Shown piece after piece: positions 1-44,861 of a stretch of 44,861 bases of DNA. The DNA lies in assembly GCA_913062955.1 (NCBI GenBank), contig CAJXZP010000028.1, positions 1-44,861 of the forward strand, written 5' to 3'. The stretch comes from an uncultured Flavobacteriales bacterium (GTDB taxonomy: Bacteria; Bacteroidota; Bacteroidia; Flavobacteriales_G; Salibacteraceae). The notes beneath the pieces were generated by a model. The model made no database searches and had not been told where the DNA came from. It worked only from the letters and a program-made list of their open reading frames with translations. Every line of letters begins with the position of its first letter. The first letter of the stretch is position 1. Made by a program: the position numbers and the translations under genes.

Positions 1-1773
1 AATCGCCTTTCCAGTTTTATTAACAGAATCGATAATTGCTTGCTCATCCAAAGGTAACAATGTTCGTAGATCAATAAGGTCCGCTTTGATTTGAGGGTTT
101 TTCTTTAACGTATCTAGCGCCCAATGAACCCCCATACCATAAGTGATAATGGTTAAATCGATTCCTTTTTTAATCGTAGCTGCTTTTCCAATAGGTAATG
201 TATAATATCCTGTAGGCACTTCTTGACGAAGACTTCTGTACAACGCTTTATGTTCAAAAAACAATACCGGGTTTGGATCTTCAAAGGAGCGTAATAGTAA
301 TCCTTTTGCATCTGCCGGGAATGCAGGATAAACCACTTTTAACCCTGGAATTTTAGTAAACCAAACTTCGTTACTTTGCGAATGAAAAGGACCTGCACCA
401 ACACCAGCTCCGGTAGGCATCCTAACTACAGAATCTACATTTTGGCCCCAACGCCAGTGCATTTTCGCCATATTATTGGTGATCTGTGTAATACCTTCAC
501 TCACAAAATCGGCAAATTGCATCTCCACCATGGCCTTTCTGCCTTTTACAGATAGCCCGATAGCTGCACCTAAAATAGCCGATTCACACAAAGGGGTATT
601 CCGTACACGATCTGCACCATATTTCTCTTTAAACCCTTCGGTAACTTTAAAAACACCACCGTATTCGGAAATATCTTGCCCCATTAAAATGAGGGTATCA
701 TGCTTTTCCATAGCCAAATCCATGGCATTATGAATGGCATCAATTAATCTTATTTCTTCTTTCTTTGTTCCTGCTTCCGTTAAGGGAGTATTAAAAGGCG
801 CATAAACATCGTTTAGTTCACGTTGCTCATCAAACACAATAGAGGGTTCTGCAAAAGCGCTTTCCCAAGCCTCCTTAATTCGACCTTTGGTTTCATTTCT
901 GATTTCTAAGATTTGATCCGCAGTTAAAACCTTATCCTCTTTTAAAAACGCTTCAAAATTATCCACAGGATCTTTTGATTTCCATGTATCTTGAAGTCCC
1001 TCTGGATAGTATTTCGTACCCGATGCTTCTTCGTGCCCATGCATTCGGAAGGTCATCATTTCCACCAAAATTGGCCGCGGATTTTCTTCCTGGCTTTTAG
1101 CCAAGTTCCGTATCGTATGATACACCTCCAAAATATTATTTCCATCCAATTGGATCGCTTCCATTCCATAGGACGGGCCTTTTAAGGTAAAGCTATCAAA
1201 ATTGAACTGTTCCGAACTTGGAGTAGATAATCCCCATTGGTTATTCTCGATTACAAAAATCACGGGTAGTCCCCATACAGATGCCGTATTTAAAGCCTCG
1301 TGAAAATCTCCTTGACTCGCACCACCATCGCCTGAAAATACAACGGTAGATTTTCCATTTTCACCCAAAAGGTTATCCAATGCAATTCCATCTGCTACAC
1401 CTAGTTGTTGCGCCAAGTGAGAAATCATACCTACAATATGGTGCTCATTGCTCCCAAAATGAAACGAACGATCTCTCCCCTTAGTAAATCCATTCATTTT
1501 ACCTTGAAATTGAGAAAACAAACGTTCCAAAGGCACATTTCTAGAGGTAAATATTCCTAAATTCCGATGCATTGGCAGAATATACTCATCCTCATCCATA
1601 GCCAGCCCAACTCCAACGGAGATGGCCTCTTGTCCCCAACCGGAGAACCACTTAGAAATTTTCCCTTGACGTAATAAAATTAGCATTTTCTCCTCAATAC
1701 ATCGAGGCAATACTAATTCTTTATATATCTCTACTAATTCTGAATTAGTTAAATCCTTTTTATCGAATTTCAT
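1..1773 (-). CDS. 2-oxoacid dehydrogenase E1, fused alpha and beta subunits (C-terminus cut by window edge)
   Basis: Thiamine-diphosphate-dependent E1 component that decarboxylates a 2-oxoacid and passes the acyl group to lipoyl-E2. The reading frame is open from an ATG at 1771-1773 (minus strand) to the window edge, 591 codons with no stop. The alpha part (about residues 1-310) carries the thiamine diphosphate motif, GDG at 148-150 and NN at 177-178. The beta part starts near residue 330 and includes the stretches HDTLILMGQDISEYGG and PTGAGVGAGPFHSQS. Alpha and beta are one uninterrupted frame, an arrangement common in Bacteroidota, where such fusions are usually annotated as branched-chain or pyruvate-type E1. 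Substrate cannot be decided from the sequence, so no symbol is given. The gene diverges from the Lon-N-domain gene. About 70-100 C-terminal residues are probably missing. Confidence 0.93.
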   Translation of the reverse strand, partial: MKFDKKDLTNSELVEIYKELVLPRCIEEKMLILLRQGKISKWFSGWGQEAISVGVGLAMDEDEYILPMHRNLGIFTSRNVPLERLFSQFQGKMNGFTKGRDRSFHFGSNEHHIVGMISHLAQQLGVADGIALDNLLGENGKSTVVFSGDGGASQGDFHEALNTASVWGLPVIFVIENNQWGLSTPSSEQFNFDSFTLKGPSYGMEAIQLDGNNILEVYHTIRNLAKSQEENPRPILVEMMTFRMHGHEEASGTKYYPEGLQDTWKSKDPVDNFEAFLKEDKVLTADQILEIRNETKGRIKEAWESAFAEPSIVFDEQRELNDVYAPFNTPLTEAGTKKEEIRLIDAIHNAMDLAMEKHDTLILMGQDISEYGGVFKVTEGFKEKYGADRVRNTPLCESAILGAAIGLSVKGRKAMVEMQFADFVSEGITQITNNMAKMHWRWGQNVDSVVRMPTGAGVGAGPFHSQSNEVWFTKIPGLKVVYPAFPADAKGLLLRSFEDPNPVLFFEHKALYRSLRQEVPTGYYTLPIGKAATIKKGIDLTIITYGMGVHWALDTLKKNPQIKADLIDLRTLLPLDEQAIIDSVNKTGKAI

Positions 1774-2018
1774 TTTTTTTAAATAATACCCAGTCCTTGT
1801 AATCAACCACAAAAACTATTGGATAATGGTGTTGAATATGAAGGCACGAATTTATGTTTTTTAAGGTAGTCCACTATCGAAAGATTTACAAATTTGAGGT
1901 TAAGAACTATTTTACAATTTCGGATTTCTGGATGCTAATCCGAAAAAAAACAGAAAAGCTCCCAACCTTTAATTACAAATTGGCGTTTACCTTATCGAAG
2001 CAACTAAAACAGCTAGTT

Positions 2019-2627
2019 ATGAAAATGAAAAATATACAAACGAAAAGTGTGGGTTTATTCCCGCTTCCAATGGTAATCTTACCAAAGGAGACCATTCGTC
2101 TGCATATATTTCAGAATCAATACAAAGCACTTATCAATGATTGTTTCGCTACTGGAAAAGATTTTATTGTTCCCTTTAAACATAACGGAAAAGTATCCGA
2201 ATTTGGAACGTGTGTGAAGTTGGTTGACGTAGAACGTTTTTATCCAGATGGTAAAATGGACATAAAAGTGGAAGGGTTTGAAATAGTACGAATATCAGAT
2301 ATCGTTTCAGTTAAGAACTTAGCTTACCAAATTGGATCCATTGAATCCATAGATAGTAGTTTACCTACTATTCATAAAGAAGAGTTAACGTCCCTATTTT
2401 CCAAGTTTTTAGGATTAAGCAAAATTATTTTACCCAAAAAAGAAGATCGTATATCCGTTTATGAAATAGCTAGAAACTTAAATTTAGATAAAGAATTAAA
2501 AACAAAATTACTCAGAAATGCTTCCAATGCGGTCGTCCAATCTAAACTGATTTTGAACGAACTACGCATCCAAGTCTTAACGGCTGAATTACAAAATGCA
2601 GCCGGATTTAGATACTATATGAATTAA
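2019..2627 (+). CDS. Lon protease N-terminal-domain protein (LON substrate-binding family)
   Basis: A stand-alone LON substrate-binding (PUA-like) domain protein of about 202 residues, with no AAA+ ATPase or protease domain. The family signature starts right after the N-terminus (VGLFPLPMVILPKETIRLHIF) followed by the typical stretch around residues 60-110 with FGTCVKL and KVEGFEI. The C-terminal half is helical, as usual for these proteins. I chose the ATG at 2019 because the family begins just before the FPLPMV motif. An upstream in-frame ATG at 1854 would add 55 residues of unrelated sequence in the divergent promoter region. Stand-alone LON-domain proteins occur in many bacteria but their role is not known; a link to protein quality control is only an inference. 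A strong terminator follows at 2659. Confidence 0.85.
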   Translation: MKMKNIQTKSVGLFPLPMVILPKETIRLHIFQNQYKALINDCFATGKDFIVPFKHNGKVSEFGTCVKLVDVERFYPDGKMDIKVEGFEIVRISDIVSVKNLAYQIGSIESIDSSLPTIHKEELTSLFSKFLGLSKIILPKKEDRISVYEIARNLNLDKELKTKLLRNASNAVVQSKLILNELRIQVLTAELQNAAGFRYYMN

Positions 2628-2658
2628 AGGAATATACCCCATAGTATAACAAAAAGAG

Positions 2659-2691
2659 TGGATTCGCCTTAAAAGGAAATCCATTTTTTTT
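2659..2691. terminator. Bidirectional rho-independent terminator
   Basis: Arms TGGATT and AATCCA enclose an inner CCTT/AAGG stem, followed by an eight-T run on the plus strand and a CTCTTTTT run when read on the minus strand. It lies between the converging Lon-domain gene and the symporter gene and can serve both. Confidence 0.85.
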
Positions 2692-2694
2692 GTC

Positions 2695-4107
2695 TTATTC
2701 AGAGGTTAAATCTCCCAATTTCCCTTCCGATTTAGCAATTACAGTAGCTACTGCAGCATCGCCCGTTACATTCACAACCGTACGACACATATCTAAGAAA
2801 CGATCGACTGGAAAAATAATGGCAATCCAAGCGGGATTCAAACCTACGGATTGAAGGACCACTACCATCATAATTAAACCTGCACTTGGAATAGCTGCCG
2901 AACCAATGGAAGCCAAAGTAGCCGTCAAGATAATTGTCAATTGTTGCGCTATACTTAAATCAATCATATGAAATTGGGCTAAAAACACAACGGCTACCCC
3001 TTGGTACAAACTCGTGCCATCCATGTTTACTGTTGCTCCAATGGGTAACACAAAACTAGATACTTCTTCTTTCACTTTTAAGTTGTCCGAAACACATTCC
3101 ATGGTTACGGGAAGTGTAGCTGCACTTGAGCTGGTTGAAAATGCCAATAATTGTGCAGGACTCATAGCCTGGAAGAATTCTACATATCCAATTTGTTTGG
3201 TTACCAGTTTTACTACTGCTGGATATAAGGCGAAGATTAAAAAGCCAAGACCTAATACCACTACCAGAGAATAGCTCGCTAATCCTTTGAAAATTTCAAT
3301 TACCGCGCCTAAATCATCCCCAGCTAGTTCACTAACTTTCCCAGCCATCAAAGCAAAAACAAAATAAGGAGCTACCGACATTATAAAATCCACCATTTTA
3401 ATGAAGATATCATTCATACCGTGAATCATTTTCACGACCGTTTCCACTTTTTCGTAGGGTAAACTAACAATCACAACCCCGAAGAAAATGGCAAAGAATA
3501 TAATCTGAAGCATTTTATTATTAGTCAGGGAGTTGAAAATATTACTAGGAACAATATCTACTAACATTTGCAAAGGACCTACGTCTACACTCTGGGCCTT
3601 TTTTGAAAACTTGACTCCTTGCGCTTCTTCCCGAAATTTCTGTTGAGCATCTGACATATAACTGGCGTAAGCAGGGTCATTAGAAAAGTTTTTGTCATCC
3701 AATATCTCCACTGATGGAGTTGCCTCTACCCATAATTCGTAACTAATTCTGTTGGTAATTCTCTGCTCCTCACTCACCATTTCACCCGGTTTAATTAAGT
3801 TTACAAAAATTAATCCTACAGAAATAGCAATGGTAGTGGTTACGATGTAGGTCGCAATTGTTTTTAAACCCAACCGACCTAAACTATTGGTATCTGATAA
3901 ACTCGTAATACCCTGCATTATGGAAAAAAGCACCAAGGGCACTGCCACCAGCTTCAATAAACTAATAAAGATATCACCCCAGGGAGCAATCCAATCCGCT
4001 GTAAACGAACTCCAGCCCATATAGGCAGAAAGCATAGCCCAGAAAGTACCGAATAATAAACCAATTAGAATTTGGAAATGCAGTGCTATTTTTTTCTTTT
4101 TTGCCAT
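2695..4107 (-). CDS. Sodium:dicarboxylate/amino-acid symporter (DAACS/SDF family)
   Basis: Secondary transporter of the glutamate/aspartate/C4-dicarboxylate family in the inner membrane, coupling uptake to Na+ or H+. The 470-residue length and hydrophobic pattern fit eight transmembrane helices plus two re-entrant loops. The family motifs are present: the serine-rich loop STSSSAATLP of HP1, then NMDGTSLYQ of TM7, which binds ligand and cation. A hydrophilic insertion of roughly 70 residues after the third helix (residues about 110-180, VSEEQRITN to KKAQSVDVG) is longer than in compact bacterial members but is seen in Bacteroidota homologues. The exact substrate cannot be told. A TACTTTTG -7 box lies 26 bases upstream of the ATG. 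The gene stands alone and diverges from the exported hydrolase. Confidence 0.93.
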   Translation of the reverse strand: MAKKKKIALHFQILIGLLFGTFWAMLSAYMGWSSFTADWIAPWGDIFISLLKLVAVPLVLFSIMQGITSLSDTNSLGRLGLKTIATYIVTTTIAISVGLIFVNLIKPGEMVSEEQRITNRISYELWVEATPSVEILDDKNFSNDPAYASYMSDAQQKFREEAQGVKFSKKAQSVDVGPLQMLVDIVPSNIFNSLTNNKMLQIIFFAIFFGVVIVSLPYEKVETVVKMIHGMNDIFIKMVDFIMSVAPYFVFALMAGKVSELAGDDLGAVIEIFKGLASYSLVVVLGLGFLIFALYPAVVKLVTKQIGYVEFFQAMSPAQLLAFSTSSSAATLPVTMECVSDNLKVKEEVSSFVLPIGATVNMDGTSLYQGVAVVFLAQFHMIDLSIAQQLTIILTATLASIGSAAIPSAGLIMMVVVLQSVGLNPAWIAIIFPVDRFLDMCRTVVNVTGDAAVATVIAKSEGKLGDLTSE

Positions 4108-4132
4108 CGAAATACATATTTTACTTAGGTCT

Positions 4133-4140
4133 CAAAAGTA
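4133..4140 (-). promoter_or_regulatory. Bacteroidota -7 box (TACTTTTG) for the symporter gene
   Basis: The plus strand reads CAAAAGTA, an exact TAnnTTTG match on the minus strand, 26 bases before the symporter start codon. No clear TTTG -33 element is seen at the expected distance. Confidence 0.6.
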
Positions 4141-4283
4141 ACTTATTTAAGAAGCTATCAAAGCGAGTGAATCCTAAATTTACGCTCAATGCTCTCCGAT
4201 TTTTATTCAATCTACCATTTTCCGAAAAACTACTATATCTTAGCCGCTTACATCTTTGAGTTTCCATATCTAACAATGCAATT

Positions 4284-5723
4284 ATGAAATCAATCAAATA
4301 CCATCTTACCTGCTGGATATTAGTGAGTTTTGGATCCATTATTCAAGCTCAAGTATTGCAAACCGTCACCGATTTGGGGGTTTATTCCAAAATTGCTATT
4401 CAGTTTTTAGGGCTAACCACACCGGAATACGATGTTCAAATGTATAAGGTCACCTATAACACCACCGATAATTCCGGAAACAATGTTATCGCCTCAGGTA
4501 TGATTGCTGTTCCTATTAATCCTGATTGTGATCGTTTACCCATTGCACTTTATGGTCATGGCACCATTGTATTGAGAGAAGATGTACCCTCTAGAGATAA
4601 TCCGGAATCTACTTTAGGAAAAGCCTTAGCTACCCGAGGCTATGTGACCGTTATGCCAGACTATTTAGGACTTGGAGATTCGCCTGGTCTTCATCCGTTT
4701 CAACATGCCGAAAGCGAAGCACGAGTTTCATTAGATATTATTAGAGCAGCCAAGGAATTTATTGAAGACTCCTTAACATACACCTATAATCATCAAGTTT
4801 TTCTTACCGGGTATTCGCAGGGTGGACATACTGCAATGGCCACCTTAAAAGCCATAAAGGACGCTAACTTACAAAATGAATTTAACGTCATTGCATCCGC
4901 TCCATTGTCGGGATCCTACCATAGTTCTGCCACACAGGCCCGAGTAATATTAAACGACTTACCCTATGGTAATCAAGGATTTGTGATATACATGATCATG
5001 GCTTACCAAGAAATATATGGTGGTATTTACAATACACCAAGTGACTTCTTACAAAGTCCTTATGATGTAGATATCCCCCCATTATTTGATGGGAATACCA
5101 GTTTAGTGGATATTAATGATGATTTGACCCTTCAAGCAAGTGGTTACTTAAACCCCACATTTTTAGCCAATTTCCTTGCGGATTCTTCGACTAAAACATC
5201 GGCTCTTTGGCAAGCAATAATGGCCAACGATAATTACGATTGGAAACCTGACGGTCATGTAAAACTATTTTATTGTGGAGGGGACCAAACCGTGTTTCCT
5301 GAAAATACGACAGATGCCTATGTAGCAATGACAGCCAACGGAGCAGGTTTAGTACTTAAGGAGGATTTAGGAAATCTCAGTCATGGAGGTTGCATTGTAC
5401 CCTCCATTAGTGGAGCAATTGACTACTTTGAAAATCTTCGCCCAGCTTGTGATGAACCCGCATCTATTACTAAGATAAATGAAAATTCTGTACAATTTCA
5501 GTTATTCCCAAATCCTTCACGAGACTTTATTGAAATAAAAAACAATTATTTAAACACCAACCTAAACCTAACCATTTACTCGGCTACCGGTACAATAGTA
5601 TACCGTTCATCCACACAAAGTAGTTTAACGATTGACGTTGCTCAATGGGCAGAAGGTATTTATTTGGTTCAATTGGGTAATGCTCATAATTTTGCAATTA
5701 AAAAATTAATTATTCAACATTAA
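4284..5723 (+). CDS. Secreted alpha/beta-hydrolase (lipase/esterase-like) with T9SS sorting domain
   Basis: Exported hydrolase of 479 residues. Residues 1-23 form a signal peptide (hydrophobic WILVSFGSII ending QAQ). The catalytic domain (about 50-395) shows LYGHGT for the oxyanion region, and the nucleophile elbow GYSQGG with Ser178, as in secretory-lipase and alpha/beta-hydrolase families. A likely catalytic Asp lies in YCGGDQTVF and a His in LSHGGC. Residues about 405-479 are a type A T9SS sorting domain with FPNPSRD, a central GTIVYRS segment and the closing KKLIIQ. The mature enzyme should therefore be secreted or attached to the outer surface through the type IX system. The substrate is unknown. 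The stop codon overlaps the ATG of the following lipoprotein gene (TAATG), which suggests translational coupling. A weaker 7-of-8 -7 box, TATCTTAG, lies at 4236. Confidence 0.9.
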   Translation: MKSIKYHLTCWILVSFGSIIQAQVLQTVTDLGVYSKIAIQFLGLTTPEYDVQMYKVTYNTTDNSGNNVIASGMIAVPINPDCDRLPIALYGHGTIVLREDVPSRDNPESTLGKALATRGYVTVMPDYLGLGDSPGLHPFQHAESEARVSLDIIRAAKEFIEDSLTYTYNHQVFLTGYSQGGHTAMATLKAIKDANLQNEFNVIASAPLSGSYHSSATQARVILNDLPYGNQGFVIYMIMAYQEIYGGIYNTPSDFLQSPYDVDIPPLFDGNTSLVDINDDLTLQASGYLNPTFLANFLADSSTKTSALWQAIMANDNYDWKPDGHVKLFYCGGDQTVFPENTTDAYVAMTANGAGLVLKEDLGNLSHGGCIVPSISGAIDYFENLRPACDEPASITKINENSVQFQLFPNPSRDFIEIKNNYLNTNLNLTIYSATGTIVYRSSTQSSLTIDVAQWAEGIYLVQLGNAHNFAIKKLIIQH

Positions 5724-6103
5724 TGAAACTACTTTTTATCGCTTTTCTGTCGCTAATTCTTGTCACAGGATGTAAAACCAGTAAAGACTCAAATACGGAG
5801 GTTTTGGAAACGAACATTATTTCCATCACTAGTCCAGAAAACGCCATTGTTGGCGACAACGTAAAAATTAAAGTACATTTTGTGGGAATTAATGGCTGCG
5901 CTCAACCCTATAGCATCGAAGCTGACAAAGTAGGCCAAACCATAAAAATACGTGCGTTCTATTCCTTACCAGAGGACGGAATTTGTACGGATGCACTTAC
6001 GGACCTTAGCTTAGATTATACTTATTTCGCAGATTTACCTGGTCCGTACTTTTTTACCAGTTCTAGCGACAATACCATATCCGATACTTTAGTGGTACAG
6101 TGA
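5723..6103 (+). CDS. Small hypothetical lipoprotein
   Basis: 126-residue protein with a lipoprotein signal: hydrophobic residues 3-15, then the lipobox LVTGC with Cys17 followed by KTSKDS. The mature part is mostly beta-strand in character, with two further cysteines (in NGCAQP and DGICTD) that could form a disulfide. I do not recognise the family. It shares one base with the stop of the upstream exported hydrolase, so the two are probably made together. Facing the periplasm or surface next to a T9SS cargo, it could be an accessory or immunity-like partner, but nothing in the sequence shows this. The gap of 243 bases that follows contains only a weak CTCCTA/TAGGAG inverted repeat (6144-6170) and the promoter of the next gene. 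Confidence 0.8.
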   Translation: MKLLFIAFLSLILVTGCKTSKDSNTEVLETNIISITSPENAIVGDNVKIKVHFVGINGCAQPYSIEADKVGQTIKIRAFYSLPEDGICTDALTDLSLDYTYFADLPGPYFFTSSSDNTISDTLVVQ

Positions 6104-6316
6104 TTAAAGAAAAGACAAATAAGTAACGAAAACCAAGTTGATGCTCCTATTGTTAAGGTCTATCTAGGAGTCTGTTCAGGTTAGCTATTAAAACTAGTAA
6201 GAAAATCGAATAAGCAATGAAGCACATTCCAGGAATTGGTTTAGGAGAAATCAATTTACTGAATAGTAACATAAACGTTTCTAACATTAATTAGAAGCCA
6301 ATTATGTACGAAACCT

Positions 6317-6324
6317 TACTTTTG
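6317..6324 (+). promoter_or_regulatory. Bacteroidota -7 box (TACTTTTG) for the methyltransferase gene
   Basis: Exact TAnnTTTG match, 22 bases before the TTG start codon at 6347. Its position supports that start, since no in-frame ATG exists between the box and the first conserved residues. Confidence 0.6.
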
Positions 6325-6346
6325 GCGCTCATTAAAATCAACAACT

Positions 6347-7072
6347 TTGGATTGGTTTAAAAATTGGTTTGATTCCTTTTATTATCACACGCTTTACCGC
6401 CATAGAAATACGGCTGAAGCACAGTTATTTATTGATAACATCATTAAATATGTACATCCTGAAGCAGGAAGTAGAATATTAGATTTAGCGTGCGGTAAAG
6501 GCCGACATTCCATCTACCTTAATAAAAAAGGATTTGAGGTAGTAGGTGTTGACCTATCTCACAACTCCATTTTGGAGGCTAATAAATCGGCTAACGACAC
6601 GCTTCATTTTCAACAGATGGATATGCGTGAATTGATAAGCAAAGAGCCGTATCACGTGGTCATGAATATGTTTACCAGTTTTGGGTACTTCCAACACAAA
6701 TCTGATAACCTAAAGGTACTTAATGGCGTTCATTCTATTTTAGATCATAAAGGGGTATTTGTACTTGATTTCTTGAATGCGACCAAGGTGATTCAAAATT
6801 TGGTTCCTGAAGAAAAACAAGAAATTGATGGTATTGCCTTCACCATTAATAGACTGATTGAAGATCAAACCATCGTGAAAAAAATACACGTTCAAGAAGG
6901 GGGAATTTCTCACGATTTTCAAGAAAGAGTCAGTATGTTTGAATTGAAGGACTTTGAAGAAATGTTTTCTCAAAGTGGATTTATACTATTGAACCATTTT
7001 GGAAATTATCAACTAGCCCCCTTTGATCCTCAGAAATCAGATCGTTTAATTTTGGTAGCAAAAAAAGTATAG
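6347..7072 (+). CDS. Class I SAM-dependent methyltransferase
   Basis: 241-residue Rossmann-fold methyltransferase. Motif I is ILDLACGKGRH (about residues 44-54), which binds S-adenosylmethionine. It is followed by an acidic end of strand 2 (VGVDLS) and the motif around QQMDMRE and VVMNMFTSFGYF. The length and the late segment LILVAKK are usual for small cytoplasmic methyltransferases of the methyltransf_25/11 group. The acceptor is unknown. The start is TTG at 6347: the protein begins directly with DWFKNWFDS, a typical beginning for this family, and no upstream ATG is in frame. It is followed after three bases by the ZIP transporter gene, so the two are probably co-transcribed. Confidence 0.88.
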   Translation: MDWFKNWFDSFYYHTLYRHRNTAEAQLFIDNIIKYVHPEAGSRILDLACGKGRHSIYLNKKGFEVVGVDLSHNSILEANKSANDTLHFQQMDMRELISKEPYHVVMNMFTSFGYFQHKSDNLKVLNGVHSILDHKGVFVLDFLNATKVIQNLVPEEKQEIDGIAFTINRLIEDQTIVKKIHVQEGGISHDFQERVSMFELKDFEEMFSQSGFILLNHFGNYQLAPFDPQKSDRLILVAKKV

Positions 7073-7075
7073 ATC

Positions 7076-7789
7076 ATGCTCTATTTATTGTTATTCATAT
7101 TTGTTGTGTTAGCCGCTGGGGGGATCGTATTGTATTACCAGCCCAAAAACATGGACTTTAGTAGGCACTTACTATCCTTTAGTGGAGCTTACTTATTTGG
7201 CCTTATATTTTTACACCTTTTACCTGAAATTTACGAGGACCCGGCCCCAAATATAGGCTTGTATGTATTGCTAGGATTCATTTTACAACTTGGACTAGAT
7301 TACATTTCTAAAGGAATTGAACATGGACATGCTCATTATCATGGAACCAAATTTCCCTTAGCCATTTTCATTGGATTATGCCTTCATTCCTTTTTTGAAG
7401 GAATGCCCGTGGTTCAACATAATCATCACGGCCATTCCGAATCATTATTAATGAACCATTCCTTAATTTGGGGAATCATGATCCATAAAATTCCTATTGC
7501 TATTGTATTAGCCGGACTATTGAAATCACAATTTAACAATACCAAATCGTTAATTTTCCTATTCATTTTTGCCATTACCCTACCATTAGGTAGCATCACC
7601 AGTATTGGAATAAGTAATGTCATTACCGATATCACATCGTTTGAACATATTATCCTGGCGTTAGTTATTGGTATAATGCTTCACGTATCTACTACCATTC
7701 TATATGAAGCGGATGAGGCCCATAAGTTTAAAATTCAAAAAGCAGTTAGTATTGTTTTAGGATTTTTAGTGGCCTATTTCACTTCCTAA
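7076..7789 (+). CDS. ZIP family divalent metal transporter
   Basis: 237-residue inner-membrane protein of the Zrt/Irt-like (ZIP) family, which brings zinc or other divalent cations into the cytoplasm. About eight transmembrane helices are visible. Two transport-site motifs are present: H104-S-F-F-E108-G in TM4 and H137-K-I-P in TM5. Two histidine-rich stretches (HGHAHYHG at about 83-90 and HNHHGH at about 115-120) flank TM4 and are likely metal-binding loops. TM2 shows HLLPE. The start codon follows the methyltransferase stop by three bases. Metal specificity cannot be assigned. No Zur-like box was recognised nearby. Confidence 0.9.
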   Translation: MLYLLLFIFVVLAAGGIVLYYQPKNMDFSRHLLSFSGAYLFGLIFLHLLPEIYEDPAPNIGLYVLLGFILQLGLDYISKGIEHGHAHYHGTKFPLAIFIGLCLHSFFEGMPVVQHNHHGHSESLLMNHSLIWGIMIHKIPIAIVLAGLLKSQFNNTKSLIFLFIFAITLPLGSITSIGISNVITDITSFEHIILALVIGIMLHVSTTILYEADEAHKFKIQKAVSIVLGFLVAYFTS

Positions 7790-7893
7790 TTTGGGTTGAA
7801 AAATATGTAGGTTTCAATAAAACCATTACGAAAATTTATACCTATTTAAGAAAACAAAAAACCATGACTCGGTGTAAAAGTTATTGAATACCC

Positions 7894-7901
7894 TACTTTT
7901 G
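7894..7901 (+). promoter_or_regulatory. Bacteroidota -7 box (TACTTTTG) for the peroxiredoxin gene
   Basis: Exact TAnnTTTG match 37 bases before the peroxiredoxin ATG, in a 149-base gap after the ZIP gene. A run of A/T follows, as is usual for Bacteroidota leaders that lack a Shine-Dalgarno sequence. Confidence 0.6.
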
Positions 7902-7938
7902 CATTTCAATTTTGAAATAGAATTTAAAACATAATAAA

Positions 7939-8568
7939 ATGGCAGTATTAGTTGGAAAACAAGCTCCAGATTTTAGCGCTTCAGCGGTAATTAATGGAAA
8001 CGACATTGTAAAGGATTTTACTTTGTCACAATTTAAAGGGAAACACGTTGTATTATTCTTTTACCCAAAAGATTTCACATTTGTATGTCCTTCTGAATTA
8101 CATGCTTTTCAAGATAATTTAGAAGAGTTTAAGTCCAGAGGTGTGGAAGTAATTGCGGTATCTACGGATACCGAACAATCACACTGGGGTTGGTTACAAA
8201 TGGAAAAAAACAAAGGTGGTATTAAAGGTATTACTTACCCAATTGTTGCGGATACCAACAAAACTATTTCTCATAACTATGATGTTTTAGCAGGTGAATT
8301 TTTCCACGATGAAAACGATCAATTAGCTGCTGAAGGTGAAATGATTGCTTACCGTGGTTTATTCTTAATTGATAAAGAAGGTATCGTACGTCACCAATTG
8401 GTGAACGATTTACCCTTAGGTCGTAACGTAGAGGAAGCATTACGTATTGTAGATGCTTTACAATTCAACGAAGAAAACGGTGAAGTTTGTCCTGCCAACT
8501 GGTCCAAAGGTAAATCTGGAATGACGGCTACTCACGAGGGTGTTGCTGATTATTTAGCAAATAACTAA
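7939..8568 (+). CDS. Typical 2-Cys peroxiredoxin (AhpC/TSA, Prx1 group)
   Basis: Cytoplasmic thiol peroxidase that reduces hydrogen peroxide and organic hydroperoxides. The peroxidatic site is DFTFVCPSE with Cys50, Thr47 two residues before VCP, and Arg139 in YRGLFLID. The resolving cysteine is Cys184 in GEVCPANW, so the enzyme forms the inter-subunit disulfide of typical 2-Cys peroxiredoxins. A GGIKG sequence stands at the place of the GGLG loop; the C-terminal YF motif of sensitive eukaryotic enzymes is absent (the end is ADYLANN). A small insertion around HDENDQLAAEGEM is longer than in E. coli AhpC. No ahpF neighbour is present, so electrons probably come from thioredoxin. The gene has its own -7 box and a strong terminator, so it is monocistronic. 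Confidence 0.95.
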   Translation: MAVLVGKQAPDFSASAVINGNDIVKDFTLSQFKGKHVVLFFYPKDFTFVCPSELHAFQDNLEEFKSRGVEVIAVSTDTEQSHWGWLQMEKNKGGIKGITYPIVADTNKTISHNYDVLAGEFFHDENDQLAAEGEMIAYRGLFLIDKEGIVRHQLVNDLPLGRNVEEALRIVDALQFNEENGEVCPANWSKGKSGMTATHEGVADYLANN

Positions 8569-8585
8569 GCAAAAAAAAATGACAG

Positions 8586-8615
8586 AAAGCCAGAACGAAA
8601 GTTCTGGCTTTTTTT
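8586..8615 (+). terminator. Rho-independent terminator after the peroxiredoxin gene
   Basis: Ten-base perfect stem AAGCCAGAAC/GTTCTGGCTT with a GAAA tetraloop, followed by a T run. It starts 17 bases after the stop codon. Confidence 0.93.
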
Positions 8616-8627
8616 AGGTCTAAAATT

Positions 8628-8635
8628 TACCTTTA
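8628..8635 (+). promoter_or_regulatory. Probable -7 box (TACCTTTA) for the DUF1697-SRAP pair
   Basis: Seven of eight positions match TAnnTTTG. It lies directly after the peroxiredoxin terminator and 14 bases before the DUF1697 ATG. Confidence 0.4.
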
Positions 8636-8649
8636 CCCAAACAATTAAC

Positions 8650-9192
8650 ATGAATACCTACATCGCCTTATTGAGAGGAATTAACGTGAGTGGCCAGAAA
8701 AAAATTTTGATGGCTGAATTCAGAATTCTATTAGAAAAAAATGGTTTTTTGAACGTTCAAACTTACATTCAAAGTGGAAATGTGGTATTTAATAGTCCAG
8801 CTACAGATGTCCATGAATTGGCAAGTCAAATGGAACAAGTTATTTCAATACAGTATGGTTTTGAAGTCCCTACATTGGTTTTGAGCCCCCAAGAAATAAG
8901 GTTAGCAGTAGAACAAAACCCCTTTAAAGAGAACCCTTCGATGGATGAAACCCAAACTTATTTTACTTTCTTAAAAGAACAACCAAGTAAGGAAGGTATT
9001 CAAGCATTTGAAGCTACGAGTTACCCTGAAGAAACATTTATTCTAAAAGATAAAGTGGTGTATTATTCCTGCGCCATCGGTTTTGGGAAGGCCAAATTCA
9101 CAAACAGAATGATGGAAAAGAAATTAGGAACCCGATCTACTACACGGAATAATAAAACCATCCAGAAGTTAATTTCCATGACTCAAAGTTAA
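8650..9192 (+). CDS. DUF1697 family protein
   Basis: 180-residue protein that matches the DUF1697 family from end to end. The hallmark N-terminus is TYIALLRGINVSGQKKI, followed by QTYIQSGNVVF near residue 40 and FGKAKFTNRMMEKKLG(T)RSTTRN near the C-terminus. These proteins are small, cytoplasmic and widespread in bacteria; their function is not established. The gene is four bases upstream of the SRAP gene, so the two likely share a transcript, but I know of no functional link between the families. Confidence 0.92.
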   Translation: MNTYIALLRGINVSGQKKILMAEFRILLEKNGFLNVQTYIQSGNVVFNSPATDVHELASQMEQVISIQYGFEVPTLVLSPQEIRLAVEQNPFKENPSMDETQTYFTFLKEQPSKEGIQAFEATSYPEETFILKDKVVYYSCAIGFGKAKFTNRMMEKKLGTRSTTRNNKTIQKLISMTQS

Positions 9193-9196
9193 TTGT

Positions 9197-9829
9197 ATGT
9201 GTTTCCATAGTCAACAACAAAAGTCGCCACAAGAAATTGCCAAACGGTTCAATTTCGATATTAATAACGTTCCCGTAAATGTTACGGGAGTTTATAATGG
9301 TTTCGATTTCCCGAAAACACCCGTCATAAGTAATGACCATTTGAACAAAGTACAACTTTTTGATTGGGGGCTAATTCCTTCTTGGTCTACCGATAATGAA
9401 ATTAGAAAATTCACCTTAAATGCCAAAATTGAAACCCTAGCACAAAAACCATCATTCAAAGATATAATAAATAACAGGTGTCTAATCCTATCTAGTGGTT
9501 TCTTTGAGTGGCAATGGCGCGATTCAAAAGGCAAGGAGAAACGGAAATACCTTATAAAACCTATTGGAGAAGAGCTATTTACTTTTGCTGGGATTTGGTC
9601 GGAATGGACAAATCGAGAAACTAGAGAAGTTCATAAAACCTACAGTATCATCACTACAGAAGCAAATGAATTGATGCGGGAAATTCACAACACAACAAAA
9701 AGGATGCCTGTAATTTTACCTAAAGTAAATGAATTCGATTGGCTAAACGCCATTCCGATACCTGAGGTCATCAAATTCAATCCAGAATTGGAGGCAACAG
9801 AAATCAATTCTGCTCCTAGGTTGTTTTAG
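9197..9829 (+). CDS. SRAP family protein (YedK/HMCES-like abasic-site DNA-protein crosslinker)
   Basis: 210-residue SOS-response-associated-peptidase family protein. Members bind single-stranded DNA at abasic sites and form a thiazolidine crosslink through the N-terminal cysteine, which shields the lesion. All key residues are here: Cys2 (exposed after removal of Met1), Asn75 in LNAKIET, Glu104 in SGFFEW and His164 in the HNTTKRMP motif. The length is normal. The start codon is fixed by the need for Cys2. It lies four bases after the DUF1697 gene. The next gene is the convergent transposase, 22 bases further on. No LexA-like box was recognised upstream. Confidence 0.94.
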   Translation: MCFHSQQQKSPQEIAKRFNFDINNVPVNVTGVYNGFDFPKTPVISNDHLNKVQLFDWGLIPSWSTDNEIRKFTLNAKIETLAQKPSFKDIINNRCLILSSGFFEWQWRDSKGKEKRKYLIKPIGEELFTFAGIWSEWTNRETREVHKTYSIITTEANELMREIHNTTKRMPVILPKVNEFDWLNAIPIPEVIKFNPELEATEINSAPRLF

Positions 9830-10128
9830 ATGGTTCAGATTCAACCGTCTTTTATTTGAATTTATCCTTGTTCCAGTTTTTCGGATTATTGATTATGTAT
9901 CTAGAAATATTTTCAAGAGCTCGATCGTCTTGGATAATTTTATCGTGAAATTTGTATTGCCAGCCAAAGTTAGAATTGCAAAATCGAGCGTGTTTAGTCA
10001 CAGCCGATTTATACGATCCGATTATTCTAGAAATTGATCCTGCCTTAGGAGTTAAGGCGGCCATTTTTTTATTGATGGGCATTGGAGAATGAGATGATTC
10101 CTTGGATGGATCCAATATTTCCATTGAG

Positions 10129-10200
10129 TTGATGTCCCCCTTTGGGTCGATGCTTCCCTTTGGGTTGATGCTTCCCTTTGGGTTGATGCTTCCCTTTGGG
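10129..10200. repeat. 18-bp tandem repeat, four copies, inside the transposase gene
   Basis: Four head-to-tail units read TTGATGCTTCCCTTTGGG on the plus strand. Copies 3 and 4 are identical, copy 2 differs by one base and copy 1 by two. Each unit encodes six residues (PKGSIN or a close variant), so the frame is kept. Confidence 0.95.
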
Positions 10201-10218
10201 CCGATGCATGCATCGGCC
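10199..10218. repeat. 20-bp perfect palindrome at the edge of the tandem repeat
   Basis: GGCCGATGCATGCATCGGCC is its own reverse complement. It overlaps the end of the 18-bp repeat array by two bases and is read as part of the coding sequence (ADACIGP). Confidence 0.95.
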
Positions 10219-10557
10219 GTACTGGATTTATTTAATATTTCAATTATTCCATGAGTATGATTAGGCATAATTTGAAAGGCGTGTAATTTGATATTAGAAT
10301 TATGATTGGGTATTTCGACCCAGAATTTATATGCGATCTCTCCAATTTCGGATAATTCCATTTTTTCCTTTTGGATCTTTCCGAAAAAGCATTCTCTGTT
10401 CTTGGTGCAAATGGTAATGAAGTATAGGCCCTCAGATCTATAATCATAACCTTGGAGACGGATGGTTTTTCGGTTTGGCAATTTAGGACTCCTCATAATC
10501 AAATAGTTTATCTATTAATCATGATAAATTTAGGGATAATATTTTTAGATTAATGGA

Positions 10558-10998
10558 TTAATCTCGCAGCATCTCCACATGCGGGATACCATCTTCTAGG
10601 TATTCCTTTCCCGTAAATTGGAAACCCAAATCGGAATAGAATTTTTGTAAATGGGATTGTGCGGATAATCTAATGGCCTGATGTCCTAATTCGCCTTCAA
10701 CAAACGCTATGGATTGCTTCATTACCTGTACGCCTAACCGTTCACCTCTGTTTTTTGGAGATACTACTACCCTACCAATAGCCATTTCAGAATAGGAAAT
10801 TCCTGGCTTCACAATTCTGGTATAAGCCGCCAAATGTTCCGAATCAAATCCCATCACATGATAGGAATCCATGTCCTTATTATCCACATCTTGATAGGGG
10901 CAATCTTGTTCTACCACAAATACCTCTGCTCGTAATTGAAGGATTACATATAATTCTTTGGTATCTAATTTATCGAAAGTTTTGATGATCCATTTCAT
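10558..10998 (-). CDS. GNAT family N-acetyltransferase, ElaA-like
   Basis: 146-residue acetyltransferase that matches the ElaA group: it opens with a short strand, then LYVILQLRAEVFVVEQDCPYQDVDNKD, the typical ElaA beginning. The acetyl-CoA-binding motif A is the region AIGRVVVSPKNRGERLGVQVM (about 72-92) with the RGxRLG pyrophosphate loop. Cytoplasmic; the acceptor is unknown. The start codon lies only two bases from the end of a short open frame (11001-11177), noted separately. A GATTAAT/ATTAATC inverted repeat (10548-10563) overlaps its stop codon. Confidence 0.9.
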   Translation of the reverse strand: MKWIIKTFDKLDTKELYVILQLRAEVFVVEQDCPYQDVDNKDMDSYHVMGFDSEHLAAYTRIVKPGISYSEMAIGRVVVSPKNRGERLGVQVMKQSIAFVEGELGHQAIRLSAQSHLQKFYSDLGFQFTGKEYLEDGIPHVEMLRD

Positions 10999-11000
10999 GG

Positions 11001-11177
11001 CTACAAATTATTGAAATAATGTAAAATGATAACAATTAGCGTGAATTCTGTTTTACCTGAATATTGCTTTAGGGATAGTTGCAATGGTTTATACCCACCT
11101 ACCAGCAAACTATCTCCTTTTCCTTTCCAATAGAAGAAAGAATAAGAGCGAGTGCGGAAAGCCCGGTTGTTTCTCAC
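11001..11177 (-). other. Possible small gene or gene remnant (58 codons, GTG start)
   Basis: An uninterrupted minus-strand frame begins at GTG (11175-11177), runs for 58 codons and stops two bases before the acetyltransferase ATG. The predicted peptide is basic and aromatic at the start (RTRSYSFFYWKGKGDSLLVGG) and hydrophobic at the end (FTLIVIILHYF). No family is recognised. The tight spacing to the next gene and the position right after the GAPDH terminator are what a short leading gene would show, but the composition alone does not prove coding. It may equally be the degraded end of a larger gene. Confidence 0.25.
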
Positions 11178-11215
11178 ATGGACTAATTTAGAGCCAAAAG
11201 AAAAACAGCTACGCC

Positions 11216-11252
11216 AAAAAAAAGCTGTTACAAAAATGTAACAGCTTTTTTT
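11216..11252. terminator. Rho-independent terminator after GAPDH
   Basis: Perfect stem AAAGCTGTTAC/GTAACAGCTTT with a six-base loop, bordered by an A run and a T run, so it works in both directions. It lies 20 bases after the GAPDH stop codon on the minus strand. Confidence 0.92.
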
Positions 11253-11271
11253 AATATTTTAATACTACGTT

Positions 11272-12729
11272 CTAATAGTAATGTAGTCGTCTCACTTTAG
11301 CTATATATTTAGCTAAACGAATAACTTGTTTGGTATACCCAAACTCATTGTCATACCAAGCGTATAATACGATGTTTAAACCATCGGTATGAACCAAAGT
11401 AGCGTGAGAATCGTAAACCGAACAACAGGTGTTTCCGATAATATCGTTAGATACTAATTCTGGATCCATTTGGTAATTGATTTGGTTTATCAAGTTGCCA
11501 TTTAAAGCTGCATCACGTAACAAAGCGTTCACCTTTTCAACGGTAGTTACCTTACTTACCTTCAATTTCAAAATAGCTAATGAACCATTTGGGGTAGGCA
11601 CACGAACTGCATTAGCCGTTAACTTTCCAGCTAACTCAGGAATTACTTTAGCTACTGCTTTACCCGCACCAGTTGAAGTAATTACCATATTGATTGCGGC
11701 ACTTCTTCCTCTACGAGGTTTCTTGTGCATGTTATCCAATAAATTTTGGTCATTGGTATAGGCATGCACTGTTTCCACATGTCCTTGCTCTACACCTAAG
11801 TGATCGTTCACCACTTTCAATACTGGAGAAATAGCATTGGTCGTACAAGATGCTGCAGAATAAATATCTGTGTTGTCTAAATCTAAATCGAAGTGATTAA
11901 TTCCGTAAACAATATTTGGAATTTCAGAACCTGGGGCCGTTAAAAGAACTTTAGCCACACCCTTTGCTTTTAAATGAATTGAAAGCGCTTCTTTACTGGT
12001 ATAAATACCGGTGTTGTCAATCACTAAAGCATTGCTAATACCGTATGCAGTGTAATCCATTTCACCGGCATCTTTGGTACCTAACATTAACACACGCTGA
12101 CCGTTAATGATCAATTGTTTGTTTTCTAGATCTTCCTTAATTGTGCCTGCAAATTTACCGTGAACAGAATCGTTACGTAATAAAGCAGCTCTTTTGATAA
12201 TAGTATTATCATCATCACTACGAGTTACAATGGCTCTTAGTCTTAATTGTTGTCCTTTACCGAATTGTTTAATTAACTCACGAGCTACTAAACGACCGAT
12301 ACGACCAAAACCAAATAAAACCACATCTCTAGGTTCAACAGTGTTGTCTTTATCTAAGATAAAACCAGCTAAAACGGAATCTAAAAACTCTCTTTTAGTT
12401 TCAAATTCGGTTTGTATCATCCAGTTGGCCGCTAATTTACCTATGTCAATTTTAGCCGGAGCTAAATTCATAGATTCCATTTCTAAAGCCAACTCTGCTA
12501 CATCTTTAATAGAAATAGGTTTGTTGACTACTGTTTTAGAGTAGTCAATTAATTGAATCTTCTCAGAAACAGAAGTGTCCGCCAAATCGTTTCTAAAAAG
12601 AACCAATTCTACTGCGTGATCTAATAGTAAGTTACCTACAGAGTTTGCCAAACTTACTGCCTGACGTTTTTGCTCAACAAAAGAGTCCATTTCTTTGTTA
12701 TACGACTCCTTATAGTTCTCTTCAATCAT
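11272..12729 (-). CDS. gap: Glyceraldehyde-3-phosphate dehydrogenase, long form with N-terminal extension
   Basis: Glycolytic/gluconeogenic enzyme that interconverts glyceraldehyde 3-phosphate and 1,3-bisphosphoglycerate with NAD(P). The dinucleotide-binding loop is GFGRIGR (140-146) and the catalytic cysteine is Cys295 in SAASCTTNAISP, with the usual HAYTNDQN shortly after and NEFGYTKQV near the end. At 485 residues it is some 150 longer than standard enzymes: residues 1-130 are an alpha-helical extension without a recognised domain. This long form is known from Bacteroidota genomes. Cofactor preference and direction cannot be read off. It stands alone with its own terminator, and a 7-of-8 -7 box (TACTTTCG) lies at 12768. 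Confidence 0.93.
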   Translation of the reverse strand: MIEENYKESYNKEMDSFVEQKRQAVSLANSVGNLLLDHAVELVLFRNDLADTSVSEKIQLIDYSKTVVNKPISIKDVAELALEMESMNLAPAKIDIGKLAANWMIQTEFETKREFLDSVLAGFILDKDNTVEPRDVVLFGFGRIGRLVARELIKQFGKGQQLRLRAIVTRSDDDNTIIKRAALLRNDSVHGKFAGTIKEDLENKQLIINGQRVLMLGTKDAGEMDYTAYGISNALVIDNTGIYTSKEALSIHLKAKGVAKVLLTAPGSEIPNIVYGINHFDLDLDNTDIYSAASCTTNAISPVLKVVNDHLGVEQGHVETVHAYTNDQNLLDNMHKKPRRGRSAAINMVITSTGAGKAVAKVIPELAGKLTANAVRVPTPNGSLAILKLKVSKVTTVEKVNALLRDAALNGNLINQINYQMDPELVSNDIIGNTCCSVYDSHATLVHTDGLNIVLYAWYDNEFGYTKQVIRLAKYIAKVRRLHYY

Positions 12730-12767
12730 GTTCGTTTTTATTTGAAGTTTTATAAATTTTGAGACTG

Positions 12768-12775
12768 CGAAAGTA
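12768..12775 (-). promoter_or_regulatory. Probable -7 box (TACTTTCG) for GAPDH
   Basis: The plus strand reads CGAAAGTA; seven of eight positions match TAnnTTTG on the minus strand, 38 bases before the GAPDH ATG. Confidence 0.4.
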
Positions 12776-12800
12776 CTATTTCTAACGGACCTATAACTAC

Positions 12801-12827
12801 AAAAGGCGCTCGAAATGAACGCCTTTT
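12801..12827. terminator. Rho-independent terminator after the HtrA gene
   Basis: Arms AAAAGGCG and CGCCTTTT flank an 11-base loop with a possible extra TC/GA pair. It lies 35 bases beyond the HtrA stop on the minus strand, ahead of the GAPDH promoter. Confidence 0.75.
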
Positions 12828-12861
12828 AATTCCAAACAATGATGGATGTTTAGCCATCTAT

Positions 12862-14325
12862 TTACAGTCCAACACCATAGTACTTTCTATATCCATTTGG
12901 ATATAGCCCCCCTAACAAAACTCCCCCAGACTTACCTTTTAGAATTTCAATTAATTCAGATTTACTTTTCACCCTTTTATTATCTACATGGGTAATGATA
13001 AACCCATTTTGCATACCCGAAACCTTCACCTTTCCATTTCCAACATCCTCTACAAACACCCCTTCTTTAACACCCAGTTCTTTTTGTATTTTTAGAGGGA
13101 TTTCTATCAAATTCGCTCCTAATTCAGAAAGTGGATTATCCTCCAACGCCACTTTATCTGTATTCCCCTCACTATTTCGTAATTCTACATCAAAGTTTTT
13201 TCGATGACCATCTCTTACCACTTCTAATTTCACTTGATCCCCTGGCGTATATCGACCTATTTGCGATTGCAATTCCGCCACCGACTTTACTTCTACTTCA
13301 TTTACCCGAGTCACCACATCCCCCTCTTCAAGACCCGCATCATTCGCAGCACCATTTTCAGTTAATCCAGCAATGTAAACCCCTTGAGTTACATCCAAAT
13401 TTTCTTTAGTGACTAACTCGGAATTTAGATTATGTATAGACACACCGATAAAAGCTCTTTGTACCACACCGTATTCCATAATATCGGTGACCACTTTCTT
13501 CATGATATTCACAGGAATGGCAAAGCTGTACCCCGAATACGAACCCGTAGGTGATTTAATAGCCGCGTTGATTCCCACTAATTCACCCTTCGCATTCACC
13601 AAAGCACCCCCACTGTTACCGGGGTTTACCGCAGCATCCGTCTGAATAAAGGCCTCTAGGGGTGGAATCCCCCCTGTATTTTGTAAAATATTAATATTTC
13701 TAGCCTTGGCCGATACAATACCCGCTGTTACGGTTGAATTTAGGTTATAAGGATTCCCCACTGCCAAAACCCATTCGCCTAATCGCAATTCATCCGAATC
13801 TCCAATTTTCACGGTTTTCAAATCCGTTGCCTCAATTTTCAGTAAAGCCAAATCGGTAGATGCATCCACCCCAACCACCTCAGCAATATAGCTTTCATTG
13901 GTATTAAAAACGACTTCAATTTTATGGGCCCCATCAATTACATGATTATTGGTTACAATATATCCATCCTCCCGTATCACAACTCCTGATCCTGAACCTT
14001 GTTTATCGGGTGATTTATATTTTCTGCCTTGCGCACGTCCATTAAAGAAGTATTCCATAGGGTCGTATTGAATCCTTTCCTCCCCTTTTTGGGTCACTTT
14101 GATATGAACGACCTCTTGCACTAATTCTTCGGCAGCCAAGCTTAAATCAACCATTCCCGGAGAGGCCGACTCCAAATAGTTAGCGGTTAAGATATTTTCA
14201 TGAGGAATACCGGTGTTAACCATTTGGTTTCCATTTCCATTTTCATCGTTTAAATATGTGGCTACTGAAATAGACATCACACCCCCTAAAAAAGCCGCTC
14301 CAAAAAGCCCTAAGTAATTTGTCAT
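12862..14325 (-). CDS. HtrA/Deg-type periplasmic serine protease with two PDZ domains
   Basis: Envelope quality-control protease of 487 residues. Residues 5-23 form an N-terminal hydrophobic segment (signal anchor or signal peptide). The trypsin-like domain carries the full triad: His128 in TNNHVI, Asp158 in ASTDLALLKI and Ser238 in NPGNSGGAL. PDZ1 spans about 295-385 (RAFIGVSIHNL to KLEVVRDG) and a more divergent PDZ2 about 400-480 (SELGANLIEIP to GGLYPNG). The acidic linker between residues 28 and 60 has no recognised domain. It is the usual Deg protease of Bacteroidota; it degrades or refolds damaged periplasmic proteins. It diverges from dapF. A weak 7-of-8 -7 box (TTAGTTTG) lies about 45 bases upstream. 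Confidence 0.93.
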   Translation of the reverse strand: MTNYLGLFGAAFLGGVMSISVATYLNDENGNGNQMVNTGIPHENILTANYLESASPGMVDLSLAAEELVQEVVHIKVTQKGEERIQYDPMEYFFNGRAQGRKYKSPDKQGSGSGVVIREDGYIVTNNHVIDGAHKIEVVFNTNESYIAEVVGVDASTDLALLKIEATDLKTVKIGDSDELRLGEWVLAVGNPYNLNSTVTAGIVSAKARNINILQNTGGIPPLEAFIQTDAAVNPGNSGGALVNAKGELVGINAAIKSPTGSYSGYSFAIPVNIMKKVVTDIMEYGVVQRAFIGVSIHNLNSELVTKENLDVTQGVYIAGLTENGAANDAGLEEGDVVTRVNEVEVKSVAELQSQIGRYTPGDQVKLEVVRDGHRKNFDVELRNSEGNTDKVALEDNPLSELGANLIEIPLKIQKELGVKEGVFVEDVGNGKVKVSGMQNGFIITHVDNKRVKSKSELIEILKGKSGGVLLGGLYPNGYRKYYGVGL

Positions 14326-14533
14326 TTTATTGTTGTTAATTGGTTCCTATTATTTGCATTACAAAATCTCAAACTAATTTAGAACCTCCCTTCAAGAGTT
14401 GGATATAGTTGGCTATTAAAAACTGTTAAAGCCTAATATCATTACGTTTCTTTAACAAAACCTTAAGGACGAACGGCAAATTTCACCTGTATTCTTACCC
14501 TATATTTTTAAGAATTACCTAAAATGAAAAACC

Positions 14534-14541
14534 TACTTTTG
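14534..14541 (+). promoter_or_regulatory. Bacteroidota -7 box (TACTTTTG) for the dapF gene run
   Basis: Exact TAnnTTTG match 20 bases before the GTG start codon of dapF. It probably drives the six-gene plus-strand run that follows, at least as far as rsmE. Confidence 0.6.
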
Positions 14542-14561
14542 GAACCATAAAAAGTAATCGT

Positions 14562-15338
14562 GTGAGCATACCATTTTATAAATACAACGGAACCGGAAAT
14601 GACTTTATCATCATGGATAATCGTGACCAAAAGTTTGATGCATCTAATAGCGAACTCATCCACCAATTATGTACTCGACATTTTGGAATTGGAGCCGATG
14701 GCCTCATTTTGTTAGAGAATGAAGTAGGGTATGATTTTAAAATGGTTTACTTCAATAGTGATGGTAAGGAAAGTACGATGTGCGGAAATGGTGGTCGATG
14801 TATTATTCGGTTTGCACATGATTTAAAGCTCATTGGTAACCACACCCATTTTTCAGCCATTGATGGCCCCCATTTGGGAAAGGTATTCGATTCCGTTATA
14901 TCGCTTCAAATGCAGGATGTTTCAGATATTGAAGTCAATGACCAACGGGTCGAGTTAGATACTGGATCTCCCCATTACGTGGCTTTTATGGATGAACTTC
15001 CGGGGAAAGAATTTGTTCAAATTGCCGGTGAAATTAGAAGAAACGCTCCCTATACAGAGAAAGGGATAAACGTCAATTTTGCGTCCATTAAAAATGAAAA
15101 AATTACCATGCGTACCTTTGAAAGAGGGGTTGAAAATGAAACACTAGCTTGTGGAACAGGAGCTACTGCTGTTGCTATTTCAGCTTTCCATACCGGAAAA
15201 GTGAGTGGAACGGATATTCAGGTGAAGGTGATGGGAGGAGATTTAAACGTCCGTTTTGATTCAGACAAATCTGGTTATTCTAATATTTGGTTGACCGGCC
15301 CTGCGGAATTTGTTTTTGAAGGAAAAATTGACATTTAA
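14562..15338 (+). CDS. dapF: Diaminopimelate epimerase
   Basis: Converts LL- to meso-diaminopimelate, the precursor of lysine and of the peptidoglycan cross-link. The 258-residue protein has both catalytic cysteines: Cys74 in MCGNGGRC and Cys197 in ACGTGATA, and the opening YKYNGTGNDFIIMDN is the family hallmark. Translation starts at GTG (14562), since this places the conserved YKYNGTGNDF at residues 7-16, and a -7 box lies just upstream. The stop codon overlaps the ATG of the next gene (TAATG). dapB of the same pathway is 19 kb away in this window. Confidence 0.97.
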   Translation: MSIPFYKYNGTGNDFIIMDNRDQKFDASNSELIHQLCTRHFGIGADGLILLENEVGYDFKMVYFNSDGKESTMCGNGGRCIIRFAHDLKLIGNHTHFSAIDGPHLGKVFDSVISLQMQDVSDIEVNDQRVELDTGSPHYVAFMDELPGKEFVQIAGEIRRNAPYTEKGINVNFASIKNEKITMRTFERGVENETLACGTGATAVAISAFHTGKVSGTDIQVKVMGGDLNVRFDSDKSGYSNIWLTGPAEFVFEGKIDI

Positions 15339-15850
15339 TGCGCGATTTAAGGAATATACAGCTAAGAGCACTAGAACCCACTGACTTGGATCTAATGTAT
15401 CGTTGGGAAAATGATGATCGTGTGTGGTTTTCTAGCAGTACCACACGCCCGCTGTCTAAACAAACCTTACAATGGTATATTGATTCGGTGAACGATATTT
15501 ATACTGATAAACAAATTAGATTAATCATTACAAACAATAATATTCCAGTTGGATGTGTTGATTTGTTTGATTTTGATCCCTTGAATCAACGGGTAGGATT
15601 AGGAATTATGATTGATGCAGATTTTGAGGGACAGGGATTTGCGCAATTAGCCATTGAAGGGGTCAAGAAATATGTTTTTACTCAACTGGGAATTCATCAA
15701 CTTTTCTGTCAAATAGCATCTACTAACACACGTAGTATCGCTCTTTTTGAAAAAGTTGGATTTGTACATACCTCCACAAAAAAGGATTGGCTTCGCATAG
15801 AAAACCAATGGAATGACGAATTATTTATGCAATGCTTTAACCCATCTTAA
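15338..15850 (+). CDS. GNAT family N-acetyltransferase (RimJ/RimL-like)
   Basis: 170-residue acetyltransferase of the Acetyltransf_3 group. The opening IQLRALEPTDLDLMYRWEND is typical of RimJ/RimL relatives, and the acetyl-CoA loop is in LGIMIDADFEGQGFAQLAIEG (about 87-107), followed by NTRSIALFEKVGF. It may acetylate a protein N-terminus or a small amine; the sequence does not say. It shares one base with dapF upstream and one with mltG downstream, so translation of all three is probably coupled. Confidence 0.9.
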   Translation: MRDLRNIQLRALEPTDLDLMYRWENDDRVWFSSSTTRPLSKQTLQWYIDSVNDIYTDKQIRLIITNNNIPVGCVDLFDFDPLNQRVGLGIMIDADFEGQGFAQLAIEGVKKYVFTQLGIHQLFCQIASTNTRSIALFEKVGFVHTSTKKDWLRIENQWNDELFMQCFNPS

Positions 15851-16908
15851 TGGCTAAAAATAAAAAAAGTACCTCCAAGCTAAAATCTATTTTACTACTG
15901 AGTACAGGGATTATTGGATTAGCCTGTTTTCTATTTGGTTACCATTTTTATAGCTACATTTATTTAAGTAATGTGGATATCGAAAAGGAATCGGTTTTGT
16001 TTGTCATCCCTACCGGATCAGATTACGAATTTGTATCTAATTCTTTGATCACTGAAGGAATCATTAAAAACCAAGAGTCATTTGATTGGGTATCCCATCA
16101 GAAAAAATACACTCAGAATGTTAAACCTGGTCGTTACAAAATTGAAAACAATTGGAGTAATTCCGATTTAATCAATCACCTCCGACTGGCTGGGAATTCT
16201 GTACCTGTGAAGGTTACCTTTCATAATATTAGTCGGCTAACGCAATTGGCAGGGATTGTTAGCCAGCAAATTGAAGCGGATTCTACGGAATTAATGCACG
16301 CATTTTTAGACCCCGAATGGCTAAAAGAAAAAGGATTAACAAAAGAAACGGCTCAAGCCGTATTTATTCCAAATACCTATGAGGTATACTGGAATACTTC
16401 AGGCAAACAGTTTACGATACGAATGTATCAGGAATTTGACCGGTTCTGGACGGTAGAACGAAAGGCCTTGGCCAAACAAATTGGGTTAAGCCCCGTTAAA
16501 GTGTCTAATTTAGCATCCATAGTAGAAGCAGAAACTAAAAAAACAGATGAAATGCCCAAGGTAGCAGGGTTGTATTTGAATCGTTTAAAAATTGGAATGA
16601 GATTACAATCTGACCCAACGGTTGTTTTTGCCATAAATCGAAAAAATGTGCATCGAGTATACACGGCCGACTTAAAGGTAGAATCGCCATACAACACATA
16701 CATTCATGCAGGATTGCCTCCAGGACCGGTTGGATTTCCGAGCAAAAAGGCTTTATTGGCCGTGATCAATCCTTACGAAAGCAGCTATTTATATATGTGT
16801 GCCAAACCGGATTATTCAGGCTATCATAATTTTGCCAAATCATACAGTCAACATCAGAAGTATGCGGCCCAATACCACCGTTTTTTAAGAAAGGAAGGAA
16901 TTCGATAA
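15850..16908 (+). CDS. mltG: Endolytic murein transglycosylase MltG
   Basis: Inner-membrane enzyme that cleaves nascent glycan strands and so sets their length. 352 residues: a short basic cytoplasmic start, a transmembrane helix at about 13-35, a LysM-like region (about 50-115) and the catalytic YceG domain (about 120-350). The catalytic glutamate is Glu226 in LASIVEAET, followed by VAGLYLNRL, MRLQSDPTVVFA and the typical YNTYIHAGLPPGPV. It overlaps the GNAT gene by one base and is followed by rsmE after ten bases. In other bacteria it works with penicillin-binding proteins and the divisome. Confidence 0.95.
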   Translation: MAKNKKSTSKLKSILLLSTGIIGLACFLFGYHFYSYIYLSNVDIEKESVLFVIPTGSDYEFVSNSLITEGIIKNQESFDWVSHQKKYTQNVKPGRYKIENNWSNSDLINHLRLAGNSVPVKVTFHNISRLTQLAGIVSQQIEADSTELMHAFLDPEWLKEKGLTKETAQAVFIPNTYEVYWNTSGKQFTIRMYQEFDRFWTVERKALAKQIGLSPVKVSNLASIVEAETKKTDEMPKVAGLYLNRLKIGMRLQSDPTVVFAINRKNVHRVYTADLKVESPYNTYIHAGLPPGPVGFPSKKALLAVINPYESSYLYMCAKPDYSGYHNFAKSYSQHQKYAAQYHRFLRKEGIR

Positions 16909-16918
16909 AACCACTCAA

Positions 16919-17623
16919 ATGACACTTTTTTACATTGAAGAAGCCACGAATGAATTACAGTATTTACCGAATGAGGAATCTAAACATGCGGTAAAAGTAT
17001 TGCGTTTACAAACGGGCGACTTGTTATCAATTACGAATGGTAAGGGCGACATTTTCACGGCTCGGGTAGGAGTTCCGAACCAGAAGAAATGTGAAGTTCA
17101 CATTTTTGAACAGGAACATTTTGAGCCCAATACACATAGAATTCATATGGTGGTAGCTCCCACCAAACTAAATGACAGATATGAATGGATGTTAGAAAAA
17201 ATGACGGAAATGGGTGTGGATGAAATTACCCCCATTATTTGTCAGCATTCGGAGCGAAAAGTCTTAAAGCGAGATCGCATGGAACGGATAATCGTTTCGG
17301 CTGTAAAGCAATCTTGGAAAGCGTATAAACCCGTTATTAACGAACCCGTTAAATTTACTGATTTCATAAACAACCATCGGTTTCCACAACAATTTATTGC
17401 ACACTGTAATGGCGGATGTGGTAGTGATGCACATCTTAAAACAATGGCGAATCCACATACAGAAGTAGCGATTATGATAGGTCCTGAAGGTGATTTCTCG
17501 GAAAAGGAAGTTGCTTTGGCTACGGATAACCATTGGATAAAAACCGGTTTAGGTTCTTCTCGTTTACGTACAGAAACGGCTGCATTGGCGGCTTGTTTTA
17601 CCTTGAACTTGATTAATGAGTGA
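16919..17623 (+). CDS. rsmE: 16S rRNA (uracil-1498-N3)-methyltransferase
   Basis: SPOUT-class methyltransferase that modifies U1498 in the decoding region of 16S rRNA. 234 residues. The N-terminal PUA-like part shows HAVKVLRLQTGD (about 23-34), and the C-terminal trefoil-knot part has IGPEGDFSEKEV and LGSSRLRTETAA, the SAM-binding signature of the family. KMTEMGVDEITPI is also characteristic. It is the last clearly essential-type member of the run dapF-GNAT-mltG-rsmE. Confidence 0.95.
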   Translation: MTLFYIEEATNELQYLPNEESKHAVKVLRLQTGDLLSITNGKGDIFTARVGVPNQKKCEVHIFEQEHFEPNTHRIHMVVAPTKLNDRYEWMLEKMTEMGVDEITPIICQHSERKVLKRDRMERIIVSAVKQSWKAYKPVINEPVKFTDFINNHRFPQQFIAHCNGGCGSDAHLKTMANPHTEVAIMIGPEGDFSEKEVALATDNHWIKTGLGSSRLRTETAALAACFTLNLINE

Positions 17624-17688
17624 TTCCGTAATTAATTATTAATCAGATATTGCGCATTTCATTCGCAATCATGAACTTTGCTTGAACT

Positions 17689-18363
17689 ATGAGAAATTTC
17701 ATTTTAACAGTTTCTATCCTTTTATTAACCGTTGGGGTATTTGCCCAATCCTATCAAATTGCTTTGTTAAAATACAATGGTGGAGGCGACTGGTATGCTA
17801 ACTTGGAAACTTCTTTACCTAATCTAATTCAATTCAGTAATCAAACCCTAAAAACGTCCATTAACCCCGAACAAGTATTGGTAGAAGTTGGGAGTCAAGA
17901 AATTTTCACCTACCCATTTGTTCACATGACCGGACATGGTAACGTGGTTTTCTCTGATCCGGAAATAGATAACCTACGTAAGTATTTACTTTCCGGTGGT
18001 TTTCTTCACATTGACGATAACTACGGAATGGATCAATTTGTAAGAACAGAAATGTTACGTGTTTTTCCAGAGTTAGAATGGATTGAGTTACCCCTTTCTC
18101 ATCCTATATATCATCAAAAATTCGACTTCGACAATGGGTTACCCAAAGTACACGAACATGATGATTTTCCGCCACAGGGTTTCGGACTTATTTATGAGGG
18201 AAGACTCGTATGTTTCTATTCCTACCAAAGTGATTTAGGAGATGGATGGGAATCTGCTGGGGTACATAATGACCCGATTGAGGTCAGAGCAGCGGCCTTG
18301 AAAATGGGAGCCAATATTCTACAATACGTTTTTATGGGGGAAGGTCAAAAAGTATTCAAATGA
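17689..18363 (+). CDS. DUF4159 domain-containing exported protein
   Basis: 224-residue protein with a signal peptide (residues 1-19, ending VFAQ). The mature part is a DUF4159 domain: FPFVHMTGHGNVVFSD, then LRKYLLSGGFLHIDDNYGMDQF and a repeat of hydrophobic strands ending ANILQYVFMG. The domain has a glutamine-amidotransferase-like fold in related proteins; its function is unknown. DUF4159 proteins are common in Bacteroidota and often follow rsmE, as here. The next gene overlaps its end by four bases. A GAACTTTG box (7 of 8) ends nine bases before the ATG, so the mRNA leader would be very short. Confidence 0.9.
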   Translation: MRNFILTVSILLLTVGVFAQSYQIALLKYNGGGDWYANLETSLPNLIQFSNQTLKTSINPEQVLVEVGSQEIFTYPFVHMTGHGNVVFSDPEIDNLRKYLLSGGFLHIDDNYGMDQFVRTEMLRVFPELEWIELPLSHPIYHQKFDFDNGLPKVHEHDDFPPQGFGLIYEGRLVCFYSYQSDLGDGWESAGVHNDPIEVRAAALKMGANILQYVFMGEGQKVFK

Positions 18364-18791
18364 GATATATAATTGGTATACTATTCATTAATCTTTTCCT
18401 TATTTCCAGTTGTAAAAAGTCCATTCCCGAACCCACTCGAACTTGGTTTGACAATGATTTAGTGGGTTATTGGAATAATTACGACCATTTTACTTATAAT
18501 GCTGTATTAGACACGATACTATCAGACACCAATCAATTTGTAATGATGGATTTAGATATAACAGATTTAGAAAACCTCACTAAATACTACCGAAATGGTT
18601 CTGACCCAAGACCACATACCTATGATACTGCTTCGGCCAGAATGAATATGTATTACGGAACCTTTAAAACGACCTATAAAATGGAATTTTTTGGTTCAGA
18701 TAGCATGACCTTGTCTTCTCTACCTCGGCCCCAGGGTGGAATTCCATTTCCGGGTTCAGATAAAGAAATTTGGGTATTTGTTAAACAGTAA
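18360..18791 (+). CDS. Small hypothetical lipoprotein
   Basis: 143-residue protein with a lipoprotein signal: hydrophobic residues 3-15 and lipobox LISSC with Cys18, followed by KKSIPEP. The mature part contains many aromatic residues and threonines, with the acidic patch MDLDITDLENLTK near residue 62, but no recognised domain. It overlaps the DUF4159 gene by four bases (ATGA), so the two are translationally coupled and probably act in the same envelope process. It ends only eight bases from the end of the convergent exporter gene. Confidence 0.8.
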   Translation: MRYIIGILFINLFLISSCKKSIPEPTRTWFDNDLVGYWNNYDHFTYNAVLDTILSDTNQFVMMDLDITDLENLTKYYRNGSDPRPHTYDTASARMNMYYGTFKTTYKMEFFGSDSMTLSSLPRPQGGIPFPGSDKEIWVFVKQ

Positions 18792-18799
18792 ATTTGTTC

Positions 18800-21139
18800 C
18801 TACTTCCTTTTCCCGTAAAAAAGGAAGATCATTACCGGAAGTAAAAACAAATCGGCTACCACTGCAAAAACTAAAGTTAAGCTGACTAATAACCCAATGT
18901 AATACGTACTTGAAAAATCAGAAAATACTAAGGCAAAGAATCCACTAATCAAAATCAAACTGGTTAATACAATGGCTTTACCTGTAGAAATGCTAGCGCG
19001 TTTTAAGGCATACATAAGCGTTCTACCTCTATCCAATTCCATTTTGAGTTTACTCACATAATGAATGGTATCATCTACTGCAATCCCAAAGGCAATCGTA
19101 AAAATAATGGAGGTGGATACTTTCAAATCAATACCTAAAAAACCCATCACCCCACCAATCATCAGAAGAGGAATCACATTTGGAATTAGGGTGATGACTA
19201 CCATTTTGACGGATTTGAATAGGATACCCATTATTAAAGCAACCGCTCCAAATGCAATGACCAAGCCCCACATCAAACTCGAAGCTAGTGTTTCATTATT
19301 TCGATCTATTAAATAGCCCATTCCCGTATAACGTAGCTCTAAATTGGCTGCCTCAAGTAATGGAGCGACACGGGTATTAATTACCGCATATTTTTCTTGA
19401 AATACCTTGCCTCCAAAATCTATTACCTGAGCGGAAATTCGTGTTTGGGTATGAGACTCGTTTAAAAACATTTTCAGTTTCCCTGATTTGTACGCCTTTG
19501 TAAGATCTTTATTAATTTTCTTCCACCCCTTCTCCGATTCAGGAATGGCGTACGATTTCATATCTCCACCATTATACGCACGATTCAAATTCTTAACAGC
19601 GGTGTTAAGGGATAAGAAACCTCTAATACCCAATTCATCTTTCACAATGCTTTCAATAGAATCAATGGTGGTGATCCTACCTAAGGATAAAATGGTAGTG
19701 GAGTCCTTCGTAGATAACACCAAATCGAATGGACGAGCGCCAGAGTATTCTCTTTCAAAAAACTCAAATTTTTCTCGCATCGGATCTCCTTTCGCTAAAT
19801 CCTCCAGTAAATAATTATTGACTTCTACCCTACTAACACCCCATAAGGACACTAACACCACTACTCCACTAATGGCTAACACTTGCATTGGTTTGGATAC
19901 CACAAATTGGAATATTCTTCGCATTATTCGGTCCCAAAACAATTTCTCAGAACCGACCAGCAAACGTTCCGGAACCGGTAATAATAGCAATACGGGAGGT
20001 AATACTAAATAGGTAATCACCAAAGCGAAAATCACTCCCAAGGCGGTAAACAACCCGAAATCACGCACCGGGTTAATACCGGAAGTATACAATGTTAGAA
20101 ATCCAATTGCAGTGGTTAAGGAGGTCAATAAGGTCGCTTTACCTATATGAATAAAAGAGGTTTTTATTGCACGCAATTTATCCGGGTTCTTTCGCAACTC
20201 TTCCAAATACCTAGAAATGAAATGGACCGCATCACTCATACCAACCACGAACATAATGGTGGGTAACAGGGTGGCCATTAAATCAAAAGCTTTGCCCATA
20301 CTGGTCATAAACCCCATCAGCCAAATCACGGCCATGGCTACTATAGTTAAAGGAATAACAACACCCCAAACCGATCTAAATGCAAGAGACAAAAAAATAA
20401 TGATAATCAAAAAAGAAATAGCCGTGAACAAGGCTAATTCCCCTACCATTTTTTCGACAAAATAACGTTGTCCAAATATGCGACCCGCTACACGAATTTC
20501 ATCAAAATTAAAATCAGCTAATACGGCATTTATTTGGGTAACGGCATCGTCACTTTTCACCTTTGATAAACCATAGCTGGTGTTTACCCCTATGACCAGA
20601 GATTTACCACTTTGTGAAAACACGGTACCTATTAATTCACCACTGTTAAAAATTTTCATTGAATCTAACAGTAATCGATTTGGATCATTGGCATGAATCC
20701 ACTTTACCATGGTCATTCCAAAAGGTCCTTTTACAGGATAGCTTAATTGAGTAGGTGAAACCACCGATTCAACATACTCTATGGCTTTTAACCTACGAGA
20801 CAATGAGTCCACTTGCAATAAAAAGTTAGACTGAAATGCCCCTTTTTTATTCTCTAAACAGATCAGAACAAAATCATTATCCGAACCATAGGTGTTTCTG
20901 AAGTTGTTGTAATACGCATATTCCGTATCCGTTTTGGGAAAGTAATCTTCAAATTCATAATCAAATCGCAGGTTTTTTGCCGAATATAAGGCTAGGGCAC
21001 ACAAAAAGGCCACACCTACTAAAACCCAGATTGCTAATTTACGGTAGTTCTTCACATGAAATTTTGTGCACCAAAGAAACGAAATAAAACGATGTTGTAA
21101 GTCAATTAACACGGGGTTTTTCAGGACATAATTACGCAT
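18800..21139 (-). CDS. RND superfamily exporter (MMPL/HAE3-like, two SSD-type halves)
   Basis: 779-residue inner-membrane exporter. Two halves each start with one helix and a large periplasmic loop, then five helices. The functional helix 4 motifs are VVGMSDAVHFISRYLEE in the first half and AFGIAVDDTIHYVSKLK in the second, both with the acidic residues used for proton coupling in RND proteins. The length and layout fit the hydrophobe/hopanoid-type (HAE3, MmpL-like) branch that moves lipids or hydrophobic compounds, not the 1,000-residue multidrug pumps. No adaptor or outer-membrane gene is adjacent. It diverges from a PadR regulator across a 93-base gap with a clear operator, so it may be regulated by it. 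Confidence 0.9.
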   Translation of the reverse strand: MRNYVLKNPVLIDLQHRFISFLWCTKFHVKNYRKLAIWVLVGVAFLCALALYSAKNLRFDYEFEDYFPKTDTEYAYYNNFRNTYGSDNDFVLICLENKKGAFQSNFLLQVDSLSRRLKAIEYVESVVSPTQLSYPVKGPFGMTMVKWIHANDPNRLLLDSMKIFNSGELIGTVFSQSGKSLVIGVNTSYGLSKVKSDDAVTQINAVLADFNFDEIRVAGRIFGQRYFVEKMVGELALFTAISFLIIIIFLSLAFRSVWGVVIPLTIVAMAVIWLMGFMTSMGKAFDLMATLLPTIMFVVGMSDAVHFISRYLEELRKNPDKLRAIKTSFIHIGKATLLTSLTTAIGFLTLYTSGINPVRDFGLFTALGVIFALVITYLVLPPVLLLLPVPERLLVGSEKLFWDRIMRRIFQFVVSKPMQVLAISGVVVLVSLWGVSRVEVNNYLLEDLAKGDPMREKFEFFEREYSGARPFDLVLSTKDSTTILSLGRITTIDSIESIVKDELGIRGFLSLNTAVKNLNRAYNGGDMKSYAIPESEKGWKKINKDLTKAYKSGKLKMFLNESHTQTRISAQVIDFGGKVFQEKYAVINTRVAPLLEAANLELRYTGMGYLIDRNNETLASSLMWGLVIAFGAVALIMGILFKSVKMVVITLIPNVIPLLMIGGVMGFLGIDLKVSTSIIFTIAFGIAVDDTIHYVSKLKMELDRGRTLMYALKRASISTGKAIVLTSLILISGFFALVFSDFSSTYYIGLLVSLTLVFAVVADLFLLPVMIFLFYGKRK

Positions 21140-21197
21140 TAAATTATACCTGTGATAGAACTCATTTTCCTTATCTGCTGGTAAATTTCAAATAAAA

Positions 21198-21228
21198 TTT
21201 GAATACATAAGAAACTTATGTATATTTG
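21198..21228 (+). promoter_or_regulatory. padR promoter (TTTG-19-TATATTTG) with 21-bp operator
   Basis: A textbook Bacteroidota promoter: TTTG at 21198-21201, a 19-base spacer and an exact -7 box TATATTTG at 21221-21228. Between them sits a perfect inverted repeat, arms ATACATAAG and CTTATGTAT separated by AAA (21203-21223), which overlaps the first bases of the -7 box. The ACAT/ATGT half-sites resemble known PadR operators. The start codon is only five bases beyond the -7 box. Confidence 0.8.
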
Positions 21229-21232
21229 AGTT

Positions 21233-21568
21233 ATGTATTCAAAGAATCTAATTAAAGGAACACTTCAAACCATTATTCTAAAGCAATTAGAAGACAACGG
21301 TAGAATGTATGGCTATGAAATCACCCAAAGAGTGAAGGAACTAAGTGATGGCAAAATTGAAATTACGGAAGGCGCTTTATATCCTACCCTTCATAAGTTA
21401 GAAGCGGATGGCATCGTGACTACCGAAAAAGAATTTATTGGAAAACGGGTTCGTAAATACTACACCTTGACAGAAACAGGTGGCACCGTTGCCACAGAAA
21501 AAAGCACTGAACTAAACGACTTCATTGCCACCATTGCACGCATTTTACAACCTAAACCGACTATCTAA
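21233..21568 (+). CDS. PadR family transcriptional regulator
   Basis: 111-residue winged-helix regulator of the PadR family: LIKGTLQTIILKQLEDNGRMYGYEI at the start, then TEGALYPTLHKLEADGIV as the recognition helix region, and KYYTLTETG as the wing. It is short, as in PadR subfamily 2, with a brief C-terminal dimerisation helix. Such proteins usually repress a neighbouring membrane-protein gene and their own promoter, and are released by small ligands. The operator in its own promoter fits autorepression. Its stop codon overlaps the next ATG (TAATG). Confidence 0.93.
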   Translation: MYSKNLIKGTLQTIILKQLEDNGRMYGYEITQRVKELSDGKIEITEGALYPTLHKLEADGIVTTEKEFIGKRVRKYYTLTETGGTVATEKSTELNDFIATIARILQPKPTI

Positions 21569-21987
21569 TGGAAATTTCAGACCAACAAATAGAATTCATT
21601 CAACGTGATTTAGAATTACGAGGTATTACCATGAATGAGCTCAACGATAGCCTAGTGGATCACATTTGTTGTGCCATTGAAACTCATCCTCATTCGAATT
21701 TTCAAGACTCCTATTTGGACGTTATACACACCTTTGGTGCAGGTAAGATTCCTATTATTCAGAAACAAACAAAACTTTTATTACTAACTTCAAATTCAAT
21801 CATTATGAGAAAGATGTTTCATATTTTTGGCTTTTTAGCCGCATTTTCAACCTCTACAGGAGTACTATTTATGACCATGCAATGGCCCGGAGCAGGAATC
21901 CTATTAGTTATAGGTGTAGGACTTTTTAATTTAGGGGTACTACCCATGTATTTTATGGATAGGTACCGAAACTCTGTTAGGAATTAA
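21568..21987 (+). CDS. PadR-linked membrane protein (HAAS/DUF1700-like N-terminus)
   Basis: 139-residue protein. The N-terminal 65 residues are a helical domain (IEFIQRDLELRGITMNELNDSLVDHICCAIE) like those coupled to PadR regulators in many bacteria, thought to act as sensing or anti-regulator modules. Two transmembrane helices follow, about 77-95 and 101-125, the first with MKTMQWPGAG-like sequence (FMTMQWPGAGILL) that recalls GldL-type helices. The gene shares one base with padR. A role as a membrane partner of the regulator is an inference from this pairing. A terminator follows. Confidence 0.75.
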   Translation: MEISDQQIEFIQRDLELRGITMNELNDSLVDHICCAIETHPHSNFQDSYLDVIHTFGAGKIPIIQKQTKLLLLTSNSIIMRKMFHIFGFLAAFSTSTGVLFMTMQWPGAGILLVIGVGLFNLGVLPMYFMDRYRNSVRN

Positions 21988-22004
21988 TTAGATTCCTCCA
22001 TTTG

Positions 22005-22031
22005 AAAAGTGCTCTTTTGGGAGCATTTTTT
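22005..22031 (+). terminator. Rho-independent terminator after the padR operon
   Basis: Stem TGCTC/GAGCA with a six-base loop, A-rich before and followed by a six-T run. Confidence 0.75.
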
Positions 22032-22092
22032 CTAGTTTCAAAATTGGGATAAAAGTATTGTATCCACCTATAACTCTTTTCCTAACTCAATT

Positions 22093-22392
22093 GTGTATTG
22101 TTGTAAAAAACGCGGTCACATCAAGCCATTAAAAATTTCATATCACCAATTCTGCATCAAAAGAATTGTACTTCTTATACTAGGAATAAATATTCTTTTT
22201 TTATTCACAGCCCAGGCACAAAATGAAATAAAAGGCCCCCTAAACACCATCCATTACACCATGTCTGAGACTTTAATTGAAATACGGTTAAACGAAAGAT
22301 CACCCATAGAAAATAATATCTATTCATCAGAATGTGCCTTTCCAACAAAGTTAAAATTAAATGACTCCGTTCACACTGAAGCTAAGTTATGA
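22093..22392 (+). CDS. Hypothetical small secreted protein
   Basis: 99-residue frame starting at GTG (22093). After a basic start of about 25 residues it has a hydrophobic segment and a signal-peptide-like end (IVLLILGINILFLFTAQAQ), so the mature product would be about 55 residues, hydrophilic, with one cysteine. No family is recognised. There is no ATG before the hydrophobic segment, so a GTG start or a lost start must be assumed. It lies between two terminators (22005 and 22401), which supports an independent transcription unit, but no clean promoter is seen. It could also be the remains of a longer secreted protein. Confidence 0.4.
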   Translation: MYCCKKRGHIKPLKISYHQFCIKRIVLLILGINILFLFTAQAQNEIKGPLNTIHYTMSETLIEIRLNERSPIENNIYSSECAFPTKLKLNDSVHTEAKL

Positions 22393-22395
22393 AAG

Positions 22396-22432
22396 CACAA
22401 AAAAACCGCTCCCATTTCTGAGAGCGGTTTTT
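22396..22432. terminator. Bidirectional rho-independent terminator before dnaK
   Basis: Perfect stem AAAAACCGCTC/GAGCGGTTTTT with a ten-base loop. It lies between the small secreted protein gene and the convergent dnaK and can end both transcripts. Confidence 0.92.
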
Positions 22433-22474
22433 CATATTTGAATTTAATATTTTCGATTAACTCGAAAACCTAAA

Positions 22475-24361
22475 TTACTTTACTTCTTCAAAGTCAACAT
22501 CCGTCACCTCTGCATCTTCTGCACCTGCATCAGCACCTGGTTGCGCACCATCTTGAGGGGCACCACCTTGAGCAGCTGTATACAATTCTTGAGAAGCTGC
22601 TTGAACTTTCTCCATTGCGGTATCAATAGCACCCAAATCTGCAACAGCATGCGCTGCTTTTAACTCGGTTAATGCATCTTCAATTGGTTTTTTCTTATCT
22701 TCAGGAAGTTTATCTCCTGCTTCAGTCATCATTTTTTCCGTTTGGAAAATCATTGAATCCGCGGCATTTAATTTTTCTGCAGTTTCCTTCGCTTTCGCAT
22801 CAGATTCAGCATTAGCTTCTGCTTCTTGACGCATTTTTTCGATATCTGCATCGCTCAAACCAGAAGAAGCTTCAATTCTAATCGCTTGTTCTTTACCGGT
22901 AGCTTTATCTTTTGCAGCTACATGTAATATACCATTTGCATCAATATCAAAAGTTACTTCAATTTGAGGAACTCCTCTTTGTGCTGGTGGAATTGAATCT
23001 AAGATAAAGTTTCCAATTTTACGGTTTTGGTTCGCCATTGGACGTTCCCCTTGTAGCACGTGAATATCAACCGAAGGTTGGTTATCAGCAGCTGTTGAGA
23101 ATACTTCCGACTTTTTAGTTGGAATAGTTGTATTCGCATCAATCAACTTAGTCATGACACCACCCATCGTTTCGATACCTAAAGAAAGAGGCGTTACATC
23201 TAATAAAAGAACGTCTTTCACATCTCCAGAGAGTACACCACCTTGGATAGCTGCACCTACAGCAACAACCTCATCTGGGTTAACTCCTTTTGAAGGATCT
23301 TTTCCAAAGAATGCTTTAACAGCATCCACAACTGCTGGAATACGAGTAGAACCACCTACTAAAATAACTTGGTCAATTTCGCTTTTCTCTAAATCAGCTG
23401 CTTTCATAGCTGAGATACAAGGATTGATTGATCTTTTGATTAAATCATCCGCTAATTGCTCAAACTTTGCTCTAGTTAAAGAACGTACCAAGTGCTTTGG
23501 CACACCGTCAACAGGCATGATGTATGGCAAGTTGATTTCTGTTGAGTTACCAGAAGACAATTCAATCTTCGCTTTCTCCGCAGCTTCTTTCAAACGTTGT
23601 AATGCCATTGGATCTTTAGATAAGTCCAAGTTTCCATTTTCCGATTTGAATTCAGTAACTAACCAATCAATAATTTTTTGATCAAAATCATCCCCACCTA
23701 GGTGTGTATCTCCATCGGTTGAAAGTACTTCAAATACACCGTCACCTAATTCAAGAATAGACACATCATGTGTCCCCCCTCCTAAATCAAATACAACAAC
23801 TTTAATATCTTCCCCTTTTTTATCTAATCCATAAGCTAATGAAGCCGCAGTTGGTTCATTGATGATACGCTTCACTTCTAAACCTGCAATTTGACCTGCT
23901 TCTTTAGTTGCTTGACGTTGTGCATCATTAAAATAAGCAGGTACAGTAATTACTGCTTCAGTTACATCTTGTCCCAAATAATCTTCTGCTGTTTTCTTCA
24001 TTTTTTGAAGAACCATTGCTGAAATTTCTTGAGGAGAATATAATTTACCATCAATATCCACACGAGGAGTATTGTTGTCCCCTTTTACTACAGAATATGT
24101 AGAGCGTTTAATTTCTTTCGCTACCTCATCAAACGAGTTCCCCATAAATCTCTTAATAGATGAAATGGTTTTCGTTGGATTTGTAATTGCTTGACGTTTT
24201 GCAGGATCCCCTACTTTACGTTCACCACCATCAATAAATGCAACAATTGATGGAGTGGTTCTTTTTCCTTCGTTATTTGGAATTACAACTGGCTCGCTTC
24301 CTTCCATTACAGAAACACACGAGTTTGTGGTTCCTAAATCTATACCTATGATCTTACCCAT
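22475..24361 (-). CDS. dnaK: Hsp70 chaperone DnaK
   Basis: ATP-dependent chaperone of 628 residues. The ATPase domain starts [21 protein letters not shown] and contains [12 protein letters not shown] and the VGGSTRIP loop. The substrate-binding domain follows after [14 protein letters not shown], and the alanine/glycine-rich tail ends [10 protein letters not shown] chose the ATG at 24361 because the family begins with MGKIIGID; an upstream in-frame ATG at 24403 would add 14 unrelated residues. No grpE or dnaJ is adjacent, and no CIRCE inverted repeat was found in the upstream 100 bases, so regulation is not HrcA-type as far as can be seen. A terminator follows at 22396. Confidence 0.98.
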
Positions 24362-24461
24362 ATCTTTATTTATTAAATTCGAATTCTTTAGTTCAATTTT
24401 CAACGGTTAGTCAATTGCTGTGCCAATAGAACTTTGACAAAAAGAGGCGCAAAATTGACAT

Positions 24462-24496
24462 AAAAAAATGCCAATTCTATTAAGAATTGGCATTTT
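24462..24496. terminator. Rho-independent terminator after the lipoprotein gene
   Basis: Perfect 14-base stem AAAATGCCAATTCT/AGAATTGGCATTTT with an ATTA loop. It lies 31 bases beyond the stop of the minus-strand lipoprotein gene and upstream of dnaK. Confidence 0.9.
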
Positions 24497-24527
24497 AGTA
24501 TGACATAACGACACTTTTAGTGTCTAC

Positions 24528-25658
24528 CTATTGGTAACAAGGTGATTTAGCATCATTGTTTGTATAATGACAAAACCTACGCCCAAGTGTAATTTCGCCC
24601 CCTACTAAATAATTAATAGAGTTCTCACTCATTTTAGAATATTCTTCGTTAAAACTCCGGGAAGACCATAACCCAATGCCATTATTAATATTGGTATACT
24701 CGGGTTTAGTTTCCAATAAACTAGTAGATGGAGCGGCTACTTCTAAAAATGTATTAAACTCGTCTCCTCCTGAAATAAATCTAAAGGTAAGCGGAACATC
24801 TAATGGTTGACGTTGAAAAATATCATCTCCCTCTTCAACCACGGATACATTAGCTGCAATAAATTCATAAAATGCGGTTGGGTTTAGGTCAATTTTTATT
24901 TGCCTCACATCCGTTTCTTCCGTAGGTACTTTGTTCACCACACCCTGGCCTACATAATACTTAAGGGTTCGAACTGTACCTAGATCAAAATTGAGGTCTC
25001 TTTCTTGGTAAGAGAAATCTAAATAAACATCTACTACCTTGGCATTAATGGGCACATTAACTTCCAACGTAATTTTTTCGGAAGGAGAAAGAACAAACTC
25101 ACCATCCTGACCAAAAGTAGTGGCCAAACTTAATCCGGGTCCAGGATGTAATAAGCCAACAGGTTTCTTCAACATGTTATCGGCTGTAACATTCACCAAT
25201 TCTGTGGTGGCACTTACAATTGCACTCCCATCCAGTTTGTCTACCTGTACCGAGTACAAATATGAACCGTTCAATTGTTGCTCCAACTCATACACTTTTT
25301 GATTTGGGTAATAGAAAAATCCAGAGTCCTTATTCGTCACGTTTGTTTCGCTAAAGGTCCATTTATTTAGCGTATCCATCCCATTAAAACCATGATCTAC
25401 TATTTCTAATAAACTTACCTCTATATTTTCATATTCGGATAAAGACGGATCTTGTGCTAAAACAGCCACTGCATCGACACCTTGAAAAATTCTATTCACC
25501 TTAATTTTGTGAATGGCATCCTCCGCAGATAACAACCCATAAATGACCGTCACATCTTTTCCACTGGCAAATATATCAACATCATTTTTACAAGATTCTA
25601 TTCCAATTAAGGCAACTAGACTTAATATGGCAATAGACAAAGTGAATTTTATTTTCAT
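24528..25658 (-). CDS. Hypothetical lipoprotein (DUF4249-like layout)
   Basis: 376-residue protein with a lipoprotein signal: MKIKFTLSIAILSLVALIGIESC, with Cys23 as the likely lipidation site. The mature part has an early strand-rich domain (VTVIYGLLSAEDAIHKIKVNRIFQG) and several more beta-strand stretches. The N-terminal arrangement recalls DUF4249-type outer-membrane-associated lipoproteins of Bacteroidota, but the match is not strong enough to assign. The start at 25658 is preferred because it opens directly on the signal peptide; an ATG at 25688 would add ten polar residues. It is monocistronic and diverges from panB. Confidence 0.75.
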   Translation of the reverse strand: MKIKFTLSIAILSLVALIGIESCKNDVDIFASGKDVTVIYGLLSAEDAIHKIKVNRIFQGVDAVAVLAQDPSLSEYENIEVSLLEIVDHGFNGMDTLNKWTFSETNVTNKDSGFFYYPNQKVYELEQQLNGSYLYSVQVDKLDGSAIVSATTELVNVTADNMLKKPVGLLHPGPGLSLATTFGQDGEFVLSPSEKITLEVNVPINAKVVDVYLDFSYQERDLNFDLGTVRTLKYYVGQGVVNKVPTEETDVRQIKIDLNPTAFYEFIAANVSVVEEGDDIFQRQPLDVPLTFRFISGGDEFNTFLEVAAPSTSLLETKPEYTNINNGIGLWSSRSFNEEYSKMSENSINYLVGGEITLGRRFCHYTNNDAKSPCYQ

Positions 25659-25729
25659 GAATTCCGTTTGTTTTTGAGTCCATTTCAAAAAAGCGTTAAT
25701 GCTATGAAATGAATTTATAATTTTGTTGA

Positions 25730-25741
25730 CTCAAATTTGAG
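25730..25741. promoter_or_regulatory. 12-bp palindrome in the divergent lipoprotein/panB promoter region
   Basis: CTCAAATTTGAG is its own reverse complement and lies midway between the two divergent starts. It may be a binding site, but nothing else in the region supports this. Confidence 0.3.
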
Positions 25742-25817
25742 CCACGAATATACTATTTAATATTACGGCTTCTATTTAAATAAGGTTAGGTCAAACACGA
25801 AATAAAAACGAATTATC

Positions 25818-26651
25818 ATGAGTACACAATTGTTTAAACCAGTTAGTGGGCATGCTAAAAAGATCACCACGCACGTTTTATACGAAATGAAACGTAAGGG
25901 CGAAAAAATTGCCATGTTAACCGCATACGATTTTACAATGGCACGCATCCTAGATGATGCCGATATTGATTTAATTTTAGTGGGTGATTCCGCTTCCAAT
26001 GTAATGGCGGGGCATGAAACGACTCTCCCTATTACGCTAGATCATATGATTTATCATGCGGCATCCGTAGTCAGAGGAATCAAAAACTGCCTAGTGGTTG
26101 TTGACCTACCTTTTGGAACGTATCAAGGTAACTCTAAAAATGCGTTAGAATCTTCTATCCGCATCATGAAGGAGGCTGGTGGTCATTCCATTAAACTTGA
26201 AGGAGGAGAAGAAATTAGAGAATCTATTGAACGAATTCTTTCTGCAGGTATTCCAGTAATGGGCCATTTAGGATTAACACCACAATCCATTTACAAATTT
26301 GGAACCTATTCGGTTAGAGCCAAAGAAGAGGATGAAGCAGAGCAACTAATTAAAGATGCCAAAATGCTTGAGGAAGTGGGTTGTTTTGCGATGGTATTGG
26401 AAAAAGTTCCAGCACATTTAGCTAAAAAAGTGGCGGAGACCGTAAGTATTCCAGTTATAGGAATTGGAGCTGGACCAGATGTAGATGGCCAAGTATTGGT
26501 TTTGCATGACATGTTAGGTTTAAACGTAGATTTTTCACCTCGTTTTTTAAGGCGTTACAATAATTTCTACGAACAAATGCATAACTCCGTAACCAACTAC
26601 ATTAAGGATGTCAAGACCAATGATTTCCCAAACGAAAAAGAATCATACTAG
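25818..26651 (+). CDS. panB: 3-methyl-2-oxobutanoate hydroxymethyltransferase
   Basis: First committed step of pantothenate (and so coenzyme A) synthesis: adds a hydroxymethyl group from methylene-tetrahydrofolate to 2-oxoisovalerate. 277 residues. The metal- and substrate-binding residues are visible: Asp58 in LVGDSASNV, Glu128 in KLEGG, and the catalytic Glu195 in [21 protein letters not shown] is also characteristic. The family's usual length and start are matched. The stop codon overlaps the GTG start of the pseudouridine synthase gene (TAGTG). No panC or panD is near. Confidence 0.97.
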
Positions 26652-27370
26652 TGAAAAAACCAGAAGAAAAACAAAGACCTGATTTATCAAAAATCACGGT
26701 GATTTATGAAGATAACCACCTCATTGTCATCAATAAATTACCGGGTCAAATTGTCCAGGGTGATAAAACGGGCGATACCTCTCTAGCAGAGTTAGTAAAA
26801 GCATATATCAAAGAAAAATACAACAAGCCAGGAGATGTTTATTTAGGCATTGTACATCGCTTAGATAGACCTACAAGTGGTATTGTCATTTTTGCAAAAA
26901 CCAGTAAAGCAGCTTCTCGTCTTTCAGAAATGTTTCAAAAGCACGAGGTAAAGAAAACGTACTGGGCCATTACTTCCACTCGACCGGAAGGAGGAATGGG
27001 AAGGTTAACCCATTATTTAAGGAAGAACGAGGAAAAAAATAAATCCGTAGCAAAAAAGAAACCTAACAAAGGGTATAAAGAAGCGATTTTAGATTTTGAA
27101 CAAAAGTCTGATTCTGACCGTTATTATTTACTGGAAATTAAGTTACATACGGGAAGACATCACCAAATCCGTTGTCAATTAGCAGCTATTGGATCTCCTA
27201 TTAAAGGGGATATTAAATATGGAGCTAAACGGACCAATATGGATGGTTCTATTTCTTTACATTCACGAACCACTTCATTTTTACATCCGGTAAAGAAGGA
27301 GAACATGTCATTTACAGCACCTGTAACTGACGATGATTTGTGGCGTTATTTTGAGAAGGAACTAAGATAA
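26651..27370 (+). CDS. RluA family pseudouridine synthase
   Basis: 239-residue RNA pseudouridine synthase. The catalytic aspartate is Asp72 in HRLDRPTSGIVIFAKT, and GRHHQIRCQLA (about 163-173) and PIKGDIKYG are the usual later motifs. No N-terminal S4 domain is present. The target uridine (23S, tRNA or other) cannot be told. It starts with GTG, overlapping the panB stop by one base, so it is probably translated by coupling. The end is separated by 34 bases from the convergent SGNH gene; a short AATTCA/TGAATT hairpin (27391-27406) there may act as a weak terminator. Confidence 0.93.
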   Translation: MKKPEEKQRPDLSKITVIYEDNHLIVINKLPGQIVQGDKTGDTSLAELVKAYIKEKYNKPGDVYLGIVHRLDRPTSGIVIFAKTSKAASRLSEMFQKHEVKKTYWAITSTRPEGGMGRLTHYLRKNEEKNKSVAKKKPNKGYKEAILDFEQKSDSDRYYLLEIKLHTGRHHQIRCQLAAIGSPIKGDIKYGAKRTNMDGSISLHSRTTSFLHPVKKENMSFTAPVTDDDLWRYFEKELR

Positions 27371-27404
27371 ACAATGCAAAGGGGCTAAAAAATTCATGGG
27401 TGAA

Positions 27405-28439
27405 TTAATTGGTTTTCAAAAACGCCCCAATTTTACCCGCTGCAAGTTTATTCGCAAACTCGTTTGGATGTGCATCAAATTTATTTACGGTTATACCCAA
27501 GCCCATATAGGGTTCGTATGTCTCTAATAGGTCCAGATGTAATACATTTTCTGATTTCCAAAATTCATTCAATTTTTGATGCACATCCACAAATTCATAA
27601 TTTTCCATTTTAACTTGCAAAAATGGAAATGTAACGACTGCAAATACACGCCCTTTTTCTTCTGAAAACCTTCGGATTCTATTTAGAACCTTTTTTTGAG
27701 TCTCCCATAATTCTTCCTGATAGGCTTTTTTCACAAAAGAAGAATACCTTAAAAAATCAGGATCTTGAATAGCAAACCATTTGAATTTCAATGTGTTTAT
27801 TAAATAACTTTGGGTTCCAAAATAACCTAATGTTTTTTCAAAATCGTAAATTCGATTGTATATTCCCTGAGTCTCGGGCATTAAATAATCAATATCATTT
27901 AAGCAATAAGACAACAAAATAATGTCAAATTCATACTGGTCTCGATCGAGTTTTCGAAGAATTTCTAGTTCCGTTTGAGAATTTATCCCATTCACCGCAA
28001 TTATATGTACTTCCAATTCAGGATATGTATTACGAAGTATATTTCCAAACCTATCGTCTTCATTCTTTATTCCATGTCCGGCAGTAAAAGAATCACCAAT
28101 TAGGGTCAATCGTCTTTTTCCAGGGGCAATTGCTAATTGATAATCTATATTATCTCTTGCTGTCATATTATTGGGTTGATAATACCTTTTCAACCAACGT
28201 TGAGAAATTTTACTCAAACCGAAGGAGTCTGTTCGATCTACAAAAAACCGGTAATAAGTCTCCCCGATAAAAAACGAAATAGAAATTAAGAGAAGGGTAA
28301 AAAGCACATTCCATCCTATAATAAAAAGGGTGCTTTTTTTACTAACAGACCTGGTGGACTTAAAAATCCATGCGAGCATACCCACCCATATACATGGCAA
28401 AACAAAAGCCATTACATAAAAAAAGTCAATTTCCTCCAT
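27405..28439 (-). CDS. Membrane-anchored SGNH/GDSL-type hydrolase
   Basis: 344-residue protein with two N-terminal transmembrane helices (about 6-26 and 38-58) and a C-terminal SGNH hydrolase domain. Block I is LTLIGDSFTAGHG with Ser117; the glycine and asparagine blocks are likely VNGINSQTE and LSYCLNDI, and the closing Asp-x-His is in FDAHPNEFANKL (about 322-324). It may remove acyl groups from a cell-surface polysaccharide or lipid, as related O-acetyl-modifying enzymes do, but no partner is adjacent. A 7-of-8 -7 box (TAGTATTG, 28454-28461) lies just upstream. Confidence 0.85.
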   Translation of the reverse strand: MEEIDFFYVMAFVLPCIWVGMLAWIFKSTRSVSKKSTLFIIGWNVLFTLLLISISFFIGETYYRFFVDRTDSFGLSKISQRWLKRYYQPNNMTARDNIDYQLAIAPGKRRLTLIGDSFTAGHGIKNEDDRFGNILRNTYPELEVHIIAVNGINSQTELEILRKLDRDQYEFDIILLSYCLNDIDYLMPETQGIYNRIYDFEKTLGYFGTQSYLINTLKFKWFAIQDPDFLRYSSFVKKAYQEELWETQKKVLNRIRRFSEEKGRVFAVVTFPFLQVKMENYEFVDVHQKLNEFWKSENVLHLDLLETYEPYMGLGITVNKFDAHPNEFANKLAAGKIGAFLKTN

Positions 28440-28538
28440 ACCCTATAATACGACAATACTATTTATTCAGAAAAACAAACCCAAAAAAAACACAAAGCAT
28501 TTAATGGAAAATAAAAAATGCACACTTAACTCTTCTCC

Positions 28539-28871
28539 TTAGGATGCGCAATTCACACAAAATTTATTATGGGGTACGAGTACTATTCTTTTCAGTGGAA
28601 TGGGTAGATGGCACTTTCTACACCTCCCAAAATCATTACTTCTTAACTCCCCCTGAACTCGTAATACCCCGGCCAATTTCTTTTCCTGTGTACGTATAGC
28701 TGCTTCCACAACACTCTTATTATTGATGGCATCCATCCTTGAAACTCTTCCTATAGCACAATCCGGTGATATGGGTTGGGTTTCCAATTAATACTCCATT
28801 ATGGATTGATTTGTTTTCTCAATTTCCGAAACTAATAAACTTTCCATTTCCTTCCATTCTTTTTCTGTCAT
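28539..28871 (-). pseudogene. TraR/DksA-type C4 zinc-finger gene interrupted by one in-frame stop
   Basis: An ATG at 28869-28871 begins a frame that reads MTEKEWKEMESLL...IMEY and then meets TAA at 28788-28790. The same frame continues with no shift from the next codon (TTG) as ETQPISPDCAIGRVSRMDA for a further 82 residues up to the zinc finger, CRKC-X17-CVNC. Together the two parts give a 110-residue protein of the length and order usual for flavobacterial DksA/TraR proteins: helical coiled start, the ISPDCAIGRVSRMDAINNKS stretch, then the C4 finger. Family members bind RNA polymerase secondary channel or act as small zinc-finger regulators. The stop is either a nonsense mutation, a sequencing error, or a site of translational restart at TTG directly after it. 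The zinc finger itself is intact. Confidence 0.8.
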
Positions 28872-28941
28872 ATGGTATAAATCTACCGATAAATTTTGAA
28901 TTATTTCATCCTACATTTCGTTTTTCAAAATTCCAAACCCC

Positions 28942-28949
28942 TACTTTTG
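28942..28949 (+). promoter_or_regulatory. Bacteroidota -7 box (TACTTTTG) for the yjbQ-nth pair
   Basis: Exact TAnnTTTG match, 21 bases before the ATG of the YjbQ-family gene. Confidence 0.6.
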
Positions 28950-28970
28950 CCATCCTAAATTTCAATACAG

Positions 28971-29381
28971 ATGGTTCAACAAATAGAATTTTCGTTACCT
29001 CCACTAAAAAGGGGGATTCATCTTATTAGTACCGAAATAATGGTACAACTCCCCCCCCTTCCAGAGAGTGGCTTAATGCATGTTTTTTTGAAACACACAT
29101 CGGCTGCCATTAGTATTAATGAAAATGCAGACCCATCCGTACGAAATGACATGCATACCAGTATTGAAAATATGATTCCTGAAAACCAATCGCATTTCAC
29201 GCATTTGGAGGAAGGACCAGACGATATGCCCGGACATATTAAACTCGCTTTGATTGGAAATGAAATCACGGTTCCAATCTCTAAGGGGAAATTAAATCTA
29301 GGAACTTGGCAAGGTTTTTACTTTCATGAATTTCGAAATAATCCAGCCCCAAGAACACTCGTAATCACTCTAATGAGCTAA
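28971..29381 (+). CDS. YjbQ family protein (UPF0047)
   Basis: 136-residue protein of the YjbQ/UPF0047 family. MHVFLKHTSAAISINENADP and FTHLEEGPDDMPGHIKLALIG are the family signatures with conserved His and Glu/Asp residues, and LGTWQGFYFHEFR closes the fold. Some members show weak thiamine-phosphate synthase activity, but the true role is not known. It ends two bases before the endonuclease III gene, so both share a transcript. Confidence 0.93.
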   Translation: MVQQIEFSLPPLKRGIHLISTEIMVQLPPLPESGLMHVFLKHTSAAISINENADPSVRNDMHTSIENMIPENQSHFTHLEEGPDDMPGHIKLALIGNEITVPISKGKLNLGTWQGFYFHEFRNNPAPRTLVITLMS

Positions 29382-29383
29382 GG

Positions 29384-30025
29384 ATGACTAAAACAGAAAA
29401 AGCGCAATATGTTTGGGATAAGTTAGAAGAAATTTATCCAACCGTTCCTATACCTTTAGACCACACCAACGATTTTGAATTATTGATAGCCGTTTTATTA
29501 TCCGCCCAATGTACGGACAAACGAGTCAACCTGGTTACTCCTGCTCTTTTTGCTATAGCTGACAATGCCTACGATATGCAAAAACTTTCTTTGGAGCAAG
29601 TAGAGACTTTTATCAAAACTTGCGGACTTTACAAATCCAAGGCTAGAAACATCAAGAAATTGGCCGATCTAATGGTCGAAAAACACACCGGGATAGTTCC
29701 CAATAACTTTAAGGATTTAGAGGAATTAGCAGGTGTTGGACATAAAACAGCGAGTGTGGTAATGTCGCAAGCATTTGGAGTACCCGCATTTCCTGTAGAC
29801 ACTCACATTCATCGATTAATGTTCCGTTGGGGCTTAACGAGTGGGAAATCGGTTGAACAAACCGAAAAAGATGCTAAGAAGCTATTCCCGGAAGAGTTAT
29901 GGAATAAATTACACTTACAAATAATTTACTACGGCCGGGAATATTCACCTGCAAGAGGTCTTAAAATTGAAAAAGACATCATCACAAAAAAAATCGGAAG
30001 AAAGAGCTTTTTAAATACTCTTTAA
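29384..30025 (+). CDS. nth: Endonuclease III-like DNA glycosylase lacking the iron-sulfur cluster
   Basis: 213-residue HhH-GPD DNA glycosylase/lyase for oxidised pyrimidines. The helix-hairpin-helix is LAGVGHKTASVV with catalytic Lys121, and Asp139 is in FPVDTHIHR; both are in the normal places. The C-terminal loop that normally carries four cysteines (C-X6-C-X2-C-X5-C) has none: after WNKLHLQIIYYGREYSPARG the protein runs on as LKIEKDIITKKIG to the end. The last cysteine in the whole protein is Cys80. So the enzyme cannot bind the usual [4Fe-4S] cluster. Cluster-free relatives are known, and the active site looks complete. The gene follows the YjbQ gene by two bases. Confidence 0.93.
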   Translation: MTKTEKAQYVWDKLEEIYPTVPIPLDHTNDFELLIAVLLSAQCTDKRVNLVTPALFAIADNAYDMQKLSLEQVETFIKTCGLYKSKARNIKKLADLMVEKHTGIVPNNFKDLEELAGVGHKTASVVMSQAFGVPAFPVDTHIHRLMFRWGLTSGKSVEQTEKDAKKLFPEELWNKLHLQIIYYGREYSPARGLKIEKDIITKKIGRKSFLNTL

Positions 30026-30037
30026 TCCGATCCATTA

Positions 30038-30059
30038 AAACAAACCTCTCTTGGTTTTT
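30038..30059 (+). terminator. Possible terminator between nth and the converging Omp28-like gene
   Basis: Short stem AAACC/GGTTT with a six-base loop and a T run, overlapping the stop codon of the converging gene. Confidence 0.4.
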
Positions 30060-31065
30060 AAGGATTGACCTTCACCATTTTTTGAGTATACGACTTTGTT
30101 CCAGAGATGATGGTTACAAAGTACACGCCTACCGGAATATTTTGGACATTTACAGACGTTTTTTTAATGAATGTTCCTGAAATCATTTCCTTACCTGTTA
30201 AGGACAAAATACGGTACGAAACTTCCCCTTCGGTATCTGCAACAATTTGAATTTCCGTTTGCACCGGATTCGGATACACAGCCACTTCTGATTCCACGAA
30301 ATCTGTCCTAATTCCAGTCACAATAGGATCGTTCGCACTTGCATTTAGCGCTTCCACTTGATTCACTATTTTATCTGACTCATTTTGTAAAATGGCCACA
30401 GCAAACATTCTACTCATATCCCAATCAGAATGATTGGCAACCGTTTGCACAAAAACCACGGAGTCACCAACGGTACTCGGCACCGTAATCAGAGTCCCAG
30501 TATTTCCTAAAAGAGTGGTTCTAAACACATCGTAATGTTGATTCTCTCCGTTTGGCGCATTGTAAAAAACGGTATCCTCTGCGAGGACTACATATAATTT
30601 TTGCGTAGCCATAGAATGATTTGCCTCCGTAATTACCACAATTTTCACCCGCATAGAATCAGTCATTTTTTGTTGAGTAAGTGATATACTAACCGAACTC
30701 ATTTGGTTTTTATACGAATCAAATAAAGTAGGGGAAGTAAAACTACCATTTACACTTTCACCATTAATCACAATTTGTGGAGTAGCGCCCAAAAGGCCAT
30801 AATATCCAGTACGTGCATCGTTACCCCTTTTATTATGTTGACTAAAAACGCACGAACTATAAGGAGAGCTAGGGTGCACCGCTAAATGGATAATATTAGG
30901 TTCATTTTGACTATCGATGTTGGTATACAACCCCGGGTTTCTAGCACCACAAATAGAACAACGTGTATTGGTGAAATGTTCTATTATTATTTTTTGGGGG
31001 ACTTGCGAAAACCCTGGAATTGTTAGAATAGAAAACAATACGATTAACGTATTTCTTAGTTTCAT
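30058..31065 (-). CDS. Omp28-like exported protein with T9SS sorting domain
   Basis: 335-residue exported protein. Residues 1-20 are a signal peptide (ending PGFS). The N-terminal domain is thioredoxin-like: EHFTNTRCSICGARNPGLY with a Cys36-X2-Cys39 pair, then LGATPQIVINGE where a cis-proline would sit. This matches Omp28-related proteins of Bacteroidota. Residues about 262-335 are a type A T9SS sorting domain: VAVYPNPVQTE, a central ILSLTGKEM strand and KSYTQKMVKV at the end. It is therefore likely to be exported across the outer membrane. Whether the CxxC acts as a disulfide oxidoreductase is an inference. It diverges from parA. Confidence 0.9.
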   Translation of the reverse strand: MKLRNTLIVLFSILTIPGFSQVPQKIIIEHFTNTRCSICGARNPGLYTNIDSQNEPNIIHLAVHPSSPYSSCVFSQHNKRGNDARTGYYGLLGATPQIVINGESVNGSFTSPTLFDSYKNQMSSVSISLTQQKMTDSMRVKIVVITEANHSMATQKLYVVLAEDTVFYNAPNGENQHYDVFRTTLLGNTGTLITVPSTVGDSVVFVQTVANHSDWDMSRMFAVAILQNESDKIVNQVEALNASANDPIVTGIRTDFVESEVAVYPNPVQTEIQIVADTEGEVSYRILSLTGKEMISGTFIKKTSVNVQNIPVGVYFVTIISGTKSYTQKMVKVNP

Positions 31066-31088
31066 AGTTTTATATTTTAGATGCCCTA

Positions 31089-31096
31089 CAAATTTA
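31089..31096 (-). promoter_or_regulatory. Bacteroidota -7 box (TAAATTTG) for the Omp28-like gene
   Basis: The plus strand reads CAAATTTA, an exact TAnnTTTG match on the minus strand, 23 bases before the ATG. Confidence 0.55.
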
Positions 31097-31232
31097 CTAA
31101 GGAACCCATTAGGTTATTGTCTACCAACTGACAATATAGAGGATTCCATTATCAAGTAAATGTTTTAACATCCTTCCTTTTCCATGAATTCAATGATACA
31201 CTCGGATACCTATCGTTTTGGTGGTAAAAAAA

Positions 31233-31253
31233 ATTGTTCAAAATTTGATCAAT
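31233..31253. promoter_or_regulatory. 21-base imperfect palindrome upstream of parA
   Basis: Arms ATTGTTCAAA and TTTGATCAAT around a central A; nine of ten base pairs match. It lies 140 bases before the ParA start and may be a binding site for an autoregulator. Confidence 0.4.
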
Positions 31254-31349
31254 TACCTAGGTGAAAGTTGTCCATATTCTCACTATTTTTACGCCATTGA
31301 CGATGGGCAGATTCAAAACATTGAATCTACAAACAATCAATACAATAGC

Positions 31350-31375
31350 AATTTCGAGATACGTTTCTCGAAATT
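31350..31375. promoter_or_regulatory. Perfect inverted repeat directly upstream of parA
   Basis: Arms AATTTCGAGA and TCTCGAAATT, ten base pairs with a TACGTT loop. A 7-of-8 -7 box (TACGTTTC, 31360-31367) lies in its centre, and the ParA ATG is 17 bases beyond it, so it could be an operator over the promoter or a hairpin in the leader. Confidence 0.55.
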
Positions 31376-31392
31376 TAGTTAGGGAGTATTTA

Positions 31393-32202
31393 ATGGGAAA
31401 AATAATAGCAATAGCCAATCAAAAGGGTGGGGTAGGAAAAACTACCACCGCAATTAACCTAGGTGCAAGTTTAGGAGCGTTAGATAAGAAAACGCTCATT
31501 ATTGATGCCGATCCACAGGCAAATACAACTTCTGGATTAGGGTTTGATCCAAGAGAAGTAAAAACAAGTATTTACGAATGTATTGTCAATAACGTATCTG
31601 CAAAAGACATCATAATAAGCACCGTAAGCCCAAACCTGGATATTATTCCAGCTCATATTGACTTAGTAGGAGCCGAGATTGAACTCGTCAATTTGGAAGA
31701 CCGGGAAATGATGATGAAAAAAGCGGTGAAAAGCATCAAAGATGATTATGATTTCATCATTATTGATTGCTCACCATCTCTTGGGTTAATCACGGTAAAT
31801 GCTTTGACTGCTGCGGATAGTGTTATTGTACCTATTCAATGTGAGTATTTTGCTTTAGAAGGATTAGGGAAATTATTGAACACCATAAAAATTGTACAAA
31901 CTCGATTAAATCCAGATTTGTCAATAGAAGGGATGTTGCTAACCATGTATGATCAACGTTTGCGTTTAGCAAATCAAGTAGCGGATGAATTAAAGACTCA
32001 TTTTAGCCAATTAGTTTTTGATACTGTTATTCACAGAAATACTACTTTAGGCGAAGCTCCTAGTCATGGTGAAAGTATCATTACTCACGATGCAAGTTCC
32101 AAAGGAGCCGTAAATTACCTCAATTTAGCGAGAGAGATTTTACAGAAAAACAATTTGACACAAATCAACCAAGAAGATAAAATAATCAACGTTCATGGCT
32201 AA
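31393..32202 (+). CDS. parA: Chromosome-partitioning ATPase ParA (Soj)
   Basis: Chromosome-segregation ATPase of 269 residues that forms a dynamic gradient on the nucleoid and moves the ParB-bound origin region. It begins MGKIIAIANQKGGVGKTTTA with the deviant Walker A (KGGVGKTT, 11-18), followed by LIIDADPQANTTSGL (Walker A') and FIIIDCSPSLGLITVNAL (Walker B). No N-terminal HTH domain is present, as in chromosomal ParA/Soj. I chose the ATG at 31393 because the family starts with MGKIIAIANQKGG. It overlaps parB by eight bases. ParAB normally lie near the replication origin, so the window may too. Confidence 0.96.
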   Translation: MGKIIAIANQKGGVGKTTTAINLGASLGALDKKTLIIDADPQANTTSGLGFDPREVKTSIYECIVNNVSAKDIIISTVSPNLDIIPAHIDLVGAEIELVNLEDREMMMKKAVKSIKDDYDFIIIDCSPSLGLITVNALTAADSVIVPIQCEYFALEGLGKLLNTIKIVQTRLNPDLSIEGMLLTMYDQRLRLANQVADELKTHFSQLVFDTVIHRNTTLGEAPSHGESIITHDASSKGAVNYLNLAREILQKNNLTQINQEDKIINVHG

Positions 32203-33073
32203 GAAAAAGGCTTTAGGAAGAGGATTAAGTGCATTGCTAAGTGATGCCGATATGGAAGTACCTAGCAGTTTAAGTACCCAAACGAGTACCGGAATTTCAG
32301 AAATTTCAATTTCTAATATTAAACCGAATGCATCTCAACCTCGTACCAAGTTTGACGATGATGCTTTACAGGATTTAGCGGACTCCATTGCACAACACGG
32401 ATTGGTTCAACCTATCACCATCAGGAAGGTGAACCCTAGTCAATACCAAATTATTTCGGGAGAAAGACGTTGGAGAGCGAGTCAATTAGCTGGATTAGAA
32501 TCTCTACCTGCTTACATTCGTCAGGTAGATGATGAACAAGTATTAGAACTTGCATTAATTGAAAACATTCAACGGGAGGATTTAGATGCTATGGAAATTG
32601 CCATCTCCTATCAACGTATGTTGGACGAACTAGAAATCACCCAAGATACGCTAGCCAAAAAAGTCAGTAAGAACCGTTCTACAGTGACCAATTTTTTACG
32701 TTTACTAAATCTCCCACCACAAATTCAATTGGCTGTTAGAGACGGGGAGATTAGTATGGGACATGCACGGGCATTATTATCTGCTAAATCGGAAGAATTA
32801 CAAATTGGTATTTTCAACCGTATTTTGAGTGCCGGTTTGAATGTACGACAAGTAGAGCATTTGGTAAAAGCAGATAAAGTAGCCAAGAAAACGACTGATT
32901 CGCTAAAAAAAGCAGCGTTAACCTTCGAACAACAAAGTAACTATTTGGAGCTTCAACGCATTTTACGTAATAAAGTAGATATCAAGAAAGATCCTGCTGG
33001 TAAAGGGAAAATAACCATCAATTTTAAAAACGATACCGATTTATCTCGAGTACTCGATTTATTGATGCCTTAA
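32195..33073 (+). CDS. parB: Chromosome-partitioning protein ParB (Spo0J)
   Basis: DNA-binding partner of ParA: loads at parS sites and spreads using CTP. 292 residues. After a basic start (MAKKKALGRGLSALLSD, the usual chromosomal ParB opening) comes the CTPase/ParB domain with GERRWRA (89-95) and LALIENIQREDLDAMEIA, then the helix-turn-helix (TQDTLAKKVSKNRSTVTNFLRLLNLP, about 150-175) and a C-terminal dimerisation part from about 230 on. Its start overlaps the parA end by eight bases, so the pair is coupled. Not linked here to any visible parS. Confidence 0.96.
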   Translation: MAKKKALGRGLSALLSDADMEVPSSLSTQTSTGISEISISNIKPNASQPRTKFDDDALQDLADSIAQHGLVQPITIRKVNPSQYQIISGERRWRASQLAGLESLPAYIRQVDDEQVLELALIENIQREDLDAMEIAISYQRMLDELEITQDTLAKKVSKNRSTVTNFLRLLNLPPQIQLAVRDGEISMGHARALLSAKSEELQIGIFNRILSAGLNVRQVEHLVKADKVAKKTTDSLKKAALTFEQQSNYLELQRILRNKVDIKKDPAGKGKITINFKNDTDLSRVLDLLMP

Positions 33074-33135
33074 CCATACCATAAAAAAAAGGTTAATTCA
33101 AAATCTCTTAAGTTTCAGGTTTACAAGATAACCTG

Positions 33136-33143
33136 TACATTCG
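33136..33143 (+). promoter_or_regulatory. Possible -7 box (TACATTCG) ahead of the DUF5683 gene
   Basis: Seven of eight positions match TAnnTTTG; it ends four bases before the ATG, so the mRNA would start at or near the start codon. A CAGGTT/AACCTG inverted repeat (33116-33135) precedes it. Confidence 0.35.
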
Positions 33144-33147
33144 CAGT

Positions 33148-33744
33148 ATGCTAAATCGCAGTTTATTCATTTGTATTATTGTTCTTACCGGATTTTATTC
33201 AAACCTCCTTGGACAAACGGTTTCAGGGGATTCTGTAAATCGAATTGAAGGAAAAATACAGCAAATTTCACATGAGGATTTGGAAGAGTTACATTCCCCC
33301 AAAAAGGCCACTCTTCTTTCGGCTGTTTTACCTGGAGCCGGTCAGATTTATAACAAAAAGTATTGGAAAGCACCTGTTATTTGGGCGGGAATTGCAGGAG
33401 CGTTGTATGCGAGTCAAATTGCACGTACCAACTACCAAGAATACCGAGAGGAATATATATTGGAACTCGGATACCCTGACACCCAGAGTAAATATCATGA
33501 TACCGGTATTACTTTATCTTACCTAAAAGACAACAAGAACTTTTATCGTGTACAAATGGAAACCGCTTATGTTATTGCTGGAGCGATATATTTACTCCAA
33601 ATACTGGATGCAAATGTAGATGCCCAATTAATGACATTCGATGTATCGGATGATTTAAGTCTGAACGTATTACCACAAGCCATACCGAATCAACTCCGTC
33701 CATCTCCTACAATGGGAGTTACTTTCGCTTTAAAATTCAAATAA
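33148..33744 (+). CDS. DUF5683 domain-containing protein
   Basis: 198-residue exported or membrane protein with a signal peptide (ICIIVLTGFYSNLLGQ). The DUF5683 core is PKKATLLSAVLPGAGQIYNKKYWKAPVIWAGIAGALYASQ (about 51-90), with the AGQIYNKKYWKAP signature, and a second hydrophobic helix at about 138-155 (AYVIAGAIYLLQILDANVDA). Function unknown. It is regularly found between parB and dapB in Bacteroidota, and this order is kept here. Confidence 0.92.
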   Translation: MLNRSLFICIIVLTGFYSNLLGQTVSGDSVNRIEGKIQQISHEDLEELHSPKKATLLSAVLPGAGQIYNKKYWKAPVIWAGIAGALYASQIARTNYQEYREEYILELGYPDTQSKYHDTGITLSYLKDNKNFYRVQMETAYVIAGAIYLLQILDANVDAQLMTFDVSDDLSLNVLPQAIPNQLRPSPTMGVTFALKFK

Positions 33745-33751
33745 AATTCTG

Positions 33752-34459
33752 ATGAATATTGCACTTATTGGTTACGGTAAAATGGGCCATGTCATAGAAC
33801 AAATAGCCATTCAACGAGGACATTCTATCACGGTAAAATTAACTTCCAAGGAAGCTAACTTTTCGTCCTCATTACTTAAAGGTAGCGATGTAGCTATTGA
33901 GTTTTCGGTACCGGATGCGGTTATCTCCAATATTTCAAAATGTTTTGATGCCAAAGTCCCGGTTGTGGTAGGTACCACAGGTTGGATGACACATCTAGAA
34001 AAAGTTACTGCAGAGTGTACCGTAAAACAAGGCGGAATATTCTATGCTTCTAATTTTAGTATCGGAGTCAATATCTTTTTCAAAGTGAATAAAATATTAG
34101 CTAAACTAATGAATCCACAAGCATATGAAATAAGCATGGAGGAAATTCATCATACGCAAAAGTTGGATTCCCCTAGTGGTACCGCACTGACCTTAGCCAA
34201 TCAAATATTAGCTAATGTAGCCCGTAAAACATCGTGGACAGAATCGGAGAATGCCACAGAAGACCAACTTTCCATTACCGCAAAACGAATTTCAGATACC
34301 CCAGGCACACATATTATTACCTATGAAAACGAGATTGATAAAATAGAAATCAAGCATGAAGCAAAAGGTAGAGAAGGTTTTGCCTTAGGTTCCGTTTTAG
34401 CCGCTGAGTTTATGATAAATAAAGAAGGGGTATACGGAATGGATGATTTATTAAGGTAA
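33752..34459 (+). CDS. dapB: 4-hydroxy-tetrahydrodipicolinate reductase
   Basis: Reduces hydroxy-tetrahydrodipicolinate with NAD(P)H in the lysine/meso-diaminopimelate pathway. 235 residues, shorter than the proteobacterial enzyme as is normal in Bacteroidota. The dinucleotide loop is ALIGYGKMGHVIE, and the catalytic block is EEIHHTQKLDSPSGTAL with His133, His134 and Lys137. GTTGW (about 74-78) is also conserved. It lies eight bases after the DUF5683 gene and belongs to the same operon as far as spacing shows. A partner dapF is elsewhere in the window. Confidence 0.97.
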   Translation: MNIALIGYGKMGHVIEQIAIQRGHSITVKLTSKEANFSSSLLKGSDVAIEFSVPDAVISNISKCFDAKVPVVVGTTGWMTHLEKVTAECTVKQGGIFYASNFSIGVNIFFKVNKILAKLMNPQAYEISMEEIHHTQKLDSPSGTALTLANQILANVARKTSWTESENATEDQLSITAKRISDTPGTHIITYENEIDKIEIKHEAKGREGFALGSVLAAEFMINKEGVYGMDDLLR

Positions 34460-34525
34460 TTTAAGACGCCATACATCTTATAAAACAAACCATTCAGCCC
34501 ACCCATTTCCCGCTGATAAAGCGAT

Positions 34526-34537
34526 TAACAATTGTTA
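34526..34537. promoter_or_regulatory. 12-bp palindrome between dapB and lepB
   Basis: TAACAATTGTTA is its own reverse complement and sits in the 153-base gap before lepB. Confidence 0.25.
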
Positions 34538-34583
34538 GATAAACATCCGCCCGAAAGGCTTACCGCCAAATCAATAATTACAC

Positions 34584-34591
34584 TACTTTAG
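34584..34591 (+). promoter_or_regulatory. Probable -7 box (TACTTTAG) for lepB
   Basis: Seven of eight positions match TAnnTTTG, 21 bases before the ATG. It is the centre of a CACTA/TAGTG inverted repeat (34581-34593). Confidence 0.4.
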
Positions 34592-34612
34592 TGGCGTTCA
34601 AAGATAAAATCC

Positions 34613-36316
34613 ATGTCAATAATTATTTCATTACTATTACTTCTAGCCATATTTGTAGGGCTATCGCAACTTTTCCCATTAGTAGACGAAAAATATAAAA
34701 GCTGGTACGCTTTTGTACCGGGATACAATGTTTACATCTGGCTAAAAATCATTGAAAAACCGTGGTGGTGGATTATCCTATTACTTTTTCCTGGTCCCAA
34801 TATTTTATTGATCATGATTATGGTGGTTAATACCGGAACTGTTTTTGGTTACCGAGAAACCAAAGATGTGGCTTTGGGCGGATTTTTCCCATTTATCTAT
34901 TTACCTTATTGGGCCTTTACAGGTCAACCAAAACATATTGGACAAATAGACCGAATTAAGTTCCCAAAAAGTTCAGCCATGGAATGGCGTGATGCCATTT
35001 TGTTTGCCGTAGTTGCTGCGAGTATTATACGTACCTATACCTTTGAGGCTTTTACAATCCCTACAGGGTCGATGGAGAAATCTTTACTAATAGGAGATTA
35101 TTTATTTGTGGACAAATTGGCTTATGGGCCTAAAGTGCCTCAAACACCCTTGGCATTTCCTTTTGCGCATCATTCTTTACCGATGACCAATAATACCATC
35201 CCCTCTTATTTAACGTGGTTGGCACTTCCATTTAGTAGAATACCGGGTTACAGTCATATTGAACGTAACGATGTCGTGGTTTTCAACTTCCCAGAGGGGG
35301 ATACGGTGGATGTCGAGTATCAAGCCAACAAAAGTTTCAACTCCATGGTTCGAGAAGATGGGTTTGATCTAATGTATCGGGATTTTCAATCTAAGAATCC
35401 TATTAAAGCACAAGCCGAATATCACCGAATTGCTCGCACCAAAATTCTTAAGACCAGAAAATTAACGATTCGTCCCGTAGATAAGAGAGAGAACTACATT
35501 AAAAGATGTGTGGGTATTCCAGGCGATGTAATTGAGGTAAAGGATGGAATTCTATTTATTGGAGACGAACAAGCCCATATGGCGGATGACATGCAATACG
35601 CCTATTTTGTTCAGTTTAAAAACTCTTATGATATAAATCCTAATTCTAGAATTGGATTGAAAAACAGAACGAAATTCAAGAAGAAATACAACGTTAACTT
35701 AGCGGATGCCATTCAGCTAAATCAAGAGTCTACCTTATACCGTATGCCACTTTCTGCTGAAATGCGAGATAAATTAAAAACAGATGTACGCATTGCGGAT
35801 GTAAAAAGATCCATTAATAAAAAAGACAGTTTTACCTTTATTGACCAGTTAATTGCACGCTCGGAGTATTCTCCAAAATTTATGGAATACCTAACCACAA
35901 ACAACCTTTTCAGTCCTAAATATCCGTATTACCCAAATGTGAAAGAGTATAACTGGACCGAAGATAATTTTGGACCATTAGTTATTCCTGCAGAAGGAAT
36001 GACCATTGATTTAACCATTGAAAACCTTCCTTTATTTAGTCGTCCAATACGAGTGTATGAAGGGAACGAGTTAAACGTGAAAAATGGAAAAATATTCATT
36101 AATGGAGAGGAAACAACTTCGTACACCTTTAAAATGAACTATTACTGGTTGATGGGTGATAACCGTCATAACTCAGCTGATTCACGATTTTGGGGATTTG
36201 TTCCAGAAGATCACGTAGTGGGTAAAGCTTCTTTTGTTTGGTTATCCATGGATCCTGAATTACCTATGATGGATGGTGGTTTACGATTCGATAAAATGTT
36301 CAGAATAGTTAGATAA
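34613..36316 (+). CDS. lepB: Signal peptidase I, large Bacteroidota form
   Basis: Inner-membrane serine/lysine-dyad protease that removes signal peptides from Sec and Tat substrates. Catalytic Ser153 is in FTIPTGSMEKSL and Lys297 in IKRCVGIPGD; the closing boxes are MGDNRHNSADSRFWG and GKASFVWLS. At 567 residues it is roughly twice the E. coli-type core, with three hydrophobic segments before the Ser and extra segments inside the beta domain: about 115 residues between residues 175 and 290, and about 150 between 320 and 470. This is normal for the family in Bacteroidota. The function of the insertions is unknown. Other genes of the window (T9SS cargo and lipoproteins, the latter by LspA) depend on this export pathway. 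Confidence 0.95.
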   Translation: MSIIISLLLLLAIFVGLSQLFPLVDEKYKSWYAFVPGYNVYIWLKIIEKPWWWIILLLFPGPNILLIMIMVVNTGTVFGYRETKDVALGGFFPFIYLPYWAFTGQPKHIGQIDRIKFPKSSAMEWRDAILFAVVAASIIRTYTFEAFTIPTGSMEKSLLIGDYLFVDKLAYGPKVPQTPLAFPFAHHSLPMTNNTIPSYLTWLALPFSRIPGYSHIERNDVVVFNFPEGDTVDVEYQANKSFNSMVREDGFDLMYRDFQSKNPIKAQAEYHRIARTKILKTRKLTIRPVDKRENYIKRCVGIPGDVIEVKDGILFIGDEQAHMADDMQYAYFVQFKNSYDINPNSRIGLKNRTKFKKKYNVNLADAIQLNQESTLYRMPLSAEMRDKLKTDVRIADVKRSINKKDSFTFIDQLIARSEYSPKFMEYLTTNNLFSPKYPYYPNVKEYNWTEDNFGPLVIPAEGMTIDLTIENLPLFSRPIRVYEGNELNVKNGKIFINGEETTSYTFKMNYYWLMGDNRHNSADSRFWGFVPEDHVVGKASFVWLSMDPELPMMDGGLRFDKMFRIVR

Positions 36317-36324
36317 TCTTTCGT

Positions 36325-37197
36325 ATGAAAGTTAGCGGATTTACATTTATTCGAAACGGTATAAAATTAGACTACCCCATTGAGGAGGCCATCCGTTCTA
36401 TTTTACCGCTTTGCGATGAAGTGGTTGTAGCCGTAGGAAATTCGGAAGATGATACCCTGAAGCTGATTCAAAATATAGATCCTAAGGTTCGTATTATCGA
36501 AACCGTTTGGGATGATTCTTTACGGGAAGGAGGCGCTGTTTTAGCGATAGAAACCGATAAGGCATTTAAAGCCCTTGCCAAAGACAGTGATTGGGCTATT
36601 TATATCCAGGGGGATGAAGTCATGCATGAGGGTTATTATGATACCATTCGTCACGCAATGCAGCAATATGCCCAAGATGAATCGGTAGATGGCTTGTTAT
36701 TTAATTACCGTCATTTTTATGGATCATATGATTACATTGGCGATGCCATTCAATGGTACCCGAAAGAAATTCGTATTGTAAAAAACCGATCAGATATTTA
36801 CTCTTTTGGAGATGCACAGGGTTTCAAAAAAGGGACGGGTGAAAAACTAAATGTAGCCGAAATTGAGGCTTACATTCATCATTACGGATGGGTAAAAAGT
36901 CCGGAAGCCATGCAACGAAAACAAGAATCGTTTCACAAGTTATGGCACGATGATAATTGGGTAGAAAAAAACATTGTCAAAGCCGAAGAATTTGATTACT
37001 CCGAAGTAAAAGCACTTTGGAAATTTGATGGGGAACATCCATCTGTCATGCAAAATAGAATAGCCACCAAGGGCTGGAAATTTGATCACGACATATCTAG
37101 AAACACCTTCTCTTTTAAAGAGAAGGTTAAGAAATGGGCCCAAAAAATCACCCGAAAACCATTGGGAGAGTATCAAAACTATATTGTAGTGAAATAA
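36325..37197 (+). CDS. Glycosyltransferase (GT2-like, Bacteroidota)
   Basis: 290-residue GT-A fold glycosyltransferase. It opens VSGFTFIRNGIKLDYPIEEAIRSILPLCDEVVVAVG, the usual start of a family-2 subgroup in which the first strand binds the nucleotide sugar. Further hallmarks are SEDDTLKL and the acidic loop AIYIQGDEVMHEG (GDE at about 95-97), which takes the place of the DxD metal motif, followed by a helical C-terminal half. The donor and acceptor are unknown. It lies eight bases after lepB and is probably on the same transcript. Confidence 0.85.
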   Translation: MKVSGFTFIRNGIKLDYPIEEAIRSILPLCDEVVVAVGNSEDDTLKLIQNIDPKVRIIETVWDDSLREGGAVLAIETDKAFKALAKDSDWAIYIQGDEVMHEGYYDTIRHAMQQYAQDESVDGLLFNYRHFYGSYDYIGDAIQWYPKEIRIVKNRSDIYSFGDAQGFKKGTGEKLNVAEIEAYIHHYGWVKSPEAMQRKQESFHKLWHDDNWVEKNIVKAEEFDYSEVKALWKFDGEHPSVMQNRIATKGWKFDHDISRNTFSFKEKVKKWAQKITRKPLGEYQNYIVVK

Positions 37198-37200
37198 TTA

Positions 37201-37297
37201 GGGCGTTACCCCGGGAACCGCTTTCGCTATTCCGCGGTCAGGCTTTCCCCTACAAGTCCTCGCTACGCTGTGGGCTTTTCAGTACTATCCTTAACGC
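37201..37297. repeat. Dispersed palindromic intergenic repeat (flavobacterial REP-like element)
   Basis: A GC-richer block in the gap between the glycosyltransferase and DUF3820 genes. Its ends are GCGTTA (37203-37208) and TAACGC (37292-37297) in inverted orientation. Inside are two hairpins: ACCGC/GCGGT (37217-37238) and AAGTCC/GGGCTT (37254-37277). From memory the layout (GGGCGTT start, GGTCAGGCTTTCC centre, TACTATCCTTAACGC end) matches a repeat common between genes of Flavobacteriia. I cannot count copies outside this window. Confidence 0.7.
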
Positions 37298-37355
37298 AAA
37301 CAGGCTATTTACTTTCGTAAATTCCCGATTCAATTTCTTCCATTTTATAGAAACC

Positions 37356-37607
37356 CTAATACTTCCTCACCCCGTATTTCCGTTTCAAATCCCGTAAAAT
37401 ATCTTCTAAGCCGTTACTCTTAATCACCAACACGGTAGACAATAACATCCCCGCTTTACCAGCAGGCATACCCTTTCGGTCCAGCCATTCAAGGTAATGT
37501 ACGGGAACATCACAAACCAGTGAGTCTTTATACTTTCCAAAATAGACTTTCGTAGTCACCAATTCCTTCAATATAGAAGGGTCAAACATAGGCAAAGGAG
37601 TCGCCAT
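37356..37607 (-). CDS. DUF3820 family protein
   Basis: 83-residue cytoplasmic protein of the DUF3820 family. The hallmark is YFGKYKDSLVCDVPVHYLEWLDRKGMPAGKAGMLL, where the FGKYKG-like turn and the WxxRKGxP box are conserved. The role is not established. It starts two bases after the S4 gene stop, so the S4 and DUF3820 genes are probably co-transcribed, after the epimerase gene. Confidence 0.85.
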   Translation of the reverse strand: MATPLPMFDPSILKELVTTKVYFGKYKDSLVCDVPVHYLEWLDRKGMPAGKAGMLLSTVLVIKSNGLEDILRDLKRKYGVRKY

Positions 37608-37609
37608 TA

Positions 37610-37819
37610 TTACGCTTGTACTTCAATGGTTTCGCCCAAAGCGATCACGGTATCACCCGCACGCATTTTTTTACGTTTAGCGGTTTCTACTTCCCCATTT
37701 ACAGTTACTTCACCATCGGTAATAAACATATTTGCTTGGCCACCACTTTCGGCTACATTCATCATTTTAAGCAATGCATTTAAAGGAATGAATTCGTTAC
37801 CGTTGAGTTTAAACTCCAT
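37610..37819 (-). CDS. Small S4-domain RNA-binding protein (YbcJ-like)
   Basis: 69-residue protein that consists almost entirely of one S4 RNA-binding domain: FIPLNALLKMMNVAESGGQANMFITDGEVTVNGEVETAKRKKMRAGD. The GEVTVNGEVETAKRKKxRxGD stretch is the S4 signature. It corresponds to YbcJ/RlbA-like proteins that bind structured RNA or assist ribosomal work. It starts 27 bases after the epimerase stop on the minus strand. Confidence 0.88.
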   Translation of the reverse strand: MEFKLNGNEFIPLNALLKMMNVAESGGQANMFITDGEVTVNGEVETAKRKKMRAGDTVIALGETIEVQA

Positions 37820-37846
37820 AATCTATTATTTAAGGCAAAGGTAGTT

Positions 37847-38722
37847 TTAATTGATTTCAATGCTGAACTTAGCCTGGTATTTCTCTCCCTCTGACAGGGA
37901 AATAATTCCTTCTTTATCTTTAAAAACTCCGGTCGTCTGTTCCGGGTCAGTTACCCCTAACCAAGGCTCCATACATACAAAAGGTGCTTTATGCTTGGCC
38001 CAAACGCCTAGATTTTTAAAATCAGGATAAGTCACCGTAACCCTATGGTCGTGATTTTTACTTTTCAAGGAAACTTTTTTAGATTGAATATCTTTAAAAA
38101 TCAACGCATCATTGGCAAATAGATCTTCCGACAAATTAATTCTGTTGGTATCAGACACCACTTCAAAGGCAACATCGGTAAGCAAGCCATTAGTAGACAA
38201 AACCGGGGTTGATAAGGTTTGTTTTTGATCAAATTCGAGGTAATAGTCCGAGTATTTTTCATGGGGTAACATGGGACAGTTAAATGCAGGATGTCCACCT
38301 AAAGAGAACAGCATTTGTGATTTCCCAATATTGGTAACCTGATGCGACACCACTAGTACATTATCCATTAATGAAAATGAAATTTCGAATTTAAAATCAA
38401 AAGGATATTCCTTTTTCAGTTCTTCATTAGAAGCATAAGAAAACGTCATTTCATTTTCAGAAACATGTTGAACTACCAAATTTTCATTGTAGCGAATAAA
38501 ACCATGTTTGGGAATCGAATACGCCATTCCTTTATGGGAATACACCCCATTTTTCAATGCTCCAATAATCGGAAACAATACAGGAGCTGTACTCGCCCAA
38601 ATTTCTGTATCGCCTTGCCAAACAAATTCCAATCCCGATTTTTTAGACTTAAAACTGCATAGCTCTGCCCCTACTTCATTAATCTGTACAGAGAAGTTTT
38701 TGGATTCTATTTGATGTTTCAT
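37847..38722 (-). CDS. Aldose 1-epimerase family protein (LacX-like)
   Basis: 291-residue galactose-mutarotase-like protein. The opening KNFSVQINEVGAELCSFKSKKSGLEFVWQGD and the block VLFPIIGALKNGVYSHKGMAYSIPKHGF are typical of the LacX-like branch; KHGF holds the first catalytic histidine and GGHPAFN the second one. Its substrate is unknown. The start at 38722 is preferred over an upstream ATG at 38758 because it overlaps the ACR3 stop codon in the compact TAATG form and the family starts there. Its place behind arsenic genes is probably only operon sharing. Confidence 0.9.
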   Translation of the reverse strand: MKHQIESKNFSVQINEVGAELCSFKSKKSGLEFVWQGDTEIWASTAPVLFPIIGALKNGVYSHKGMAYSIPKHGFIRYNENLVVQHVSENEMTFSYASNEELKKEYPFDFKFEISFSLMDNVLVVSHQVTNIGKSQMLFSLGGHPAFNCPMLPHEKYSDYYLEFDQKQTLSTPVLSTNGLLTDVAFEVVSDTNRINLSEDLFANDALIFKDIQSKKVSLKSKNHDHRVTVTYPDFKNLGVWAKHKAPFVCMEPWLGVTDPEQTTGVFKDKEGIISLSEGEKYQAKFSIEIN

Positions 38723-39768
38723 TATACCGTTTTTGGATAATACCTCTTCTTCAACCAAAAAGCGACTCTCACCAAAAGAATCAAAGCGGGCACTTCTACC
38801 AGCGGACCTATGACTCCGGCAAATGCTTCGCCCGAGTTTAAACCAAATACAGCAATGGAAACGGCAATAGCGAGTTCAAAATTATTTCCGGTAGCCGTAA
38901 AGGATATCGAAGCATTTTTGGCATAATCGGCCCCCATCAACCGACTGGCAAAAAAGCTCAATAGGAACATTACCACAAAGTAGATGAGTAATGGAATAGA
39001 TATGCGAACGACATCCATCGGAATATGAACAATCAACTCCCCTTTTAAGGAGAACATCACTACGATCGTCAATAACAAAGCGATTAAGGTCATGGGTGAA
39101 ATGGCAGGAATAAAAACATTCTTGTACCAATTTTCGCCTTTCATTTTCACCAAAATGGTTCTACTTAAAATCCCCATTAAGAACGGGATTCCTAAATAAA
39201 TAGCCACACTTTCGGCTATGGTTGCAATAGATATATCTACAATGGCGCCATCAAACCCAAAATAAGGGGGTAATATGGTTATGAAAATCCACGCATAAAA
39301 ACTATAACCGATCACTTGAAAAATACTGTTAAGGGCCACTAAAGCAGCTCCATATTCGCTACTCCCTTCGGCCAAATCATTCCAAACCAAAACCATGGCA
39401 ATACAACGTGCCAAACCAATTAAAATCACGCCTACCATATAATGTGGGTAATCTTGCAAGAAAATAAGCGCTAAGGCAAACATCAATACCGGACCAATAA
39501 TCCAATTCATGACTAGGGAAACGGATAGTAATTTGACATCCTTCAATACTTTGGGTAAAAGCTTGTAATCTACTTTAGCCAATGGTGGATACATCATTAA
39601 AATTAATCCAATAGCTAGCGGAATATTGGTGGTTCCACTACTCATGTTACTAATTCCATCCGCTATGGAAGGAATAAAATAACCGAATCCAACTCCTAAG
39701 CCCATGGCTAGAAATATCCACAGGGTTAAATTGGAATCAAGGAAGTTTAATTTTCTGGGAGTACTCAT
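38722..39768 (-). CDS. acr3: Arsenite efflux pump, ACR3 family
   Basis: Inner-membrane transporter that expels arsenite using the proton gradient. 348 residues, about ten helices. The essential cysteine of the family is Cys122 in [16 protein letters not shown], and [20 protein letters not shown] near the end is also conserved. It follows the arsenate reductase-like gene directly (stop and start adjacent), and shares one base with the epimerase gene. Together with the reductase and ArsR it forms an ars operon-like set. Confidence 0.95.
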
Positions 39769-40365
39769 TTATTTAATTTTTGAAAATACATAAAACATTT
39801 CGGAGGCAATTTGGAAAGATCGCTCATCGTAACGCAGCGCTTCTTCAGGAGTATTATCAAACACTTTCGGATCGATGTATTGCACACTTATTCTTTGTTC
39901 AGTACCTGAAATAACAGGACAGTTTTCATCCGCATGATCACAGGTCATTACCGCAGCAAAGTTTTCTACTTGATTCACCTCATCATCAAATAACTTGGAA
40001 AACATGGTCAGTTTATCCCTTCTCAATGCATATTCAATTTGATATTTTGGGTTATTATCTCCCGTTGAGGTAATGACAAACCCCATTCGTTTTAATGAAT
40101 CAACGGCTCTTGAGTTAAATTCGGTTACCTCTATCCCGCCCGACAAACAGGTCGTTTTAATTCCGAAAGCATGAGATGCTACGGCTGCCCATAGTTGAGA
40201 AAACTGACTCCTACGCGAGTTATGCGTACAAATAAAATTTAATCGAATAGGCGCTTTTGCGTCCTTTTTTCCTTGAATGAAATTAATCAACTCTTGCAAT
40301 ATTTCCCTTCGTTCTTCGGGGATGGGTAATTGCAGAATATGTTCAATGCTCGTATCTAATGTCAT
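39769..40365 (-). CDS. arsC: Arsenate reductase, low-molecular-weight phosphatase type (thioredoxin-coupled)
   Basis: 198-residue enzyme that reduces arsenate to arsenite, which ACR3 then exports. The phosphate-binding loop is CTHNSRRS (Cys46-X5-Arg52). A second cysteine pair, Cys142 and Cys149 in TCDHADENCPV, matches the relay cysteines used by the thioredoxin-coupled ArsC of Staphylococcus. The catalytic Asp is likely in QYIDPKVFDN. An N-terminal helix of about 40 residues precedes the core. It lies directly upstream of acr3 on the same strand. The 279-base gap before it holds several hairpins and no clear promoter. Confidence 0.9.
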   Translation of the reverse strand: MTLDTSIEHILQLPIPEERREILQELINFIQGKKDAKAPIRLNFICTHNSRRSQFSQLWAAVASHAFGIKTTCLSGGIEVTEFNSRAVDSLKRMGFVITSTGDNNPKYQIEYALRRDKLTMFSKLFDDEVNQVENFAAVMTCDHADENCPVISGTEQRISVQYIDPKVFDNTPEEALRYDERSFQIASEMFYVFSKIK

Positions 40366-40392
40366 GATGATAGGTGTAATACTTTAAAAAAA

Positions 40393-40491
40393 ATGGCCAC
40401 CTAAAACTGTGGTCAATCCCCCTAACCCCCTCCTTCAAGGGAAAAATTATTCAGTAATTTTGAAGTCTGCTTCTGTCAAAGCAGACTTTTT
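40393..40491. other. Cluster of adjacent hairpins in the ars gap
   Basis: The 279-base gap between DUF6428 and arsC holds four inverted repeats side by side: TGGCCAC/GTGGTCA (40394-40416), CCTT/AAGG in a C-rich CCCCCTAACCCCCT segment (40418-40441), AAAATTA/TAATTTT (40443-40461) and AAGTCTGCTT/AAGCAGACTT (40463-40488) followed by a T run. The last looks like a terminator for plus-strand transcription, where no gene is seen. The C-rich segment resembles a repeat I recall from intergenic regions of Bacteroidota. Confidence 0.7.
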
Positions 40492-40598
40492 GGAATTTAA
40501 TAATTAAACTAGCTTCGATAGAAACTAACTTAATACCTATTTGAATAAAAAGACACTCTATTACAAGTAGTCTCCTATATTCTAGCCAATGGCCTTAT

Positions 40599-40637
40599 AA
40601 AATTAAGGTGTAGGCAAAGAGCCTACGCCTTAATTTT
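40599..40637. terminator. Rho-independent terminator after DUF6428
   Basis: Long stem between AATTAAGGTGTAGGC and GCCTACGCCTTAATT, with one G-U pair and an AAAGA loop, bordered by A and T runs. It starts eight bases beyond the stop of the minus-strand DUF6428 gene. Confidence 0.9.
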
Positions 40638-40644
40638 TAATTGC

Positions 40645-41121
40645 TTAACAACATCCTCCACCAGGTGTGCATGCCGATACTTCATCTGCACCCAAAGAAG
40701 CCATAGCTACTTGTGGTTTTTCAGTCGGGATACCACATTTGTCCTTGGCCAAACAATCGGTAACTGTTGTGGTTAACACAAATGATTTTCCGTTAAACTC
40801 TAATCCGTATTTACCAATGGTATTATCTTGATACTCTACTTCAATTTCGGTATCTTCCATACCCAAAACACGTTCCGATAATTGGATGATGTCTAATAAT
40901 TTTCCTGGTTTTATACGGTGATCAATATCCTTTTCATCTTCCCATAACTGAAAATTCACTTTATTCTCGGTACGGACAGTTCCTCCGCAATCAATAAAGT
41001 TTTTGGAGATTACCCCTACTTCTGTGATATGAAAGTTTTGAGGTACAAAACTTTCATCTGGTAATTGAAACGAAAGACTTTCGATTCCTGCTAATGATTT
41101 TTTTACTTCTGATAATTTCAT
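40645..41121 (-). CDS. DUF6428 family protein in an ars context
   Basis: 158-residue soluble protein that belongs to the DUF6428 family, which is found next to ars genes in Bacteroidota. It reads MKLSEVKKSLAGIESLSFQLPDESFVPQNFHITEVGVISKNFIDCGG at the start, with TVTDCLAKDKCGIP and a C-terminal ACTPGGGCC. The five cysteines in the last third, three of them in the tail, could bind arsenite or metal, but this is an inference. It lies 48 bases after arsR and is followed by a strong terminator, so arsC-acr3 must have their own promoter or depend on readthrough. Confidence 0.85.
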   Translation of the reverse strand: MKLSEVKKSLAGIESLSFQLPDESFVPQNFHITEVGVISKNFIDCGGTVRTENKVNFQLWEDEKDIDHRIKPGKLLDIIQLSERVLGMEDTEIEVEYQDNTIGKYGLEFNGKSFVLTTTVTDCLAKDKCGIPTEKPQVAMASLGADEVSACTPGGGCC

Positions 41122-41169
41122 CTGTGTCGTTTTTAATTCAACAATGATTCTACAATTTCATGGATAAGT

Positions 41170-41499
41170 TTAGCCACAAGAAACGTCTCCCTTGTATTGC
41201 TCAAAAAGTCCGTTAAACAAATCTTTTACTTCAGCCCATCGTTCTGGATGAATACAATAACTCACCGAAACACCTTCGATGGTTCCTTGAATAATCCCAA
41301 TGTTTTTCAACTCCTTTAAATGTTGACTAATGGTGGCTTGTGCTAAACCTAGTTCGGTCACTAAGTCCCCATTAATACATGCATTTGATTTTAATAGGTA
41401 ATCAATAATAGCCACTCGTGCAGGATGAGCAAGTGCTTTCGCAATCTTGGAAATCTCATTTTGTTCTGCCGTAAATAAATCTGTTCTGGTAACTCCCAT
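41170..41499 (-). CDS. arsR: ArsR/SmtB family metalloregulator
   Basis: 109-residue winged-helix repressor. The recognition helix is LAQATISQHLKELKNIGII (about 52-70), preceded by IAKALAHPARVAIIDYLLK. I chose the ATG at 41499 (opening MGVTRTDLFTAEQNEI) because flavobacterial ArsR proteins usually start there; in-frame ATGs at 41517 and 41559 are possible but a palindrome sits on the first of them. Cysteines are Cys41 in ACINGDLV, Cys82 and Cys108. Relatives usually have CICGD at the first site; here the second cysteine is replaced by Asn43, so the inducer site may differ. It ends the cus-type gene run and precedes DUF6428. Confidence 0.9.
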   Translation of the reverse strand: MGVTRTDLFTAEQNEISKIAKALAHPARVAIIDYLLKSNACINGDLVTELGLAQATISQHLKELKNIGIIQGTIEGVSVSYCIHPERWAEVKDLFNGLFEQYKGDVSCG

Positions 41500-41515
41500 A
41501 CTTATTAATTGTTTC

Positions 41516-41531
41516 ATTGCAATATTACGAT
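41516..41531. promoter_or_regulatory. Candidate ArsR operator
   Basis: ATTGCAATATTACGAT is an imperfect palindrome around AATATT; 12 of 16 positions match its reverse complement. It lies 17-32 bases upstream of the chosen ArsR start. A 7-of-8 -7 box (TATTGTTG, 41544-41551) is upstream of it. Confidence 0.45.
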
Positions 41532-41568
41532 GAATATCTTGTTCAACAATAAATAACACGTTTTTTTT

Positions 41569-42867
41569 TCACTTTTCTTGCATATTCATATGCGCATGAC
41601 CTTTGGGTTTTGCCCCATCATCGGGATTCATCATACTGGGTTTTCCAGCCAATTGAGCGGCTGCATCAATGGCAAACGTCCCATTAACCGCAATTTCATC
41701 CCCTACAAGAAGTCCATTTAAAATTACAAATTCCTCCTCCAATTCCGGTCCTATATCCACCCTTCTTAAAACAAAATAAACACCATTTTCATTTTTGGTT
41801 TTAACATAAACAATGGATTTCTTACCGGTCCACATAACGGCAGATTTCGGAATAACAATTGTATGACTGTCCCCATTAACGGCACTTTCAATCACACCCG
41901 TAACAAACATTTCTGGCTTAAAACGATCCGATACATTATCCATTTCAATTCGTGCACGAGCTACTCTTGTTTTTGGATTAATTACGGGGTCAATAAAACT
42001 AATTATCCCTTTAAATTGTTCTCCGGGTACGGAGGAAATGGAGAAGTTTACTTTATCTCCTACTTCCACCCCATTTAAATCTGGTTCGTGAACATCGAAT
42101 AATACCCATACCTTAGACAAGTCGGCTATTTCAAATAAAGCATAGCCACGTTTAATATGATCTCCTACATTCACATTTTTTTGTACCACCACTCCAGAAA
42201 CATCTGAGTGAATTGGAAATTGGTCGGATAAAGAACCTCGATTTAGAATACCATCAATTTGCTCCTCTGATAATTTCCAATTCCACAATTTCATTCTGGA
42301 GGCTTCATATAGTTCTGGTTGGTATTCACGAATACGATAAGCCTCCAATAATTCCTCTTGGGCCGTAACCAATTCTGGCGAATATACATAGCCAATTACT
42401 TGCCCTTTTTGCACCAATTCGCCTGTGTAATTAAGGAGTAACTTATCCACTCGTCCACTAATATCTGAAGTTTGTGAAAACACAAATCGCTCATCTGGCT
42501 GAATCTTTCCGGTTAACCGAATACTTTTCATCACCTTTCCCTCCTTAATCACTAGCGTTTGAACATCGGCTAATTTCATTGCCGTGGCCGACATAGCCAC
42601 AGCATTGGAAATTTCATTTCCAGATTCCATTTTTACCGGAATTAATTCCATCCCACAAATGGGACAATTACCTGGCTCTTGTTTGCGTATATGAGGGTGC
42701 ATCGCACATGTAAACTCCTTAATTGTAGAAACGACTACCTCCGTATTCATTTTCCCTGAAGATGTAGAAGTAATGATTGCGCTAACTTTTGCTAAAACAA
42801 TCCCCAACAGAATCAATCCAATGTATACAAATCCTTTTTTAATTTTTATTTTTTTCATCTCTTCCAT
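41569..42867 (-). CDS. RND efflux membrane-fusion protein (CusB-like) with heavy-metal-binding domain
   Basis: 432-residue periplasmic adaptor of a tripartite metal pump. A single N-terminal membrane helix (about 12-33) is followed by a heavy-metal-binding domain, EFTCAMHPHIRKQEPGNCPICGMELIPV (split at residues 51-78; Cys54, Cys68, Cys71). Then come the membrane-fusion parts, from about residue 105 on: KSIRLTGKIQPDE, the lipoyl-like strand SGRVDKLLLNYTGELVQKG and the mirrored HSDVSGVVVQKNVNVGDHI. The C-terminus is HAHMNMQ, metal-binding by look. It starts one base after the outer-membrane gene, with the RND permease beyond. The metal, copper/silver or zinc/cobalt, cannot be told. Confidence 0.93.
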   Translation of the reverse strand: MEEMKKIKIKKGFVYIGLILLGIVLAKVSAIITSTSSGKMNTEVVVSTIKEFTCAMHPHIRKQEPGNCPICGMELIPVKMESGNEISNAVAMSATAMKLADVQTLVIKEGKVMKSIRLTGKIQPDERFVFSQTSDISGRVDKLLLNYTGELVQKGQVIGYVYSPELVTAQEELLEAYRIREYQPELYEASRMKLWNWKLSEEQIDGILNRGSLSDQFPIHSDVSGVVVQKNVNVGDHIKRGYALFEIADLSKVWVLFDVHEPDLNGVEVGDKVNFSISSVPGEQFKGIISFIDPVINPKTRVARARIEMDNVSDRFKPEMFVTGVIESAVNGDSHTIVIPKSAVMWTGKKSIVYVKTKNENGVYFVLRRVDIGPELEEEFVILNGLLVGDEIAVNGTFAIDAAAQLAGKPSMMNPDDGAKPKGHAHMNMQEK

Positions 42868-42868
42868 T

Positions 42869-44110
42869 TTAATAGATCCTCGATCCCATTAAATATTGCA
42901 TTCGTGCATACGTCATGTAATTTTCTTTCAAAGCCATAATTTGTGCTTTTTGATAATCCAATAATTTTTGTTGCATCCTTAACACCTCTTCAAAGTCTTT
43001 ACCAGAGTTGCTATACGAAACCACCAAAATTTTAATCGCCATTTCCGTACTCTTTATCTGTCGCTCATACATCGTTAATTTTTGAACCGAACTTTGCCAG
43101 TTAAAATTAACCATTTCAAAATCTGCTCTCAGTATGTTTTCATAATTCAAATGCTCCGATTGCCATGCCGATTGTTCCAATTGTGTTTCCCGAATCGCAC
43201 TTTTGTATTTTTTTCGATAAATGGGTAAAGTCATCGTTACCATGGGCATAAAGGCATCATTTCCACTATTTTCCACTCCTGTTACATTTCCTACAAAAAC
43301 ATAATCTACCCCGACACCAATCATAGGATTCCCTTGTTTTCGGGCAACGGTTTCCCGTGCTTTGGAAACTTCCATCTGCAATTCAATGCCACGCAACACC
43401 GGGTTCTCATTCATCAAACTATCGGCACTAAATTCGCCATACCCCAATGGGTTCAAATCGTTTGAAATCAAAACCTCCATAGAATCTGCTCGATTCAACA
43501 ATCGATTAAACCCTACTTGAAGTGGATAGTTCTTCGATTTCAACACCTGAATTTCCGTTTGCGCATATTCCAATAAAATATCCACTCGAATAACATCCAC
43601 CATACTACCCAAGCCATTTTTATATTTAGCGGTTGATACGTGTTTGAAATTTTCAAGAATATCTATATTCTCCTGATGAATTTTGATAATTTTCCGTAAC
43701 TCATAGATGGAATAATAGGTCTCCTTTACCTCCAGGTTTAATTTATTCTTTGATTCCATAAACTCTTCAAAATATACCTGGGCTATTAAGGTATCTCTCT
43801 TGGAGTTTGCCTTTAAGGATCCAAACCAAGGAAACATTTGTGTTAAACTTACCTTGGCTTGTTGTGGGCCCAGTTTAGTTTCAATAGGTTGTATAAAATA
43901 GCCAAACGACAACGTTGGATCGGGTAATCCGTTGGACTGAGCTATTCGTTCCATAGCCATTTCAAATCGGGTATATTTAGCTTTCATACCCGGATTGTTT
44001 ATTACCGCTATCTGAAGGTAATTATCTAAACCCATTTCCATTTGAGCGTATCCCGTACCTAAAGTGAGGATGAAACCCATTACGACATATATTTTTAATA
44101 ATCTTTCCAT
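42869..44110 (-). CDS. TolC-family outer-membrane channel (CusC-like)
   Basis: 413-residue outer-membrane factor of the metal efflux system. Residues 1-22 form a signal peptide (ending GYAQ). Two long helical repeats follow, typical of the TolC/OEP family: MEMGLDNYLQIAVINNPGMKAKYTRFEMAMERI and a second with RKKYKSAIRETQLEQS and KSTEMAIKILVVSYSNSGKDFEEVLRMQQKLLDYQ. It shares the strand and one-base spacing with the membrane-fusion gene and follows the permease gene by ten bases, so the three form one operon with the order permease, channel, adaptor. Confidence 0.9.
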   Translation of the reverse strand: MERLLKIYVVMGFILTLGTGYAQMEMGLDNYLQIAVINNPGMKAKYTRFEMAMERIAQSNGLPDPTLSFGYFIQPIETKLGPQQAKVSLTQMFPWFGSLKANSKRDTLIAQVYFEEFMESKNKLNLEVKETYYSIYELRKIIKIHQENIDILENFKHVSTAKYKNGLGSMVDVIRVDILLEYAQTEIQVLKSKNYPLQVGFNRLLNRADSMEVLISNDLNPLGYGEFSADSLMNENPVLRGIELQMEVSKARETVARKQGNPMIGVGVDYVFVGNVTGVENSGNDAFMPMVTMTLPIYRKKYKSAIRETQLEQSAWQSEHLNYENILRADFEMVNFNWQSSVQKLTMYERQIKSTEMAIKILVVSYSNSGKDFEEVLRMQQKLLDYQKAQIMALKENYMTYARMQYLMGSRIY

Positions 44111-44120
44111 TTAAAATCCT

Positions 44121-44861
44121 TTAATTTTTTAATTCTTTACGACTCCATTTTAATTCTTCCCTCCAACTGTAGAGAACAGGTACAATAAAGAAGGTAATGG
44201 AAGCCAGTACCATTCCACCAAAAGCAGGAATGGCCATAGGAATCATAATATCTGCACCCCGGCCAGAAGAGGACAAAACAGGTAACAGCGCAATAATTGT
44301 AGTAGCCGAAGTCATCACCGCAGGTTTAATTCTTCTGCGTCCTGCTAATACCACTGCATTGCGTATTTCCGAAATAGAGTTCGGTTTACTTTTTTGAAAA
44401 CTTTGATCTAGGTAGGTTCCAATCAATACACCATCGTCTGTCGCAATTCCAAACAAGGCAATAAAGCCTACCCAAACTGCTACACTTAGGTTAATTGTTT
44501 GCATTTGAAAAAGTTCTCGCAGATTTTCACCGAAAAAACTAAAATTCATAAACCAAGATTCACCGTATAGCCACAACATTAAAAACGCCCCACTAAAGGC
44601 CATTGCGATACCACTAAACACCATAAGAGAGGTGGATACAGATTTAAACTGAAAATATAGAATCAAGAATATAATTAACAGTACGGCCGGGACAATCACT
44701 GCCAACCTTTTTTCCGCCCGAATCTGGTTTTCGTAATTCCCAGAGAATTTATAGCTAATCCCGGCAGGTACAACCAAATCCCCCTTATCAATTTTAGTTT
44801 GAATATAAGCACGGGTAGCTTCAACTACATCAATTTCCGCAAAACCATCCTTTTTATCAAA
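44121..44861 (-). CDS. Heavy-metal RND efflux permease, C-terminal part (CusA/CzcA-like; cut by window edge)
   Basis: The last 246 residues of an inner-membrane RND permease; the frame is open to the window edge and the N-terminal part, about 800 residues, is missing. Visible are the late periplasmic end (AEIDVVEATRAYIQTKI and VVPAGISYKFSGNYENQ), and transmembrane helices 8-12, including FIALFGIATDDGVLIG, the helix-10-like segment of the family (Asp-Asp), RRRIKPAVMTSATTIIALLPVL and VPAFGGMVLAS. This matches the CusA/CzcA heavy-metal group, not multidrug AcrB. It is the first gene of the operon as far as seen. Confidence 0.92.
   Translation of the reverse strand, partial: FDKKDGFAEIDVVEATRAYIQTKIDKGDLVVPAGISYKFSGNYENQIRAEKRLAVIVPAVLLIIFLILYFQFKSVSTSLMVFSGIAMAFSGAFLMLWLYGESWFMNFSFFGENLRELFQMQTINLSVAVWVGFIALFGIATDDGVLIGTYLDQSFQKSKPNSISEIRNAVVLAGRRRIKPAVMTSATTIIALLPVLSSSGRGADIMIPMAIPAFGGMVLASITFFIVPVLYSWREELKWSRKELKN

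Follow-up and report, generated by a model that had tools for sequence, protein, structure and literature searches.

The question raised by this locus is whether a DksA/TraR-like zinc-finger gene interrupted by a single in-frame stop codon has lost its function, or whether its intact second half is still used. The window, that is the whole stretch of DNA analysed, is 44,861 nucleotides long and comes from a draft genome of 3.9 Mb (131 contigs, 95.8% complete), in which the window copy of the gene is the sole copy. On the minus strand, positions 28871 to 28539 translate in a single frame throughout as MTEKEWKEMESLLVSEIEKTNQSIMEY, a stop, LETQPISPDCAIGRVSRMDAINNKSVVEAAIRTQEKKLAGVLRVQGELRSNDFGRCRKCHLPIPLKRIVLVPHNKFCVNCAS and a second stop. 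The TTG after the first stop (28785-28787) and the terminal TAA (28539-28541) are both in frame with the upstream ATG. The first-pass annotation had described 27 residues, an in-frame TAA, a continuation at TTG in the same frame and an intact C4 finger; a re-reading of the frame agreed with it exactly and counts 82 open codons after the stop. The features are as follows.

28539..28871, minus strand: DksA/TraR-like C4 zinc-finger gene broken in frame by a single TAA; 111 codons when both stops are counted
28791..28871, minus strand: first half, 27 codons, from the ATG at 28871; most of helix 1, predicted coiled coil
28788..28790, minus strand: in-frame TAA at codon 28, where the intact congener G001 has a sense codon
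28539..28787, minus strand: open frame of 82 codons and a stop, beginning with the TTG; covers the end of helix 1/tip loop, helix 2 and the C4 finger
28794..28797, minus strand: GGAG, formed by the third base of the Met25 codon and the whole Glu26 codon; 6 nt before the TTG
28542..28628, minus strand: C4 zinc finger GRCRKC...CVNCAS; 4/4 cysteines kept
28971..29381, plus strand: yjbQ-like gene, divergent neighbour in 3/3 congeners; marks the interrupted gene as positional orthologue

The two halves belong to one gene

The genus was sampled by three genomes, the window genome (G000), G001 and G002. In G001 the gene is a continuous frame of 110 codons, which aligns to both halves without a gap over 110 columns at 64% identity, and all 24 of the 24 columns that are invariant in the multiple alignment are kept by the window copy. 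The gene order is common to all three congeners and runs from panB and an rluD-like gene, through a variable stretch, to the DksA/TraR-like gene, the divergent yjbQ, nth and parA-parB-dapB. The conserved position beside yjbQ-nth identifies the window copy as the positional orthologue of the intact G001 gene. Relative to this orthologue it carries a disrupting lesion, as expected of a pseudogene. What G002 retains at the same position is a remnant that contains several stops, has a large deletion of its middle part and lacks one of the finger cysteines.

On this alignment the two halves are one gene, and the proposal in the first-pass annotation that they form one 110-residue family member is borne out by the uninterrupted, gap-free, 64% identical G001 orthologue. 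That annotation had added that the first part would be unrelated if no homologue had similar N-terminal 27 residues; G001 shares 15 of the 27. A paralogue or an unrelated first half is ruled out by the gap-free 110-column alignment together with the synteny.

The variable stretch between the rluD-like and DksA/TraR-like genes holds a GDSL/SGNH-like hydrolase gene in the window (27405-28439, minus strand). The content of this slot differs in all three congeners, with other genes in L047 and L048, making it a small site of gene turnover. The yjbQ-like neighbour is patchy too, being full-length in only 10 of 35 family genomes.

Family membership and predicted fold

The finger half scored 34.9 bits against Pfam zf-dskA_traR (PF01258) and the read-through form 38.3 bits, both above the gathering cut-off of 24.9. 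Since the Pfam match is above cut-off and an uninterrupted, gap-free orthologue exists in the same genus, the interrupted frame is more than a chance open stretch. More specific assignments were not reached: the DksA equivalog models gave 26.5 bits against a cut-off of 115.5 (TIGR02420) and 33.3 against 105 (NF033459), and the TraR subfamily model gave 26.4 against 59.7 (TIGR02419). The window copy also differs from TraR in being a chromosomal positional orthologue rather than a gene of conjugation or phage.

The direct orthologues are unnamed Bacteroidota TraR/DksA-type C4 zinc-finger proteins of about 110 residues (...RxSRMDAINN...), which are 43-64% identical across both halves. The window copy shows their co-linear full-length homology and their invariant RxSRMDAINN and CxxC...CxxC residues. 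The uninterrupted reading frame expected of members is absent, owing to the TAA at codon 28, whereas most relatives found are open. Relatives named among the 80 listed in the genome-contig scan were Bacteroidota, many of them Flavobacteriales MAGs. A literature search on this subfamily (Bacteroidetes/Flavobacterium) returned nothing specific to it.

A structure model of the read-through protein (pLDDT 82) has a helix at residues 3-30, a tip loop, a second helix at 45-74 and the finger. Its best Foldseek matches were DksA2 (4ijj) and DksA (1tjl), with query TM-scores of 0.56-0.72 and an E-value of only 3e-3, and a profile comparison also matched DksA chains. The two-helix coiled coil plus C4 finger fold of DksA is thus predicted, and for the read-through protein only. 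This predicted fold is shared with the RNA polymerase secondary-channel factors DksA of E. coli (1tjl) and DksA2 of P. aeruginosa (4ijj), and the intact protein would probably bind RNA polymerase at the secondary channel and tune it. In contrast to DksA, which has 151 residues, the protein here has 110, and the window copy is interrupted by the TAA and has no DxxDxA string at the tip. No DxxDxA string was found when the sequences of the window copy and the G001 gene were scanned; a D/E-x-A at residues 37-39 sits in the predicted tip loop and might be its equivalent. The same genome also encodes a separate housekeeping DksA besides the window copy.

Recurrent disruption in Bacteroidota

A recognisable copy is present in 21 of the 35 genomes of the family sample, and five of these 21 copies are disrupted, each by a different lesion: a TAA in helix 1 in G000, a TAA in helix 1 in G025, lesions throughout the gene in G002, a TGA in the finger in G018, and a tip deletion with a shifted finger in G030. 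Housekeeping DksA, present in 34 of the 35 genomes, is disrupted in none of the 34, and the G000 copy (G000:C39) is intact. The difference in disruption is significant against housekeeping DksA (5/21 vs 0/34, Fisher p 0.006) and against the nth control (Fisher p 0.03), and none of the ten full-length matches to the neighbour yjbQ in the family is disrupted. One nth control, G018:C1:90027-90653, was flagged with one TAA, which may be a real lesion or just the terminal stop.

Strong matches were found in only about 30 of the 396 genomes of the class sample, so the gene is patchy. Further disrupted copies occur in G236, G315, G439, G477, G590, G804 (broken in helix 2), L124 and one copy in G531. 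G531 has an intact copy elsewhere and a second, frameshifted copy (L226, G531:C31:26700-27400). In L124:5001-5306 (Crocinitomicaceae bacterium DT_24, JABSPC010000151.1) helix 1 is hit by two in-frame stops, the second of them followed directly by an ATG; the tip, helix 2 and finger are fully intact.

The modest value of this pattern is that an accessory DksA/TraR-like gene is patchy and repeatedly inactivated in Bacteroidota, while housekeeping DksA is not. Repeated loss, unlike the retention of housekeeping DksA, suggests that the benefit of the gene depends on the environment.

The stop is most likely recent

Synonymous sites in the genes flanking the locus are saturated between G000 and G002 (pS 0.69-0.76), so a segment long free of constraint should be scrambled. 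An old stop in a dead gene would have left both halves in that state, and an old stop in a gene of which only the finger half lived would have left the first half so. Neither half of the window copy is scrambled. Identities of the first half to eleven outgroups are 3-13 of 27 for G000 and 5-12 of 27 for the intact congener G001; those of the second half are 38-44 and 40-46 of 81, respectively. Tajima relative-rate tests gave no significant acceleration, the largest chi-square being 3.6.

A home-made codon likelihood model was also applied, in which times and the branch dN/dS are bounded only and branch lengths are uncertain, owing to the same saturation. For the first half, neutrality over the whole branch was rejected once the branch length was at least 1.5-2 neutral substitutions per site; for the second half it was rejected from length 1. 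At a branch length of 2 the neutral model falls below the best fit by 8 log units for the first half and about 24 for the second, while at length 1 the rejection for the first half taken by itself is not strong (2.4 log units). The first half thus appears to have been constrained until recently. Given that both halves are as conserved as in G001, that the 24 invariant columns are kept and that the flanks are saturated, the stop is most likely recent relative to the species split.

G001 has a sense codon where the stop lies. For G002 the alignment at this point is ambiguous by one base, so on that column alone an older stop common to G000 and G002 is formally allowed; the conserved N-terminal halves speak against it. 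A gene that has long been finger-only is ruled out, since by the outgroup identities and the codon model the first half is still conserved.

An early-stage pseudogene is favoured

Taken together, the sequence comparisons indicate that the window copy is very probably a nonsense pseudogene at an early stage, belonging to a Bacteroidota DksA/TraR-like subfamily that is patchy and has been lost repeatedly. We propose that translation stops within helix 1, at the nonsense mutation in codon 28, with the result that the full-length protein would not be made, and that the finger half still looks intact because too little time has passed since the mutation for more decay. The gene would be accessory in Bacteroidota and lost independently many times, while the separate housekeeping DksA stays intact; function has presumably been lost in the window copy. 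Of the three readings in the first-pass annotation, a recent loss of function gains support from the intact G001 gene, the conserved halves and the codon model, a sequencing error is unlikely, and the truncated protein restarted at the TTG is not supported, as set out below.

As it stands, this is a routine early-stage pseudogene. Like other bacterial nonsense pseudogenes, it is an accessory gene that is intact apart from one in-frame stop and whose counterpart in a sister species has decayed, and nothing sets it apart from them save the high recurrence of loss in the 110-residue subfamily. With no second lesion in the finger half, a functional remnant is compatible with the sequence itself.

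Could the finger half act alone?

Such a remnant would arise if ribosomes stopped at the TAA and restarted at the adjacent TTG, or started there, to give an 82-residue working form that lacks helix 1. TraR of the F plasmid (73 residues) consists of a single helix and then a C4 finger, the layout that the leftover 82-codon half would have; it is the counterpart of DksA's C-terminal half and functions without the first coil (PMC9239242, PMC2613031). With this layout, a TTG abutting the stop, GGAG 6 nt before it and a finger half in which all invariant residues are present, the idea is physically reasonable. G025 and L124 likewise have stops in helix 1 only, the remainder being open, and in L124 an ATG follows the second stop.

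We nevertheless regard this restarted form as unlikely. The first half is as conserved as in intact copies, and a truncated state would therefore have to be young in the window lineage. An excess of lesions in helix 1 was looked for and not found: of seven early-stage cases three lie there (p about 0.29 under a uniform model), as do 22 of the 54 one-step nonsense routes (41%) anyway. Elsewhere lesions hit the finger (G018), helix 2 (G804) or the whole gene. TTG starts are rare in the window, with one among 13 checked ORFs, and that one assigned by mechanical rule only. The GGAG, a possible ribosome-binding match, arises from the Met25-Glu26 codons, of which Glu26 is common to G001, and is probably a coincidence. 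The DxxDxA string that TraR requires close to its N terminus is also absent from the window copy. With relatives' stops spread over the gene and the first half constrained until recently, the TTG-restart form put forward in the first-pass annotation finds no support; nor would a finger-only protein be as unusual as was supposed there, as TraR already has that architecture (PMC2613031, PMC9239242).

A stronger version, in which a helix-1 stop turned a DksA-like factor into a TraR-shaped, TTG-restarted one and the same conversion took place independently in G025 and L124, is if anything slightly less probable still. A finger-only product, if made, would show how easily a DksA-like factor can become a TraR-like one.

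Sequencing error and readthrough

The stop could instead have been introduced by an error in sequencing or assembly, with an intact gene in the living cells. The remaining coding sequence is in order, with no other lesion, and the genome is a draft of many contigs. Against this, neighbouring genes are free of such errors and substitution errors are rare in assembled consensus sequences. The same gene is also independently disrupted in many relatives, which gives a real lesion a high prior, and we assign an error a small probability.

Stop-codon readthrough or recoding to give the full-length protein is the least credible alternative to the early-stage pseudogene: both halves are conserved in one frame, but TAA is the usual terminator in the window, ending 12 of 13 checked ORFs, and is therefore an ordinary stop here; in E. 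coli a T directly after TAA makes for strong termination; and G001 has a sense codon at the site, while relatives' stops lie at other positions. An alternative genetic code is ruled out by the same 12 of 13 TAA-terminated ORFs.
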